DNA of 44,269 nt from a virus: the IMG/VR virus record IMGVR_UViG_3300042988_002854, positions 1 through 44,269 of that record, one strand, 5' to 3'. Shown here one piece after another: positions 1-44,269 of this stretch. Positions within the stretch are counted from its first letter, which is position 1, and each line of letters starts with the position of its first letter. The position numbers were made by a program, and so were the translations under genes. The notes under the pieces were generated by a model that made no database searches, was not told the DNA's origin, and saw nothing but the letters and a program-made list of their open reading frames with translations.

Positions 1-1671
1 TCATGCAAGAGATCCAGGCAGGGCTGGAATCGTGGCTTGGTATCTTGCTTCAAGGGGGCCAACCTGCTCTTTGGGAATACGACCGTCAAGAGCAAGACGA
101 TAAGGGTGGCTACCCCACTTATGAAAGCACGACTGCCAGTACTCAAATGTACGTAGATCGTTCGGGGTGCCCCAACACAAATAGCCATCCACTTCAAAAA
201 GACGGCACTGCAATCCGAGCGCGATCGCATCATTGATCAGCGAATCAATGTAAAACTCCCCATTGATCCGCCCATCGCGTGCGATGAGTCGATCCAAGGC
301 CCGACGAAAGTCATCAGCCCGGCGAAAGGTGAATGTGCCTAAAACGATGGGATCAGATGCCGGCTTGTCCAATGGCGTTTTGACTGAGACCGAACGGACT
401 TGACCGTCTATGGCGTCGATCCAGCCGAACATTTTTGGGTTGCGTATCGCATTTGGATACCCACGCACACCCCATACGATGACATCCACTAATGGGTCCT
501 CGACCACTTTGCCGAAGGATTCAACGTCGTATAGTGCGCCATTGTCACATGCACCGATCGTTATGGGAGAACAGCTATTTCCCACCTCACCTTCCAGCGC
601 ATCCAGACCAATCAATGCCGTGCAAGCTTGCCCCTCAGTCACGCGATCAATGGTTTTGATTATTGCCTTGGGGTAGAGCGTACTTAATTGTTTTGCCACA
701 TCCGCATATCCAGCCATGTCTGCTCGCAACACAAAAACATGATGTTCAGCGGAGGGTAAGTCATGCGTCGCTTGGGCCACCATTGGCAATCCAGAAACGG
801 GAATGAGTGGCTTGGTAAGTGCATAGCCTTCGTCAGCAAAGCGCTGCCCTAGGCCTGCCATGGGAACAACCAGCGCCCCCTTGGGAGACGGGATACTCTC
901 AGAGTTCGAAATCAGGCTCTGAAATGCTTTTGACCAAGAATTGTATTCAGCGACGTCTTCTGGCGTCCCCCACTGCATGAAGTGCTGGAGAGGATAAACG
1001 GCAACGGGTTTTTTGTTTTCAAGCAGTGGTTTGTAGGCGAGGCTGACGTAATACTCACCACCGACATTCAAATCCTGCTCCATTACCGTGCGAAATGCTT
1101 CACTCATGATTTGAGCTGACGCGAAGTAATAGGTGCCACTGGAGGCATATTCCTCCATGCGATTATTGGTGTAGGGCTGCTTTTCCTGAATATCCAGAAC
1201 CCATCCATCCGATTCACGCATATAAGCATAGTTAGTGCTCCCCAGCGAGTGAGGATGAAAACCTTTGTACGCTGGAATCGCACCTTCGCAGGCTGTTTCT
1301 TTGACGTACCGTTTGAAGTGATGCCAGTCCCAATAGCAGGTGAAATCGCAATAGTTGACAACCACCGGCTCTGTCGGGACGAGCAGGTGCTCCACTTGAC
1401 GAACCGCATTAATGGGGCCAAGTTTATGGGGTGGTATACCGACGATCCGTCCTGAAGGACAGTACTCCTTCAAAATGGCTTCCATCCGATATGTCGGCTC
1501 GTTCAAATGTTCCTGATTGCATATAAATATGAAATCAGTTTCACCGGGAAACATTTCGGTAACGTGACCAACGATTGGCTTGCCATCGATTTCGATCAAC
1601 GGCTTGGGAACTGTGTACCCCGCACGGCGAAAACGCTCTCCAAAGCCGGACATGGGAACGACAATTTGCAC
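1..1671 (-). CDS. Tandem sugar-phosphate nucleotidyltransferase (two NTP_transferase domains)
   Basis: The protein of about 556 aa carries two copies of the nucleotidyltransferase fold used by enzymes that make NDP-sugars from sugar-1-phosphate and NTP. Each copy starts with a matching signature: VVPMSGFGERF...KPL near residue 5 and VVPMAGLGQRF...KPL near residue 268. An upstream in-frame ATG at 1731 exists, but GTG at 1671 is preferred. GGAGG lies 6 nt before it, and it begins VQIVVPM, as family members do. The stop codon is at the very edge of the window, so the gene is complete. It is transcribed in the same direction as the phage late genes, 147 bp after the spanin gene. The substrate cannot be read from sequence. 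Possible roles are capsule or O-antigen sugar activation, by the host or as a phage conversion gene. Most relatives have one catalytic domain, so the fusion is unusual. Confidence 0.75.
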   Translation of the reverse strand: MQIVVPMSGFGERFRRAGYTVPKPLIEIDGKPIVGHVTEMFPGETDFIFICNQEHLNEPTYRMEAILKEYCPSGRIVGIPPHKLGPINAVRQVEHLLVPTEPVVVNYCDFTCYWDWHHFKRYVKETACEGAIPAYKGFHPHSLGSTNYAYMRESDGWVLDIQEKQPYTNNRMEEYASSGTYYFASAQIMSEAFRTVMEQDLNVGGEYYVSLAYKPLLENKKPVAVYPLQHFMQWGTPEDVAEYNSWSKAFQSLISNSESIPSPKGALVVPMAGLGQRFADEGYALTKPLIPVSGLPMVAQATHDLPSAEHHVFVLRADMAGYADVAKQLSTLYPKAIIKTIDRVTEGQACTALIGLDALEGEVGNSCSPITIGACDNGALYDVESFGKVVEDPLVDVIVWGVRGYPNAIRNPKMFGWIDAIDGQVRSVSVKTPLDKPASDPIVLGTFTFRRADDFRRALDRLIARDGRINGEFYIDSLINDAIALGLQCRLFEVDGYLCWGTPNDLRTFEYWQSCFHKWGSHPYRLALDGRIPKEQVGPLEARYQATIPALPGSLA

Positions 1672-1733
1672 AAAAAACCTCCGTTTTGTAGTTTTTTCTG
1701 GTTTTTGTCTTGAACAGACTTTTGCCCTCAAGA

Positions 1734-1762
1734 CGCATATTCTTGCAAGTTTAATCTGTCAA
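1734..1762 (-). promoter_or_regulatory. Candidate sigma-70 promoter for the nucleotidyltransferase
   Basis: On the minus strand a perfect -35 TTGACA (1757-1762) is followed after 17 bp by TATGCG (1734-1739), a weak -10. It lies between the spanin stop and the GTG start at 1671. If real, the nucleotidyltransferase is expressed independently of the phage late operon. The poor -10 keeps confidence low. Confidence 0.4.
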
Positions 1763-1818
1763 GACGAAGCAGTCACCTTTCTTGGGTTACGGCGTGACCA
1801 AAATTATCGACCGCACAC

Positions 1819-2325
1819 CTACTGCGCAACTAGGGATACTTGACGGACCCAGGCCTGCAGCGCGATCAGTTGCTCGGCGTTCTCGTGGCATCGCTCGTAG
1901 TTGTCGGCAACTGTGCCGGCGACGGTAGAGAGCGCAATTCCAGCGGGGGCCGCATCAGAGCTTCCGGCGGGTTCGGGAGAACGACCGGCGGCGGCAGCGT
2001 CGTGCAGGCGGACAAAGCCTCGAGGCAGGGCACAAGCAGCATCAGCTTCAGGTGAGACATAGACAGGTACCTCCTTGACGATGGTGGCGCCGGTTTCCCG
2101 GACGATCTTGACGCGGTCGACATACTGGGTGACCACCTGGACGGTGGCCTCCGCCTGCCGTTGCTTCACGACGGACACTTGCTGGGCCTGCCTGGTGTTC
2201 GCAGCATCCCACTCGGCCTGCACATGGTCGGCGCCCTTCACCCAGCCGAAGCCAACAAGGGCGACGGCCAGCAGCGCCAAGGCAGGCAGGCGGTATGGGA
2301 GAGGAACGAGGGCGAGCGGATTCAT
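1819..2325 (-). CDS. Rz-like inner-membrane spanin
   Basis: This 168-aa protein has one N-terminal transmembrane helix (about residues 10-30, rich in L, A and V). A charged, Q/A/V-rich periplasmic segment follows that could form the coiled coil typical of i-spanins. Spanins fuse inner and outer membrane in the last step of lysis. The start overlaps the endolysin stop by 4 nt (ATGA). A lipoprotein gene is nested in another frame within its 3' half, the classic Rz/Rz1 arrangement, which strongly supports the call despite low sequence conservation in this family. Confidence 0.8.
   Translation of the reverse strand: MNPLALVPLPYRLPALALLAVALVGFGWVKGADHVQAEWDAANTRQAQQVSVVKQRQAEATVQVVTQYVDRVKIVRETGATIVKEVPVYVSPEADAACALPRGFVRLHDAAAAGRSPEPAGSSDAAPAGIALSTVAGTVADNYERCHENAEQLIALQAWVRQVSLVAQ
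1866..2060 (-). CDS. Rz1-like outer-membrane spanin lipoprotein, nested in Rz
   Basis: A 64-aa reading frame lies wholly inside the i-spanin gene in a different frame. It starts with a short hydrophobic signal, then the lipobox LSAC with the lipidated cysteine at residue 19. The mature part is proline-rich (TLPPPVVLPNPPEAL), as in Rz1 proteins. AAGGAGG stands 9 nt before the ATG at 2060. A longer in-frame start exists at 2123, but it would put charged residues ahead of the signal peptide. The protein should pair with the product of the surrounding gene. Confidence 0.8.
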   Translation of the reverse strand: MSHLKLMLLVPCLEALSACTTLPPPVVLPNPPEALMRPPLELRSLPSPAQLPTTTSDATRTPSN

Positions 2326-2849
2326 GCCAGCACCGTCTGGGCACGTTGGTAATAGGCCAGCCGCTCGTCGTAGCCGTTGAAACCGCCATTGATTACGCGG
2401 GTGATCTTCCTAAAATCACCATAATCGGCGATGGTGTTAAGGCCGTGCAACCACCAGAACCACGCTGCAGAGCGACATGCAGGCACCAAATCCTCAAGAA
2501 GCTCGGGATGCAATAGCAGGGTTTCGTCATCGCCGTAGAGCGCCTTCGAGCATATGCGATAGTTGGCGCGGCCGGTGATCTGGATCAACCCGCGCCCCTT
2601 GAAGCGCGGCCCGTCGCCCGACTCGGTATTGCCGAGATCAGCTCGGCCTTCGTAGGCACTACCATCCGCGATCTCGCGCACGTAGCGCAGACTGCCCGAC
2701 TCGTGAGCCACTTGAGCCAGAAATGCCGCCTGCCGTGCTGGCGTGTCGATGCCGAACTCCATCATGGCGTCGTTCAGCGGTACCAGAAAAACGCCGGCTC
2801 TGGGGCCGGCGTAGGGGATGATTTTTTTAAGCTGATCGATCGTAATCAA
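2322..2849 (-). CDS. Endolysin, glycoside hydrolase family 19 type, TTG start
   Basis: The protein (about 175 aa) has the GH19 phage-lysozyme layout: AAFLAQVAHESGSLRYVRE (the HES carries a catalytic Glu), then GRGLIQITGRANY and, near the end, ITRVINGGFNGYDER. GH19 endolysins cut peptidoglycan glycan strands. The start chosen is TTG at 2849, because AAGGAG lies 6 nt upstream, the protein then begins MITIDQLKKI as family members do, and TTGA overlaps the previous stop. An in-frame ATG at 2876 has no ribosome site. No signal peptide is seen, so a holin is needed for export. Confidence 0.88.
   Translation of the reverse strand: MITIDQLKKIIPYAGPRAGVFLVPLNDAMMEFGIDTPARQAAFLAQVAHESGSLRYVREIADGSAYEGRADLGNTESGDGPRFKGRGLIQITGRANYRICSKALYGDDETLLLHPELLEDLVPACRSAAWFWWLHGLNTIADYGDFRKITRVINGGFNGYDERLAYYQRAQTVLA
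2786..2812 (-). terminator. Terminator-like hairpin inside the endolysin gene
   Basis: A perfect 8-bp stem (ACGCCGGC at 2791-2798, GCCGGCGT at 2805-2812) with a 6-nt loop is followed on the minus strand by a run of T. It lies in roughly codons 13-20 of the endolysin. It has the form of an intrinsic terminator. In position it could act as an attenuator of lysis gene expression, or it may only reflect codon use. Confidence 0.35.
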
Positions 2850-3127
2850 GGCAATCTCCTTTTCGGTGGCGGGCATAGCAGCCGCAGCCGTCTTTCACAG
2901 ATCAGAAGGGCAGCGATGCCGGCAGTGACGATTGCGGTGGGCCAACTGGGCACGTCGCCGCCGACGATGCAGACGATTTCGGCAGCGGCGCCCAGGGCGA
3001 GCAGATGAAAAGCCGCGCGCACCATAAATGGCGTGCCGCGGCTCATCCGGTTCAGGGCGGGCTCAGCGCGAACGATGATCACGACGCCTGCCAGGATCAC
3101 GATGGCTTGCAGGATGATGGTGGTCAC
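2846..3127 (-). CDS. Small membrane protein in lysis cassette, possible holin
   Basis: The 93-aa product has three hydrophobic stretches (about residues 3-18, 36-57 and 63-77) and a strongly basic tail (RRLRLLCPPPKRRLP). That fits a small class I-like holin, or a second holin/antiholin component. The start is GTG at 3127, overlapping the preceding stop (GTGA), with GGAGG 7 nt upstream. It lies between another membrane protein gene and the endolysin. The holin assignment is from topology and position only. Confidence 0.6.
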   Translation of the reverse strand: MTTIILQAIVILAGVVIIVRAEPALNRMSRGTPFMVRAAFHLLALGAAAEIVCIVGGDVPSWPTAIVTAGIAALLICERRLRLLCPPPKRRLP

Positions 3128-3498
3128 TTTCCGACCTCCTCCGCCTTCTTGGCGGCGATGCGCAGGATCGAAGGACCGAGCACCCGATGAGCAAGCAGCC
3201 CGATGACCACCGCGACCGGAAACTGCATCAGATCTTTGGTAACGGCTTGCGGCCATGCGCTGAACGCAGTCACCCCAGCCACGACGGCCGGCGTCAGGTA
3301 GCCGGCGACGATGGCGGACATCATCGTCACAGTAACTCGCCTCATGACAGGCAGAGGATCTTGGTAGGACAAAGCCCACCACCCGCCAGCAAGACCGGCG
3401 AGCAAGAGCGCAGGATTCAGGCCTGTTGCGATACCAAATATCGTCAGTCCAGCCGACGTTATGGTCAGCGCGACTACACTGCTTGTCGGTTCAGGCAT
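3124..3498 (-). CDS. Membrane protein, putative holin
   Basis: This 124-aa protein has hydrophobic segments at about residues 8-30, 32-45, 57-80 and 90-110 and a charged C-terminus (RIAAKKAEEVGK). It sits at the start of the lysis cassette, touching the tail fibre assembly gene (1-nt overlap) and coupled to the next membrane protein gene. By position and topology it is a holin candidate. I do not recognise a named family. The two adjacent membrane proteins may work as a pair. Confidence 0.55.
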   Translation of the reverse strand: MPEPTSSVVALTITSAGLTIFGIATGLNPALLLAGLAGGWWALSYQDPLPVMRRVTVTMMSAIVAGYLTPAVVAGVTAFSAWPQAVTKDLMQFPVAVVIGLLAHRVLGPSILRIAAKKAEEVGK

Positions 3499-4052
3499 TA
3501 CCAGACCACTTTTTGCACAGAAGCCACATCAGGTGCCACATTTATCTGTGCTTGCAGGCTGGCGTTCCTCGTCAGGCAGGCCATTATTACGGCCTTGCCG
3601 TCACTGCTCACCTTCTGAATTTGTGCTGCACTGTGCGGACGATAGGCCCAGACCCCCTCGCTGTCAGCGCATAGATGCAGAACCGTCCAGTCAGACGGTA
3701 GATTGGGGTACATGGATGACAGCACACTGGCTGATAAATTTGCTTGATCTGTTAATCCGCTCGGATAGCTGTAGGTTTCGCCGAGCGCCGATGACTGAAA
3801 ACCGCTCGTGATGGCTGAGCTGCAGGACGCGTTGATGATGGAAGCCTGTGCCTGTTGAGCCTGAGCGAGAAGCTGTGCTGATGTCGGTTGAACGATAACT
3901 AGGCTTCCATCCTGAACATCAATCGTGGCACCTATTGGACGCCCCATTGCTGCGTTGTAATCGTCTAGGCTTATAGAAATTACGTCTGCGGGAAAATTTG
4001 GATACTGAATGTCGTCGGGATAGAAGCAACCTGTTGATTTGCTGAATCTCAT
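3498..4052 (-). CDS. Tail fibre assembly protein with DUF4376-like domain
   Basis: This 184-aa protein follows the fibre gene, as tail fibre chaperones do. The C-terminal half matches the DUF4376 pattern: YSYPSGLTDQANLSASV, then CADSEGVWAYRPHSAAQIQ and a final W. The N-terminal part (MRFSKSTGCFYPDDIQYP) resembles the start of Mu/lambda-type fibre assembly proteins. It probably helps trimerise or attach the fibre and may remain in the particle. It is specific to its fibre partner, so both are likely to have been exchanged together. Confidence 0.7.
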   Translation of the reverse strand: MRFSKSTGCFYPDDIQYPNFPADVISISLDDYNAAMGRPIGATIDVQDGSLVIVQPTSAQLLAQAQQAQASIINASCSSAITSGFQSSALGETYSYPSGLTDQANLSASVLSSMYPNLPSDWTVLHLCADSEGVWAYRPHSAAQIQKVSSDGKAVIMACLTRNASLQAQINVAPDVASVQKVVW

Positions 4053-4061
4053 ATCTACTCC

Positions 4062-5237
4062 TTAGTTGCCGATTGCAAACCACGTCGCGGTCGATGAAAG
4101 GTTGTTTCCTATGTAACTCACATTAAATTGAGTAGTCGTCCAAGACTGTGTGCTCAATGTCACCCCGGCGGTGGCAGTGTTTGGTGCAGCGACCACGCTT
4201 CTGCAGGCGTTTGGAAATGCAATTGGGAAGCTCACATTAAGGCCCGCTCCCACAGCGCCTGTGACACCCCATTGAATAATCAGCCCATTCGGTAGCTTCT
4301 GATATCCATTGTTAGCGAGCGAGTTTGGGAACTGGCCGACAGACGTGAAGCCGACCGAAATCCATTGGTTGTTTCCGTTTGAACAGAGGGTGATTGAATC
4401 ACCCGGGCTTAGGGTGATGGTGTTCGATAGCGTTTGCCCCGCCCCAGCAGTATTGCTAGAAATGCTTTCCGATGCATTCCCCTTTACGGTCACGGCGACA
4501 GATGCCTGATTGACGATGATGGAGGTCTTTCCCTGCATAACCGTCGCGACTGCTGGAAGCGTAAGTATTTGGCTGGCGGCCGAGCCGAAGAACACATAGA
4601 GTCTTCCCATGTCGGATTGAGACAAGATCGCGCTGACGTTTGTCGAATTTAAGCCAGAAAAATTACCTTGCCCGCTGTCTTTACGGGCAAAAGCTAGCAA
4701 TGTCGATCCAAGCGTAATTGCCCCATCAGTTGCCAACTCCCACAAAGTATCGGCTTGTGAAATTCCCTCGGACACAACAACGAGAAGGCCTGCCACTAGC
4801 TCACCGGCGGCATCGGCATCGCCTGCACGGGACCACGTACCATTTGCCCCGGCGCCAAGCGTCGTAACTAAATAAATGCCGTTTTGGCTGGCCGTGGTCT
4901 GGTCTTTGACTAAGATGCGGTCATTGGCAGTAAGTGAAACTCCATCGAGCGTATTTGGAGCGCCGCCAGCAAGACTGGCGATATTTGCCGTAGTCGCCGC
5001 ACGCACGGGCGTCTTGATAGCACCACCATTGATGATCAACTGCTGGATAGCAGACTTCAGTTGGGTGTAATCACCCTTCGACAGGGAAAGCCCAGCGCCC
5101 TCAATGACCTGCGAGACATTCTCTTGCACGTCGTTCAGCCATGCGGCATCCACCACAGTGGCGGGCGTTCCGGTCGATGGGTTGCCATCAGTGAACAAAT
5201 TGCCGACGGCAAATCCGGCAGCATCGATACGGTGCAT
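4062..5237 (-). CDS. Tail fibre protein
   Basis: The 391-aa protein starts with a baseplate-attachment segment common in phage fibres (FTDGNPSTGTPATVVDAAWLNDVQENV). A repetitive middle, rich in A, T, G and S, has phrases such as ANDRILVKDQTTASQNGIYLV. The end (NGYQKLPNGLIIQWG...FPIAFPNAC...WFAIGN) is a gp53-like receptor-binding tip domain. It is the host-range determinant. It lies between the baseplate gene for gp48 and the fibre assembly gene. Base composition looks less GC-rich than in the neighbouring structural genes, a usual sign of recent exchange. Confidence 0.85.
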   Translation of the reverse strand: MHRIDAAGFAVGNLFTDGNPSTGTPATVVDAAWLNDVQENVSQVIEGAGLSLSKGDYTQLKSAIQQLIINGGAIKTPVRAATTANIASLAGGAPNTLDGVSLTANDRILVKDQTTASQNGIYLVTTLGAGANGTWSRAGDADAAGELVAGLLVVVSEGISQADTLWELATDGAITLGSTLLAFARKDSGQGNFSGLNSTNVSAILSQSDMGRLYVFFGSAASQILTLPAVATVMQGKTSIIVNQASVAVTVKGNASESISSNTAGAGQTLSNTITLSPGDSITLCSNGNNQWISVGFTSVGQFPNSLANNGYQKLPNGLIIQWGVTGAVGAGLNVSFPIAFPNACRSVVAAPNTATAGVTLSTQSWTTTQFNVSYIGNNLSSTATWFAIGN

Positions 5238-5246
5238 AAATCCTCC

Positions 5247-5840
5247 TTACGAGTAGGCGAAGACGACAGTGGTGTGGGCCGGCTTGAACCGGCTGAGAAC
5301 GCATTCCAGGAGCTTGTTGCCCCACGAGTTAATCGGGTCGCCAGCAACAGCATTGCCGGCGCGGAATGGCGTGACGGTGTTGAGCGGTGCATTCACCTGC
5401 CAGGCGAATTGCCAGTTCGTTGCAACCGGATCGCCTGAGCGCGATTGGCCGGCGCGGAACGGACGGAATTCAGTGATGGTGACCGTGTAGCCGAGCGAGG
5501 CAGCCAGCGCGATGAAGTAAGCCTTGGACTGGCCGCCCAGCATCGTCAGGCGCGCGACAAGGGCCGCTCGACGCTGGGCGATGCTCTGAGTTTGTCCTGA
5601 CAGGGCGACGCAGGTATCCGGCAAGCCAGCGACGCGCTCCCAATCCAGCAGCAATTCGGCCGCCATGTGCGGATCATCTTCATCGACCAGCTGCCGCACG
5701 CGACCATCGACACGGGCCAGTTCGGCAGCCAGTGCGCCAAGCATCCGCGTGAGCAGCGCATCGTCATCCTTCGGCCACGCAGGGCCGGGAGGAAGCAGCG
5801 CCTGCATCTGGCGCAGGTAATCGGACTCCGTCAGGACCAT
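5247..5840 (-). CDS. Mu gp48-like baseplate protein (YmfQ/DUF2313 family)
   Basis: This 197-aa protein has the family start (SDYLRQMQALLPPGPAWP) followed by ELARVDGRVRQLVDEDDPHMAAELLLDWERVAGLP. Members close the Mu-type baseplate wedge and connect fibres to it. It overlaps the preceding baseplate J gene by 10 nt and is followed by the fibre gene, the same order as in Mu. Confidence 0.85.
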   Translation of the reverse strand: MVLTESDYLRQMQALLPPGPAWPKDDDALLTRMLGALAAELARVDGRVRQLVDEDDPHMAAELLLDWERVAGLPDTCVALSGQTQSIAQRRAALVARLTMLGGQSKAYFIALAASLGYTVTITEFRPFRAGQSRSGDPVATNWQFAWQVNAPLNTVTPFRAGNAVAGDPINSWGNKLLECVLSRFKPAHTTVVFAYS

Positions 5841-6886
5841 GTGATTGCCCCCATGGTGCTCATATTGCCGGTGGTGTTGGTGACGTTCCCCGTTGGCGCT
5901 AGGAGCACATAGTCAGTCTCGCCAGCCGCAGCGGAGATCGCCGCACGGATGTGAGAGAGCAGGATCGTGCCGCCGGGCGTGGCCTCACGCAGCAACAGGT
6001 CTTGCAACTCGGCCTGCACCGCAGCTTGTACCGTGGCGTTGTTCGGGGTCAGCCCCTGAATGCTGTAATTGAGCGGAACGGCAGCTGGCGCGACGACCGT
6101 CACATTGGCGGTCACCGGCCGGCGTGCATCGATGTAGGACTGCACCGTTGCCACCTCGGTACTATCCGGGATGATCGCGGCGCCACTGCCGTCGTTGTCA
6201 CGGACAAAACGCACCGTCACCGTGCCGATACCCAGCTCCTGCGGATACACCCAGGCCCGTGTGACGCCGGAAACTTCCAGCGCCCAGGTGGTGTAGTCAG
6301 CAGCGGCACCGCCGTGCGGCGGCGTCTGAATTCGGCGCAACAGGCGCGCACGCAGCGCATCATCGCTTTCGATGTCGGACCCGCCAGAAAGCAGACCAGC
6401 GGTCGCAGTGTATTGCACACCGACAATCGGCGACGCAAGCGACAGCGATTGACCGGCTGCGCGATTTCCAGCCGCTGCCGCATCGACGGCGATCACTGGC
6501 GCGGCGGCGATCGGTGCGGCAACGGTGGCGTCCGCCGTGGTCTGGTACTGCACGCCATCAAGCGCCTGCAGGACAGTACCGGATGGGATGACCGCACCGG
6601 CTTGCACCGTGAAAGTGACGCTGCCGGTCGCCGCAGCGGCGGCCTTGCGCGTTATGCCCCAGATCGAGCACCAGCGCTCGAGATACTCGACCTCGGCGGT
6701 GTCGTAGATCACCTGGTTGGACAACCACTCGATGAAGCCGTAGAGGCCATGGGCGACGCCACCCATCACACGAGCATAGACTTCGGCATCGGCGCGACGC
6801 AGCACGTCATCGGCAGCGAGCCGGGACAGCACGTCGTTGCGGACGCGCTGGATGATTTCGGAAAGAGCCGGGCGGCTGAAACTCAT
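5831..6886 (-). CDS. Baseplate wedge protein J, Mu gp47-like
   Basis: The 351-aa protein matches the baseplate J family. Characteristic runs include VEYLERWCSIWGITR, GSVTFTVQAGAVIPSGTVLQ, SDIESDDALRARLLRRIQTPPHGGAAADY and a C-terminal ILLSHIRAAISAAAGETDY. It forms the wedge of the contractile tail baseplate. I take ATG at 6886 (4-nt ATGA overlap with the gp46 gene, GGAGC upstream) rather than 6901. Confidence 0.9.
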   Translation of the reverse strand: MSFSRPALSEIIQRVRNDVLSRLAADDVLRRADAEVYARVMGGVAHGLYGFIEWLSNQVIYDTAEVEYLERWCSIWGITRKAAAAATGSVTFTVQAGAVIPSGTVLQALDGVQYQTTADATVAAPIAAAPVIAVDAAAAGNRAAGQSLSLASPIVGVQYTATAGLLSGGSDIESDDALRARLLRRIQTPPHGGAAADYTTWALEVSGVTRAWVYPQELGIGTVTVRFVRDNDGSGAAIIPDSTEVATVQSYIDARRPVTANVTVVAPAAVPLNYSIQGLTPNNATVQAAVQAELQDLLLREATPGGTILLSHIRAAISAAAGETDYVLLAPTGNVTNTTGNMSTMGAITWS

Positions 6887-7323
6887 TGCAAGAAGCTCCA
6901 AACGTCAGTAAAGCGAACATCGGCCAGCAACTTGCCGTCCGACTTGTAGAACCGGCAGGCGAGACCGAGCGTGAAGGTATCCACCCGTGCCGCCTCAACA
7001 TCCACGCGGGCAACGACCCCATCATCAATGAGCCAGCGCAGCGCTTCGTCGGCGTATTCCTTGGCGCGAATCACGGTGTCGTTGGTCAGCTTGGCGCGGG
7101 AGAGCAGCCAGAGGCGCGAGCCGATGCGATCGTTGGGAACACTCGGGAAGCTGTCGCCCCACCAGCCCATGCGAAGATCGCCCGGCAGATCGTCGTCCGG
7201 GTTCGCGCGGCGCCAGGTGAAAAGGCTGATCACTACGGCGCGGACGAGCGGCTCGGCAGAATCAAGGCCGAGCGGGATCGTCCTGCCGTCGATAACGATG
7301 GACAGCGGTTGGTTGTTGATCAT
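6883..7323 (-). CDS. Baseplate protein, Mu gp46-like
   Basis: This 146-aa protein fits the Mu gp46 family by the segments LVRAVVISLFTWRRANPDDDLP, GWWGDSFP, GSRLWLLSRAKLTNDT and AKEYADEALRWLIDDGV. It is related to gp25/W-type sheath-initiating wedge proteins. It sits between the gp45-like spike and the gp47-like wedge genes, as in Mu. Confidence 0.9.
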   Translation of the reverse strand: MINNQPLSIVIDGRTIPLGLDSAEPLVRAVVISLFTWRRANPDDDLPGDLRMGWWGDSFPSVPNDRIGSRLWLLSRAKLTNDTVIRAKEYADEALRWLIDDGVVARVDVEAARVDTFTLGLACRFYKSDGKLLADVRFTDVWSFLQ

Positions 7324-7325
7324 GG

Positions 7326-7925
7326 CTACATCGCCTGGTTAGGCTGGTTGGTCGGGCCGCCCACGGTGTTGTTCTCGTTGTGGGAGTGGCTGTTGTAAGT
7401 CGTGCGCATGCCAGACATGGTCTTGCCGATGCTGTCGCACTTGTCCTTGATGTCTCCAGTCACCTCGAGCAGCGGCGTTTCCAGCCGCACCTTCGTAGCC
7501 GCCTGGACAGTAGCGGTCGGCACGTTCTGGATCACCAGCGGCTTGTTGGCTCCATCGATCACGATGCCGGTGCGCGTCAGATAAACCTTCTGCCCCTGGT
7601 CATCGTAGAGCGCCACCTCGCCCGACTGCATTCCGGTCAAGCGGTAGCGGCGATCCGCCACGACCAGCACGACGCCGTGCGAGCGGTCGCCGTCGAAGAA
7701 AGCCGCAATCGGCTCCGATCCGCTCTTCACCTCGGAGGTGAAGCCATACGGCTCGAAGTGCTCGACGTTGTCTTTCGTCTCGCCGGCCATCATGCGAATC
7801 TGCAGGGTACGCAGCTTGCTGGCACCGCTCACCGCCGTGACGCTGCCCCGGGCCAGCATGTTGCCAAGGCGACGAGCAAAGGGCGCGATCAGTTTTCCGA
7901 ACTCGTTCACTTCACGTCGCTCCAT
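7326..7925 (-). CDS. Baseplate spike protein V, Mu gp45-like
   Basis: This 199-aa protein carries an OB-like N-terminal part (LQIRMMAGETKDNVEHFEPYGF), the segment GVVLVVADRRYRL and the C-terminal HSHNENNTVGGPTNQPNQ. The latter provides the histidines of the iron-binding spike tip in Mu gp45 and P2 V. It is the trimeric membrane-puncturing spike. The start (7925) overlaps the hub gene by 19 nt. A longer reading frame upstream only repeats the hub gene in another frame. Confidence 0.88.
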   Translation of the reverse strand: MERREVNEFGKLIAPFARRLGNMLARGSVTAVSGASKLRTLQIRMMAGETKDNVEHFEPYGFTSEVKSGSEPIAAFFDGDRSHGVVLVVADRRYRLTGMQSGEVALYDDQGQKVYLTRTGIVIDGANKPLVIQNVPTATVQAATKVRLETPLLEVTGDIKDKCDSIGKTMSGMRTTYNSHSHNENNTVGGPTNQPNQAM

Positions 7926-9154
7926 TCCGGGCCGCCGCCCTTTTGGGACTTGCTTGCCTTGAGTTTTCCTGCCTTCGTCCGGTAGCCATCGGGCGGCCCC
8001 ACCTTGATCTCGGTGCGGAATCCTTCCTTGTCGAGAATCCAAGCGGCCTCGGCGATCACCATGTCGGTATCGAATCCGATCAGGCCATCCCGCACGCGGA
8101 CCATCATGTTCGGCAGCCACAGCGCGCCGTCTTCCTGTCGCCAACCGGCGACCGTGTAGCTGGTCTGCAGCGCCTTGGCCGCGCGGTGGGCGCGCTCGTA
8201 TTCGGCGCGATCCTTGCACGTGCCGTCGTCGGCCTGACCGGACTGCTTGATCACCAGAACTCGGCGGCGCTTTGCCCTGGCGTCGGTGGCCGTCGCCGTC
8301 TCGCCTGTGACCGTGGCCGGGCTGTAGTCGTCTGCCTCGCCTTCCTCTTCGGACACGTCGGCGCCGTACTGCTCGTCATTCCCGGCGCGCTGCCCCTTGA
8401 CGATGTACTCAGAGAAGACACCCTTGTAGTCCAGCTCAGTGCTGCCGGACATGATGTTCTTGCCCAGCTCGAGCGCGGTACCGGCACGGCCGGCGCTCCC
8501 GACATCGATGAAGACCAGATCGCCTTTCTCGTTGTCCGTCGAGAGGACGTGGCGCAGGCGCATCATGCGATCAATCGACTCGAAGACCGTCTCGCCGACC
8601 TGGACGTGATGCTCGGGGATAACCTTGCCGGTATCCACCTCGGCGATGACGCGCACGCCGTAGGGGGCGGCCATCGCAGCGGCGATCACTTCCATCTTCT
8701 GGTTGCGCCACTGGTTGGCGGCCGTGGCCGGCGCCTTGACCACGTTGGGCTTCTTCCCATCCGGGCCAATCACGTCTTTCCAGGTTCCGCCATCACCAGA
8801 CGCGGTGCTCTTGCCGCTTTCGATCGGGCAGCAATCCACCAGGTCAGCCGTCTTGCTTCGTCCCTTCACTCCAACACCGACAGACTTTCCGTCATAGCGG
8901 ATCGGCGTGCCATCGACATAGCCGGTCATCACCAAGTCCTGACCGATGAACACCTGGCAGGGGTCGCCCGGCTGGATGCGGCGGGGAATGTCGGTCTGCC
9001 CAGGCCAGCGGTCGGTCACTTCAAGATCGAAGCTGCGCGCCTGGCGCTCGATGCCCGCCTCGATGCGCACCGACTTCCAGCCGCCATACTCCTGCCCATT
9101 GACGACTAGGCGCACAGCGTTGGCAGGGTCCGCGGGTTTGACAGATGCGATCAT
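7907..9154 (-). CDS. Baseplate hub protein, Mu gp44 (gpP)-like
   Basis: The 415-aa protein starts VRLVVNGQEYGGWKSVRIEAGIERQARSF and continues with PGDPCQVFIGQDLVMTGYVDG, the pattern of Mu gpP/gp27-like hub proteins on which the spike sits. An acidic linker (SEEEGEADD) lies around residue 275, ahead of ATDARAKRRRVLVIK. It overlaps the gp43-like gene by 4 nt and the spike gene by 19 nt, in Mu order. Confidence 0.88.
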   Translation of the reverse strand: MIASVKPADPANAVRLVVNGQEYGGWKSVRIEAGIERQARSFDLEVTDRWPGQTDIPRRIQPGDPCQVFIGQDLVMTGYVDGTPIRYDGKSVGVGVKGRSKTADLVDCCPIESGKSTASGDGGTWKDVIGPDGKKPNVVKAPATAANQWRNQKMEVIAAAMAAPYGVRVIAEVDTGKVIPEHHVQVGETVFESIDRMMRLRHVLSTDNEKGDLVFIDVGSAGRAGTALELGKNIMSGSTELDYKGVFSEYIVKGQRAGNDEQYGADVSEEEGEADDYSPATVTGETATATDARAKRRRVLVIKQSGQADDGTCKDRAEYERAHRAAKALQTSYTVAGWRQEDGALWLPNMMVRVRDGLIGFDTDMVIAEAAWILDKEGFRTEIKVGPPDGYRTKAGKLKASKSQKGGGPEWSDVK

Positions 9155-10362
9155 CGCGTCAGCACCTTCATCGGTTCGGCCGGCACGAAGCCGGGATGAC
9201 GGACGCCGTTGCGCGCCACGATATCGGCTTCGCGGGCGGCATCCTCGTAGTAGTCGTAGGCGATCGCCAGTGCCGGAAGCACCTCTGGCGGCGTCAGCGT
9301 CGTCAGGCGGGCGTTATCACGGGCGCGCACGGTCAGGTCTTGCCACACCGCCAACCGGGCCACCTGCAGGGCCTCATAGACGCTGTCGGTTGCCGTCAGC
9401 GATTCCTTGTCGATGGTGGCGATCAGATCGTCGCGCACCGCGATCATGTCGTTGTAGCTGATCGGCTTGGAGTCGATCTTGGTACCGACCAGCGAGGATG
9501 CCCCTACAGCCTGCGCAATCAGCGCCTGTCGGGCCAGCGCATTGATGGCGCTGGCGTTGATATAAGCCTGCTGCCGCGACGGCGTATAGACCGATGGCGG
9601 CGCGGGATCGGACAAGCTGCTGCTCGACCCCACTCTGGACAGCGAGCGGACGATCGAACTCCACGCGGCAACCGTGGTTGCAAGCCCGGACAACCCCAGG
9701 GCGCCGAGAATCTTCCAGCCCAGCGAACTCGGGTTGGATACCAGCGCAATCGCTGTCGAAACCGTGCTGGCGAGGCTGTTTGCCAAGCCGAGCACCTTGC
9801 CGATCTCACTCGATGAAACAATGCCCAGCATGTCGCCCAGGTTGCCGTTGGCCGCTGCCGAAACGAAATCCTGAAAGCCCTTGACCGAGAATCGGTCGGC
9901 GAAAGACTTCACCGAGGCCGTCTCAAGGGCTGATGCGGCGTTGCGACTGGCAGCCTGTGTCGAGCTAGCAGCCGTTGGAAACTCCAGCTCGCCTGCCTCC
10001 ACGAACGACATGGAGAAGCGCGCCTGTCCAAGACCGGCATCGAACGACACCCTAGCCGGTTCCTTGAGGCTGACCTGCAAGGTGCCAAACCACGGATGCA
10101 CCAACGTTCCCGGCCCGGCTTGCTCGAGCGCACCGAGCAGCTTGTTGGCCTGGTCGACATAGTCTTCCCCCACCACAAAGCCGGAAAAGGCCAGATCGCG
10201 GGTGGCACGCCCCAAGTCCTCGACGTAAGGCTTGTCGCGCTGCGGGTACTCATGCAGCTGCGTGCGCCGGCCGGCGCCCAGGTCAGTGGATTCCACCTGG
10301 AACGGCACGCCCCGGAAGCTGGCCGGGCGCAGGTTGTCGGAGAGTTTCTTTTTTGTGGCCAT
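9151..10362 (-). CDS. DNA circularisation N-terminal domain protein, Mu gp43-like
   Basis: This 403-aa protein begins with the family segment LRPASFRGVPFQVESTDLGAGRRTQLHEYPQRDKPYVEDLGR and continues FVVGEDYVDQANKLLGALEQ...LVHPWFG. The N-terminal domain name is historical. In Mu the protein (gpN) is a tail/baseplate component. The start codon shares one base with the tape measure stop. The middle is alanine-rich and poorly conserved. Confidence 0.87.
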   Translation of the reverse strand: MATKKKLSDNLRPASFRGVPFQVESTDLGAGRRTQLHEYPQRDKPYVEDLGRATRDLAFSGFVVGEDYVDQANKLLGALEQAGPGTLVHPWFGTLQVSLKEPARVSFDAGLGQARFSMSFVEAGELEFPTAASSTQAASRNAASALETASVKSFADRFSVKGFQDFVSAAANGNLGDMLGIVSSSEIGKVLGLANSLASTVSTAIALVSNPSSLGWKILGALGLSGLATTVAAWSSIVRSLSRVGSSSSLSDPAPPSVYTPSRQQAYINASAINALARQALIAQAVGASSLVGTKIDSKPISYNDMIAVRDDLIATIDKESLTATDSVYEALQVARLAVWQDLTVRARDNARLTTLTPPEVLPALAIAYDYYEDAAREADIVARNGVRHPGFVPAEPMKVLTR

Positions 10363-12017
10363 TACGGCATTCCCATGGCGTAGCTGCGATAGCCCACGTT
10401 GGTATTGACCGGCACATCACCGCCGGCCTTCGTTTGTTCGACGCGCATGCCGGGCGGGGCATCCTTGAAGCTGACCTCGATCTGCCCGGATGCCTTAACC
10501 TGGTTCGCACCGACCAGCGACGGCCGGCTGCCGCTATTCAGCGCGGCATTGGAATTTGCAGCGGCGCGCGGCGAAGAGTCACCGCCGAAGAATCCGCCGA
10601 CCGACTTGGCAAGATCAACCGCCCAACCGACCAGCGACTGGAACTTCTCGCCCACCCAATCGAAGAAGCTGGAGAACCACTTTTTCAGGGTGTCCCAGTT
10701 CTGGTAGATCAGATAGGCCGCCGTCGCCAGCGCGAGGATGATGCCGAGCGGGTTAGCCATTAGCGCAGCGCCGATACCGCGGATCGCCACGCCGACCATG
10801 CCGAGGGCACCGCTGATGATGCCGCCGGCACCGGCTACCATGCCGGCTACCCAGGAGAACATTGCCCCGATGGCGCCAATCGGGCCAGCGGTAGCGATCG
10901 CCATCACGGCGACACGGGCCATTGCCATCAGCGACGCATTGCTGGCAACGTAGGCGCGGGCGGCCATCGCCAGGAAGGCAATGCCGGCCCGGCCAACGGC
11001 ACCGATAAGGCCGCCGATCGCCATGATGGTCTGGGCGTTCATCACGATCGCCAGCAGGATCAGCGCGTTCTTGGCGCCACCCACCATATCGACCATGCGG
11101 CCCAACCAGCGGGCAAAATCCTTGGCCCCGTTGATGACTGTCGTCCAGTCGATCTGCCGCATCCCATCCACCAGGTCGCGGACGAATTTCTTGACGCCGG
11201 CAGACGCGTCCTTCCGGTTTGCCGCCGCCCATTGCACGATGTCCTCTATCAACGGGCCGAGAACGGGCACCAGCTCCTTGGCGATGGTGTTCTGGAATCC
11301 CTTGGTGACGAACTCCAAATCCTTGAACTTGTCGCCCAGCTCCTTGGCACCCTTGATGTCGTCCAGGTTCATCACGCCCTTGAGGCGCTTGAAGCGCTCA
11401 AGGCTGGAATTGATCCCCTCAGAGCCTTCCATCAGCAGCGGCACCATTTCCTGCCAGCTTTTGCCGAAGAGGGCCATGCCCATCCGGGCCTGCACCACCG
11501 GATTCTTATTGCGCACAAAAGCATCTGCCAACTGAGGCAAGATGTCGATGCCGGCCTTGAGCTGGCCGTTGGCATCCCGCGCGCTGATGCCGAGCTTCTT
11601 CATCAGCAGCGCCAAATCCTTGTTCTTGCCAGCCGAGGCATCGCCCATCTGTTTGTTCAGCTTTGCCATACCCATCTGCAGCGACTCGACAGGTACGCCG
11701 GCCTGCTCGGAGACGTACTTCATTCGCTGCAGCTGCTCCACCGACATACCGGTGCGCAGGCTGGCCTTGTAAATTTCCTCGCCCATGTCGGTGAAACCAA
11801 CCACGGCGTTCTTGATGGCGACCAGAGAGAAGCCACCAAGAACGCCGGAGAGCGCGGTCAGCGGCAGGCCGATCTTGCCCGTCAGGTGATTCGCGGCGCC
11901 GGCCACATCGGAGAGGTACTTCCGCGTGTTCTTTGCGACGTTCCCCACCTGCTTGAGCACCGGCGACATCTTGTCGACGGCAGAGAGCACCGCCTTGAGT
12001 TGCCAGTTATCGGCCAT
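10362..12017 (-). CDS. Tail tape measure protein, Mu gp42-like
   Basis: The 551-aa protein sits directly after the frameshifted chaperone genes, the invariant place of tape measures. The N-terminal region (WQLKAVLSAVDKMSPVLKQVGNVAKNTRKYLSD) is typical of the short tape measures of Mu-like tails. Around residues 310-440 lie several long hydrophobic, A/M/I/G-rich stretches that could insert into the host membrane at DNA ejection. It sets tail length and helps DNA entry. Confidence 0.88.
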   Translation of the reverse strand: MADNWQLKAVLSAVDKMSPVLKQVGNVAKNTRKYLSDVAGAANHLTGKIGLPLTALSGVLGGFSLVAIKNAVVGFTDMGEEIYKASLRTGMSVEQLQRMKYVSEQAGVPVESLQMGMAKLNKQMGDASAGKNKDLALLMKKLGISARDANGQLKAGIDILPQLADAFVRNKNPVVQARMGMALFGKSWQEMVPLLMEGSEGINSSLERFKRLKGVMNLDDIKGAKELGDKFKDLEFVTKGFQNTIAKELVPVLGPLIEDIVQWAAANRKDASAGVKKFVRDLVDGMRQIDWTTVINGAKDFARWLGRMVDMVGGAKNALILLAIVMNAQTIMAIGGLIGAVGRAGIAFLAMAARAYVASNASLMAMARVAVMAIATAGPIGAIGAMFSWVAGMVAGAGGIISGALGMVGVAIRGIGAALMANPLGIILALATAAYLIYQNWDTLKKWFSSFFDWVGEKFQSLVGWAVDLAKSVGGFFGGDSSPRAAANSNAALNSGSRPSLVGANQVKASGQIEVSFKDAPPGMRVEQTKAGGDVPVNTNVGYRSYAMGMP

Positions 12018-12019
12018 GA

Positions 12020-12471
12020 TTACTCCGCTTGCTGTTGGGCCTGGAGTTGCTCTGCCAGGCGTTCGGCCTGTTGCTCGTAGAGAATGAACTCGTCGAGCGA
12101 CAGGGCCATGATTGCGGCGGGGCTGACCCGCCAGAAATAGGCGACCTCGAAAACGCGGTCTGTCAGGTTGTCAGCGTTTCGCCATCGCCCTGCCCGAAAA
12201 AACCCATCACCGCTGCCGTGCAGAGGGAGAAGTCGGACAAGGACAGCGCTTCGACGCTGCCCATCGGGATCGCAGCCAGCCGCATGACGTAGCGCGCCAC
12301 CACAGGCTGCCTGATCTCGATGCCGGTGCTCTGTCCATCGGCGCCGGGGATGATGAGCGTGGGCAGGCCCAGCTCGATGACATCCTTGGTGGTCGGCTCG
12401 CGCAGGGTGAGTTCCGACACCTCGTCGCCGTGGGCCTTGATCGGCTTGGAGAGGGGGACGGTGACGCTCAT
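12020..12471 (-). CDS. Tail assembly chaperone, -1 frameshift extension product
   Basis: Zero-frame translation from 12471 through codon 92 (ending ...VMGFF), then a -1 shift at the T TTT TTC heptamer, would continue as RAGRWRNADNLTDRV and end QLQAQQQAE at 12020. The fusion is about 150 aa. The extension has no good start of its own, is conserved in position just before the tape measure gene, and contains a coherent helical sequence (SPAAIMALSLDEFILYEQQAERLAEQLQ). This mirrors lambda G/GT and the known Mu frameshift. The extension is expected to bind the tape measure. Confidence 0.75.
12163..12471 (-). CDS. Tail assembly chaperone, Mu gp41-like (zero-frame product)
   Basis: This 102-aa protein has the pattern of Mu-type tail assembly chaperones (VPLSKPIKAHGDEVSELTLREPTTKDVIELG, then a short C-terminal part). 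It should coat the tape measure before tube assembly and be absent from the finished virion. The start at 12471 overlaps the tube gene stop (ATGA). It ends shortly after a T TTT TTC heptamer. Ribosomes that slip there make the longer product listed separately. Confidence 0.82.
   Translation of the reverse strand: MSVTVPLSKPIKAHGDEVSELTLREPTTKDVIELGLPTLIIPGADGQSTGIEIRQPVVARYVMRLAAIPMGSVEALSLSDFSLCTAAVMGFFGQGDGETLTT
12196..12202 (-). other. Slippery heptamer T TTT TTC for -1 frameshifting
   Basis: Read on the minus strand, the heptamer is in the right register with the zero frame (codons GGT TTT TTC). Both tRNAs can re-pair one base back. It lies 33 bp before the zero-frame stop codon and joins two chaperone reading frames. 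No strong pseudoknot was obvious by eye downstream. Confidence 0.75.
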
Positions 12472-12827
12472 TGCCACTGCCCCTTCTTGCCGCCGAATTC
12501 CAGCTCGACCGTGCCATCTTCGCCCTTGACGCTGGGCTCACCCTTGAGGAAGGCGCCGGACAGGGTATAGACCTTGCCGTTCGCCATTTCGGCGGTGATG
12601 GTCATTTCGGTGTTGGTCCGAATGGTGTCCAGCGGGAAGCTGGGCATGAAGATGGCCGACACCTTGACGAACGGCTCCAGGGCGGTTTCCTTGAGGCCGG
12701 CAGGACCGGCGAGGCCCATGACGGTCTCGCGCTTGACATCGACAATCGGCACCTCGACACCACCCGAGACCTCCAGCTGCTCGCCGTCGACCTTGATGTA
12801 GCAGATACCGGCAACACGTTTTGCCAT
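12468..12827 (-). CDS. Tail tube protein, Mu gpM-like
   Basis: This 119-aa protein has the Mu-type tube start (AGICYIKVDGEQLEVSGGVEVP) and the family run TITAEMANGKVYTLSGAFLKGEPSVKGEDGTVELEFGGKKG. It polymerises into the inner tube inside the sheath. It lies between the sheath gene and the chaperones and is separated from the sheath by a 54-bp gap. Confidence 0.88.
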   Translation of the reverse strand: MAKRVAGICYIKVDGEQLEVSGGVEVPIVDVKRETVMGLAGPAGLKETALEPFVKVSAIFMPSFPLDTIRTNTEMTITAEMANGKVYTLSGAFLKGEPSVKGEDGTVELEFGGKKGQWQ

Positions 12828-12881
12828 GATCGTTTCCTTTCAGATCGGGGAGGCGCTTGCGAAAGCAGCCTCCCCTGGTTG

Positions 12882-14390
12882 TTATGCGTTCGTCGCGTAC
12901 TGCAGACGGAACTGGTTGAGCAGGGCGAAGATGCGCAGCTGATTGACCAGGTCGGGCGGCAGCAGCACATTCACGCGGTTCGGGTTGCCGGAGTCGCGCT
13001 CGACGATCAGGTACTTAGCGAACAGCACACGGTTTTCAACAAGCCCGACCTCTTCCATATCGGCGTACTCGGCCAGCAGCTCGCCGCGGATCACGGAAGG
13101 CGTCACGATCGCCTGACCGGCGCCGAAGCGGGTGCCGTCGTTCGCCAGCTTATGGCGCGGGTACTTCTGCGTGATGCGGTTGCGCAGGCGACGGGTGATC
13201 TCGGACAGGGTGTGCAGCGTTTCGCTGTCGAGATAGCTCGGGTCCGACTGGCCCCAGGTGTTCTTCTGGTAGGTCGTGATCGCACGCTCAACACGCAGCA
13301 GGCCGCCGCTGACGTAGCTGGTGGCGATACCGTAGTTGAGCAGCGACTGACGCTCGGTCAGCAGGAAACGCTTGCCGGCGCGTGGCGCCAGGATGCCGGT
13401 AAGCGGCGTGGTCTGGGTCGGGCGAGCGACATCCACCAGCAGGCAGACCGCGTTCGCACCACCGTAGGCCGCTGCATACTCCCAGCATGGATTCGGGCAA
13501 TCGTTGTCGATACCGGCGATGGTGTGGTGCGGATCGTTGCGCAAGGCGCCGGCCGTGGTCAGCGCGGACAACGTACCGCGCATGGCGCTGTAGCAGTGAC
13601 CATAGACCTGACGGCTCCATGCCCAGCGTCCAACCGAGTCGTTGTACTCGGTCTGGAAGGCATCGAGCGAGGTGCTGTCGGTGTAGGGATGGATGACGAA
13701 GTCGTACTCGTCGTCGCCCATGGCCGTGATCACGTTGCCGGTCAGCGTCGGGTTGGTCGCGCCGGTCGTCAGGAAGCCGCTGCCGGAGTAGGCCAGCGAC
13801 ACGCCGGCCGGGATGGATTGACCGCCGGCCCAGCCACGGAAGCTGTCGAGCACGCTGATATCGTTGCCGGTGGCGCCTTTCCAGCGGCAGGTCAGCGTCA
13901 CCACGTTGGTGGCAACGGTGCTGGTCACCGGGAGATCGACCGCAGCATTGATCGCCGTGTTGATGTTCGTGGCGATGCTGTTGGCCGAGTCGGCAGCTGC
14001 GACGACAACCTGCACCAGCTGGCCGCCGATGTAGAGGTTGATCGTGCCGGCGGCCGTTGCCGGGCCGGTGACGGTGATCGTGCCAGTTGCCTGTACGCCC
14101 GCGCCAGCGTCAGCCACGGCGATGCACCAGACCTCGCCGAAAGCATCCTGCTGGCGGTAAAGCGCATGCATGCGGGCCAGCATGGAGCCCTGGCCGAATA
14201 GCGTTTTTGCCTGGTCGGTGGTGCTCACCAGGTAGGGCGTATTCACCGAAGCGGTGCCGGCGGTCAGTTTCTGACCGACCAACAGGGCGCGCTTGTTCTG
14301 GGTGAAGTAGCCGGCCTGGGTGTTGTCCATTTCCGCATAAAACAGCGGGACGCGGACGTTGGTCGGGATATAGTTGAACGAGACGGCCAT
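12882..14390 (-). CDS. Contractile tail sheath protein, Mu gpL-like
   Basis: The 502-aa protein begins VSFNYIPTNVRVPLFYAEMDNTQAG and ends with the C-terminal sheath domain (VENRVLFAKYLIVERDSGNPNRVNVLLPPDLVNQLRIFALLNQFRLQY), as in Mu and related sheaths. It forms the contractile outer cylinder that drives the tube through the cell envelope. A strong ribosome site (CAGGAGG) overlaps the end of the DUF2635 gene just upstream. Confidence 0.93.
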   Translation of the reverse strand: MAVSFNYIPTNVRVPLFYAEMDNTQAGYFTQNKRALLVGQKLTAGTASVNTPYLVSTTDQAKTLFGQGSMLARMHALYRQQDAFGEVWCIAVADAGAGVQATGTITVTGPATAAGTINLYIGGQLVQVVVAAADSANSIATNINTAINAAVDLPVTSTVATNVVTLTCRWKGATGNDISVLDSFRGWAGGQSIPAGVSLAYSGSGFLTTGATNPTLTGNVITAMGDDEYDFVIHPYTDSTSLDAFQTEYNDSVGRWAWSRQVYGHCYSAMRGTLSALTTAGALRNDPHHTIAGIDNDCPNPCWEYAAAYGGANAVCLLVDVARPTQTTPLTGILAPRAGKRFLLTERQSLLNYGIATSYVSGGLLRVERAITTYQKNTWGQSDPSYLDSETLHTLSEITRRLRNRITQKYPRHKLANDGTRFGAGQAIVTPSVIRGELLAEYADMEEVGLVENRVLFAKYLIVERDSGNPNRVNVLLPPDLVNQLRIFALLNQFRLQYATNA

Positions 14391-14393
14391 GAA

Positions 14394-14573
14394 TTAACCC
14401 TCCTGCTTGCCGGTAATCGGCTTGGGTTTTTCGGGGCTGGCCTCGATCACGTCACCATCGATGACGCGGCGCTGCCAGTATTGAGTCGGTTCGACCTCTC
14501 GGCCTTCCGGCGGCAGGGTGTCGCCGCGGGCCGGGTCCGGCACTTGCCGGCCTTCGGTGGGTTTGACGTACAT
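14394..14573 (-). CDS. Small DUF2635 family protein, Mu gp38-like
   Basis: A 59-aa reading frame from ATG at 14573 to TAA at 14394 encodes MYVKPTEGRQVPDPARGDTL, then LPPEGREVEPTQYWQRRVIDGDV. That is the DUF2635 pattern found just upstream of the sheath gene in Mu-like phages (gp38). Its role in the tail is unknown. It sits between a terminator-like hairpin and the sheath gene. It is easily missed because of its size. Confidence 0.85.
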   Translation of the reverse strand: MYVKPTEGRQVPDPARGDTLPPEGREVEPTQYWQRRVIDGDVIEASPEKPKPITGKQEG

Positions 14574-14592
14574 GGATGGGCTCCTGGTGAAG

Positions 14593-14625
14593 TAAAAAAC
14601 CCGCCATCCGTGAAGATGAGCGGGT
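14593..14625 (-). terminator. Intrinsic terminator between head-completion and tail genes
   Basis: On the minus strand ACCCGC (14620-14625) pairs with GCGGGT (14599-14604) and runs into TTTTTT. It lies between the tail terminator gene and DUF2635. Phage antitermination or partial readthrough would be needed for expression of tail genes from the same late promoter. Confidence 0.65.
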
Positions 14626-14651
14626 CGGGTAAAAAACTGCTGGGTACTGCG

Positions 14652-15236
14652 TTACGCGAGGTTGCCCGTCTTCGGGATCACCACGCCGGCTTCGTACCGG
14701 CCATCGAGGACCGGGTTGGCCTTGTTCGGGTCGGCCGGGTCAATGGCATCGACCCTGATCGTGCCGCCATCGAAATGCGGCAACTGCGAAAGCTCCGTTT
14801 CTTGCCAGCCGTCCGCCGGCTCGATTTCCATCAGGGCGCCGAACTCGAACTGGTACCAGAGCCGGGCGCGATCAAGGCCCAGCGCCTGGCCGCCTTCGTA
14901 GGTGATGCCGTCGTAGCGCAGATCGGGCCGCCAGCCCAGCAGCGCGGACCACAGCTCGGCGCGCAGGCTGTGAATGTTCGATGCGCTGCCCTGGCCTTTT
15001 TCGTCGGCCACGTTCGACACGGCGACGATGACGGCAAAGCTGTCCTTGAGCGCCTGGCGGACGCTGTTTATCGCCATGGAGTCCTGCGGGTTGTCATCCA
15101 GCGGGATGACAAAGGCACAGGGCACCACGAACGAGGCGTTTTCCGGCAGGAGCTTGAACTGCGCGGCGCCGGCCACCCGCGTGGCAAAGGTCGGGCACCG
15201 CGTGCGCAGCGCGGAAATGATCGGTTCAAGTTGCAT
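14652..15236 (-). CDS. Phage tail terminator protein (Mu gp37-like)
   Basis: This 194-aa protein begins MQLEPIISALRTRCPTFATRVAGAAQF, contains FVIPLDDNPQDSMAINSVRQALKDSFAVIVAV and HSLRAELWSALLGWRPD, and ends in a beta-rich tail. This is the pattern of the tail terminator family that caps the tube before head joining. The start at 15236 (ATG) follows the gp10-like gene by 2 nt. Longer upstream frames are only shadows of that gene. It is the last gene before the Mu-type tail block. Confidence 0.75.
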   Translation of the reverse strand: MQLEPIISALRTRCPTFATRVAGAAQFKLLPENASFVVPCAFVIPLDDNPQDSMAINSVRQALKDSFAVIVAVSNVADEKGQGSASNIHSLRAELWSALLGWRPDLRYDGITYEGGQALGLDRARLWYQFEFGALMEIEPADGWQETELSQLPHFDGGTIRVDAIDPADPNKANPVLDGRYEAGVVIPKTGNLA

Positions 15237-15238
15237 GG

Positions 15239-15676
15239 TTACCTCGGCACGAGGGAATTCTTCAGCGCCTCGCGAATCATTCCGCGCATGCTGTCCCGCT
15301 TCTCTTGCAGGGCGGCCGTCATGAAGTTGGCGCGCTTCTGCAAGCCGGTCTTCGGACTGCCGTAAAACAGGAAGGCCGGGTAAAAAACACTGTTCGGAAT
15401 GCTGCGCACCCCGACCTTGACCCAGCCGCCTTTGCTGCCACGCGAGACGATGCCGATGGCTCGCTTCAGGGCGCCCGATTGCTGACCTGGAAACTCGCCG
15501 GCCAGCGATACGGCACGGCGCGAGACGATGCGGCGCGCTTCCTTGCGCACCGCCGCCGCCCCTTCGCGCAGAGCCTTGCGCATCGCCTTGCGGTCGTAGT
15601 CGATGGTCTTGTGGAACTCGAGACCCACCTGAACTTCGACACCGCCGAGGCTCCCGCCGCTGGTCTCCCTGTCCAT
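15239..15676 (-). CDS. HK97 gp10-like tail completion protein
   Basis: The 145-aa protein (VQVGLEFHKTIDYDRKAMRKALREGAAAVRKEARRIVSRR...GALKRAIGIVSR...FYGSPKTGLQKRANFMTAALQEKRD) matches the basic helical HK97-gp10 family, which acts at the head-tail joint or as a tail completion factor. It starts at ATG 15676, overlapping the head closure gene by 1 nt. Confidence 0.78.
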   Translation of the reverse strand: MDRETSGGSLGGVEVQVGLEFHKTIDYDRKAMRKALREGAAAVRKEARRIVSRRAVSLAGEFPGQQSGALKRAIGIVSRGSKGGWVKVGVRSIPNSVFYPAFLFYGSPKTGLQKRANFMTAALQEKRDSMRGMIREALKNSLVPR

Positions 15677-16026
15677 CAGATCGCTCCCAAGTCTTTCGCG
15701 CTGATGCGCGTGAAACGCTGCGCATCGCCGACGTTGATGGCATCGAGCACACGGTAACGCCGGCCGTTCCAATCGATGACATGAGCCGTGGTAATGCTCT
15801 CAGGCTTGGTTCCAGAGCCATAGCGAACCCAAAACAGGTCAGTAGGCACTTCCTCGGTGTTCATGCCTGCGCGAATCGCGATGCCATGCACTGGCTCTCG
15901 TTTGGCCCAGCGCGTAATGCCAACATCGAAAACTTGATCGACACCGAACGTCATGTTGGGCACGTCGCTCCAGAGGCGGATGGTGATGCGTCGGGTCAGT
16001 TCACCGCTGCCGGGTAGCATGCTCAT
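15676..16026 (-). CDS. Head closure / head-tail adaptor protein
   Basis: This 116-aa protein (MLPGSGELTRRITIRLWSD...VHGIAIRAGMNTEEVPTDLFWVRYGSG...THVIDWNGRRYRVLDAINVG-type pattern) fits the SPP1 gp16 / HK97 adaptor family: a small beta-barrel with the HVIDWNGRRYRV strand. It closes the connector after DNA packaging. It overlaps the gp6-like gene by 4 nt. Confidence 0.8.
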   Translation of the reverse strand: MSMLPGSGELTRRITIRLWSDVPNMTFGVDQVFDVGITRWAKREPVHGIAIRAGMNTEEVPTDLFWVRYGSGTKPESITTAHVIDWNGRRYRVLDAINVGDAQRFTRISAKDLGAI

Positions 16027-16655
16027 AGCGTGACAATGCGAAACGGATCAAGCAGTCGATCGACATAAGGCATCGGTTCGAGCCTGCCGGTAACCACCGC
16101 GGTCTCGCCACGATGGTTGTAGAGACTGTCGATGCGTAATTTCATCCAAGCCTTGATCCCTTCCGGCACACTGGCAGCCGAGCCATAGCCCGCATCAAAA
16201 GTGACGGCGACGGAGGCGATCTGCGGCAGGCTGATCGGCCATATCTTGCCGAATACCGGGGTGATGCGTGCCGGCTCACAGGCCGCGTCCACGGTGTAGT
16301 CGGTGGCCGGCATGGTCTGCCAGATGCCCGACATGTCCAGGTACTGAATGCTGACGACCGATGCCACTGGACTTTTGGGGAGCAGGATGGCATGACCTGG
16401 CAAGGAGAACGGATCTCCTGCCGTAGAGGAGGCAAATGAGCCCATCAGGCTCGGCCCTGGGAAGCTATCGAGCACCAGCTTCCAGCGTGCCGTCACGATC
16501 TGGCGTCCCGTGAGCATCTCCGCAGCCTGGCGAGCGGCGGAGATCAGTGCCGTTATCAGCGCGTCATCGTCGCTGACATCCACCCGCAGGTGGAGCTTGG
16601 CATCCGACAGGGACACTGGCTCCTCTGCAGGTGGGGTGACGAGTTGCAGAGGCAT
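16023..16655 (-). CDS. Head-tail connector protein, HK97 gp6-like
   Basis: The 210-aa protein starts MPLQLVTPPAEEPVSLSDAKLHLRVDVSDDDALITALISAARQAAEMLTGR, the standard start of the gp6-like connector family. It continues with the beta-rich domain of the longer members (about 200 aa) and PEGIKAWMKLRIDSLYNHRGE. It forms the ring under the portal. Confidence 0.88.
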   Translation of the reverse strand: MPLQLVTPPAEEPVSLSDAKLHLRVDVSDDDALITALISAARQAAEMLTGRQIVTARWKLVLDSFPGPSLMGSFASSTAGDPFSLPGHAILLPKSPVASVVSIQYLDMSGIWQTMPATDYTVDAACEPARITPVFGKIWPISLPQIASVAVTFDAGYGSAASVPEGIKAWMKLRIDSLYNHRGETAVVTGRLEPMPYVDRLLDPFRIVTL

Positions 16656-16658
16656 CGA

Positions 16659-16871
16659 TTAGGCCGCGGTATCCGAAGTGCTGGAATCGGCCGGATGGTC
16701 GACTGCCGCAATCACTGCATCCGGCACGTCCACCTCCTCGGCGATGCCCGCCGCCACTTGCCGCTGGGTTTCGTCATCGACTGGATAAGTCTGGCCCTTG
16801 GCGTACTTCACCTGGCTATCGCCGCTGCCACCGACCGCGTAGAAGTCGGCCAGAAATCGAATTGCTTTCAT
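16659..16871 (-). CDS. Small hypothetical head-region protein
   Basis: This 70-aa acidic protein begins MKAIRFLADFYAVGGSGDSQVKYAKGQTYPVDDETQRQVAAG and has a low-complexity, S/T/D-rich tail. Small proteins of this look are common next to gp6-like genes in HK97-type heads, but I do not know a function. It is separated from the next gene by 3 nt and clearly belongs to the head operon. Confidence 0.65.
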   Translation of the reverse strand: MKAIRFLADFYAVGGSGDSQVKYAKGQTYPVDDETQRQVAAGIAEEVDVPDAVIAAVDHPADSSTSDTAA

Positions 16872-16879
16872 GGCTCACC

Positions 16880-17329
16880 TCACACGATCTGGGCCACAGC
16901 CGCCTGATTGAAGGCGTCCCCCGTGGCATAGCGCGGATTGACGCCGAGCAACTGCGCGGAGGCCAGGCTCGCTGCCACGCCCACGGTCAGTGACAAGCGC
17001 ACGAAACCAAAGCCATTCACGGTGTCCAACTCCTCCGGCTTCACATTGATCAGTGCCTGCCGGTTGGAGCCGCCGCCCACCTGTGTGAGCTGCGTGATGG
17101 CCTTGCCGGTGATGTCCTTGGCGTTCGTCCCGGCACTGTCGAGCGCCTGCTGCAGCTTGGCATCCAGCGTGGCCGAGGCACCCAGCGCACCGGAATGCAC
17201 ATCGGCCACCATGGCGTGGAAGTTGGCCACCGGAATCCAGCCGGTGGTAATGGCACCCACCGCCTGGCTGGCCGGATCGATAGTGGCGAGGACGGCAAAC
17301 AGTTCGCTGCCTTTTGCATTGGGAAACAT
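16880..17329 (-). CDS. Hypothetical head protein, possible decoration or minor capsid protein
   Basis: This 149-aa protein lies just after the major capsid gene. It contains WIPVANFHAMVADVHSGALGASATLDAKLQQALDSAGTNAKDITGKAITQLTQ and ends with a beta-rich, alanine-rich part with NPRYAT. Similar proteins occur in other proteobacterial prophages in the same place. The position suggests capsid decoration, but no known decoration fold is recognised. Confidence 0.6.
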   Translation of the reverse strand: MFPNAKGSELFAVLATIDPASQAVGAITTGWIPVANFHAMVADVHSGALGASATLDAKLQQALDSAGTNAKDITGKAITQLTQVGGGSNRQALINVKPEELDTVNGFGFVRLSLTVGVAASLASAQLLGVNPRYATGDAFNQAAVAQIV

Positions 17330-17350
17330 GGTTGGTTCTCCTTGGAATGA

Positions 17351-18655
17351 TTAGCGGGCGCCGAGCTGGATGTAGGGCGACATGGTCGTGGCGCCTTTGG
17401 CCGGCGCAATCGGTGCGACGATCTTGGATTGGCCATCCATGCGGAACGTGGTCCGGAATGCCGTGAGGTCGGCATCGAAATACAGATGCATGGAAGTCGC
17501 GGTCTGCAGGCCACCCGCTTTGGTGATGGTCTGGTAGTACGACAGGTCCACCAGAATCACGTCGCCCTGCGACGAGAAGGTATTGGCGTGCTGCGAGACA
17601 AACACTGGGCGGCCCAGCAGCGTGCCGTAGGGCGAGACTTGGATGCCGCCGACCGGCAGGCCCGTGGGCAGATAGATCGGGTAGTTGCCAAGCGACAGCG
17701 TGAACAGCGCCGGCAGGACGTCGTTATTGACGATCCACACGGCATTGGCAAACGAACCGCTGGGCAGTCGCGCGATCATCTTGGCCAGGTTTTGCGGCAG
17801 CAGAGTCTGTGTGGCCTGGCCGGATTCTTTGGCAACCGTCACCGTGGCGCCCGAGCCCAGCGCACCGATCGGCACGCCGTTCCCGGCACCGAACAGGATC
17901 GACTCATTGGTCTTCCAGCGGATGGACAGTGCCACCTTCTGCGGCAGGTAGCTGGTCAGCGCATTGGCATCGTCCAGCAACTCATCCGTGGTGGGCACGA
18001 GCGCCATCAGCTTTTTCAGGCGCAGCGTAGCCAGGCCCAGCACCGGCTTGGTGGCAACGGCGGATTGCGCCTCTCCCTGCCAGTAAGCACGAATACCATT
18101 GGTACCCCAGGGCGTGGTTTCGTCCTTGGGAAAGGCCATGCTGTTGCCGGTGATCTCGACGTTGTCGGTGAGCGGCAGCAGCGAATCCTCGCCCAGAGAC
18201 AACTGGAAGATCTGCTGCGAGAACTGTGGCGGCACAAGAAAGCCTCCATCCTGACCAGCGGCTTCATTGCTGAAGGTGCCGGGGGCCGCAGCGCTGCGAC
18301 CACTACCTACGAGCAGCCGCTCATCGATGCCCTTGCCCGGCTTTTCTGCCTGGTAGACGGCCTGCATGAATTCGCCGGCACTGTGGAATCCGTGCATCGG
18401 GTCGGCAGCGCGGTTGTCGGTGACGATGGGGCCGAGCGCCTGGTTCACCGCCAGTTGCGCCTCCTCGGCGATCAAGGCGGCTTCGCGATCGATGGCAGCG
18501 GATGTAGCGTCGATCCGACCCTTGAGGGCGTCAAAGGCGGTGACTTCCTCATCGGTGAGATCACGGGATTCGGTGGCGGCGCGGTCGGTCAGCGCGCGAG
18601 CCTCCTTGACCAGTGCGGTTTTGCGAGCCTGAAGCTCGCGCAGTTGCTTACTCAT
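17351..18655 (-). CDS. Major capsid protein, HK97 fold
   Basis: The 434-aa protein has an N-terminal charged helical region (KQLRELQARKTALVKEARALTDRAATESRDLTDEEVTAFDALKGRID). This delta-domain-like part is expected to act as scaffold and be removed by the S49 protease. The HK97 capsid core follows (GGFLVPPQFSQQIFQLSLGEDSLLPL...TTDELLDDANAL...QVSPYGTLLGRPVFVSQHANTF). ATG at 18655 is preferred to an in-frame start at 18691, which overlaps a hairpin. Confidence 0.93.
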   Translation of the reverse strand: MSKQLRELQARKTALVKEARALTDRAATESRDLTDEEVTAFDALKGRIDATSAAIDREAALIAEEAQLAVNQALGPIVTDNRAADPMHGFHSAGEFMQAVYQAEKPGKGIDERLLVGSGRSAAAPGTFSNEAAGQDGGFLVPPQFSQQIFQLSLGEDSLLPLTDNVEITGNSMAFPKDETTPWGTNGIRAYWQGEAQSAVATKPVLGLATLRLKKLMALVPTTDELLDDANALTSYLPQKVALSIRWKTNESILFGAGNGVPIGALGSGATVTVAKESGQATQTLLPQNLAKMIARLPSGSFANAVWIVNNDVLPALFTLSLGNYPIYLPTGLPVGGIQVSPYGTLLGRPVFVSQHANTFSSQGDVILVDLSYYQTITKAGGLQTATSMHLYFDADLTAFRTTFRMDGQSKIVAPIAPAKGATTMSPYIQLGAR

Positions 18656-18671
18656 TGCGGTTCTCCAAAAA

Positions 18672-18705
18672 CAGAAACCCCGCCGGATCACCGTAGGTGG
18701 GCGGG
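18672..18705 (-). terminator. Terminator-like hairpin between protease and capsid genes
   Basis: On the minus strand CCCGCC (18700-18705) pairs with GGCGGG (18679-18684), followed by GTTTCTGTTTTT. It lies in a 177-bp gap, directly upstream of the capsid ribosome site. It could be a partial terminator or a 5' mRNA-stabilising hairpin for the highly expressed capsid gene. The rest of the gap (18706-18832) shows no gene. Confidence 0.5.
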
Positions 18706-18832
18706 TTCGATGGACGTAAAAAAACCGCTGTGCCCGAATGGACTTGGCGGTTGCGGTGGGTACGACCGACGGGTCGTGATCAGAGCGGCTCGACGGAGCT
18801 GCCCCGTGAAACTTCAGTACTGTGAATGTGCG

Positions 18833-19759
18833 CTACGAGATAGCCAGGGCGTTTCTGGCCTGGGCCAGGCGTGACTGCTTAGGCTTGGCGGTGGCCTTTG
18901 CATCGCGGCGCATTTTCTTGAGCACGTCATCGAAGGTGGCAACACCGTCGACCATGTTTTGCGCCAGTGCCGCATCGGCACCCAGCACGCGGCCTTGTCC
19001 CATGCCATCACGGACCTGGGAAATCGGAAGGCCTCGGCCGCGCGCGACCGCCTTGGTGAATGCACCGTAGTAGTCGTCAACACGCGACTGCAAGAACCCT
19101 TGGGCATCGGCGTCGAGCGGCATATAAGGATTGCCCTCAACCTTGTACTTACCCGCAGAGATCAACGTGGGCGTGACCCCCTCGGCAGCCAGCGCCTGCG
19201 AGTAATCGAAATGCGCCTGCCAAACTCCAATGGAGCCGACCTCGCCACCGGGCGTCACATACAGTTCGTTGGCCTGGGCACCCAGCCAGTAGGCGGCCGA
19301 TGCCGCCAGGCTGTTGGCGATGGCCACCACTGGTTTTTGCGTGCGGGCAGCGGCGATTTCGTCGGCCAGTTCGGAGACGCCATAGACGCTGCCACCGGGG
19401 CTGTCGATATCGATGAGGATCTGGCTCACCGTGTCATCGGCCAGAGCCTGGCGCAATGTCTGAGAGAACAACTGGGCGCTGACGCTGCCAGGCCCGGAAA
19501 TGTCATCCACCATATTGCCGCGCTGGGTGATCACGCCGTACAGCGGCAGCACCGCAATGCCACCGCCGCCCGCAGCACTCACTGCTTGCCGGCGCGCGTC
19601 GCGCACCAGTTTGTCCGCATCAACGCGGGCGAGCACTTCATCACCGGCCGGCATCCCTTGCGACCAGCGCATGAGCACGGCCGTCAGCGCCGTGAGCCGC
19701 TCGGGCATCAACGCCCAGGGGGTAGCCAGGCATTCGGCAATCAGTAAAGGTTGTTTCAT
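18833..19759 (-). CDS. S49 family (SppA-like) prohead protease
   Basis: This 308-aa protein has the S49 core: LIDIDSPGGSVYG near residue 116, the nucleophile segment NSLAASAAYW with Ser about 154, GGEVGSIGVW near 171, and a lysine in SAGKYKVEGNP near 204 as general base. It should cleave the capsid scaffold domain and itself during maturation. The start overlaps the portal stop (ATGA), the common order portal-protease-capsid. Confidence 0.9.
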   Translation of the reverse strand: MKQPLLIAECLATPWALMPERLTALTAVLMRWSQGMPAGDEVLARVDADKLVRDARRQAVSAAGGGGIAVLPLYGVITQRGNMVDDISGPGSVSAQLFSQTLRQALADDTVSQILIDIDSPGGSVYGVSELADEIAAARTQKPVVAIANSLAASAAYWLGAQANELYVTPGGEVGSIGVWQAHFDYSQALAAEGVTPTLISAGKYKVEGNPYMPLDADAQGFLQSRVDDYYGAFTKAVARGRGLPISQVRDGMGQGRVLGADAALAQNMVDGVATFDDVLKKMRRDAKATAKPKQSRLAQARNALAIS

Positions 19760-21240
19760 GGTGTCATCCCAAGAGAAATCAGTGATTCGGCAAGACGGGA
19801 CTCGCTCAGCGGCGATGCTCGGCTAGCAACTGCCCACTCGCAAACGCGCGCCGTTGGCAGCGCCATGGATTCAGCGATCAATTCAATGTCACGGTCGTCG
19901 ATCGTTCCGGCCCGGGCGAGGCGTCGGGCAAAGCGAGAGGCCTGCGAAGCCAGCACCGCGCGAAATCGTGCCGACGCGGCATCGTCAGAAGGCTCTGCAC
20001 TTTCCTGCGCCGGTGGTTCAGCACTTTCCGCATCGACTTCCTGATCCTCGGCCGCGCCTTCCTCAACCATGTTCAACGGTCGTAGCGGTTCGTCCAGGCC
20101 ATCGAGCGGATTCATGTTTTCGGCGATGCGCGCCTCGTTGCGGGTAAGCCAGCCGTTCTGGATGCCGCTCTGGTAGTACGCCGCACGGCTGGCCGCATCG
20201 CCGCGCATCAGATTGGCGAAATCGAATTCCACTTCCAGTTCGTCGCCATCCAGCAGCAGGTCAGCCTCGATCGAGGCCTCCCAGCGCTCTGCCCAAGGCG
20301 TCATGGTATGCATGACGAACTCGAGGCTCTGCTGCTCGATGTTGCTAAACGTGGCCCGCGACAGATCCGCAATCATGTGCGGCGGCACCCGGAAAAGGCG
20401 TGCGATGTCGGTGATCTGGAACTGGCGCAACTCCAGGAACTGGGCGTCCTTGTTGGTAACCCCCACCTCATGGAACTTCATGCCGTTTTCCAGCACCAGA
20501 ACCTTGCCCCGGTTGGCGCCAGACTGTGCCTGCTGGTAGGACTCGCGAAACACCTTCTTGGCCTCCGAGTCCTTGAACGAACCCGGGAATTCAATCCAAC
20601 CGCCAGTGGGTTTGGCATCGTTGGCGAAGAATCGCGCGCCATAGTCCTGAGCGGCCAGCGCCATGCCCAGACTCTCTCGTGCCAGTTCGATGGGCGATAG
20701 GCCCATCAATCCGTCCGAGGACAGCGCCCGCAGGTGCCAGATCTCGCCGCGTGGCACCACCATTTCATTACCCAACCGGTCCGTAACGCGGTAACGGTAC
20801 TCACCCGAGGGCAGCAATTCCATGCGGATGCGATCCGGATGGATGGGCACCAACTCAGTGATCTCACCACGCGGATTGGTCAGCATCCGGTTGTAGGCGT
20901 TGCCGCGTAGCGCCAGATGCCCCTGCAACATTTCCCGCCACTCGAAGGCATTCTGGTAACGGTTCGGTCGCTTGGCCAGCAGCTGATACAGCCAGTGTTC
21001 AGTGACCACGTCCTTGCCACCATCGGATCGGCGCCGGTAAAGCACGAACGGCAGCGAGGCCATCGCTTCACAAAGGACGCGGACACAGGCATAGACCGCG
21101 GCCAGGCGCAAAGCGTTGTCGGCTGAGACGCGCATGCCGCTGGAGGTCCGGACTGAGACGGGATCAAACCAGAAATCACCCCAGGGACTGCGATCATCGC
21201 TGGACGCCATCCATCGGGACAAAAAACTGAACATCCCCAT
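19756..21240 (-). CDS. Portal protein, HK97 family
   Basis: The 494-aa protein shows the HK97 portal pattern: RLAAVYACVRVLCEAMASLPFVLYRR, EWREMLQGHLALRGNAYNRML, IWHLRALSSDGLMGLSPIELARESLGMALAAQDYGARFF and RVPPHMIADLSRATFSNIEQQSLEFV. The dodecameric portal is the DNA entry and exit gate. The acidic tail (about residues 405-450) is variable. It shares one base with the terminase stop. Confidence 0.95.
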   Translation of the reverse strand: MGMFSFLSRWMASSDDRSPWGDFWFDPVSVRTSSGMRVSADNALRLAAVYACVRVLCEAMASLPFVLYRRRSDGGKDVVTEHWLYQLLAKRPNRYQNAFEWREMLQGHLALRGNAYNRMLTNPRGEITELVPIHPDRIRMELLPSGEYRYRVTDRLGNEMVVPRGEIWHLRALSSDGLMGLSPIELARESLGMALAAQDYGARFFANDAKPTGGWIEFPGSFKDSEAKKVFRESYQQAQSGANRGKVLVLENGMKFHEVGVTNKDAQFLELRQFQITDIARLFRVPPHMIADLSRATFSNIEQQSLEFVMHTMTPWAERWEASIEADLLLDGDELEVEFDFANLMRGDAASRAAYYQSGIQNGWLTRNEARIAENMNPLDGLDEPLRPLNMVEEGAAEDQEVDAESAEPPAQESAEPSDDAASARFRAVLASQASRFARRLARAGTIDDRDIELIAESMALPTARVCEWAVASRASPLSESRLAESLISLGMTP

Positions 21241-22952
21241 CAGAGCATCACCAGTTCATAGTCGGCGCCCAGCACGACGTTTGTGCCAGGCGTAATCGCA
21301 CGCGACAGGCCCATGATCAGTGCCACGATGCCGTCGATCTTGTTCTCGGGGCGCTCTTTCCTGGGATAGATGTTGTCCTTGGCGTCGAGGTGCGCCACCA
21401 CGTTGCTGGCCATCCAGCCCATCACCGGGTCGCCGTCATGGATGAGTTTTTTCTGCAGCACTAGGGCCTCCAGCGATTTCATGGGCTCCGAGAAATTGAG
21501 CACCGTGGGTCGCACCTCGATCATGGGCAGCCCCTCAGTGAGCATGCGCGTCGACAACTGCGTGGCCTGGAACGGATCGAAGGCCACGGCCTGGATGCCA
21601 AAGCGCGAAGCCATTTGCAGGAGGTCAGCCTCGATCCACCCGAAATCGATCACGTTGCCTGGCGTCACCGTCAGGCGCCCAGTGCGCATCCATCCCGGGT
21701 ACTGGCTGTTGCCAGCGGCGCTGACCGTATCCTCGGGCAGGTAGTACCTGCCAAACACCGCGTAGGCATCGGAGATTTCTGAATGCGGGAACACCAGCAC
21801 CAGCGCGGCGATGTCCGTCTTGCTCGCCAGATCCAAACCGATCCAACAGGGCTGTCCCTCAAAGGCATCGAGATCCAGCGTCGTATCCGCACAGGCATCC
21901 CAGGCACGCATGTCCATCCATGCCGTGTCCGCGTTGACCCACTCGTTGAGGTGCTTGGTCTTGAAATTGTTGATGGCGCTGGGCAGTTGCATGGCCTTGG
22001 CCTGCAGCGGCATCAGCACCTCCGGGCGCACCGAAATTCCCCAGTTCGGGTTGGCCTTGATCAGCGCCGGTTCGGTGTCCCAGGCGTCGCCATCGTCGAG
22101 CCCGTAGATGATGCCGAACTGGCTGTGATCCTCGATCACACCGTCCAGCAGCTTAGTCACGAAGGTACGGACCTCGTAGCAGATGCCGGCGCGATTACTG
22201 CCGGCGGTGGTGATTACCCACAAGAGCGAGTTGTCCCGTTTTCCGGTACCGGTTTCGACCACGTCATAAACCGTGCGGGTCTTGTGCGCATGGAGTTCAT
22301 CGATGCATCCGAAGTGGATGTTCAGACCATCGAGCGTCGAGCCTTCGGCCGACAGGGCTTCAAATTTGGAGCCGGTGGCCAGCACATGCATGTTGTGGGC
22401 ACCGACGTTCACTGAAAACCGGCTGCGAAATCCGGTGCTGCGCCGCGCCATGGTCTGGGCATCACCAAATACGATGCGTGCCTGGTCCCGGGTGGTCGCC
22501 AGCGAATACACCTCGGCACCACCCTCACCATCGGCGGCCAGCATGTACAGGGCAACGGCCGAGGACAGGGTGGATTTGGCGTTGCCGCGCGGCACCTCGA
22601 TGTACGAGCGCCGGAATCGCCGTTTGCCATCGGCCTTCACCCACCCGAAAACCGTCGAGAGAATGAACACCTGCCACGGCTCCAGCGTGATCAACTCGCC
22701 GGCCAGCGGCCCCTTCACGTGCGGCAGGCGCTCGATGAACGCGCACAGGTTGTCAGCCGGATGGAAACTGCGCCCCTCCCGGTCGCGCAGCTTCGGGTTG
22801 AACTGGAAGTTGCTGGCCTTGCCCTTGAAGCGCGCCAGATCATCCAGTTGCCGCTGGCACGCCGCCTGCACCCACCGGCACGCCAAAATCTCTCCTGCCA
22901 CTACGGCCTCGGCATACTGCCGGGCGACGGTGGCGTATTTGGTGGTTGCCAT
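21240..22952 (-). CDS. terL: Terminase large subunit, HK97-type
   Basis: The 570-aa packaging motor has an N-terminal ATPase with Walker A-like EVPRGNAKSTLSS near residue 139 and a Walker B-type segment FGCIDELHAH. A C-terminal RNase H-like nuclease starts at WIGLDLASKTDIAALVLVF. The phrases CAFIERLPHVKGPLAGELITLEPWQ and NPNWGISV are typical of the Terminase_1 family. It follows the small subunit by 8 bp. Confidence 0.95.
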   Translation of the reverse strand: MATTKYATVARQYAEAVVAGEILACRWVQAACQRQLDDLARFKGKASNFQFNPKLRDREGRSFHPADNLCAFIERLPHVKGPLAGELITLEPWQVFILSTVFGWVKADGKRRFRRSYIEVPRGNAKSTLSSAVALYMLAADGEGGAEVYSLATTRDQARIVFGDAQTMARRSTGFRSRFSVNVGAHNMHVLATGSKFEALSAEGSTLDGLNIHFGCIDELHAHKTRTVYDVVETGTGKRDNSLLWVITTAGSNRAGICYEVRTFVTKLLDGVIEDHSQFGIIYGLDDGDAWDTEPALIKANPNWGISVRPEVLMPLQAKAMQLPSAINNFKTKHLNEWVNADTAWMDMRAWDACADTTLDLDAFEGQPCWIGLDLASKTDIAALVLVFPHSEISDAYAVFGRYYLPEDTVSAAGNSQYPGWMRTGRLTVTPGNVIDFGWIEADLLQMASRFGIQAVAFDPFQATQLSTRMLTEGLPMIEVRPTVLNFSEPMKSLEALVLQKKLIHDGDPVMGWMASNVVAHLDAKDNIYPRKERPENKIDGIVALIMGLSRAITPGTNVVLGADYELVML

Positions 22953-22960
22953 CAGTCCGG

Positions 22961-23422
22961 CTACCCTGCGATGTCCGCCCAGGGGTCGAGGTCATCGTCG
23001 GCCGCCTCCATGGGCAGCGTGACCCGCGAGCGCGATGCCGGCGTAAATCCCATTTCGGTGGCTGCCTTGGTCATGATCTGCGCTTGCTTGTTGGCAATCG
23101 CCAAGTACGGCGACTGCATTGGCACACCCGTGTTGGGTGCCTTCACCAGCAATCCGGTCTTGCTGATGCCGGCCTGTGCCTTGCGATACAAATCAGCGGC
23201 GCAGGCCCAGATTTCCAGCACCGACATATCCAGGCGCTTCAAGAGATGCGGCGGTGCGCACTCCAGTGCATAACTCCAAGCCGACTTCGCCCCCTCGCTC
23301 ATGTACTCCGGTGGCTCCACCAGATCGCCCTCGGGCTTGGGTTCTCGCAGGTTGGTGCGGCATTTCTGCAGCGTACCTTTGATCTTTTTGACAGTAGTGG
23401 GCAACGGCTTGCGACCAGCCAT
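22961..23422 (-). CDS. terS: Terminase small subunit, P27 family
   Basis: This 153-aa protein begins AGRKPLPTTVKKIKGTLQKCRTN, the standard start of P27-type small terminases. A helical body follows (LLKRLDMSVLEIWACAADLYRKAQ) and ends with a part binding the motor (FTPASRSRVTLP). It recognises the packaging site. Its ribosome site lies just downstream of a very strong G7/C7 hairpin. Confidence 0.9.
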   Translation of the reverse strand: MAGRKPLPTTVKKIKGTLQKCRTNLREPKPEGDLVEPPEYMSEGAKSAWSYALECAPPHLLKRLDMSVLEIWACAADLYRKAQAGISKTGLLVKAPNTGVPMQSPYLAIANKQAQIMTKAATEMGFTPASRSRVTLPMEAADDDLDPWADIAG

Positions 23423-23437
23423 GAATATCGGTTCCTT

Positions 23438-23454
23438 GGGGGGGAGTCCCCCCC
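23438..23454. other. G7-AGT-C7 perfect hairpin upstream of terS
   Basis: Seven G, the loop AGT and seven C form a perfect inverted repeat in the gap between the HNH and small terminase genes (23423-23529). No T-tract follows on either strand, so it is not a typical terminator. It may be a structure in the packaging region or an mRNA barrier. The rest of the gap holds GC alternations (GCGCGCGCATCGCGCG) and no gene. Confidence 0.5.
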
Positions 23455-23529
23455 TGTTTCAATTTGCACGCGCAAAAATTTGACTAGGCGCGCGCATCGC
23501 GCGAACGCAATGCCAGAGAATTCACCCCC

Positions 23530-23907
23530 CTACCGGGGTAGTGGTTTGCGCCGAGCCGTCTCGCGCGCGGTTTTTGCGTTGTGGCAGGACACGCACAGCG
23601 ACTGCAGATTGGCGGCATCAAAGCGAGCGCCACCGTCCTTGATCGGCACGACGTGGTCAACGACATGTGCCGGGACCAATCGCCCCTGCGCGCCGCAGGC
23701 ACCACAGACCGGGTGCTCGCGCAGGAACGCGGCCCGCACCGAGCGCCACTGCCGTGATTGGTAGAAGCCCACCTCGGCGTCAAAGCCGCGCCGCGCACGG
23801 CCATAGTCACGATGCATGCTGGCGCTGTGGGCATCGCAGTAACCAGGGCGCGGCACGACCGCCGGGCACCCCGGACAGCGACAGGGCGTCGGAGCCTTGA
23901 GGGGCAT
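23530..23907 (-). CDS. HNH endonuclease of the packaging module
   Basis: This 125-aa protein contains zinc-binding cysteine pairs (CRCPGCP near residue 9; CGACG near residue 82) and the HNH core HVVDHVVPIKDGGARFDAANLQSLCVSCHNAKT. In HK97-like cos phages, an HNH protein next to the terminase is needed for cutting at the cos site. ATG at 23907 is used, since AAAAGG lies 8 nt upstream. A TTG at 23922 is less likely. Confidence 0.88.
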   Translation of the reverse strand: MPLKAPTPCRCPGCPAVVPRPGYCDAHSASMHRDYGRARRGFDAEVGFYQSRQWRSVRAAFLREHPVCGACGAQGRLVPAHVVDHVVPIKDGGARFDAANLQSLCVSCHNAKTARETARRKPLPR

Positions 23908-24023
23908 TGCTGACCTTTTCAAGAAATAAGCAACGACTGCGAATGAATGCGCAGAAAAGACTTGGCTTCACCGTGGAATGAAGCGTTCATACGGACACCA
24001 TCAACCAACCACAGGAATCGCCA

Positions 24024-24233
24024 ATGACCTACCAAAACACCGAATTCACCGTCGACGACCTGGGATTCATCCAGACCGCGCTCAACAAAGTCCTCGCAGC
24101 CGCAGCACGCGGCGAGTTGGACCTCAACCGCCTCGCCCGCGAGGAAATGGCCTCGCGAGGCCTGGACCGCGAAGGCAACTGGGTTGGCTTCGATCTCGCC
24201 CGGCAGATCCACCAGGTGGAGGCTGCCAAGTGA
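24024..24233 (+). CDS. Hypothetical protein, small plus-strand operon
   Basis: A 69-aa acidic, helical protein (TEFTVDDLGFIQTALNKVLAAAARGELDLNRLAREEMASRGLDREGNWVGFDLA). It reads against the late operon and is divergent from the HNH gene (116-bp gap). AGGA lies 8 nt before its ATG. It is the first of three overlapping genes. I do not recognise a named family. Proteins starting like this often accompany DUF6900 and DUF3489 genes in proteobacteria. Confidence 0.7.
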   Translation: MTYQNTEFTVDDLGFIQTALNKVLAAAARGELDLNRLAREEMASRGLDREGNWVGFDLARQIHQVEAAK

Positions 24234-24451
24234 AGACCAGCATGAAGCTCAACCAATTGCTCGAGCACATCGCCCAGCAGCACCTGTTCATCGACACCCT
24301 GGAAACCCAAAGCAGCGACCGACTCGACTTCCACGACGTCAGCGTCTGGGGCGTCAAGGCTGCTTTGCAAGCCGCCTACGAGGCTGGCCTCAAGGCCGCA
24401 CAAACCAAAACACTCCCATTCACACCCAAGCCTGATCGGAGCACACCATGA
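24230..24451 (+). CDS. DUF6900-like small protein
   Basis: The start is GTG at 24230, overlapping the previous stop (GTGA), with GGAGG 7 nt before it. An ATG at 24242 has no such site. The 73-aa product contains NQLLEHIAQQHLFIDTLETQSSDRLDFHDVSVWGVKAALQAAYEAG, which I recognise as the DUF6900 pattern. Function unknown. It is translationally coupled on both sides. Confidence 0.75.
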   Translation: MKTSMKLNQLLEHIAQQHLFIDTLETQSSDRLDFHDVSVWGVKAALQAAYEAGLKAAQTKTLPFTPKPDRSTP

Positions 24452-24930
24452 CCATCCAACTCACACCCACCCAGCACGCCATCCTGACCCATGCCTATCA
24501 AAACAACGAGGGCAAGGTCACCTGGTTCCCGGAAAACATCAAGGGCGGTGCGCGCCAAAAGGTGATCGACGGTCTGTCCAAGCGCGGCCTGATCACCCAC
24601 GACGGCCAGAATTGGTTCCTGGCCGCAGAGGGGTATGACGCCCTGGGCGTACCCCGCAAGGCACCGATCAGCGTCGAGGCTATCGATGAAGTCATCCAGA
24701 TTGCGACCACTGCCAAGCCGCGCACGCGGGACAACAGCAAGCAGGCGCAAGTAATCACAATGCTCCAACGCCCCGAGGGCGCCACGATTCCACAGATCAT
24801 GGATGCCACGGGATGGCAGGCACATACGGTACGTGGCACCTTTGCCGGCGCCTTCAAGAAGAAGCTCGGTCTGGACATCACCTCGACCAAAGAGGCCGGC
24901 AGCGAGCGGACCTACAGGATCGTTGCCTGA
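24448..24930 (+). CDS. DUF3489 domain protein
   Basis: In the 160-aa protein, the C-terminal 65 residues are the DUF3489 domain (SKQAQVITMLQRPEGATIPQIMDATGWQAHTVRGTFAGAFKKKLGLDITSTKE), a winged-helix-like putative DNA-binding fold. The N-terminal part (LTPTQHAILTHAY...GARQKVIDGLSKRGLI) is a second helical HTH-like unit. The gene ends 19 bp inside the oppositely directed methyltransferase gene. It may regulate its own small operon. No function is established for the family. Confidence 0.8.
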   Translation: MTIQLTPTQHAILTHAYQNNEGKVTWFPENIKGGARQKVIDGLSKRGLITHDGQNWFLAAEGYDALGVPRKAPISVEAIDEVIQIATTAKPRTRDNSKQAQVITMLQRPEGATIPQIMDATGWQAHTVRGTFAGAFKKKLGLDITSTKEAGSERTYRIVA

Positions 24931-26168
24931 TCGGCGACGGCAAGATCGCCAAACTTCGCGCCATCATTGGCGCGTTTCGCTTCTTGGCCGGTGTAGTCCT
25001 GCCAGCGGCGAACGATCACATCCACGTACTTGGGATCAAGCTCTATCAGGCGCGCACGACGTCCTGATTTTTCGCAGGCAATCAGCGTCGAGCCGGAGCC
25101 GCCAAAGGGATCAAGCACGAGATCCTTGGTCTTGCTGCTGTTACGCACTGCGCGCTCTACCAACTCCACCGGCTTCATGGTCGGATGCAGATCGTTCTTC
25201 TGCGGCTTCTTGATCTGCCAGACGTCACCCTGATCACGGGCGCCGCACCAGAAGTGATCGACGCCATCGCGCCAGCCGTACAGGATCGGTTCGTACTGGC
25301 GCTGGTAATCGGCGCGGCCGAGCGTGAAGGTGTTCTTGGCCCAGATGATGAACGTTGACCACTTGCCACCGGCGGCACGGAAGGCGGACTGCAGCGTATC
25401 CAGTTCCGACGAACTCATGGCGATGTAGACCGCACCCTTGGTGTGGGTCAGGATGTTGGTGCAGGCATCTGTCAGGAAGCTGCCGAAGCTCTCGCCCAGG
25501 TTGTCATTCAAGATCGGGCGGTTCTTGCCGCGCATCTTGTCCTTGGCAGTGTTGGCATAGTTCACGTTGTACGGCGGATCGGTGAACGTCATGTCCATCA
25601 GTTCCTCACCCAGCAAGGTCTTGAAATCATCGGCCTTGGCAGCATCGCCGCACAGTACCTTGTGCTCGCCGAGAATCCAGATGTCACCCGTCTTGGAGAT
25701 GGGCGCTTCCGTGATCTCGGGTACGGCATCGTCATCGGTCAATCCATCTTTGCTGGCCTCATCACCCGCGATCAAGGCTTCCCACTCGTCCTGCGAGAAA
25801 CCGGTCAGACCGAGATCAAATCCAGCTTCCTGCAACTCAGCCAATTCGACGCCGAGCAATTCATCTTCCCAAGAGGCGTTCTCACCGATCTTGTTGTCGG
25901 CCAGGATCAATGCGCGGCGCTGGGTATCGGTCAGATGGTCCATCGGTACGACCGGCACCTCGGCCATGCCGAGCTTGCGCGCGGCCAGCAAACGACCATG
26001 ACCGGCGATCACATTGTTCTTGCCATCGATCAGGATGGGCGCACCCCAGCCAAACTCACGGATGCTGGCGGCGATCTGGGCCACCTGTGCGTCCGAATGC
26101 TGCTTGGCATTGCGGGCATACGGGATCAGCGAGTCGATTGCACGGTAGTGAATCTGCAAGGTGTTCAT
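24912..26168 (-). CDS. ParB-like nuclease-domain DNA methyltransferase (amino-MTase, beta class)
   Basis: The 418-aa protein has an N-terminal ParB/Srx-like domain (IDSLIPYARNAKQHSDAQVAQIAASIREFGWGAPILIDGKNNVIAGHGRLLAARKL, residues 5-60). A class beta N6-adenine/N4-cytosine methyltransferase follows, with DPPY near residue 200 before the AdoMet motif DPFGGSGST near residue 364. Such proteins are widespread in phages and mark phage DNA against host restriction or alter host methylation. No cognate nuclease gene is adjacent. The start at 26168 has a weak ribosome site; 26174 is possible. A strong terminator lies immediately upstream, so a separate promoter may be needed. Confidence 0.9.
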   Translation of the reverse strand: MNTLQIHYRAIDSLIPYARNAKQHSDAQVAQIAASIREFGWGAPILIDGKNNVIAGHGRLLAARKLGMAEVPVVPMDHLTDTQRRALILADNKIGENASWEDELLGVELAELQEAGFDLGLTGFSQDEWEALIAGDEASKDGLTDDDAVPEITEAPISKTGDIWILGEHKVLCGDAAKADDFKTLLGEELMDMTFTDPPYNVNYANTAKDKMRGKNRPILNDNLGESFGSFLTDACTNILTHTKGAVYIAMSSSELDTLQSAFRAAGGKWSTFIIWAKNTFTLGRADYQRQYEPILYGWRDGVDHFWCGARDQGDVWQIKKPQKNDLHPTMKPVELVERAVRNSSKTKDLVLDPFGGSGSTLIACEKSGRRARLIELDPKYVDVIVRRWQDYTGQEAKRANDGAKFGDLAVADQATIL

Positions 26169-26183
26169 CGGCATCCAGGAATG

Positions 26184-26216
26184 AAAAAACCCGCCGCGAG
26201 TCGAGCTCAGGGCGGG
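26184..26216 (-). terminator. Intrinsic terminator upstream of the methyltransferase gene
   Basis: On the minus strand CCCGCC (26211-26216) pairs with GGCGGG (26190-26195), followed by TTTTTT (26184-26189). The loop contains an extra GAGCTC-type pairing. It ends 15 bp before the methyltransferase ATG, so it stops or limits transcription coming from the right. Confidence 0.7.
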
Positions 26217-26402
26217 CTTGGGGTCTGGGTGAACATTGCAAAACTGGTTTGATCCAGTGCTTGCAACGCTGTCCAGAAGATAGCCGAAATAGTAGTGCAA
26301 AACCCCGTCATGTGTTGCAAGCCAAAAGGACGGTTTGTGCCGTGCATGCACGCAACAATGCAATTTGCGCCGCTCGTTGGTGCCAAATTCCTACGAATCC
26401 CC
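26217..26402. other. Noncoding interval with repeated TTGCAA motifs between two terminators
   Basis: No gene was seen here. TTGCAA occurs at 26236, 26261 and 26315, with GTGCAA at 26295 and related ATGCAATTTGC near 26360. The interval lies between the toxin-antitoxin terminator and the one before the methyltransferase. It could be a regulatory or protein-binding region, or a short untranslated RNA ending at 26184. None of this is proven. Confidence 0.3.
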
Positions 26403-26430
26403 CAAAACGACAAAGCCGCCCGAAGGCGGC
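26403..26430 (-). terminator. Intrinsic terminator of the toxin-antitoxin operon
   Basis: GCCGCC-CGAA-GGCGGC (26415-26430) forms a stable tetraloop hairpin, followed on the minus strand by the T-rich TTTGTCGTTTT. It lies 25 bp after the HTH gene stop codon. Confidence 0.75.
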
Positions 26431-26455
26431 CTGTTGGTCGTGGCAGCGTGCGCTA

Positions 26456-26830
26456 TTACCCCAGCGTCGCGACCATCTCGATTCTTGGGGCAACGGACTG
26501 CACAACCTTCTGAATCCCATGTCCCGGATTGGCTTCGCGGCGTGACACGACCAAGCCCATTTTTTCAAGAAGGCCGACATCCTTGGTGATTGCCGATCGA
26601 TTGCGATGCAGACGATGTGTCAGTTCATTGATCGACTTTGCTTCGGTCATCACTTCCAGCATCAGTCGGCGACGAGCCTCCGAGAGAACGGTGAACATTC
26701 TCTGCGGATCTTCGAACGACAACGTGACCTTGCCTTCAAACGGCTGCCCATGATCAGCTCGCCGAGCAGCATCCTTGGCCCGCGAGAAAAATCCAGCGAC
26801 ATCATCCGTGCGAATAATCACTTTGGTCAT
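26456..26830 (-). CDS. HTH (MarR/ArsR-like) antitoxin partner of DUF6516 protein
   Basis: This 124-aa protein has a C-terminal winged-helix region (MFTVLSEARRRLMLEVMTEAKSINELTHRLHRNRSAITKDVGLLEKMGLVVSRR). The N-terminus (DDVAGFFSRAKDAARRADHGQPFEGKVTLSFEDPQ) is typical of the HTH proteins encoded next to DUF6516 proteins. It probably binds the toxin and represses the operon. It overlaps the toxin gene by 4 nt. A terminator follows directly. The antitoxin role is inferred from family association. Confidence 0.75.
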   Translation of the reverse strand: MTKVIIRTDDVAGFFSRAKDAARRADHGQPFEGKVTLSFEDPQRMFTVLSEARRRLMLEVMTEAKSINELTHRLHRNRSAITKDVGLLEKMGLVVSRREANPGHGIQKVVQSVAPRIEMVATLG

Positions 26831-27159
26831 GATTTTTTACCTCCTGTGGGTTGCACTATCGACAACCACTCCTGCTGGAACCGCTCCAGCGTTGCCTCGT
26901 AACTTTCAAATTCAACAGCCTCAACCTTGCCCATGAAATGCCGGTGATGGTAGTCATGGGCATTGTCGAACCCAAGAACCCGTCCGTTGTCCCCGCTGTA
27001 CATGGCATGGTTGATATACGCCAGGTTATAGCGGGTAACGACCGTCTCGCCCTTGACCCTGTAGCCCCAGACCTCGTAGCTCAACAATCCGCCGCCGGAT
27101 TTCGGTTTGAGTTCAAAACGCTCCTTCTCGAGCAGGGATTCTTTGGGCGTCTTGGCCAT
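26827..27159 (-). CDS. DUF6516 (TumE-like) putative toxin
   Basis: This 110-aa basic protein has the DUF6516 signature: a beta-rich start (LLSYEVWGYRVKGETVVTRYNLAYIN) then RVLGFDNAHDYHHRHFMGKVEAVEFESYEATLERFQQEW. The FDN and the HHRH cluster are the conserved residues. The family is described as the toxin half of toxin-antitoxin pairs, always beside an HTH gene. Here it is first in the operon, with its own promoter and an operator-like repeat. The biochemical target is not readable from sequence. Confidence 0.75.
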   Translation of the reverse strand: MAKTPKESLLEKERFELKPKSGGGLLSYEVWGYRVKGETVVTRYNLAYINHAMYSGDNGRVLGFDNAHDYHHRHFMGKVEAVEFESYEATLERFQQEWLSIVQPTGGKKS

Positions 27160-27161
27160 TG

Positions 27162-27215
27162 GGCATACACAGTTCAGGTGTGCCTAACAATAGCACATCT
27201 GCTAGCGTTTGTCAC
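27162..27215 (-). promoter_or_regulatory. Toxin-antitoxin promoter with overlapping operator-like inverted repeat
   Basis: On the minus strand -35 GTGACA (27210-27215), a 17-bp spacer and -10 TATTGT (27187-27192), preceded by TGC as an extended -10. The inverted repeat GGCATACAC (27162-27170) / GTGTGCC (27178-27184) covers the expected transcription start, a good place for autorepression. The -35 overlaps the stop of the upstream DUF6362 gene. Confidence 0.6.
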
Positions 27216-27601
27216 TTGGCGTTGAGATGATCAGCCACCACCTGCATGGCCAGTTTCCAGTGGCGCCATGCCGTCGTCCGATCGCAGCCAAAACGCCGAC
27301 CGATTTGATGCCATTCGTATCCGTTGGCGCGCATCCAGACCAGATGCCGGCGCTCGACGGCCAGCCATTGCACCCAGCACATCGTCTCCAGCATCTGGTC
27401 GACCGCAACCGGGTCAGGCGGGAAGCGGCGCAACGGGGCATCGTCATCCGCATAGCGCTCCCACTCCTGGCGCACGATGGTTGGCCACAGGCTGAAGTAG
27501 CCCTGCACCCGAACGGGCGGCAGGCGGCGCGCCGTCGCCACAGCATCCTGAAACCGGCTGGCGACGTCTTCAATATCCCAGGTGGTCGGCGTGCTACCCA
27601 T
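27212..27601 (-). CDS. DUF6362 family protein
   Basis: This 129-aa protein has the family pattern: WDIEDVASRFQDAVATARRLPPVRVQGYFSLWPTIVRQEWERY, a linker, then a C-terminal HTH-like end (GYEWHQIGRRFGCDRTTAWRHWKLAMQVV). Such proteins are common in early regions of proteobacterial phages. The HTH suggests DNA binding, but the role is unknown. ATG at 27601 has GGAG 9 nt upstream and overlaps the previous gene by 8 nt. Confidence 0.8.
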   Translation of the reverse strand: MGSTPTTWDIEDVASRFQDAVATARRLPPVRVQGYFSLWPTIVRQEWERYADDDAPLRRFPPDPVAVDQMLETMCWVQWLAVERRHLVWMRANGYEWHQIGRRFGCDRTTAWRHWKLAMQVVADHLNAK

Positions 27602-27797
27602 GGTGACGCTCTCCGTAGAGTCGCTGTCCCAGTCGGCGTATGAATTCGCGCTCCATGAAGTCAAGACGGGCATCGTCTTCGGCCACCACCAGGATGTGCT
27701 GCTCTTGCCATCCATCGCGTTTGATCGCATCCAGATCCGGGCTGCTACCTTGCGCCCGTCCCAAGGGGCAACGATAGGGAGATGCTGGAATTTTCAT
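27594..27797 (-). CDS. Small hypothetical phage protein
   Basis: A 67-aa protein begins MKIPASPYRCPLGRAQGSSPD and continues HILVVAEDDARLDFMEREFIRRLGQRLYG. ATG at 27797 follows a strong GGAGG and lies 1 bp after the resolvase stop. It overlaps the DUF6362 gene by 8 nt. I do not recognise a family. The tight packing and ribosome site make it a likely real gene. Confidence 0.65.
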   Translation of the reverse strand: MKIPASPYRCPLGRAQGSSPDLDAIKRDGWQEQHILVVAEDDARLDFMEREFIRRLGQRLYGERHHG

Positions 27798-27798
27798 G

Positions 27799-28263
27799 TC
27801 ACACCTCCTGCGTATCGATGGCCCAGTGCAGCAGCGCCAGCGCATCGGCTTCGTTGTCGTCGCTCACTGGATGCGATTGAGTGCGCATGGCCGCGACCAT
27901 TTCCTCCTTGCTTGCGTTGCCTTTGCCGGTCGCATGCTTCTTGATCGTGCCGACCGGCACGCCCTGGTAAGGAATGTTGTGGTGCTCGCACCAAGCGGTG
28001 AGCGTGGCCATCAGACCGCCATACACATGCGCGGCATCCACGCCGGCATGCCGGCGAACCTCTTCGAAGTACACAGACTGGATGTCGCCTGCAATCGCAT
28101 TGATTTCCGACAGCCAGCGTTTGAAGCGCAGGAAGCGCATCCCGCCGCCCTCGAAGCGTTGCGGTCGAAAGCTGACGAAGCCGTGGGCGATGGCGCCATC
28201 ACGCGGCTTCAATGCCCAGCCAGTGGTAGTGCCCAGATCCAGGGCCAGGGTTGCTTCTGTCAT
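27799..28263 (-). CDS. RuvC-like Holliday junction resolvase / RNase H-fold nuclease
   Basis: The 154-aa protein has the RNase H fold signature of phage RuvC-like resolvases: first acidic residue in ATLALDLGTTTGWAL (D9), VYFEEVRRHAGVDAAHVYGGLMATLTAWCE (E67), GVPVGTIKKHATGKGNASKEEM and the C-terminal DDNEADALALLHWA (acidic pair at about 136-140). It probably clears branched DNA before packaging. ATG at 28263 is used, with AAGGA upstream. ATG at 28281 is an alternative. Confidence 0.88.
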   Translation of the reverse strand: MTEATLALDLGTTTGWALKPRDGAIAHGFVSFRPQRFEGGGMRFLRFKRWLSEINAIAGDIQSVYFEEVRRHAGVDAAHVYGGLMATLTAWCEHHNIPYQGVPVGTIKKHATGKGNASKEEMVAAMRTQSHPVSDDNEADALALLHWAIDTQEV

Positions 28264-28406
28264 GGTGTCAGTCCTTGTCATTTTTGGCTGGCCTGACACA
28301 TCGGACACTGCTTGACGTAACTTCCCGTGAGGCGCGCACGCGCACGCGTATAGAGAGTTATGTGCAAAAACGTCAGATGCGTCAGGCCGCATGGTTTTCA
28401 TGGAGA

Positions 28407-30716
28407 TCAGTTGTCGGCATAGGGGGTATAGGCAGGCGTGGGCGGGTGTTTGAGGCCTACGCCCTGGAAACCCCGCACGCCCATGCTGTTGCGCCACTTC
28501 TCCACGCCGCGCGTGATGAGCAGGTCGGAGAACCGGCGCTGCGAGCCGATGAATTCGCCGGCCGACTCCGCCCATTGCTTCCAGTCGGTAAACAGTTCGG
28601 CTGTCAGCGACTTGGCATTCACCGTGAATACACAGCGTTCCTCGAGCCAACGGCCCATGGCATCTTCAGAGTCGAAATATTCCTCGGTGGCCGACACCAC
28701 ACTGGCCGGCGGCTTCAAGCCATCCCGCTGCCACGCAAGGCAGCCGGCCACGGCCCAGGCCAAAATCCCATCGCGTTCGGCGAGCAACTTTTCGGTCAAT
28801 CGACCATCACGCCGTTCGGGCGGAATCGTCACCGTGAACGGAACCATGTGCATTCGCCGTTTCATCGCCTCATCGATATTGCGAATGGCCGGCTTGTGGT
28901 TGCCGACAATGACCGGCTTGAACTGCGGCGTGTACTCGAAGAAGTCCTGTCGCATGAAGCGCGCCGAAATCTTGTCGCCACCCGTGATGGCCTTCACCTT
29001 GGACTCATTCAAACGCCGTCCCTGTTCAGTTTCGATCGCCGTCACAAAGCGCGCACCACGCAGCCCCGCCAGATCGGTCGGATGGCGGTCGCCTCGCGTT
29101 TCGACGAACGTATCCATCGACGCAGTGGCCGCGTAATCACCAAGGATGGTACTGATCACGTTGGCGAACACGCTCTTTCCGTTGGCACCGGTGCCGTACA
29201 GGAAGAACAGCGCGTGGGCACTGGTGACACCGGTCAGGCAATAGCCGACCATGCGCTGCAGGTAGGCTTGTAGATCACCATCGCCACCGGTGACGTCGGA
29301 TAGGAAAGCCATCCATTGCGGGCAATCGCCGCCTGGCGTGGCCGTCGTGATCTTGGTCATCCGATCGGTCCGATCATTCGCGCGCTTGCGACCGGTCTTG
29401 AGATCAACAGCGCCACCGGGGGTGTTGAGCAACCACGGATCGGCATCCCATTCCTCGGTCGTAGCCGCATGCCGCCGATCTGCCCGCGCCAGCCGCTCCA
29501 CGCCACCGACCGTGCTGGAACTGGCGAGCTTGGCTGCGATCTTGGGGTTGCCCGCCTTCAATGCCGCGTGGCGGCAGACGCTGCGAATCAGGTCCGTGGC
29601 GGCGAGCGTGTCCTCGGTGCGCCAGCGGCAGCCGTCCCACACCAGCCAGCGACCCCATGTCGCCACATAACGCCAGTCACGGTGATAGCGGCGTGTAAAT
29701 GCCAGCGCCAGCGCATCTTCAGTACCCCACACGGACTCATCACTGCTGACCACCGGCTCGGCGTCATCGGTGACGTCATGCATCTGCAGGCGCGGGCCAT
29801 GCGCGAGGAAGGTTCCCACGTCAAAGCCTTCCAAGATGGCATCGGCTGCGTCCCACCCTTCGGCAGCCTCCTCTGGCGGGTAGAGGATGTGACAGGTTCG
29901 CCCACCGGCAGACAGGATTGCCTGCGCGGCCTGCGCCGCGTAATCCCAGCCCGGCTTGTCACGGTCAGGCCAGATCAGTACGGCCTTACCGGACAGCGGT
30001 GACCAGTCAGTCTTGTCCACCGGAGCGTTTGCACCATGCATCGCGGTGGTGGCCGCGATCCCAGCGTCAATCAAGGCCTGCGCGCATTTCTCGCCTTCGA
30101 CCAGTACGACCTGCGCGGCGCTGACTATGCCCGGCTGGTTGTAGAGCGGACGCGGATCGGGTGGTGCCATCTTGCGGCGCTTGGCATCCCACGGACGGAA
30201 CTCCTTGCGTTGACCGGGTGGGTCATAGCGATAGACGACTGCGATCAGTTGGCCACTGGCATCCAGGTAGTCCCATTTCGCGGTCGCAGGACCGAGGTCA
30301 TCGATGGCAGCGCTGCGCCGTGACCTGGCCGCCCGAGTCGGCGCCAGACTGGAGCGCCCGACAAGTTCAGAGCAGAAGGTGAGCAGGCGCGGAAAGTCTG
30401 TACGCGCGTCGATTTGTTGATTGCCCGCGATCACGTCGAAGATGTCACCGCCTTCACCGCTTTGGCGGTCCGTCCACAGGCCCGCCTTGTCGCCAGAGAG
30501 AACGATCTCCAAGCTGTCACCTGGGCTCCCAAGCACATCGCCGATATGAAACTTTCCACGCCGTACCTTGCCGGCCGGGAACAATGTGACCAGCACCGAC
30601 TCGAGCCGCCTCAGCAGCGCGCTCCGGATTTCATCGCGCAACGCCGCCGGGTCCTGCGTAACCGGGAATTGGCAGTCATTAAAGTCGAGCGGGTCGTGAC
30701 CTGCAGTTTCAGTCAT
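28407..30716 (-). CDS. Primase-helicase: Toprim domain plus D5/SF3 helicase
   Basis: This protein of about 769 aa is a phage/plasmid replication protein. A Toprim-like domain (VVLVEGEKCAQALIDAGI, then LIWPDRDKPG) spans about residues 195-280. A D5 N-like region follows around 350-470. The SF3 helicase has Walker A GTGANGKSVF near residue 508, then RFVTAIETEQGRRLNESKVKAITGGDKISARFM and VIVGNHKPAIRNIDEAMKRRMHMVPF. It should prime and unwind at the phage origin. The ATG at 30716 has GGAGGG 6-7 nt upstream. The 143-bp gap after it (28264-28406) shows no gene. Confidence 0.92.
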   Translation of the reverse strand: MTETAGHDPLDFNDCQFPVTQDPAALRDEIRSALLRRLESVLVTLFPAGKVRRGKFHIGDVLGSPGDSLEIVLSGDKAGLWTDRQSGEGGDIFDVIAGNQQIDARTDFPRLLTFCSELVGRSSLAPTRAARSRRSAAIDDLGPATAKWDYLDASGQLIAVVYRYDPPGQRKEFRPWDAKRRKMAPPDPRPLYNQPGIVSAAQVVLVEGEKCAQALIDAGIAATTAMHGANAPVDKTDWSPLSGKAVLIWPDRDKPGWDYAAQAAQAILSAGGRTCHILYPPEEAAEGWDAADAILEGFDVGTFLAHGPRLQMHDVTDDAEPVVSSDESVWGTEDALALAFTRRYHRDWRYVATWGRWLVWDGCRWRTEDTLAATDLIRSVCRHAALKAGNPKIAAKLASSSTVGGVERLARADRRHAATTEEWDADPWLLNTPGGAVDLKTGRKRANDRTDRMTKITTATPGGDCPQWMAFLSDVTGGDGDLQAYLQRMVGYCLTGVTSAHALFFLYGTGANGKSVFANVISTILGDYAATASMDTFVETRGDRHPTDLAGLRGARFVTAIETEQGRRLNESKVKAITGGDKISARFMRQDFFEYTPQFKPVIVGNHKPAIRNIDEAMKRRMHMVPFTVTIPPERRDGRLTEKLLAERDGILAWAVAGCLAWQRDGLKPPASVVSATEEYFDSEDAMGRWLEERCVFTVNAKSLTAELFTDWKQWAESAGEFIGSQRRFSDLLITRGVEKWRNSMGVRGFQGVGLKHPPTPAYTPYADN

Positions 30717-30945
30717 GGCTGCCCTCCACACGATTGGCAGGGTCACCATGCAGGTCCTGCCAGGCCGACAACTCGGACAACTTGAAGCGGATCAGGCGTC
30801 CGATCCGGTAGTGCGGAATCAGCAGCTTGGTGCGCTGCGCCGCATTGGTGAGGTAGTACATCGGCAGGTTCAGCGTGTAGGCCGCCTCGCGCGCATCGAT
30901 GAAGGGCTCGCCAATCGGCACCAGTGACGAATGGGAATTACTCAT
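30709..30945 (-). CDS. Small helix-turn-helix protein (AlpA/excisionase-like)
   Basis: This 78-aa protein contains PFIDAREAAYTLNLPMYYLTNAAQRTKLLIPHYRIGRLIRFKLSELSAWQ, the MerR/AlpA-type HTH with RIGRLIRFKLSEL, as in excisionases and small phage regulators. It could be a replication accessory or a regulator. The gene overlaps both neighbours (4 nt and 8 nt), so it is made together with the primase. Confidence 0.75.
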   Translation of the reverse strand: MSNSHSSLVPIGEPFIDAREAAYTLNLPMYYLTNAAQRTKLLIPHYRIGRLIRFKLSELSAWQDLHGDPANRVEGSHD

Positions 30946-31679
30946 GGCGTAGTCCTCCAGCAGCGCTCTGCCCATGCGCAGAACTTGCATTCGAAGTGGG
31001 TGGAGTCGGAGAAACTGCGTGGCAGTAGCTCACCAGCCTCGGTGGCCTGAATGACGCGAGCCGCACGGTCCGACATGCGCTGCGCTAGGCCGGCATCGAA
31101 GGGGATCAGTTCGGCGTAGATCTCCATCGTGTCCGCGTTCACGGCGGTGAACAGCGCCGGATGGTCATGCAGCGTCAGGTAGCCCTGATACAGCGCGACC
31201 TGCGCGGCATAGATCGGTTTGGCTACAGCCAGGCCTTGCTTTTCCAACTCACGCCAGGACTTGGCGCCCAGGCACTTGTTTTCCCAAAGGGCTGGATAGG
31301 CGAAGCCTTCGGGGCCGCCGATCAAGACGCCGTCGACATGCCCGCGCAGCCGGCCGCCCGCCACCGAAAATCCGAACTGGTGGCCGTTGGCGTCTTCAGT
31401 CTTGAGGCTGAAACCCGCCAGTCGCAGCCAGCGGATGACCATGTCTTCCGTGTGGTGACCGCGCTCGAAGATGCGCAGCAGACGGCCACTGAACGCCCGG
31501 CCATCGTCGACCGGTGCCTTGGCATATTCATACTGTAGTTGCCGCTCGCAGGCTGCACCCAGGCGCGATGCACCGATATATTCGCGCGCTGGTGTCACAT
31601 CGCGCTCTTGCTCCAGCGCGCGATCCAGCAGTGCCTCGACGCGCCCAGACAGGCTGGCTGATGAATTGAAATCCAGCAT
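30942..31679 (-). CDS. PD-(D/E)XK nuclease, Cas4/RecB-like with C-terminal cysteines
   Basis: The 245-aa protein has GASRLGAACERQLQYEYA with a cysteine, HTEDMVIRWLRLAGF, the nuclease core GHVDGVLIG...YPALWENKCLG (D, ExK) and a C-terminal HFECKFCAWAERCW. The arrangement of one early and three late cysteines fits a 4Fe-4S cluster as in Cas4/AddB-type exonucleases. It probably resects DNA for recombination with the SSB-like and RecA-like products. The ATG at 31679 follows GGAGG. A GTG at 31682 is possible. Confidence 0.87.
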   Translation of the reverse strand: MLDFNSSASLSGRVEALLDRALEQERDVTPAREYIGASRLGAACERQLQYEYAKAPVDDGRAFSGRLLRIFERGHHTEDMVIRWLRLAGFSLKTEDANGHQFGFSVAGGRLRGHVDGVLIGGPEGFAYPALWENKCLGAKSWRELEKQGLAVAKPIYAAQVALYQGYLTLHDHPALFTAVNADTMEIYAELIPFDAGLAQRMSDRAARVIQATEAGELLPRSFSDSTHFECKFCAWAERCWRTTP

Positions 31680-32167
31680 CACTTCACCTCCCAGGGTAGG
31701 TCGTCCTTCATGTCGCCAAACGGGTGGTCAGCCGGTTCCCGAATCGGGTCGCTCACGGTTTCGGTTGCCGGAATGCGCACCGGCGGGTACTTGCTGCGCT
31801 CGTGCTGCGCAGCCATTTCGTCCACGTAGGCCGTGACGATGGCATCAATCACCTTCAGTGCCTCGGCTTCCGTGTACGCGCCCAGCGGCTTGTCAAAGCC
31901 GATGGCATCAGCGGCCTCTCCGAAAAACTTCAGGCACATGCGCATCGCAGCATGCTCCAGAGGTGTGGCATCAACCATGGCGCCCTCCGGTGGCAGGTCG
32001 GAATCGAGCGCACGCGTCCAGTTGCCATAGAGCTTGTGAAACGCGTCCTGGCAGCGGCGCGAGCAAAACGCCCAGTCGATGGGATAGCGCCGGGGGTCGG
32101 CAATTCGGTGACGGTTGTCCGTGTGGCCGAACCCCCGGGCCTGGCGTGAGCAGACCCAACATTTCAT
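31679..32167 (-). CDS. DUF6511 family phage protein
   Basis: This 162-aa protein begins MKCWVCSRQARGFGHTDNRH and continues YPIDWAFCSRRCQDAFHKLYGNW. It thus has a small treble-clef type zinc site (CxxC...CxxxC) at the N-terminus, the DUF6511 pattern. The C-terminal half is acidic and helical. The function is unknown. It always lies in replication/recombination operons of this phage type, as here between nuclease and SSB-like genes. A strong GGGGAGG precedes it. Confidence 0.78.
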   Translation of the reverse strand: MKCWVCSRQARGFGHTDNRHRIADPRRYPIDWAFCSRRCQDAFHKLYGNWTRALDSDLPPEGAMVDATPLEHAAMRMCLKFFGEAADAIGFDKPLGAYTEAEALKVIDAIVTAYVDEMAAQHERSKYPPVRIPATETVSDPIREPADHPFGDMKDDLPWEVK

Positions 32168-32179
32168 TGGTCCTCCCCA

Positions 32180-32794
32180 TCACTGCGCCCAGGCGGGCTT
32201 ACCGGACACGGGCGCACGCTGAGGTGCGGCCTGATGGGATGCCGGCTGCACAGGTGCTGTCGATCCACCCTTGGATGGAACGCCCATCAAGGCGCCGTAG
32301 TCCTTGTGATCCGGTTCAACGGCCACCTTGACCACATTGCGGTCCTCGCCTTTGGAGTCTTTCTCAACATCCACACGGGCGATGAACTCGATGCCGTCCA
32401 GATCGGCAAAGCTGTTGATGCGCCGGGCCGCAGCGGCTTGCGCGCTGTTATCCTGGGGATGGACATTGCGGGCACTGTTGAGGGCTGCGCGAATGAAGCT
32501 GCGCCCCATTTGCCCCCAGGTGGGTCCCTTCTTGGAGTGCAGGCCGACGTTCGACCACATCTTGCGTTTGGCGTAGGGGCCGCCCGTCACCACAAACTCG
32601 CAGGCCAGATACACCGCGCCGGTATCGAAGGATTCCGTCGCGTAGCCACCGGTCCAGCCCTGCGTGTGGTCATCGTGGCCACCCGGCTTGATGGTCATGC
32701 GTACCGGCACGATGGTGCCTTTGGGGATCAGGTCAAAGCCGCCTTGCTGGGCGTCGGCGTCGTTGAAGTCATTCCAATTGCTGGTCGTGTTCAT
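32180..32794 (-). CDS. DUF669 family protein, SSB-like
   Basis: This 204-aa protein has the DUF669 pattern: WNDFNDADAQQGGFDLIPKGTIVPVRMTIKPGG, YLACEFVVTGGPYAKRKMWSNVGLHS, IEFIARVDVEKDSKGEDRNVVKVAVEPDHKDY, and a disordered P/A/Q-rich tail ending KPAWAQ. DUF669 proteins are thought to bind single-stranded DNA and sit beside a RecA-like ATPase, as here. The acidic tail usual for SSBs is absent. ATG at 32794 has AAGGA upstream. Confidence 0.82.
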   Translation of the reverse strand: MNTTSNWNDFNDADAQQGGFDLIPKGTIVPVRMTIKPGGHDDHTQGWTGGYATESFDTGAVYLACEFVVTGGPYAKRKMWSNVGLHSKKGPTWGQMGRSFIRAALNSARNVHPQDNSAQAAAARRINSFADLDGIEFIARVDVEKDSKGEDRNVVKVAVEPDHKDYGALMGVPSKGGSTAPVQPASHQAAPQRAPVSGKPAWAQ

Positions 32795-32814
32795 GTTCAA
32801 TTCCTTGGTATGGT

Positions 32815-33639
32815 TTAGGCGTTGCCGGCATCGGCATCCGGCTGGTAAGGCGTGCCGAGGCACTTGGCGATGAGTTTTCCGAGGTGGGGTTCCTCGATGG
32901 CATCGAGCCGACCACTGCGGTCCTTGCTCGGGTAGCCGAAGGTGTTGTCGGCGCGGGTGACGAATCCCCGGTAGGGCGTCCCGTCATCGGCTTTCAATAC
33001 GGCCAGCGTGACCACCTCATCGAGCACGCCTGGCAACTCCAGCGCGGTCTTGCTGCCCTCGAGTTGCAACTGGTAAAAGCGGCGATTGAAGTCGTCGGTT
33101 TTCTCTTCCAGGATGGCGACGTAGATGACGTGCTTGTCACGCACGTGCTGGAGGTGGGTCAGCGCCGTGATCATTTCCTGGCCGAGCAGGCCGTAAGCCC
33201 CCCGGTTGTCGGGCTTTCCGGTTTTGTCGGAGAACGCCTGCGGCTGCGTTTTGCACCAGGCAAAGCACAAGCGCGAGAGCACAGTCAGGCTGTCGACGAA
33301 GTAGGTGTCGTACTTCGCCAGTTGTGCCGGATCGCCGTAGTTGGCGCAGACATGCTCGTAATGCGCCTGCGAAAACGCCTGGTCAGCAGTGGCGGTCGGC
33401 ATCGGACCGGCAAGGAACACCACGAGATCGCGGAATTCCTGCCAGGTGCGTGGCCGAACGGTATCGCCCGGCCAGTCGCGCACCGACAGGTCGCCAGCTT
33501 CCAGATCCACGAATAGCGTGGACTTCGCCGGCAACGTGCGCAGCTGGGTGGTTTTGCCTACGCCGGGAAAACCCACCAGGCCAACCTTGGCGCTGTGTTT
33601 CTCCCTCAGGCGCTCTTCTGCAGAGATGATGGGAAGCAT
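32815..33639 (-). CDS. RecA-like P-loop ATPase, phage recombination (Sak4-like)
   Basis: This 274-aa protein has Walker A GFPGVGKTTQLRTLP near residue 23, LFVDLEAGDLSVRDWPGD, a Walker B-type strand YDTYFVDSLTVLSRL near 120, and KHVIYVAILEEKTDDFNRRFYQLQLEGSKTALELPGVLDEVV. This small single-domain pattern is that of phage nucleotide-binding proteins in the Sak4/RAD51 group, which promote strand annealing together with an SSB. The pairing with DUF669 supports it. ATG at 33639 overlaps the previous stop; a longer upstream frame is a shadow of the antirepressor gene. Confidence 0.8.
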   Translation of the reverse strand: MLPIISAEERLREKHSAKVGLVGFPGVGKTTQLRTLPAKSTLFVDLEAGDLSVRDWPGDTVRPRTWQEFRDLVVFLAGPMPTATADQAFSQAHYEHVCANYGDPAQLAKYDTYFVDSLTVLSRLCFAWCKTQPQAFSDKTGKPDNRGAYGLLGQEMITALTHLQHVRDKHVIYVAILEEKTDDFNRRFYQLQLEGSKTALELPGVLDEVVTLAVLKADDGTPYRGFVTRADNTFGYPSKDRSGRLDAIEEPHLGKLIAKCLGTPYQPDADAGNA

Positions 33640-34388
33640 CACGCCACCTCCCGGATCACGTCGGCCACGTCCGGATTCCAGAGAATCTGGTAGCCAGAAT
33701 GCCCGTTGCGGGAAAACGGCAGTGCCTCTGCCCATGCTTTGCCGGTATCGGTCAGTTCCCACTCGTCGCGGTCGTTCTTGAACTGGAAGCCCAGTGCCTG
33801 CAGGCGCAGATTGACGCTGCGCGCCGACATGCCCATGCGCTCACCAACCTGCGTCGGGTTCAAACTGCAGATGGCTTCATTGGCCGCCGGCAGTACCTTG
33901 CGCAGGGGCTCGACTGCCAGCCCCGTGTTTTCATGAATGGCGGTGAGCGTGGCTGCCATGGCGATGCCCGGCTTGACGCCCGGCACCTTGGCGATGGCCT
34001 CGCCAATCGACAAAATGGCGATCACCTTGTCCTGCGTCGGTGCCGGCAGGGAAGCCACCGCACCGGACACGGCATAGCTGCCGGTCTTGCGGATCGACGG
34101 CAACACCTCGTGCGTGACCCAGCGCTTGAAGCGCTTGGCCTCCGGCTTGCGGCTGCCCAGCACCAGATTGAACAGGCCGGACTCACTCACCACCGTCATT
34201 TCCTGTGCGCCGCCAAGGGTGTGAATTGAACTCACACCCTTTTCGTCATCGTCCAGGCGCTCCAGGGCTTTGCGATCCAGATGCAGGGTGGAGAGGAGAT
34301 CGGCAGCAACGAACAAGGGCTCGCCGTTCTGGTCAACGACCACACGCACGTCATGCGACTCGAATTCGAAGGCGACGAGCTGGTTCAT
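33639..34388 (-). CDS. BRO-family antirepressor
   Basis: The 249-aa protein has an N-terminal BRO domain (DVRVVVDQNGEPLFVAADLLSTLHLDRKALERLDDDEKGV...VVSESGLFNLVLGSRKPEAKRFKRWVTHEVLPSIRKTG, residues 12-105). The C-terminal part ends with an HTH-like region (VGERMGMSARSVNLRLQALGFQ). BRO/Ant proteins relieve repression by binding the phage repressor. Here it is encoded in the early operon opposite the XRE repressor gene. Confidence 0.87.
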   Translation of the reverse strand: MNQLVAFEFESHDVRVVVDQNGEPLFVAADLLSTLHLDRKALERLDDDEKGVSSIHTLGGAQEMTVVSESGLFNLVLGSRKPEAKRFKRWVTHEVLPSIRKTGSYAVSGAVASLPAPTQDKVIAILSIGEAIAKVPGVKPGIAMAATLTAIHENTGLAVEPLRKVLPAANEAICSLNPTQVGERMGMSARSVNLRLQALGFQFKNDRDEWELTDTGKAWAEALPFSRNGHSGYQILWNPDVADVIREVA

Positions 34389-34675
34389 TTCGTCACCTCC
34401 ACAGCGATAGTGCCGATGGTTTCTGCGCCGTGGCAGGCACGTTCGCGGGCCAGGGTATAGAGGGCTTCCAGCGCGTTACGGCGGCGGTGGATGGCAGAGC
34501 TTTCGCGGCACAGGGATTGGATTGCAAAAGCAACTTCATCCAGCGTGGCATCCATCAAAGGCTTTTCCACGACGTTGCCGTAGCGATCCTCATAACGGAT
34601 GCTGGTGCCAAGGTGTTCGCCGACGTAGCCACCGAGCTTGTGTTGCAGTTCTTGGTGCAGGGTTTGGGTTTTCAT
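34385..34675 (-). CDS. Hypothetical early phage protein
   Basis: This 96-aa protein (MKTQTLHQELQHKLGGYVGEHLGTSIRYEDRYGNVVEKPLMDATLDEVAFAIQSLC...RNALEALYTLARERA) is mainly helical. Its ATG at 34675 overlaps the previous stop by 4 nt, and the end overlaps the antirepressor start by 4 nt. A longer open frame exists upstream but runs through the neighbouring gene. Function unknown. Confidence 0.68.
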   Translation of the reverse strand: MKTQTLHQELQHKLGGYVGEHLGTSIRYEDRYGNVVEKPLMDATLDEVAFAIQSLCRESSAIHRRRNALEALYTLARERACHGAETIGTIAVEVTK

Positions 34676-35172
34676 GCTTGGGTCTCCTGTACGAGGGCGA
34701 GGCGGTAGCTGGCCTTGCCGGGTTTGACGGTGCGGGCTTTGGCGAACGTTTCCTTGAGCGTCGACGGCCACGCGTTGAAGCGGGATTCGGAAACCGAGTA
34801 GTCGGTGTCGATGTAGTCGCTGACCTTGTCGCCGGCAGCGGCGATGCGTTGAGCGATTTCCGCGAGTTGAGCCTGATCCCACTGCACGCGCTTGGGCACA
34901 TCAACCGTGATCCGCAGCGACCCATCGGTGAGATGGCAAACGCCGAAATCACGACCGTTGGCCTGGCGGGCGTCGATGGCCTGCTCGGCATAGCGCTGGT
35001 CGAGCGCAGCGGTAAAGCGATCCAGTACGCCCTTGATGGCGGTTTGCAGGGTGAGCAGATTGACGTGCGCTTCCTGCAGTTGGTCCGCAGGTAGTGCGGC
35101 GATCTGCGCGACACTCATTTCCGCAACGGGCATAACCGTGTCGAAGGTGACGGTGGTAACGGGGGCGTTCAT
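34672..35172 (-). CDS. Hypothetical early phage protein
   Basis: In this 166-aa protein the middle (ALPADQLQEAHVNLLTLQTAIKGVLDRFTAALDQRYAEQAIDARQANGRDFGVCHLTDGSLRITVDVPKRVQWDQAQLAEIAQRIAAAG) resembles conserved phage proteins of unknown role. It is predicted soluble and helical with a short beta segment. The gene overlaps both neighbours by 4 nt, as the rest of this early operon. Confidence 0.7.
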   Translation of the reverse strand: MNAPVTTVTFDTVMPVAEMSVAQIAALPADQLQEAHVNLLTLQTAIKGVLDRFTAALDQRYAEQAIDARQANGRDFGVCHLTDGSLRITVDVPKRVQWDQAQLAEIAQRIAAAGDKVSDYIDTDYSVSESRFNAWPSTLKETFAKARTVKPGKASYRLALVQETQA

Positions 35173-35450
35173 GCGCGCTCCCCCTTCATCACGCGTTCCG
35201 AAGTCGAGATGTGCAGGGCGCAGTGCTCGTATTCGGTGATCGCGTCCAGCGGGTAGGTCACGCGCTTGGAGAGCTTGAGGTACTTCGGGCCACGGCCTTC
35301 AGTACGCCAGCGTTGCAGGGTCTTGGGACTTACGCCCCAACGATGCGCCAGCTCGGTTTCAGACAGTACACGCCGGTCGAACGGCGCCCCGGGTGCAGGC
35401 AAGGACTCGGTGTCCATTGCGCTGCGATTTGCGGTCGTTGTTTGCAGCAT
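35169..35450 (-). CDS. MerR/AlpA-type helix-turn-helix regulator
   Basis: This 93-aa protein contains LSETELAHRWGVSPKTLQRWRTEGRGPKYLKLSKRVTYPLDAITEYE, the HTH_17-type winged helix seen in AlpA/Xis-like proteins. ATG at 35450 has AGGGG 5-6 nt upstream. Starting at 35543 would add an unlikely leader overlapping a repeat array. It is the first gene after the internal terminator, with the GGCGAAC repeat array just upstream. It may control the second part of the early operon or bind those repeats. Confidence 0.82.
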   Translation of the reverse strand: MLQTTTANRSAMDTESLPAPGAPFDRRVLSETELAHRWGVSPKTLQRWRTEGRGPKYLKLSKRVTYPLDAITEYEHCALHISTSERVMKGERA

Positions 35451-35503
35451 TGATACCCCTTTCAAGTAGGTGAGGAACAACGCTTGCAGTGTCGAAATTG
35501 GGT

Positions 35504-35599
35504 GGCGAACTGTTGATGGGCCGACTGGCGAACTCGACGGCAACTTCCGGTTCGCCAGTGCCGCAGAAATGAAAACGGCGAACCGAAATGGCTCGCCGT
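35504..35599. repeat. Array of GGCGAAC motifs, iteron- or operator-like
   Basis: GGCGAAC occurs at 35504-35510, 35527-35533 and 35577-35583, and inverted (GTTCGCC) at 35550-35556. A near copy (GCTCGCC) is at 35591-35597. The first three starts are exactly 23 bp apart, about two helical turns. Two pairs form larger inverted repeats (ACTGGCGAA / TTCGCCAGT and ACGGCGA / TCGCCGT). The array lies in the 171-bp noncoding gap upstream of the HTH regulator gene. Confidence 0.6.
35570..35599 (-). terminator. Hairpin with T-rich tail inside the early operon
   Basis: On the minus strand ACGGCGA (35593-35599) pairs with TCGCCGT (35575-35581), followed by TTTCATTTC. It would separate the first two early genes (35622-37810) from the rest. 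The loop is 11 nt, and the stem also belongs to the GGCGAAC repeat array, so its main role is uncertain. Confidence 0.45.
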
Positions 35600-35621
35600 C
35601 TGGTGGTTGAATGGTTGCTGG

Positions 35622-36578
35622 TTATGCGCAGGCTATTTCGCTCTTGAGCGCGTAGGTGCCATCCCGTTGCACTGCATCGACCAGTTGCTTATAGGCATGC
35701 CTCGGTCCCTCGTACCGGGGATCGCCTTTGTTTTTGGTCTTGACCTTGAACACGTCGATCGGCTTGGTACTGCCGAGATTGGCTTTTGCCATGATGCGCT
35801 CCGCAGTTTGCGGCTCACCTTTGAAATGCCACAGGGCCTTGAACACACCGGACTGCGCATCCGACAATTTGATCGGTCCCTGCGTCCAACTATCGAGATA
35901 GACGGTGCAGAAGTCCGCCGAGAAGGGGCCATTGAGTGCGGCGCCATCATCTTCAGTGCTGACGAATGTGGAACCAGGTTCGATGAAATGCACGTTGCCG
36001 CCGTACAAGCTGAAACGCTCCTCTAACGGAATCCACACCGCACCGTCCAGGTCATGATCCACGTCCTGAAGTGGTTTCGGCGTGATCAGCCAAGGAGGAT
36101 TGGCACTGCGTGCGCCGGCCCTGACCTGGAGACTCGGGTGGAGAAGCACATGCTGCAGATTACGGCCCACGATCACCGTGTGCCGTTGATGGGTGCCGAT
36201 GCGCCAGATGCCACCGGCAATTGCAACGGCCGCCTGCTGCGATGGAATGTCGAGTGCGCCGCGCAACTTGCGGATCATCCAATCAGGATCAAGTGTCCAG
36301 GCACGCGTGTCCATCCTGTCCACGGCAACCTGCCCGCAGTCAGGGCAATTGCATGCGAGGCCGGAGGCCGCCTGGACCACCATGCATCGATGTAATTGGC
36401 AGTAGGGACACAGCACATAGCGTGCATCGACCTTGGCCGGCTTTACTGCCTTCAGATCCGTCAGTATCGCCAGCGCCGCCCGTTCAGGATCTGAGAGGGC
36501 AGCTTCCAGCACTACGTCGGCATGCCCAAAAAGGCGGCATGCCAAGGCCCAGGCATCTGCATTCGCGCTGTGCATCAT
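35622..36578 (-). CDS. Hypothetical early phage protein with zinc ribbon
   Basis: In this 318-aa protein a zinc-ribbon is visible at about residues 57-83 (CPYCQLHRCMVVQAASGLACNCPDCG). The rest has beta-rich parts (HQRHTVIVGRNLQHVLLHPSLQ) and a C-terminal helical region (SDAQSGVFKALWHFKGEPQTAERIMAKA) that could be a winged helix. No family is recognised. It overlaps the preceding gene by 4 nt and is followed by a terminator-like hairpin, so it forms a two-gene immediate-early unit. Confidence 0.7.
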   Translation of the reverse strand: MMHSANADAWALACRLFGHADVVLEAALSDPERAALAILTDLKAVKPAKVDARYVLCPYCQLHRCMVVQAASGLACNCPDCGQVAVDRMDTRAWTLDPDWMIRKLRGALDIPSQQAAVAIAGGIWRIGTHQRHTVIVGRNLQHVLLHPSLQVRAGARSANPPWLITPKPLQDVDHDLDGAVWIPLEERFSLYGGNVHFIEPGSTFVSTEDDGAALNGPFSADFCTVYLDSWTQGPIKLSDAQSGVFKALWHFKGEPQTAERIMAKANLGSTKPIDVFKVKTKNKGDPRYEGPRHAYKQLVDAVQRDGTYALKSEIACA

Positions 36579-37810
36579 TCGCTGCGCTCATCCACCAGGT
36601 CATTGCGGGCGCCATCCATGCCCACCTGCGGCGACAGGGTCTGTTTTTCCTGCAGGATGCCGATCTGCACCAGATAGCTCTCCAGCTGGGCGCGCAGTTT
36701 TTCGTCAAATTTGTGCAGGTTCAGCCGACCACGGCGGGTCACTTCCACCGTTACGACCGGGCTGCGTTGCTTTCCCGGCGGCGGGGCGTAGTACAGATTG
36801 ATGCTGGCCGCACTGACCAGCCACTGATGTACCAACGGATTGTCCTGGCAAAAATTCTCCGCGATCAGTTCGGTGACACACTGGTGCTCGCTGCTGGCCA
36901 TGGCCGTGAACTCAGCCTTGAGTTGCGTATCCGGGCTCATCAGGGTCAGCGACTTGACCTGCAATGAAACGAAGCCATCATCCATGGCCTGCGGCACCTG
37001 GAACCCGAGCTTGAGCCCTGAGAGGTCAAGCGTAGGAGGTTTGATGCGCTGGGCATTGGCGCTGACGCCAAGCAGGTGCTCGGCGAAAACCTGCGCCAGC
37101 ATCTCGTGGTACTTTGCGCCGCCACGAATGATGGTGCGCACCACACCCGTGCCCTGGGAATATTCCAGCACCATGTGAATGTTGGGGCTGCCGACGCGGC
37201 GGGTCAGCACCACGCCTTCAAATTCCAGCTGTTGCTTGGCCAGGTCCTTGGCGTGAACGGTCACCAGTTGGGTGCCGTGTGCGCGGTCGAGAATGTGCGC
37301 CACGCACACCTCACCGCAGCCAAGCTCCACTTTGTAGAAGTCCTTGATCGCCTCGCAGAATGCCTGCAACGACGGTGCGTCGCGCCGAATCGGGACCTTC
37401 ACGCCCAAGTCGTGCTGCTGGGACTGCTGCACATGACTGTCGACAAATTCAACCTCGGCGGCCTGTTCAAACAGGTCCGGGTGGCGCACGAACAACCAGA
37501 ACGCGCGATGCTGATCGCTCGGGCAAGCCATCAGCCCCGTGAGTGCAGTGGCATTCCAGGTGGCCATCTGGATCATGGCCTGCGTGCCGCGCGAAGTGGC
37601 CAGCTGATCACTGACCATCAATCCAGCGCCGATCTTGTCGCGCACCAGCGGATCAGGGCATTCCTGAATCGCCTTGATCAGACGGGTGGTCGTGCCCGTG
37701 TCATCTGACCAGTCAAAATCGTGCGGCAGCGCCAGACCATGTTGCTCGAGGTAATCCTGTAGGGTTGCATCGACCGGCAGGTTGAGCAGGACGTCAGCGT
37801 AAGTATTCAT
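36575..37810 (-). CDS. Hypothetical first early-operon protein
   Basis: This 411-aa protein is the first gene behind the strong leftward promoter. It begins with a helical region (NLPVDATLQDYLEQHGLALPHDF) and has a mixed alpha/beta body without clear motifs (WLFVRHPDLFEQAAEVEFVDSHV; FVSLQVKSLTLMSPDTQLKAEFTAMASSEHQCVTELIAENF). No membrane segment or known catalytic motif was seen. Proteins of this kind occur in related prophages, but I know no function. Its position suggests a takeover or regulatory role. Confidence 0.7.
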   Translation of the reverse strand: MNTYADVLLNLPVDATLQDYLEQHGLALPHDFDWSDDTGTTTRLIKAIQECPDPLVRDKIGAGLMVSDQLATSRGTQAMIQMATWNATALTGLMACPSDQHRAFWLFVRHPDLFEQAAEVEFVDSHVQQSQQHDLGVKVPIRRDAPSLQAFCEAIKDFYKVELGCGEVCVAHILDRAHGTQLVTVHAKDLAKQQLEFEGVVLTRRVGSPNIHMVLEYSQGTGVVRTIIRGGAKYHEMLAQVFAEHLLGVSANAQRIKPPTLDLSGLKLGFQVPQAMDDGFVSLQVKSLTLMSPDTQLKAEFTAMASSEHQCVTELIAENFCQDNPLVHQWLVSAASINLYYAPPPGKQRSPVVTVEVTRRGRLNLHKFDEKLRAQLESYLVQIGILQEKQTLSPQVGMDGARNDLVDERSE

Positions 37811-37882
37811 GTTGTTGATCCTTTCAAGCTGTCGTCGGAGGGCTCGGGTCTTCAGGACGGTCGTGCTGCCGGCGGCGACGGG

Positions 37883-37926
37883 GTTTCACGAAAAAAGCCG
37901 ATATCGCCACAAAAGTAAAGTGAAAC
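37883..37926. promoter_or_regulatory. Inverted repeat GTTTCAC / GTGAAAC in the early leader
   Basis: GTTTCAC (37883-37889) and GTGAAAC (37920-37926) are exact inverted copies, 30 bp apart, just downstream of the expected leftward transcription start. They could be operator half-sites for the XRE repressor or part of the leader RNA. Evidence is only the repeat itself and its place. Confidence 0.35.
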
Positions 37927-37938
37927 GATACAAACACG

Positions 37939-37966
37939 ATTCTACCCGCGCATGCCCGCTTGTCAA
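37939..37966 (-). promoter_or_regulatory. Strong leftward early promoter
   Basis: On the minus strand a perfect -35 TTGACA (37961-37966), a 16-bp spacer and -10 TAGAAT (37939-37944), one mismatch from consensus. It drives the early operon starting with the gene at 37810 and is back-to-back with the repressor promoter. It is the best promoter match in the window. Confidence 0.8.
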
Positions 37967-37967
37967 T

Positions 37968-38009
37968 CAAAGAGTGACTTCTTCTGGTATTTAGCTCTCT
38001 TTGCTATAC
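37968..38009 (+). promoter_or_regulatory. Repressor promoter and candidate operator
   Basis: Rightward: extended -10 TGCTATACT with TATACT at 38004-38009, without a clear -35. The inverted repeat CAAAGAG (37968-37974) / CTCTTTG (37996-38002), 21 bp apart, touches both this -10 and the leftward -35. A repressor bound there could shut the early promoter and tune its own gene. Transcription would start about 24 bp before the XRE start codon. Confidence 0.55.
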
Positions 38010-38040
38010 TTCTGGGCTCTGATTCACTTGCGAGAAAGCC

Positions 38041-38391
38041 ATGGCATCCCCCTTTGGAATACGACTACGGGAGTTTCGGGAAGCTAAGGGATTGACGCTG
38101 CAGCAGGTGGCTGAAGCCGTTGGGTGTACCAAGGCCTACGTGTGGGAGCTGGAAATGCGCGAAGGCCAGAAACCCACGGCTGAGCGGCTCAACGCCATCG
38201 CCAAGACCCTGGGCGTCACCATTCAGGACCTGCTTGGTGAACCCGTGGCGCCCATGCAAACACCGACTGCGACCGATGTGGCCTTCTTCCGGGAGTACGC
38301 CGGCATGAGTGAGGCCGAGAAAACCAAGTACCGTGAGGCGATGAAACTCATGTTCGGTTCGCCGTCCAAACCTGATTCGGAGAAGTCTTGA
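38041..38391 (+). CDS. XRE-family repressor
   Basis: This 116-aa protein has an N-terminal lambda-type HTH (GIRLREFREAKGLTLQQVAEAVGCTKAYVWELEMREGQKPTAERLNAIAKTLGVTIQDLLGE, residues 6-68) and a short helical tail (DVAFFREYAGMSEAEKTKYREAMKLMFG). It has no LexA-type autocleavage domain. Inactivation therefore probably depends on the ImmA/IrrE-like protease encoded next, or on the BRO antirepressor. It is divergent from the early operon. Confidence 0.85.
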   Translation: MASPFGIRLREFREAKGLTLQQVAEAVGCTKAYVWELEMREGQKPTAERLNAIAKTLGVTIQDLLGEPVAPMQTPTATDVAFFREYAGMSEAEKTKYREAMKLMFGSPSKPDSEKS

Positions 38392-39314
38392 CGGCTGCGG
38401 ACGACCTAAACGCCTTCAAGGCCGCCTCCCGCATCCTTACCTGGCTTGGCGCGACCGGGCGACTGACCCTGCCTATTGACCTCGATCTGGTCCGGCAACT
38501 GCTGCCCGACACGCCACTGGGTCGCGGCAACACGATCAAGGCCCCAGCAGATCTCACGTGGAATGCCAGCGAAGGTGCCCTGGTGCGCAACCCCGACAAA
38601 TTGGAAGAATGGGGAATATTCGTCAACCCGAAGGCACGCCCTGAACGCCAGCGCTTCACCATTGCCCATGAGCTTGGGCATTTCGTCCTGCACCGCGCCA
38701 GCCAGGCCAGTTTCCTGTGTGACAAGGAAAGCGTGTATGCCGGCATCGACGGCCTGAAGCAGATCGAACGTGAGGCAGATGATTTCGCCAGCAATCTGCT
38801 GATGCCCGGCGACATGCTGCGCGACAGGATCACCGGCAAGCGCATCGATTTCCATCTGATCGGTGAGTTGGCCCACGAGTTCGGCGTATCGCTCGAGTCG
38901 ATGTCCATCCGCATCATCAAGTACACCGAACAGCGCGCCATGCTGGTGTATTGGGATCACGGCTTCCTGAAATACCAATGGCCCAGCGGCGAAGCTCGAA
39001 AGACTCGCGTGCGTTTGCGCAAGACCGGTGATCCGCAGGAACCGCTGATTGGCACCCTGGCTGCCGACGATTCAGTGGAGCAGGAGTGGGATGGTGTTGA
39101 TATGCCTGCCAAGGTCTGGTGCTCCAGTGAGGCGGACGACATCAAGCTGCGGGAGATGAAGCACACCTACACCAACGGCAATCGTGTGCTGTCCATGCTC
39201 ATGTTGGAGTCCGCGCCGCCGCGAACCTATTTCCGCAGCGGTTGGGAGGATGACGAGACGCGTGATACTTTCGATCGTTTCGTCGACAACGGGCAACCGC
39301 CAATCCGTTCCTGA
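38388..39314 (+). CDS. ImmA/IrrE-family metalloprotease, TTG start
   Basis: The 308-aa protein has the zinc-protease motif HELGH at residues 94-98 within RFTIAHELGHFVLHR. A downstream acidic helix READDFASNLLMP supplies the third ligand. A C-terminal domain of about 120 aa has beta-rich segments (AMLVYWDHGFLKYQWPSG). Family members cleave a partner XRE repressor (ImmR in ICEBs1, DdrO in Deinococcus). The TTG start overlaps the repressor stop, with GGAG 5 nt upstream, so the two are translationally coupled. The target is inferred. Confidence 0.87.
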   Translation: MTAADDLNAFKAASRILTWLGATGRLTLPIDLDLVRQLLPDTPLGRGNTIKAPADLTWNASEGALVRNPDKLEEWGIFVNPKARPERQRFTIAHELGHFVLHRASQASFLCDKESVYAGIDGLKQIEREADDFASNLLMPGDMLRDRITGKRIDFHLIGELAHEFGVSLESMSIRIIKYTEQRAMLVYWDHGFLKYQWPSGEARKTRVRLRKTGDPQEPLIGTLAADDSVEQEWDGVDMPAKVWCSSEADDIKLREMKHTYTNGNRVLSMLMLESAPPRTYFRSGWEDDETRDTFDRFVDNGQPPIRS

Positions 39315-39328
39315 AAGGAAATCCACAT

Positions 39329-39835
39329 ATGTGGGACGGCGTAAAAGCTTTGATAGATGAGATAAAAAGCTGCGAAGGCGCTGGAGCAACGGTTTCCGCC
39401 GTCGCCATGGCCTACGTCTGCATTGATACCATGGCTTTCCTTTCGCTACCTGTTGACCGCGATACGCAAGGTAAGGCGGACTTCATTTGCTGGGTAGATA
39501 ACTATCTAAAGGGGCACCCCGATCAACCGTATCAGTATCGCGGGATTGATGTTTATGGCGCGCGTTGTGCTGTCCTCCACGCGTTTAGTTCGGATGCCGA
39601 TTTCCATGAAAAAAATGCTGATGCAAAAAGGTTCGGCTATCACGATGGTGGCAAACATGGCTACGATCCAAAAATTGATGATCGCCTTGTGATTATCGGG
39701 ACGGCGTCCTTCATCAACGACGTTGTGCATGCAGTCTGTGCCTTCATGGAAGTCTGCAAGGCGGACGTGGCCATGCGGCAGCGAGTCGAAAACCGCTTGC
39801 CAAAGGTGCTGGCAACCTTCCCATTCAGAATTTGA
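39329..39835 (+). CDS. HEPN-like protein with R-x4-H motif
   Basis: This 168-aa helical protein has the motif YGARCAVLHAFSSDADFHEKNADAKRFGYHDGG, with Arg79-x4-His84 as in HEPN ribonuclease-like domains. An N-terminal helix (ATVSAVAMAYVCIDTMAFLSLP) and a C-terminal helix (IIGTASFINDVVHAVCAFMEVC) would complete the bundle. AAAGGA precedes the ATG, and only 14 bp separate it from the protease gene. HEPN proteins are often RNA-cutting toxins in phage defence or toxin-antitoxin systems. That role is inferred, as no curated family was checked. The less GC-rich sequence suggests later acquisition. Confidence 0.6.
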   Translation: MWDGVKALIDEIKSCEGAGATVSAVAMAYVCIDTMAFLSLPVDRDTQGKADFICWVDNYLKGHPDQPYQYRGIDVYGARCAVLHAFSSDADFHEKNADAKRFGYHDGGKHGYDPKIDDRLVIIGTASFINDVVHAVCAFMEVCKADVAMRQRVENRLPKVLATFPFRI

Positions 39836-39929
39836 TCCTCGGCTTTACCGCCGAAGCCCGCTAAAACGAGTTACTCCGCATGGGATCGACCCATAGCATG
39901 GATAGCGTTTTCCATCAGGACCGCCAACC

Positions 39930-40166
39930 ATGCCAAAAATCGAAACTCCCTCCACATCACGCCGTGGCGCACAGGATTCACGCCCCCGGCATCCGTACCG
40001 CGAAATCGCAGACCTGCTTGCGGCTGCCATCATGCGTGCCCGCGTAAAGGCAGGCACTGCGCCAGAAGCAACTGCGGCGCAGGCAAACAGCGAAGTTTGT
40101 CTTGGCTTTACTGCCAACCAGAGCGTTCATACGAACCCGTCTTATGCAGAAGGAGTTCGTGAATGA
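39930..40166 (+). CDS. Small protein of the serine-recombinase cassette
   Basis: A 78-aa basic N-terminus (MPKIETPSTSRRGAQDSRPRHPYREIADLLAAAIMRARVKAG) is followed by a variable tail. It precedes and overlaps the DUF2924 gene by 4 nt. Small proteins in this slot accompany DUF2924-recombinase operons in many proteobacteria. A DNA-binding accessory or directionality role is possible but not shown. The ribosome site is weak. The 94-bp gap before it shows only a small inverted repeat. Confidence 0.6.
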   Translation: MPKIETPSTSRRGAQDSRPRHPYREIADLLAAAIMRARVKAGTAPEATAAQANSEVCLGFTANQSVHTNPSYAEGVRE

Positions 40167-40627
40167 CGACACACGCAGCCAACGTGGCGGCGCAAATCGC
40201 GCAGCTGCCAACCTTACCCATGGAAAACCTCTGGGCACTATGGGATGACTTTTTCGACCGGCGCCCCGGTCATCATCACCGCACATACCTGGAGACGCGC
40301 ATCGCTTACAAGCTACAGGAGCGCGCCCACGGTGGATTGCCCGTCACCCTTCGCCGCCGTCTGGAAAAAATCGGCGAAACCGGTGAGATCCCCAACCAGA
40401 AACGTCGGTCGGAAAACCAGGTCGCTCCCGGCACAGTGATGGTGCGGGAATTCAACGGCATCAACCACCGGGTCACGGTGCTGGACGATGGACGCTTCGA
40501 ATACCAAGGGCGCCCATACAAAAGCCTCACCGCCGTTGCGCGCGTCATTACCGGGACCACCTATTCCGGCCCGGTGTTTTTCGGCCTGAAGCCAACACAC
40601 CGCGAGCGCCAGAAGGAGGTCGCATGA
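40163..40627 (+). CDS. DUF2924 family protein, recombinase-associated
   Basis: The 154-aa protein shows the DUF2924 pattern: VAAQIAQLPTLPMENLWALWDDFFDRRPGHHHRTYLETRIAYKLQERAHGGLP, then PGTVMVREFNGINHRVTVLDDGRFEYQGRPYKSLTAVARVITGTTYSGPVFFGL. Family members are found almost always just before a large serine recombinase. ATGA overlaps link it to both neighbours. A helper or directionality function is plausible, unproven. Confidence 0.88.
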   Translation: MTTHAANVAAQIAQLPTLPMENLWALWDDFFDRRPGHHHRTYLETRIAYKLQERAHGGLPVTLRRRLEKIGETGEIPNQKRRSENQVAPGTVMVREFNGINHRVTVLDDGRFEYQGRPYKSLTAVARVITGTTYSGPVFFGLKPTHRERQKEVA

Positions 40628-42051
40628 AACCGACGAATACACGTCCTGCCATCACGCCCAAGCGCCGCTGCGCGATCTACACCCGTAAGTCCACTGACGA
40701 AGGGCTGGACCAGGAATACAACAGCCTGGAGGCACAACGCGATTCCGCGTTGGCATTCATCAGCAGCCAACGGCACGAAGGATGGATCGCCATTGATGAC
40801 GGCTACGACGATGGTGGATTCTCCGGCGGCAACATCAACCGTCCTGCGCTCAAGCGACTGCTTGCCGATGTTGAGGACGGACGCATCGATGTCGTGGTCG
40901 TCTACAAAATCGACCGCCTATCTCGCTCACTCGGTGACTTCGCCAAGATCGTCGATCTTTTCGATGCCCACGGCGTAACCTTCGTTTCCGTCACCCAGCA
41001 GTTCAACACCACGACCAGCATGGGCCGACTCACGCTCAATATCCTGCTGTCCTTCGCGCAATTCGAGCGGGAGGTGACCGGCGAGCGCATCCGCGATAAG
41101 TTGGCGGCGAGCAAGGCCAAAGGCATGTGGATGGGTGGCGTTCCGCCACTGGGTTACGACGTGCAGGATCGCAAGCTGGTCATCAATGAGCCTGAGGCGG
41201 TGCTGGTTCGCGACATCTTCACTCGCTATGCCGAACACGGATCGGCGGCGCAACTGGTGCGGGAACTGCAGATCGAGGGACACACCACAAAGGCATGGGT
41301 GACGCAAGGCGGCCGGCACCGCGTTGGGAAAACCATCGACCAGCAATATTTGTTTGCGATGATGCGCAACCGCCTCTACCTTGGCGAGATCAGCAATCAT
41401 GGCCAGTCGTACCCCGGGCAGCATCAGGCGATCATCTGCCGTGAAGTGTGGGATGCCGTGCATGCCATCATCGAGAAGCGGAAAAAGGGGCCACGGGTCA
41501 AGCACACCGAGAATCCAGCACTGCTGACAGGCTTGCTTTACGCGCCGGATGGTCAACGCCTGCTGCCGTCCCACACCACGAAAAAGAACGGCCGGCGCTA
41601 CCGGTACTACGTGCCGTATCTGGAAAAGCGACAAGGTGCAGGCGCATCCGCACAAGCAGGACGTCGCAGCATCGGGCCGCTGCCGGCAGCCGAAATCGAA
41701 CGCGCTGTGCTTACCCAGGCGCATCAGGTACTGCAGGCACCGGAGATGATCATTGCGGTTTGGCAGGCCAGCATGGCGTCGCAGGAGCGCGCTGCAATGG
41801 ACGAGCCGTCCATCGTGGTCGCAATGCGGCAAATCAGCGCGGTGTGGGAGCACCTGTTCCCAGCCGAACAGAACCGCATCATGCGGTTGCTGATTGAGCG
41901 AGTTCAACTGCGCGATGATGGAATGGACATTCTCTGGCGCGACGATAGCTGGCCCCAATTCCGCAGGGAATTGGAACGCCAGCCGTTTGTCAGCGAGCAA
42001 CGCGAATCCACCGACCCGTCGGAATTCGATGCCATGGAGGTGCTGGCATGA
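40624..42051 (+). CDS. Large serine recombinase (integrase)
   Basis: The 475-aa protein has a resolvase catalytic domain at residues 15-165, with nucleophile Ser23 in YTRKSTDEG and arginines in KIDRLSRSLGDFAK and FEREVTGERIRDK. The recombinase domain follows (GYDVQDRKLVINEPEAVLVRDIFTRYAEHGSAAQLVREL). The usual zinc-ribbon region (LTGLLYAPDGQRLLPSHTTKKNGRRYRYYVPY) has lost its cysteines, and a short helical tail follows. It should integrate and excise the prophage. It is coupled by 4-nt overlaps to DUF2924 and the HTH partner. Confidence 0.93.
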   Translation: MKPTNTRPAITPKRRCAIYTRKSTDEGLDQEYNSLEAQRDSALAFISSQRHEGWIAIDDGYDDGGFSGGNINRPALKRLLADVEDGRIDVVVVYKIDRLSRSLGDFAKIVDLFDAHGVTFVSVTQQFNTTTSMGRLTLNILLSFAQFEREVTGERIRDKLAASKAKGMWMGGVPPLGYDVQDRKLVINEPEAVLVRDIFTRYAEHGSAAQLVRELQIEGHTTKAWVTQGGRHRVGKTIDQQYLFAMMRNRLYLGEISNHGQSYPGQHQAIICREVWDAVHAIIEKRKKGPRVKHTENPALLTGLLYAPDGQRLLPSHTTKKNGRRYRYYVPYLEKRQGAGASAQAGRRSIGPLPAAEIERAVLTQAHQVLQAPEMIIAVWQASMASQERAAMDEPSIVVAMRQISAVWEHLFPAEQNRIMRLLIERVQLRDDGMDILWRDDSWPQFRRELERQPFVSEQRESTDPSEFDAMEVLA

Positions 42052-42521
42052 ACAACGATGACAACATCAGCCGTGGAGCGCAACGCAAGGTTGAAATCAC
42101 GATCACAGGCGAGGCTCGCCAGTTTGAAGCCGGTGGCCAGTCCGTGACGTTCGTGCCGCTGACCATCAAGCGCCGCAGCTACAGCAAGGTACTGGTACCA
42201 CCGCCAGGCAGCCAGAGCGCCAAGGTCAAGTCATCGTTTGATCTACCGCTGATCCGCACCTTGGGCAAGGCCTACTACTGGCAGCGGCTTCTGGACACTG
42301 GCGCCGTCGCCAATGCAACTGAACTGGGCCGGCAGCTTCGCCTGGAGCCCGGCTGGGTCGCCGAGGTATTGCGGCTGACGCGGTTGGCACCGGACATCGT
42401 CCAGGCCATCCTGGAGGGGCGTCAGCCGCGCCACCTCAACCTGCATGCGGTACGCGGCCGCCAGGCTGAGGTGCCAGTCGATTGGCAGGAGCAGCGGGTG
42501 CTCTTTGGGTTCGCAAAATAA
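42048..42521 (+). CDS. HTH partner protein of the serine recombinase
   Basis: In this 157-aa protein the C-terminal half has a helix-turn-helix similar to that in ParB-type proteins: LLDTGAVANATELGRQLRLEPGWVAEVLRLTRLAPDIVQAILEGRQPRHLNL. The N-terminal part (IKRRSYSKVLVPP) is basic. Proteins of this kind follow serine recombinases in this cassette, and the same segment is fused to the recombinase C-terminus in other genomes. It probably helps DNA binding or excision control. Confidence 0.75.
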   Translation: MNNDDNISRGAQRKVEITITGEARQFEAGGQSVTFVPLTIKRRSYSKVLVPPPGSQSAKVKSSFDLPLIRTLGKAYYWQRLLDTGAVANATELGRQLRLEPGWVAEVLRLTRLAPDIVQAILEGRQPRHLNLHAVRGRQAEVPVDWQEQRVLFGFAK

Positions 42522-42551
42522 GGCGCTCTGTGCTGGACTCGATGCATGCAC

Positions 42552-43484
42552 TTATAGCAAGGCAACAAGTTGCTGGCAAAGCTGCTTTGGAGAGGCGAAC
42601 TGAACTTGCTGAGGCAATTTTGCGCTACGACGCAGCATGGCGATTAGCAAGCACGCTGTGTAAGACCAACACGTCGCATTGTCCGCGACGTCTGCTTCCA
42701 AGACGAGGTGCACAAAACGCTCTCGAATCGGTGGATGCGTGTCCTGAACAGCACTAGCCATACCTTGAGACTCGGCATGAGCGATAGTCAGTGCGGCGGT
42801 CGCTAAGCCGATGACTCGCTTGCTGGCTACTCTGTCGGCGACCTCCCCCGCTGTAGAAGAATAGGCATCGACCTTCTCAAGGAGCATACTCCGACTGAAG
42901 TCGTCGCAGGCTTGTTCCTCGTCAGCAGGCACTGTTGGAGCATTCCCCTCAGCCGCAAATTGCACGTGCTGGAATTCATGCAGGAAGGTCGCTGCCGCGG
43001 CCAAGCAGGCTATGTCAAAGCAGGCTTGGTCTTCAACGTTTGCTAGTGCTTCCCGATTCGTGCCAGGCCGAGGAACCTCGACAGGCCAATCCAACGCCTC
43101 AAGATCATTGACCAACTGAATCTGCTTCGCGAAGTAGAGCAGCGCGTCGAGTTCTGCCTCGGCTGCATCCAGGCCCACGTCATCGACAAGTGCCTGCGTC
43201 AAAATCTCGCCACTGAACGCTTCTCCGAACAAGACATGAGGGCCATATGCAACCAACGCCTTGAAGCCTGCAAAGGTAACGACCCAGTCATGGGCGAAGG
43301 TCTTGTGCATCCAGGAGACTTTGTTTCCAAGCGCACTAATGGCTAGGCCTGCACCGTCCTGCCTCAAAGCAAATCGAGGTTCGAACCGTTCCCAGAATAC
43401 TTGAAATTCCGACGCCCTTTCGGGGCAAGCCCCGAGCAGGAGATTTGAGACCGCGCTTGTAGGTACGTCAATTGGTTCTGACAT
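42552..43484 (-). CDS. Lit-like metalloprotease (peptidase U49 family), putative phage exclusion protein
   Basis: The 310-aa protein has a zinc-protease motif HEFQH at residues 169-173 in AAATFLHEFQHVQFAAEGNAP, followed by the acidic ADEEQACDDFSRSMLL at about 187-202. That is the layout of E. coli Lit (297 aa). Lit cleaves EF-Tu when a T4 Gol peptide is present, killing the infected cell. ATG at 43484 has GAGG 6 nt upstream. It lies convergent with the recombinase cassette (30 bp), the typical place for prophage cargo. Its trigger and substrate are unknown. The N-terminal 130 residues are not obviously conserved. Confidence 0.72.
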   Translation of the reverse strand: MSEPIDVPTSAVSNLLLGACPERASEFQVFWERFEPRFALRQDGAGLAISALGNKVSWMHKTFAHDWVVTFAGFKALVAYGPHVLFGEAFSGEILTQALVDDVGLDAAEAELDALLYFAKQIQLVNDLEALDWPVEVPRPGTNREALANVEDQACFDIACLAAAATFLHEFQHVQFAAEGNAPTVPADEEQACDDFSRSMLLEKVDAYSSTAGEVADRVASKRVIGLATAALTIAHAESQGMASAVQDTHPPIRERFVHLVLEADVADNATCWSYTACLLIAMLRRSAKLPQQVQFASPKQLCQQLVALL

Positions 43485-43512
43485 GTGTTGCCTCGGGCGT
43501 TGGCAAGTAACG

Positions 43513-43617
43513 TTAATGGCAGGATGCGGACGTAGCAAGAGAAACATCCAACCCGATGTAGCGGTTTGTGGAGTAATTTTGCGTTGATGCCAATTCAGTT
43601 GGTGGGGACATTTTCAT
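43513..43617 (-). pseudogene. IS110-type transposase remnant (N-terminus only)
   Basis: A short frame encodes MKMSPPTELASTQNYSTNRY and then IGLDVSLATSAS before a stop. The phrase IGLDVSL is the start of the DEDD domain of IS110/IS1111 transposases (first catalytic Asp). The homology ends abruptly about 34 residues in, just upstream of the Lit-like gene. Most of the element is lost. The surrounding gap (43485-43909) shows no other gene. Confidence 0.55.
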
Positions 43618-43909
43618 GTTGTTGCTGGCGAGGTGCCGACGAAGCCTCTTTGTGTTCGCCAAATGATGAACACAGTGTAGGACAGTGCCCGTCGAACCGC
43701 TATCAGCGGCACAGGTGTAACCTACTGGCAGCAAAGGCCGTTTGCGTGTGCCAGTTGTGTGCTGTTCTGCAATATTTTTTGAGAACAGAGAGCAGAACAG
43801 GGGCAAACCGGCCGAGATATGGCGGAAATTTGAGTGGCATCGACGGATGCCTGGCACAGGTAGAACGGGCCGGAACCCCGCGTGCATTGGGGGAAGGCCA
43901 GAAATTGAA

Positions 43910-43935
43910 AAGGCCGACTGAGAACAGTCGGCCTT
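43910..43935 (-). terminator. Intrinsic terminator after tRNA-Phe
   Basis: A perfect 10-bp stem (AAGGCCGACT / AGTCGGCCTT) with a 6-nt loop is followed on the minus strand by TTTTCAATTT. It begins 6 bp after the tRNA 3' end and closes the tRNA transcript. Confidence 0.85.
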
Positions 43936-43941
43936 GAATAG

Positions 43942-44017
<76 letters not shown>

Positions 44018-44047
44018 GAGACAGCAATTGTAGCACAGTACCAGCGC

Positions 44048-44269
44048 TTAACTAGCCTTCTTCGCCTTAGAAAGGTCAACGCCTAGCTGTTTGAGCTTGC
44101 GGTACAAATGCGTGCGCTCTAAGCCTGTTTTATCGGCTACTCGGGTCATGGAGCCATTCTCTTGCGTGAGGTGGTACTCGAAGTACGCACGCTCAAAGGC
44201 GTCGCGCGCCTCACGCAGCGGCAGTTCAAGGTCAAAACTTTGATGTGTGGGCGGCAAAACCACAGCCTG
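44048..44269 (-). CDS. NtrC/NtrX-type response regulator, C-terminal part (cut by window edge)
   Basis: The reading frame is open to the edge, so only the last 73 residues are seen. LPLREARDAFERAYFEYHL followed by NGSMTRVADKTGLERTHLYRKLKQLGVDL is the Fis-type helix-turn-helix at the end of sigma-54-dependent regulators. The RTHLYRKLKQLG form is typical of NtrX-like proteins. This is a host gene and marks the chromosomal flank. The spacing to the tRNA is 30 bp. Confidence 0.85.
   Translation of the reverse strand, partial: QAVVLPPTHQSFDLELPLREARDAFERAYFEYHLTQENGSMTRVADKTGLERTHLYRKLKQLGVDLSKAKKAS

Follow-up and report, generated by a model that had tools for sequence, protein, structure and literature searches.

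CapH/CapP as the probable lysogeny switch of a temperate phage lineage, with an exchangeable cargo position in the repressor operon

In phage lambda, the exclusion genes rexA and rexB are co-transcribed with the lysogeny repressor gene in the cI-rexA-rexB operon. In prophages of S. aureus, Tha, a tail-activated anti-phage protein of 301 aa whose HEPN domain is located at the C-terminus, is encoded in the cI operon together with an antisense partner, Ith/Xis (PMC11087260). A different type of repressor is found in the CapH/CapP pair, in which ssDNA activates CapP to cut the repressor CapH, whereby the pair controls adjacent immune operons (EMBO J 2026, PMC13373217; PMC10904395). Such regulation by CapH and CapP applies to CBASS, Pycsar, BREX, and Bub operons (Lau 2022, as cited in PMC13373217). 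The regulators, the idea of a cargo hotspot, and HEPN-based defence linked to a phage repressor are each already known. A CapH/CapP lysogeny switch with a cargo slot in the operon was not found in the open-licence papers that we searched. Here, we describe a locus for which sequence comparisons make it probable that lysogeny is controlled by CapH/CapP in a lineage of temperate phages from Burkholderiales and relatives, and that the switch operon contains an exchangeable cargo position.

The DNA analyzed here, referred to as the window, is an IMG/VR record spanning 44,269 bases and is itself a virus record. Three closely packed ORFs are located on its plus strand. The first one (38041-38391) encodes an XRE-type protein of 116 aa, the second one (38388-39314) starts with TTG and encodes a protein of 308 aa with an HELGH motif at residues 94-98, and the third one (39329-39835) begins 14 bp further on and encodes a 168-aa protein with the motif R79-x4-H84. 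The stop codon of the first and the start codon of the second ORF overlap by 4 bp (TTGA), and the same overlapping start is present in the relatives L001, L009, L010, L014, and L018. All three genes are conserved at the protein level among relatives. The ORF positions, the overlap, the 14-bp gap, and both motifs had been given in a first-pass annotation of the window and were all confirmed in the sequence.

The PADLOC models for capH (1.6e-24, residues 2-104 of 116) and capP (6.3e-54, residues 18-274 of 308) were the best matches of the first two gene products by a wide margin. When profiles built from 13 relatives were compared with the PDB, the CapH profile matched the CapH HTH domain (7t5u, 3.6e-17), and the CapP profile matched CapP (7t5t, 4.3e-40) over profile positions 60-274 with the conserved Cys aligned, whereby 7t5t and 7t5u outranked IrrE, SinR, and DdrO. 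Furthermore, the 308-aa protein, an ImmA/IrrE-like metalloprotease with an invariant C111, matches Pfam Peptidase_M78 (6.9e-22), and the 116-aa protein is the only HTH_3 (CI-type) match above the cut-off in the window. A homologous pair is present on the Thauera K11 plasmid, where it is oriented divergently from a CBASS operon with a cyclase gene and NucC. The window shows a full-length CapH, an HExxH-type CapP with a C-terminal domain, overlapping genes, and putative operators. As judged from these matches, the first two genes are a full-length, specific CapH/CapP pair. The first-pass annotation had described an XRE-ImmA pair, which fits in that a repressor and a protease are predicted to sense damage at a lysogeny switch, but the pair is not a generic one.

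The capH gene is oriented divergently from a leftward series of genes on the minus strand. This series begins with genes for a 411-aa protein (36575-37810; phrog_37634, function unassigned) and a 318-aa zinc-ribbon-like protein (35622-36578), and continues with those for an excisionase/MerR-like small HTH protein (35169-35543; phrog_66, 5.1e-7), an anti-repressor Ant-like protein (33639-34388; phrog_130, 3.7e-54), a Sak4-like ssDNA annealing protein (32815-33762; phrog_124, 1.3e-43), a Cas4-domain exonuclease (30942-31682; phrog_1990, 6.9e-75), and a DNA primase (28407-30749; phrog_6088, 3.1e-228). Because Ant, Sak4, the Cas4 exonuclease, and primase are among them, the leftward genes are regarded as early lytic genes. 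To the right of the trio, also on the plus strand, lie a 78-aa ORF (39930-40166), a gene for a DUF2924 protein (40163-40627; Pfam, 4.3e-47), a gene for a large serine recombinase that is the probable integrase (40624-42051; Pfam Resolvase, 2.4e-39; Recombinase, 4e-10), and a gene for a 157-aa recombinase-associated protein (42048-42521; phrog_14161, 2.6e-42). The 78-aa ORF has its own conserved leader, with a strongly conserved promoter-like block (GTTAC...TAGCAT) at 39860-39930 and at the same spot in relatives, and with a possible hairpin (AGCGTT...AACGCT) upstream of the ORF in many relatives. This leader may be involved in controlling the recombinase operon. A Peptidase U49-like protein is encoded on the minus strand (42552-43547), close to the right end of the record.

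Within a block that is conserved among relatives, the intergenic region contains a leftward sigma70-like promoter, P_L (TTGACA-N16-TAGAAT, 11/12; 37939-37966, minus strand). An operator-like 19-mer is located at about +1 to +19 of P_L (37914-37932, minus strand), and a second one (37992-38010, plus strand) overlaps the -10 element of the capH promoter (TATACT, 38005-38010). With a position weight matrix that was built partly from these two sites, they scored 25.6 and 23.8, respectively, which are the best and second best values in the window. The two sites are inverted relative to each other and span about 97-101 bp end to end. Among the aligned phages, left and right sites share a mean identity of 13.5/19, compared to a background of 4.65 with a 99.9th percentile of 11.9. 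The sites also covary within phages (P=0.0004 by shuffling, a statistic that ignores relatedness). The P_L site is present in nearly all CapHP phages examined, and the matrix scan did not yield the motif in eight relatives without CapHP. These patterns suggest that the lytic promoter as well as the operon of capH itself is under repression by CapH.

Related loci were searched with CapP, the 411-aa protein, and profiles, which led to more than 50 (pro)phage contigs as well as prophages in Burkholderiales genomes. The gene order around the switch is constant and comprises the 318- and 411-aa genes, the divergent capH-capP pair, a variable slot, the 78-aa ORF, the DUF2924 gene, and the recombinase gene. 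The slot extends from the capP stop to the start of the 78-aa ORF (39315-39929 in the window, plus strand), is 99-3118 bp long in 48 loci, and combines constant flanks with many alternative cargo genes over these 48 slots. Six of them contain nothing or almost nothing. The first cargo ORF has the same orientation as capP in 44 of 46 loci and starts between -41 and +40 bp from the capP stop in 39 of 46, which speaks for co-transcription with capP. A search for terminators within the slot revealed none. About 25 families occupy the first cargo position, an approximate count obtained by BLAST clustering of our own ORF calls. Among the cargo are HEPN, SIR2, GmrSD, HEPN-LOTUS, trypsin-like, SMEK nuclease-like, and ART-like proteins, a 404-aa family, and many unknowns. 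PADLOC matched SIR2, GmrSD/HEC-05/HEC-06, SMEK-REase, and trypsin-like PDC-S45 models, and weak AbiU2 matches were also obtained. For many cargo families there is no match at all, and one slot is occupied by KatG and Dps, so that the cargo is not only defence-related. HEPN cargo of the type seen in the window was found in only three CapHP phage loci.

Some of the slots deserve a separate description. The commonest cargo is a protein of ~290 aa with an HEPN-like RNNLVHH motif and a C-terminal OST-HTH/LOTUS domain, which is present in L064, L069, L071, L075, L079, L082, and L098 as well as in the genomic loci L175, L177-L179, and L182. The 404-aa cargo, with weak similarity to DUF6880, is found in L162, L166, L169, L185, and L192. 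As read from the sequence, the slot of L063 (4183-7031) contains a catalase-peroxidase-like gene on the minus strand and a gene for a Dps-like protein.

The distribution of the cargo shows, as far as can be read from gene sequences, that it has been exchanged between phages. The CapP protein of the window clusters with those of L009 and L010 in the CapP tree (100/99), apart from those of the HEPN carriers L001 and L014. L010 carries SIR2, and in the alignment the “empty” L009 shows a scar that consists of the last codons of a SIR2 gene. Carriers of HEPN and carriers of SIR2 are intermingled on this tree. The 404-aa cargo is 67% identical between two loci whose CapP proteins are 87% and 31% identical to that of the window. 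A CoiA-like cargo is 98% identical over 164 aa between L189 (6685-7179) and L001 (8604-9482), which are otherwise different prophages, and this identity points to a recent transfer. In the mosaic prophage L168, the serine recombinase and the DUF2924 protein are close to those of the lineage described here (72% and 68% identity, respectively), whereas identity is only 24-37% for capH/capP and the 411-aa gene. Thus, the switch itself seems to be exchangeable. More distant relatives with the same flanks (L028-L048) have neither CapHP nor cargo, and an HTH_3 protein is absent in 8 of 10 records of relatives without CapHP.

In order to judge what type of protein the cargo gene of the window (39329-39835, plus strand) encodes, sequence and structure comparisons have to be considered together. 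No match was obtained for the 168-aa protein in Pfam (HEPN families included), PADLOC, or NCBIfam, its only PHROGs match is a family of unknown function, and its sequence profile gave no credible match in the PDB. The R-x4-H motif alone is weak evidence, because it is present by chance in 28% of shuffles of the protein. In an HEPN active site, R-x4-6-H is located at the end of core helix 3 and an acidic residue in helix 2, a polar residue (N/D/H) directly after the Arg is typical but not obligatory, and in Csx1 a hairpin follows the HEPN motif (PMC3710099). Only nine columns are invariant among 12 homologues with identities down to 19-25%, and these include D33, R79, and H84. Two AlphaFold (AF2) models generated with different queries (pLDDT 77 and 73) place R79 and H84 where the third core helix (72-85) ends and D33 in helix 2 (21-38), with a beta-hairpin insert following the R-x4-H motif. 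For both models, the comparison with PDB folds ranked 2hsb, an HEPN protein, first (Foldseek E=1.2 and 1.4, not significant). A fold search in BFVD retrieved two viral proteins, both uncharacterised, with E values of 3e-4 and 3e-3.

It might be that the 168-aa protein is some other small helical protein, for instance a regulatory or nucleic-acid-binding moron. Such a reading would account for the lack of significance of the fold and Pfam matches, for the ease with which R-x4-H arises by chance, and for the invariant Cys80 that directly follows R79 in place of the usual polar residue. However, it leaves the conservation of precisely D33, R79, and H84, their HEPN-like placement in the predicted helices, and the recurrence of HEPN-superfamily entries among the top fold matches (2hsb, 1wol, AbiV, Csm6, and the toxin-antitoxin entry 7bxo; none of them significant) to coincidence, and we regard it as rather unlikely. 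We therefore hold with good confidence, based on the models and alignments, that the protein belongs to the HEPN type, and it is probably an HEPN RNase. The earlier proposal of an HEPN-like, operonic third gene is supported to this extent; the structure predictions yielded the expected topology in two models, but fold matches that stay below significance. Even if the protein were not an HEPN protein, the reading of the switch and the slot would not change.

Close homologues of the 168-aa protein are rare. Of 399 Burkholderiales genomes, 2 contain one, and samples at the level of class and phylum yielded only the reference Polaromonas genome. A tblastn search of named phages and plasmids found nothing, and an alignment-based scan of viral sequences for further homologues added only L052, which looks unrelated. 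The gene has a GC content of 51.3% compared to 60.4% for the window; its dN values are 0.12-0.30, with dN/dS being saturated at synonymous sites. In Polaromonas the homologue is located 3 bp and in Herbaspirillum 85 bp downstream of a CBASS 2TM effector gene, in both cases with a cyclase gene nearby. The CBASS-linked homologues, all directly downstream of 2TM effector genes, are found at L002:6460-8507 and around 7242-8519 in L003 and L006. These homologues possibly represent an unrecognised CBASS accessory. In a further Burkholderiales genome (L129:6362-7319), a 71%-identical homologue follows 39 bp after a HicA-HicB toxin-antitoxin pair. The positions after CBASS effectors and HicA-HicB support a putative role of the HEPN family in conflict. 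The first-pass annotation had suggested looking for the trio outside prophages; the bacterial homologues adjoin CBASS genes, HicAB, and others, and CapH-CapP are absent from the loci seen.

Taken together, the following working of the switch is proposed. CapH and CapP would take the place of a lambda-type CI repressor. CapH would bind the two matching sites at the early-lytic promoter and at its own promoter, and its occupancy would keep the prophage silent and the capH-capP-cargo operon autoregulated. Judging from spacing and strand, the cargo would be co-transcribed with the repressor, so that some of it would always be made in the lysogen. By analogy to the characterised pair, ssDNA arising from DNA damage or from an incoming phage would activate CapP, CapH would be cleaved, and repression would be lifted from the lytic genes as well as from the capH-capP-cargo operon. 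The HEPN cargo would then act as a latent anti-phage effector in superinfection exclusion or abortive infection that needs a phage trigger. By comparison with Tha, such a latent anti-phage effector is the most likely role of the cargo in the window. The wider reading, in which CapH/CapP have become the switch of a whole prophage lineage and immune effectors are exchanged through a slot in the repressor operon, is one that we favor by a small margin.

The first-pass annotation had offered two other ways in which the three genes might work together. One of them is a dedicated three-part system, in which a damage-sensing protease would cut the XRE repressor, so that a hitherto silent HEPN toxin is released. 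The gene order, the 14-bp spacing, the predicted functions, and the identification of CapH/CapP as a truly damage-triggered pair would all agree with this. Against it, the HEPN gene is just one of ~25 alternative cargo families and occupies the slot in three CapHP phage loci only, the other slots containing different genes or nothing, and its homologues elsewhere occur without CapHP. Since the gene apparently shares the promoter of CapH, it is also unlikely to be a toxin that is held off by CapH alone; as part of the repressor operon, it would be expected to be expressed in the lysogen already, and cleavage would only boost its expression. We consider this system improbable and reject it in its fixed form, as CapH-CapP remain constant while the cargo varies. 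The other proposal is an addiction device against prophage loss; here, the HEPN protein is considered as the toxin and CapH or CapP as the antidote. HEPN toxins do occur in toxin-antitoxin pairs, as is generally known, and one homologue follows HicA-HicB. However, no antitoxin-like gene is located beside the HEPN gene in the slot, and HEPN occurs without CapHP. CapH/CapP persist when the cargo is swapped or lost, which argues against a specific antidote role, and no CapH/CapP-HEPN pairing outlasts cargo swapping. An addiction device was therefore rejected as highly improbable, with a dedicated co-inherited antidote being absent and CapH-CapP being kept with other cargo or none.

A third possibility is that CapH-CapP and the cargo form a self-contained defence cassette beside the real lysogeny switch, with CapH regulating only the cassette. 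Since relatives have the same flanks without CapHP, the pair could be a module beside, and not instead of, another repressor, and CapHP elsewhere regulates immune operons. Against this, nearly all CapHP phages examined have the matching operator-like site in the early-lytic promoter region (about +1 to +19), relatives without CapHP do not have it, and no other CI-type HTH_3 protein above the cut-off is encoded in the window. We consider the inserted cassette unlikely, although less so than the three-part system. The reading of CapH/CapP as the switch corresponds best to the remaining option of the first-pass annotation, a defence module inside the lysogeny switch, which is the best supported of its proposals.

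A search with CapP and the divergent early protein in INPHARED (50,697 records) did not match any record. Thus, the lineage appears to have been overlooked in that collection. The locus joins two subjects that are usually treated apart, namely the regulators through which bacterial immune operons respond to DNA damage and the switches by which temperate phages control lysogeny. If the proposed working is true, a single ssDNA-triggered cleavage would both induce the prophage and raise the effector, and several of the slot families would be new anti-phage proteins, including the CBASS-adjacent HEPN family and the HEPN-LOTUS family. The slot provides a ready-made list in this regard, with ~25 families, many of them without a match to defence models, at one regulated position in dozens of related prophages.

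Compared to cI-rexA-rexB of lambda, the locus likewise has an effector position linked to the repressor, but repressor and effector differ and the effector position is highly exchangeable. Tha and the cargo of the window are both R-x4-H HEPN-type proteins encoded in what is, or here by inference would be, the repressor transcript of a temperate phage (PMC11087260). As compared by description, the protein of the window differs from Tha in its length of 168 aa, in that there is no CI, and in that no antisense partner was seen in the slot (PMC11087260). ImmR-ImmA of ICEBs1/TnSmu1 also combine an XRE repressor with an ImmA-type protease that control a mobile element, but the best profile match here is CapH/CapP, and the definition of ImmR-ImmA does not comprise an adjacent cargo slot (PMC10233336). 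With the known CapH+CapP systems, the locus shares the same two proteins according to PADLOC and PDB profiles, the same gene order and overlap, and one or more adjacent operons apparently under control of the pair. In contrast to these, CapH/CapP of the window seem to serve as a phage lysogeny switch that is divergent from early lytic genes and has a matching operator-like site there, and the cargo is usually one swappable downstream gene instead of a multi-gene immune operon. The defence hotspots of P2/P4-like prophages and the slot described here are both fixed phage positions with variable cargo, which is anti-phage in the hotspots (PMC9122126) and in part defence-like in the slot, whereby the slot belongs to another phage lineage than the P2/P4-like one and is located inside the repressor operon (PMC9122126).

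Follow-up and report, generated by a model that had tools for sequence, protein, structure and literature searches.

Does the gene beside the integrase at the right end of this prophage encode a Lit-type exclusion protease, and how far does it follow the Lit of prophage e14 in fold, setting and mode of action? The window, meaning the whole stretch of viral DNA analysed here, spans 44,269 nucleotides (IMG/VR record IMGVR_UViG_3300042988_002854), and a first-pass annotation of its sequence had proposed a distant Lit-type abortive-infection protease at this end. It was concluded that the 310-amino-acid product (P0001) is probably a latent Lit (U49) zinc metalloprotease, carried by the prophage as abortive-infection cargo. 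Membership of the family, intact active-site motifs and an exchangeable cargo slot were observed, and a fold in common with e14 Lit is predicted by structural models.

The gene and its family

The reading frame runs on the minus strand from an ATG at 43484 to a stop at 42552, and homology over its full length, in excess of chance, confirms it as a real gene; translated on the plus strand, the same interval holds many stops. An alternative frame of 331 amino acids is also open from an upstream ATG at 43547. The 310-amino-acid start agrees with the starts of relatives (MSEP... versus MTTEP...), and a GAGG lies a few bases 5' of its ATG. The search for promoter-like sites near the gene returned none, with 0.5 expected. 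The HEFQH motif and the acidic EEQACDDF stretch picked out at first reading lie at residues 169-173 and 189-196, H169 being the first histidine as originally numbered, and a third motif, DTHPPIRERF, follows at residues 248-257. Coordinates are collected in Table 1.

Table 1. Features at the right end of the window (strand "." where none applies)
Feature	Position	Strand	Basis
DUF2924 gene of the integrase cassette	40163..40627	+	Pfam
Large serine recombinase (integrase), Resolvase and Recombinase domains	40624..42051	+	Pfam
157-aa gene after the recombinase, no Pfam match	42048..42521	+	Downstream of the recombinase in 80/80 related viral loci (best 80 of 144)
Cargo segment differing among sibling prophages at the same tRNA-Phe, edges approximate	42522..43742	.	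Homology breaks versus L125, L126, L128
lit-like gene, 310 aa, peptidase U49 family (P0001)	42552..43484	-	Pfam, PADLOC and NCBI model matches
HPPIRER codons (residues 250-256), HPX4R plug-like motif	42717..42737	-	R256 in 51/51 relatives, P251 in 48/51; position 250 His in 18 and Tyr in 33 of 51
EEQACD codons (residues 189-194)	42903..42920	-	E189, E190 and D194 each in 51/51 relatives
HEFQH codons (residues 169-173), zinc/catalytic motif	42966..42980	-	H169 and E170 in 51/51 relatives, H173 in 50/51
Phage-side right arm common to siblings; prophage end near 43850	43743..43850	.	Sibling homology
tRNA-Phe (GAA), host flank	43942..44017	-	tRNA gene call

Three models match the protein: Pfam peptidase U49 (PF10463; 26.5 bits against a gathering cut-off of 23.9, residues 115-259), the PADLOC Lit model (E 4.6e-11) and the NCBI Lit equivalog NF007238 (E 6.9e-34, residues 9-306 on model positions 9-299). 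The likeness extends far beyond the HEXXH motif, and the proposal of a distant zinc protease of the U49/Lit family is supported. The curated cut-off of NF007238 is missed (117.4 versus 274 bits), and the protein is therefore to be regarded as a member of the broad U49 family, not as an equivalog of e14 Lit. Pairwise, BLASTP against e14 Lit gives 27% identity over 199 positions (E 4e-8), overall identity ranging from 23 to 27%. In alignment, the HExxH stands in register with H160, E161 and H164, which we take to be the catalytic residues of e14 Lit. On sequence grounds, the protein is a very diverged member of the known Lit (U49) defence family.

The single protein found no match in viral and genome contigs; phmmer against the PDB and tblastn of phage records at E 0.01 gave no match either, and a profile search of the PDB returned nothing but one chance match, a haemagglutinin. 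Among plasmid records, 46 of 51 cover at least 80% of the 310-residue query. The profile search yielded 57 genome loci and four viral loci with a lit match, and 48 of these 61 were aligned with P0001 and three further proteins in 52 rows, among which e14 Lit occurs twice (L006, P0002); L005, L068 and L069, repeats of the gene of L004, were unused. The 13 loci left out (L025, L053, L055-L061, L064-L067) carry truncated, frameshifted, fused or partial copies, some of them resulting from contig ends. Such frequent breakage would suit the reading that the window's gene is itself decayed or silent, but its frame is full-length and retains every invariant residue, and decay is judged quite improbable.

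Among the broken copies, L055-L061 appear to represent one frameshifted lit (224-amino-acid frame) in seven genomes of Afipia, Bradyrhizobium, Rhizorhabdus and Sphingorhabdus, and its presence across different genera points to recent spread of one element. At L066:7617-9050, a truncated lit shares its reading frame with the C-terminal portion of a serine recombinase and with a tail that resembles the window's 157-amino-acid protein; this may be a deletion fusion or an assembly error.

Identity to P0001 across the 51 other rows is 16-31%. Thirteen residues are nevertheless invariant in all 51 (P21, E22, W67, P134, P138, P140, H169, E170, E189, E190, D194, R223 and R256), and the second histidine of HExxH, H173, is missing only from L033. 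That homologue (L033:9977-10900) is of intact length, its motif reads HEFHQ, and it is probably inactive. In the tree, P0001 forms a lone branch inside the group that is sister to e14 Lit (support of the fork 75/90), so long that its exact place is unsure. Within the order of Thiomonas, the centre of sampling, U49 matched only two of 399 sampled genomes, one of them Thiomonas. The same order holds an extremely diverged U49-like protein (L122:1315-2277, minus strand) with HEYAH, EKEAD and HPQLHHR motifs.

The earlier view that the N-terminus is a different sensor region was abandoned. The NCBI Lit alignment begins at residue 9, three of the invariant residues (P21, E22 and W67) lie in this region, and the predicted structures (P0001, mean pLDDT 91.6, pTM 0.92; an e14 Lit, pLDDT 80.7, pTM 0.84) both begin with a helix, a second helix, three strands and a long helix before a helical catalytic part. 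This common order suggests that the N-terminal region is shared with e14 Lit. The structure alignments held 42 rows (A4) and 23 rows (A6), and since the one behind the e14 Lit model draws 22 rows from the clade to which e14 Lit does not belong, and so is rich in P0001's own, some of the similarity may stem from the input.

The cargo slot at the right end of the prophage

From left to right, the right end of the window carries the DUF2924 gene, the serine recombinase, the 157-amino-acid gene, the lit-like gene on the opposite strand, about 0.37 kb of further DNA, and tRNA-Phe; the host flank beyond holds the last part of a gene identified by eye as encoding a response regulator. The lit-like gene is thus convergent with the integrase cassette, as first described, at 30 bp from the 157-amino-acid gene.

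Related recombinases define this position as a slot. In the scan of viral loci (best 80 of 144, 65-84% identity), the next phage gene, an AlpA-like regulator by eye, was located in 74 of the best 80, the other six ending soon after. No insert is present in 53 of these 74, where the AlpA-like match lies 175-238 bp past the 157-amino-acid match, and in the remaining 21 of the 74 from the best 80 of 144 an insert of 0.9-3.5 kb occurs exactly after the 157-amino-acid gene. None of the best 80 of the 144 loci has a lit. Three sibling prophages (L125, L126 and L128) share both flanking arms with the window: the match breaks off at 42475-42513, is regained at 43743-43776 and extends into the tRNA-Phe region, the tRNA-Phe of L128 having been found by ARAGORN. 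Between the arms lie 112 bp in L125, DarT with a NADAR antitoxin in L126, a 276-amino-acid gene without known function in L128, and lit in the window. In other genomes with the tRNA-Phe neighbourhood, similarity to the window begins only near 43850, save for one 33-base match at 43781-43813. No convincing direct repeat links the window's ends, the longest shared word being 14 bases and inverted, and attL was unlocated.

The cargo survey covered 25 loci with room for more than 500 bp, and representatives of 14 among the roughly 17 distinct cargoes, those of L167, L169 and L202 excepted, were compared with Pfam. Further cargoes include AbiEii with DUF6088, AbiL/RloB, an OLD-like ATPase, HipA and an FRG-domain gene; the non-defence cargoes are a hydrolase, MerT, and KatG together with Dps. 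In L154, L172, L156, L158 and L160 the slot holds either MerT or the KatG-Dps pair, an indication that phages use it for stress cargo too. These mixed contents describe a general accessory slot, rich in defence genes and not confined to them, and because metal and oxidative-stress genes occur there, position alone is no proof of defence. The expectation of defence-type cargo beside the integrase nonetheless stands, the slot being empty or differently filled in sibling prophages. In this prophage family, a well-defined and exchangeable slot for defence genes is the site of a deeply diverged Lit; a brief literature search found no published description of a slot following DUF2924, recombinase and 157-amino-acid genes.

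The same contents bear on the possibility that the protein is a toxin-like or stress protease serving prophage stabilisation or host physiology, since HipA-type, AbiE toxin-antitoxin and stress genes are found in the slot. Against this, the window's lit has no antitoxin-like partner: only about 366 bp separate it from the host flank, and the sole upstream frame of at least 80 amino acids on the same strand runs into the tRNA. In addition, U49 relatives cluster with defence genes, and this explanation is considered unlikely.

A second occupant of the slot was found in Neoroseomonas (L023), where the recombinase is 52% identical to that of the window and is accompanied by the 157-amino-acid gene and, by eye, other window-like genes. 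The L023 lit has the same slot and orientation, is convergent, and lies 48 bp from the 157-amino-acid gene match; it belongs to the clade with tyrosine at position 250, on another branch of the tree than P0001. Inheritance of a single lit by both elements was rejected on this basis, with the reservation that the exact place of P0001's long branch is unsure. The separate branches imply that lit reached the slot at least twice, and hence was recruited there independently.

Among the immediate neighbours of 36 representative lit genes, 18 of 125 proteins match PD-T7-1, and in 11 of the 36 loci (L015:8473-9924, L022, L023:470-1921, L027, L029, L032, L035, L038, L049, L071 and L012) the gene immediately upstream of lit is PD-T7-1-like, with about 463-484 amino acids except for a longer frame in L012. 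In the ten besides L015, the partner shows 78% identity or more to its L015 counterpart, and the pair is possibly a two-gene Lit system. Other neighbours, among the matches listed, are Hachiman, SngA/B, AbiEii, BrxD and GajA. The far-neighbour control is not defence-free (GajA in four of 86 proteins, among the matches listed), as many relatives lie in defence islands. A lit copy on pNDM-CIT has a CBASS-type set of nucleotidyltransferase, ThiF, Mov34 and SAVED genes nearby, and in Agrobacterium Hachiman adjoins a split lit copy.

Several other genes were noted in passing. AbiEii and AbiEi-type genes (L085:873-2338, minus strand) adjoin the same tRNA-Phe in Thiomonas. Within the window, an XRE-type regulator and, after it, an ImmA/IrrE protease (Peptidase_M78), a second HExxH protease of the element, are encoded at 38041-39314 (plus strand) and probably form a prophage induction switch. 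A nucleotidyltransferase-like gene of 576 amino acids at the left end (1-1731, minus strand; 50.4% GC versus 60.4% for the window) would belong to the host or be cargo at the opposite end, and 24912-26363 (minus strand) encodes a fusion of ParB_N, scoring under its cut-off, and an N6_N4 DNA methylase.

Substrate, trigger and latency

According to PMC3014915, e14 Lit is a zinc protease that stays latent until EF-Tu carries the Gol part of T4 gp23, and then cleaves EF-Tu at the Gly59-Ile60 bond; PMC9712102 repeats the account, with the caveat that both partners were overproduced. By analogy with the family, the window's protein may likewise bind zinc, remain latent until a phage trigger appears, act on EF-Tu, and bring about death or arrest of the infected cell. 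In the lysogen the protease would most likely be present in an inactive form. A late product of an infecting phage, the known example being a capsid-protein segment in complex with EF-Tu, would then activate it against a host protein, most probably EF-Tu, cleaved after Gly59, upon which translation and infection would both stop. The trigger of the window's Lit need not be the T4 Gol peptide. The window's own capsid protein matches Phage_capsid and no other Pfam family at E 0.01, which leaves self-triggering via a T4-type Gol segment unsupported.

The low identity to e14 Lit and the missed equivalog cut-off mean that both substrate and trigger may have changed. A protease of the same family and defence role, directed at a different essential host or phage protein, is accordingly a real but lesser possibility. 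It is in keeping with P0001 being a lone deep branch with at most 31% identity to any aligned relative, and with the conserved PD-T7-1-like partner of relatives in 11 of the 36 representative loci, a partner that does not adjoin the window's lit. On the other side, EF-Tu is the only family substrate known to us (PMC3014915), and the cleavage site is conserved in related hosts: the region reads ARGITIN in all five EF-Tu loci read, from three flank-related genomes (no full-length EF-Tu was found in the other three of the six surveyed, two of which had fragments at contig ends). EF-Tu thus remains the favoured substrate.

How Lit is kept off may be approached through the M48 proteases, whose likeness in HExxH, ExxxD and THPxxxxR was spotted before any fold search. 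The ordered motifs are present in all five proteins tested (P0001, e14 Lit and three others) and in 0.06-0.3% of shuffled tails (0.1% for P0001). E190xxxD194 sits where M48 has its third zinc ligand motif and may, from its position in the sequence, supply a ligand. Foldseek gave no match for P0001 or e14 Lit at E 0.001, P0001 returning only helical noise from the PDB and BFVD, and e14 Lit likewise from the PDB. In a second look with VIA-align, M48 structures fill the top four rows for both models: for P0001, BepA has Z 9.0 (rmsd 3.7, 146 aligned) and ZMPSTE24 Z 5.2 (rmsd 3.7, 130 aligned), followed by an M1-type aminopeptidase at 4.9; for e14 Lit, BepA has Z 7.8 (rmsd 3.9, 147 aligned), Ste24 7.0 and ZMPSTE24 5.5, the next being 4.7. 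All these M48 scores fall below the value of about 13 under which Z counts as weak for helical proteins. Pfam M48 (PF01435) does not match P0001 and matches one of the 42 members of A4 at E up to 10 (best E 0.01), against 42 of 42 for PF10463. In hhalign against 33 M48 sequences the probability is 14.6%, and the score of 30.1 exceeds 60 of 60 column shuffles (best 18.4), with EExxxD aligned to ExxxD and THPP to the plug motif; forced global alignments were meaningless and were set aside. Such resemblance to M48 as there is comes from VIA-align, the motifs and a weak profile match.

In BepA, according to PMC7950410, zinc is bound by H136, H140, E201 and the plug residue H246, and H246N behaves as deregulated; the same paper states that Lit matches the pattern HExxH-x(30,140)-HPX4R and that a plug is to be expected in Lit. 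The M48 link was for this reason not retained as wholly new, and the addition made here is a family-wide test. A search with thin coverage of subscription journals found no other paper linking Lit with M48; a U49 peptidase in Bradyrhizobium is mentioned in PMC9069715, in passages without an M48 link. The histidine and tyrosine rows at the plug position (Table 1) are not scattered: in a thinned 41-row tree the tyrosine rows form one side of a branch (support 86/97).

Tentatively, Lit proteases may be cytosolic M48-type enzymes in which the plug histidine (H250; H232 of e14 Lit) fills the fourth zinc position and keeps the protease latent, the phage trigger allowing the EF-Tu substrate to displace the plug. 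The clade often found with PD-T7-1-like genes has tyrosine in place of this histidine, and its latch would then be tuned differently, probably with another trigger or control by a partner. Beyond PMC7950410, the present analysis adds the Glu/Asp motif, the structural models, the His-to-Tyr clade and the proposed tie to latency, and H250/H232 offers a residue-level test of how Lit proteases stay off, a question dating from the Gol-EF-Tu work.

Relation to known systems

The closest comparison is with e14 Lit (E. coli K-12, b1139), which has in common with the window's protein the U49 match, HExxH, ExxxD, THPxxxxR and the predicted order of elements, but is only 23-27% identical to it. Both genes are convergent on an integrase gene, although the integrases differ, that of e14 being IntE, presumably of the tyrosine type, and that of the window a serine recombinase. 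Plasmid Lit-family proteins of Klebsiella and relatives (e.g. pCuAs) are 29-30% identical over 97% of the length and keep the plug histidine, whereas their neighbours are ATP-binding, TerB-type and helicase genes, and in the record read they are not prophage cargo. The M48 proteases BepA and Ste24/ZMPSTE24 share the order of HExxH, ExxxD and HPX4R and are the top VIA-align matches of both models, but P0001 lacks a Pfam M48 match and, by eye, shows neither a signal peptide nor a membrane part; the roles differ too, suicide proteolysis for Lit and envelope quality control for BepA. Finally, the slot itself resembles the cargo slots of other prophages (moron or defence hotspots), in which a single site receives interchangeable genes, often for defence.
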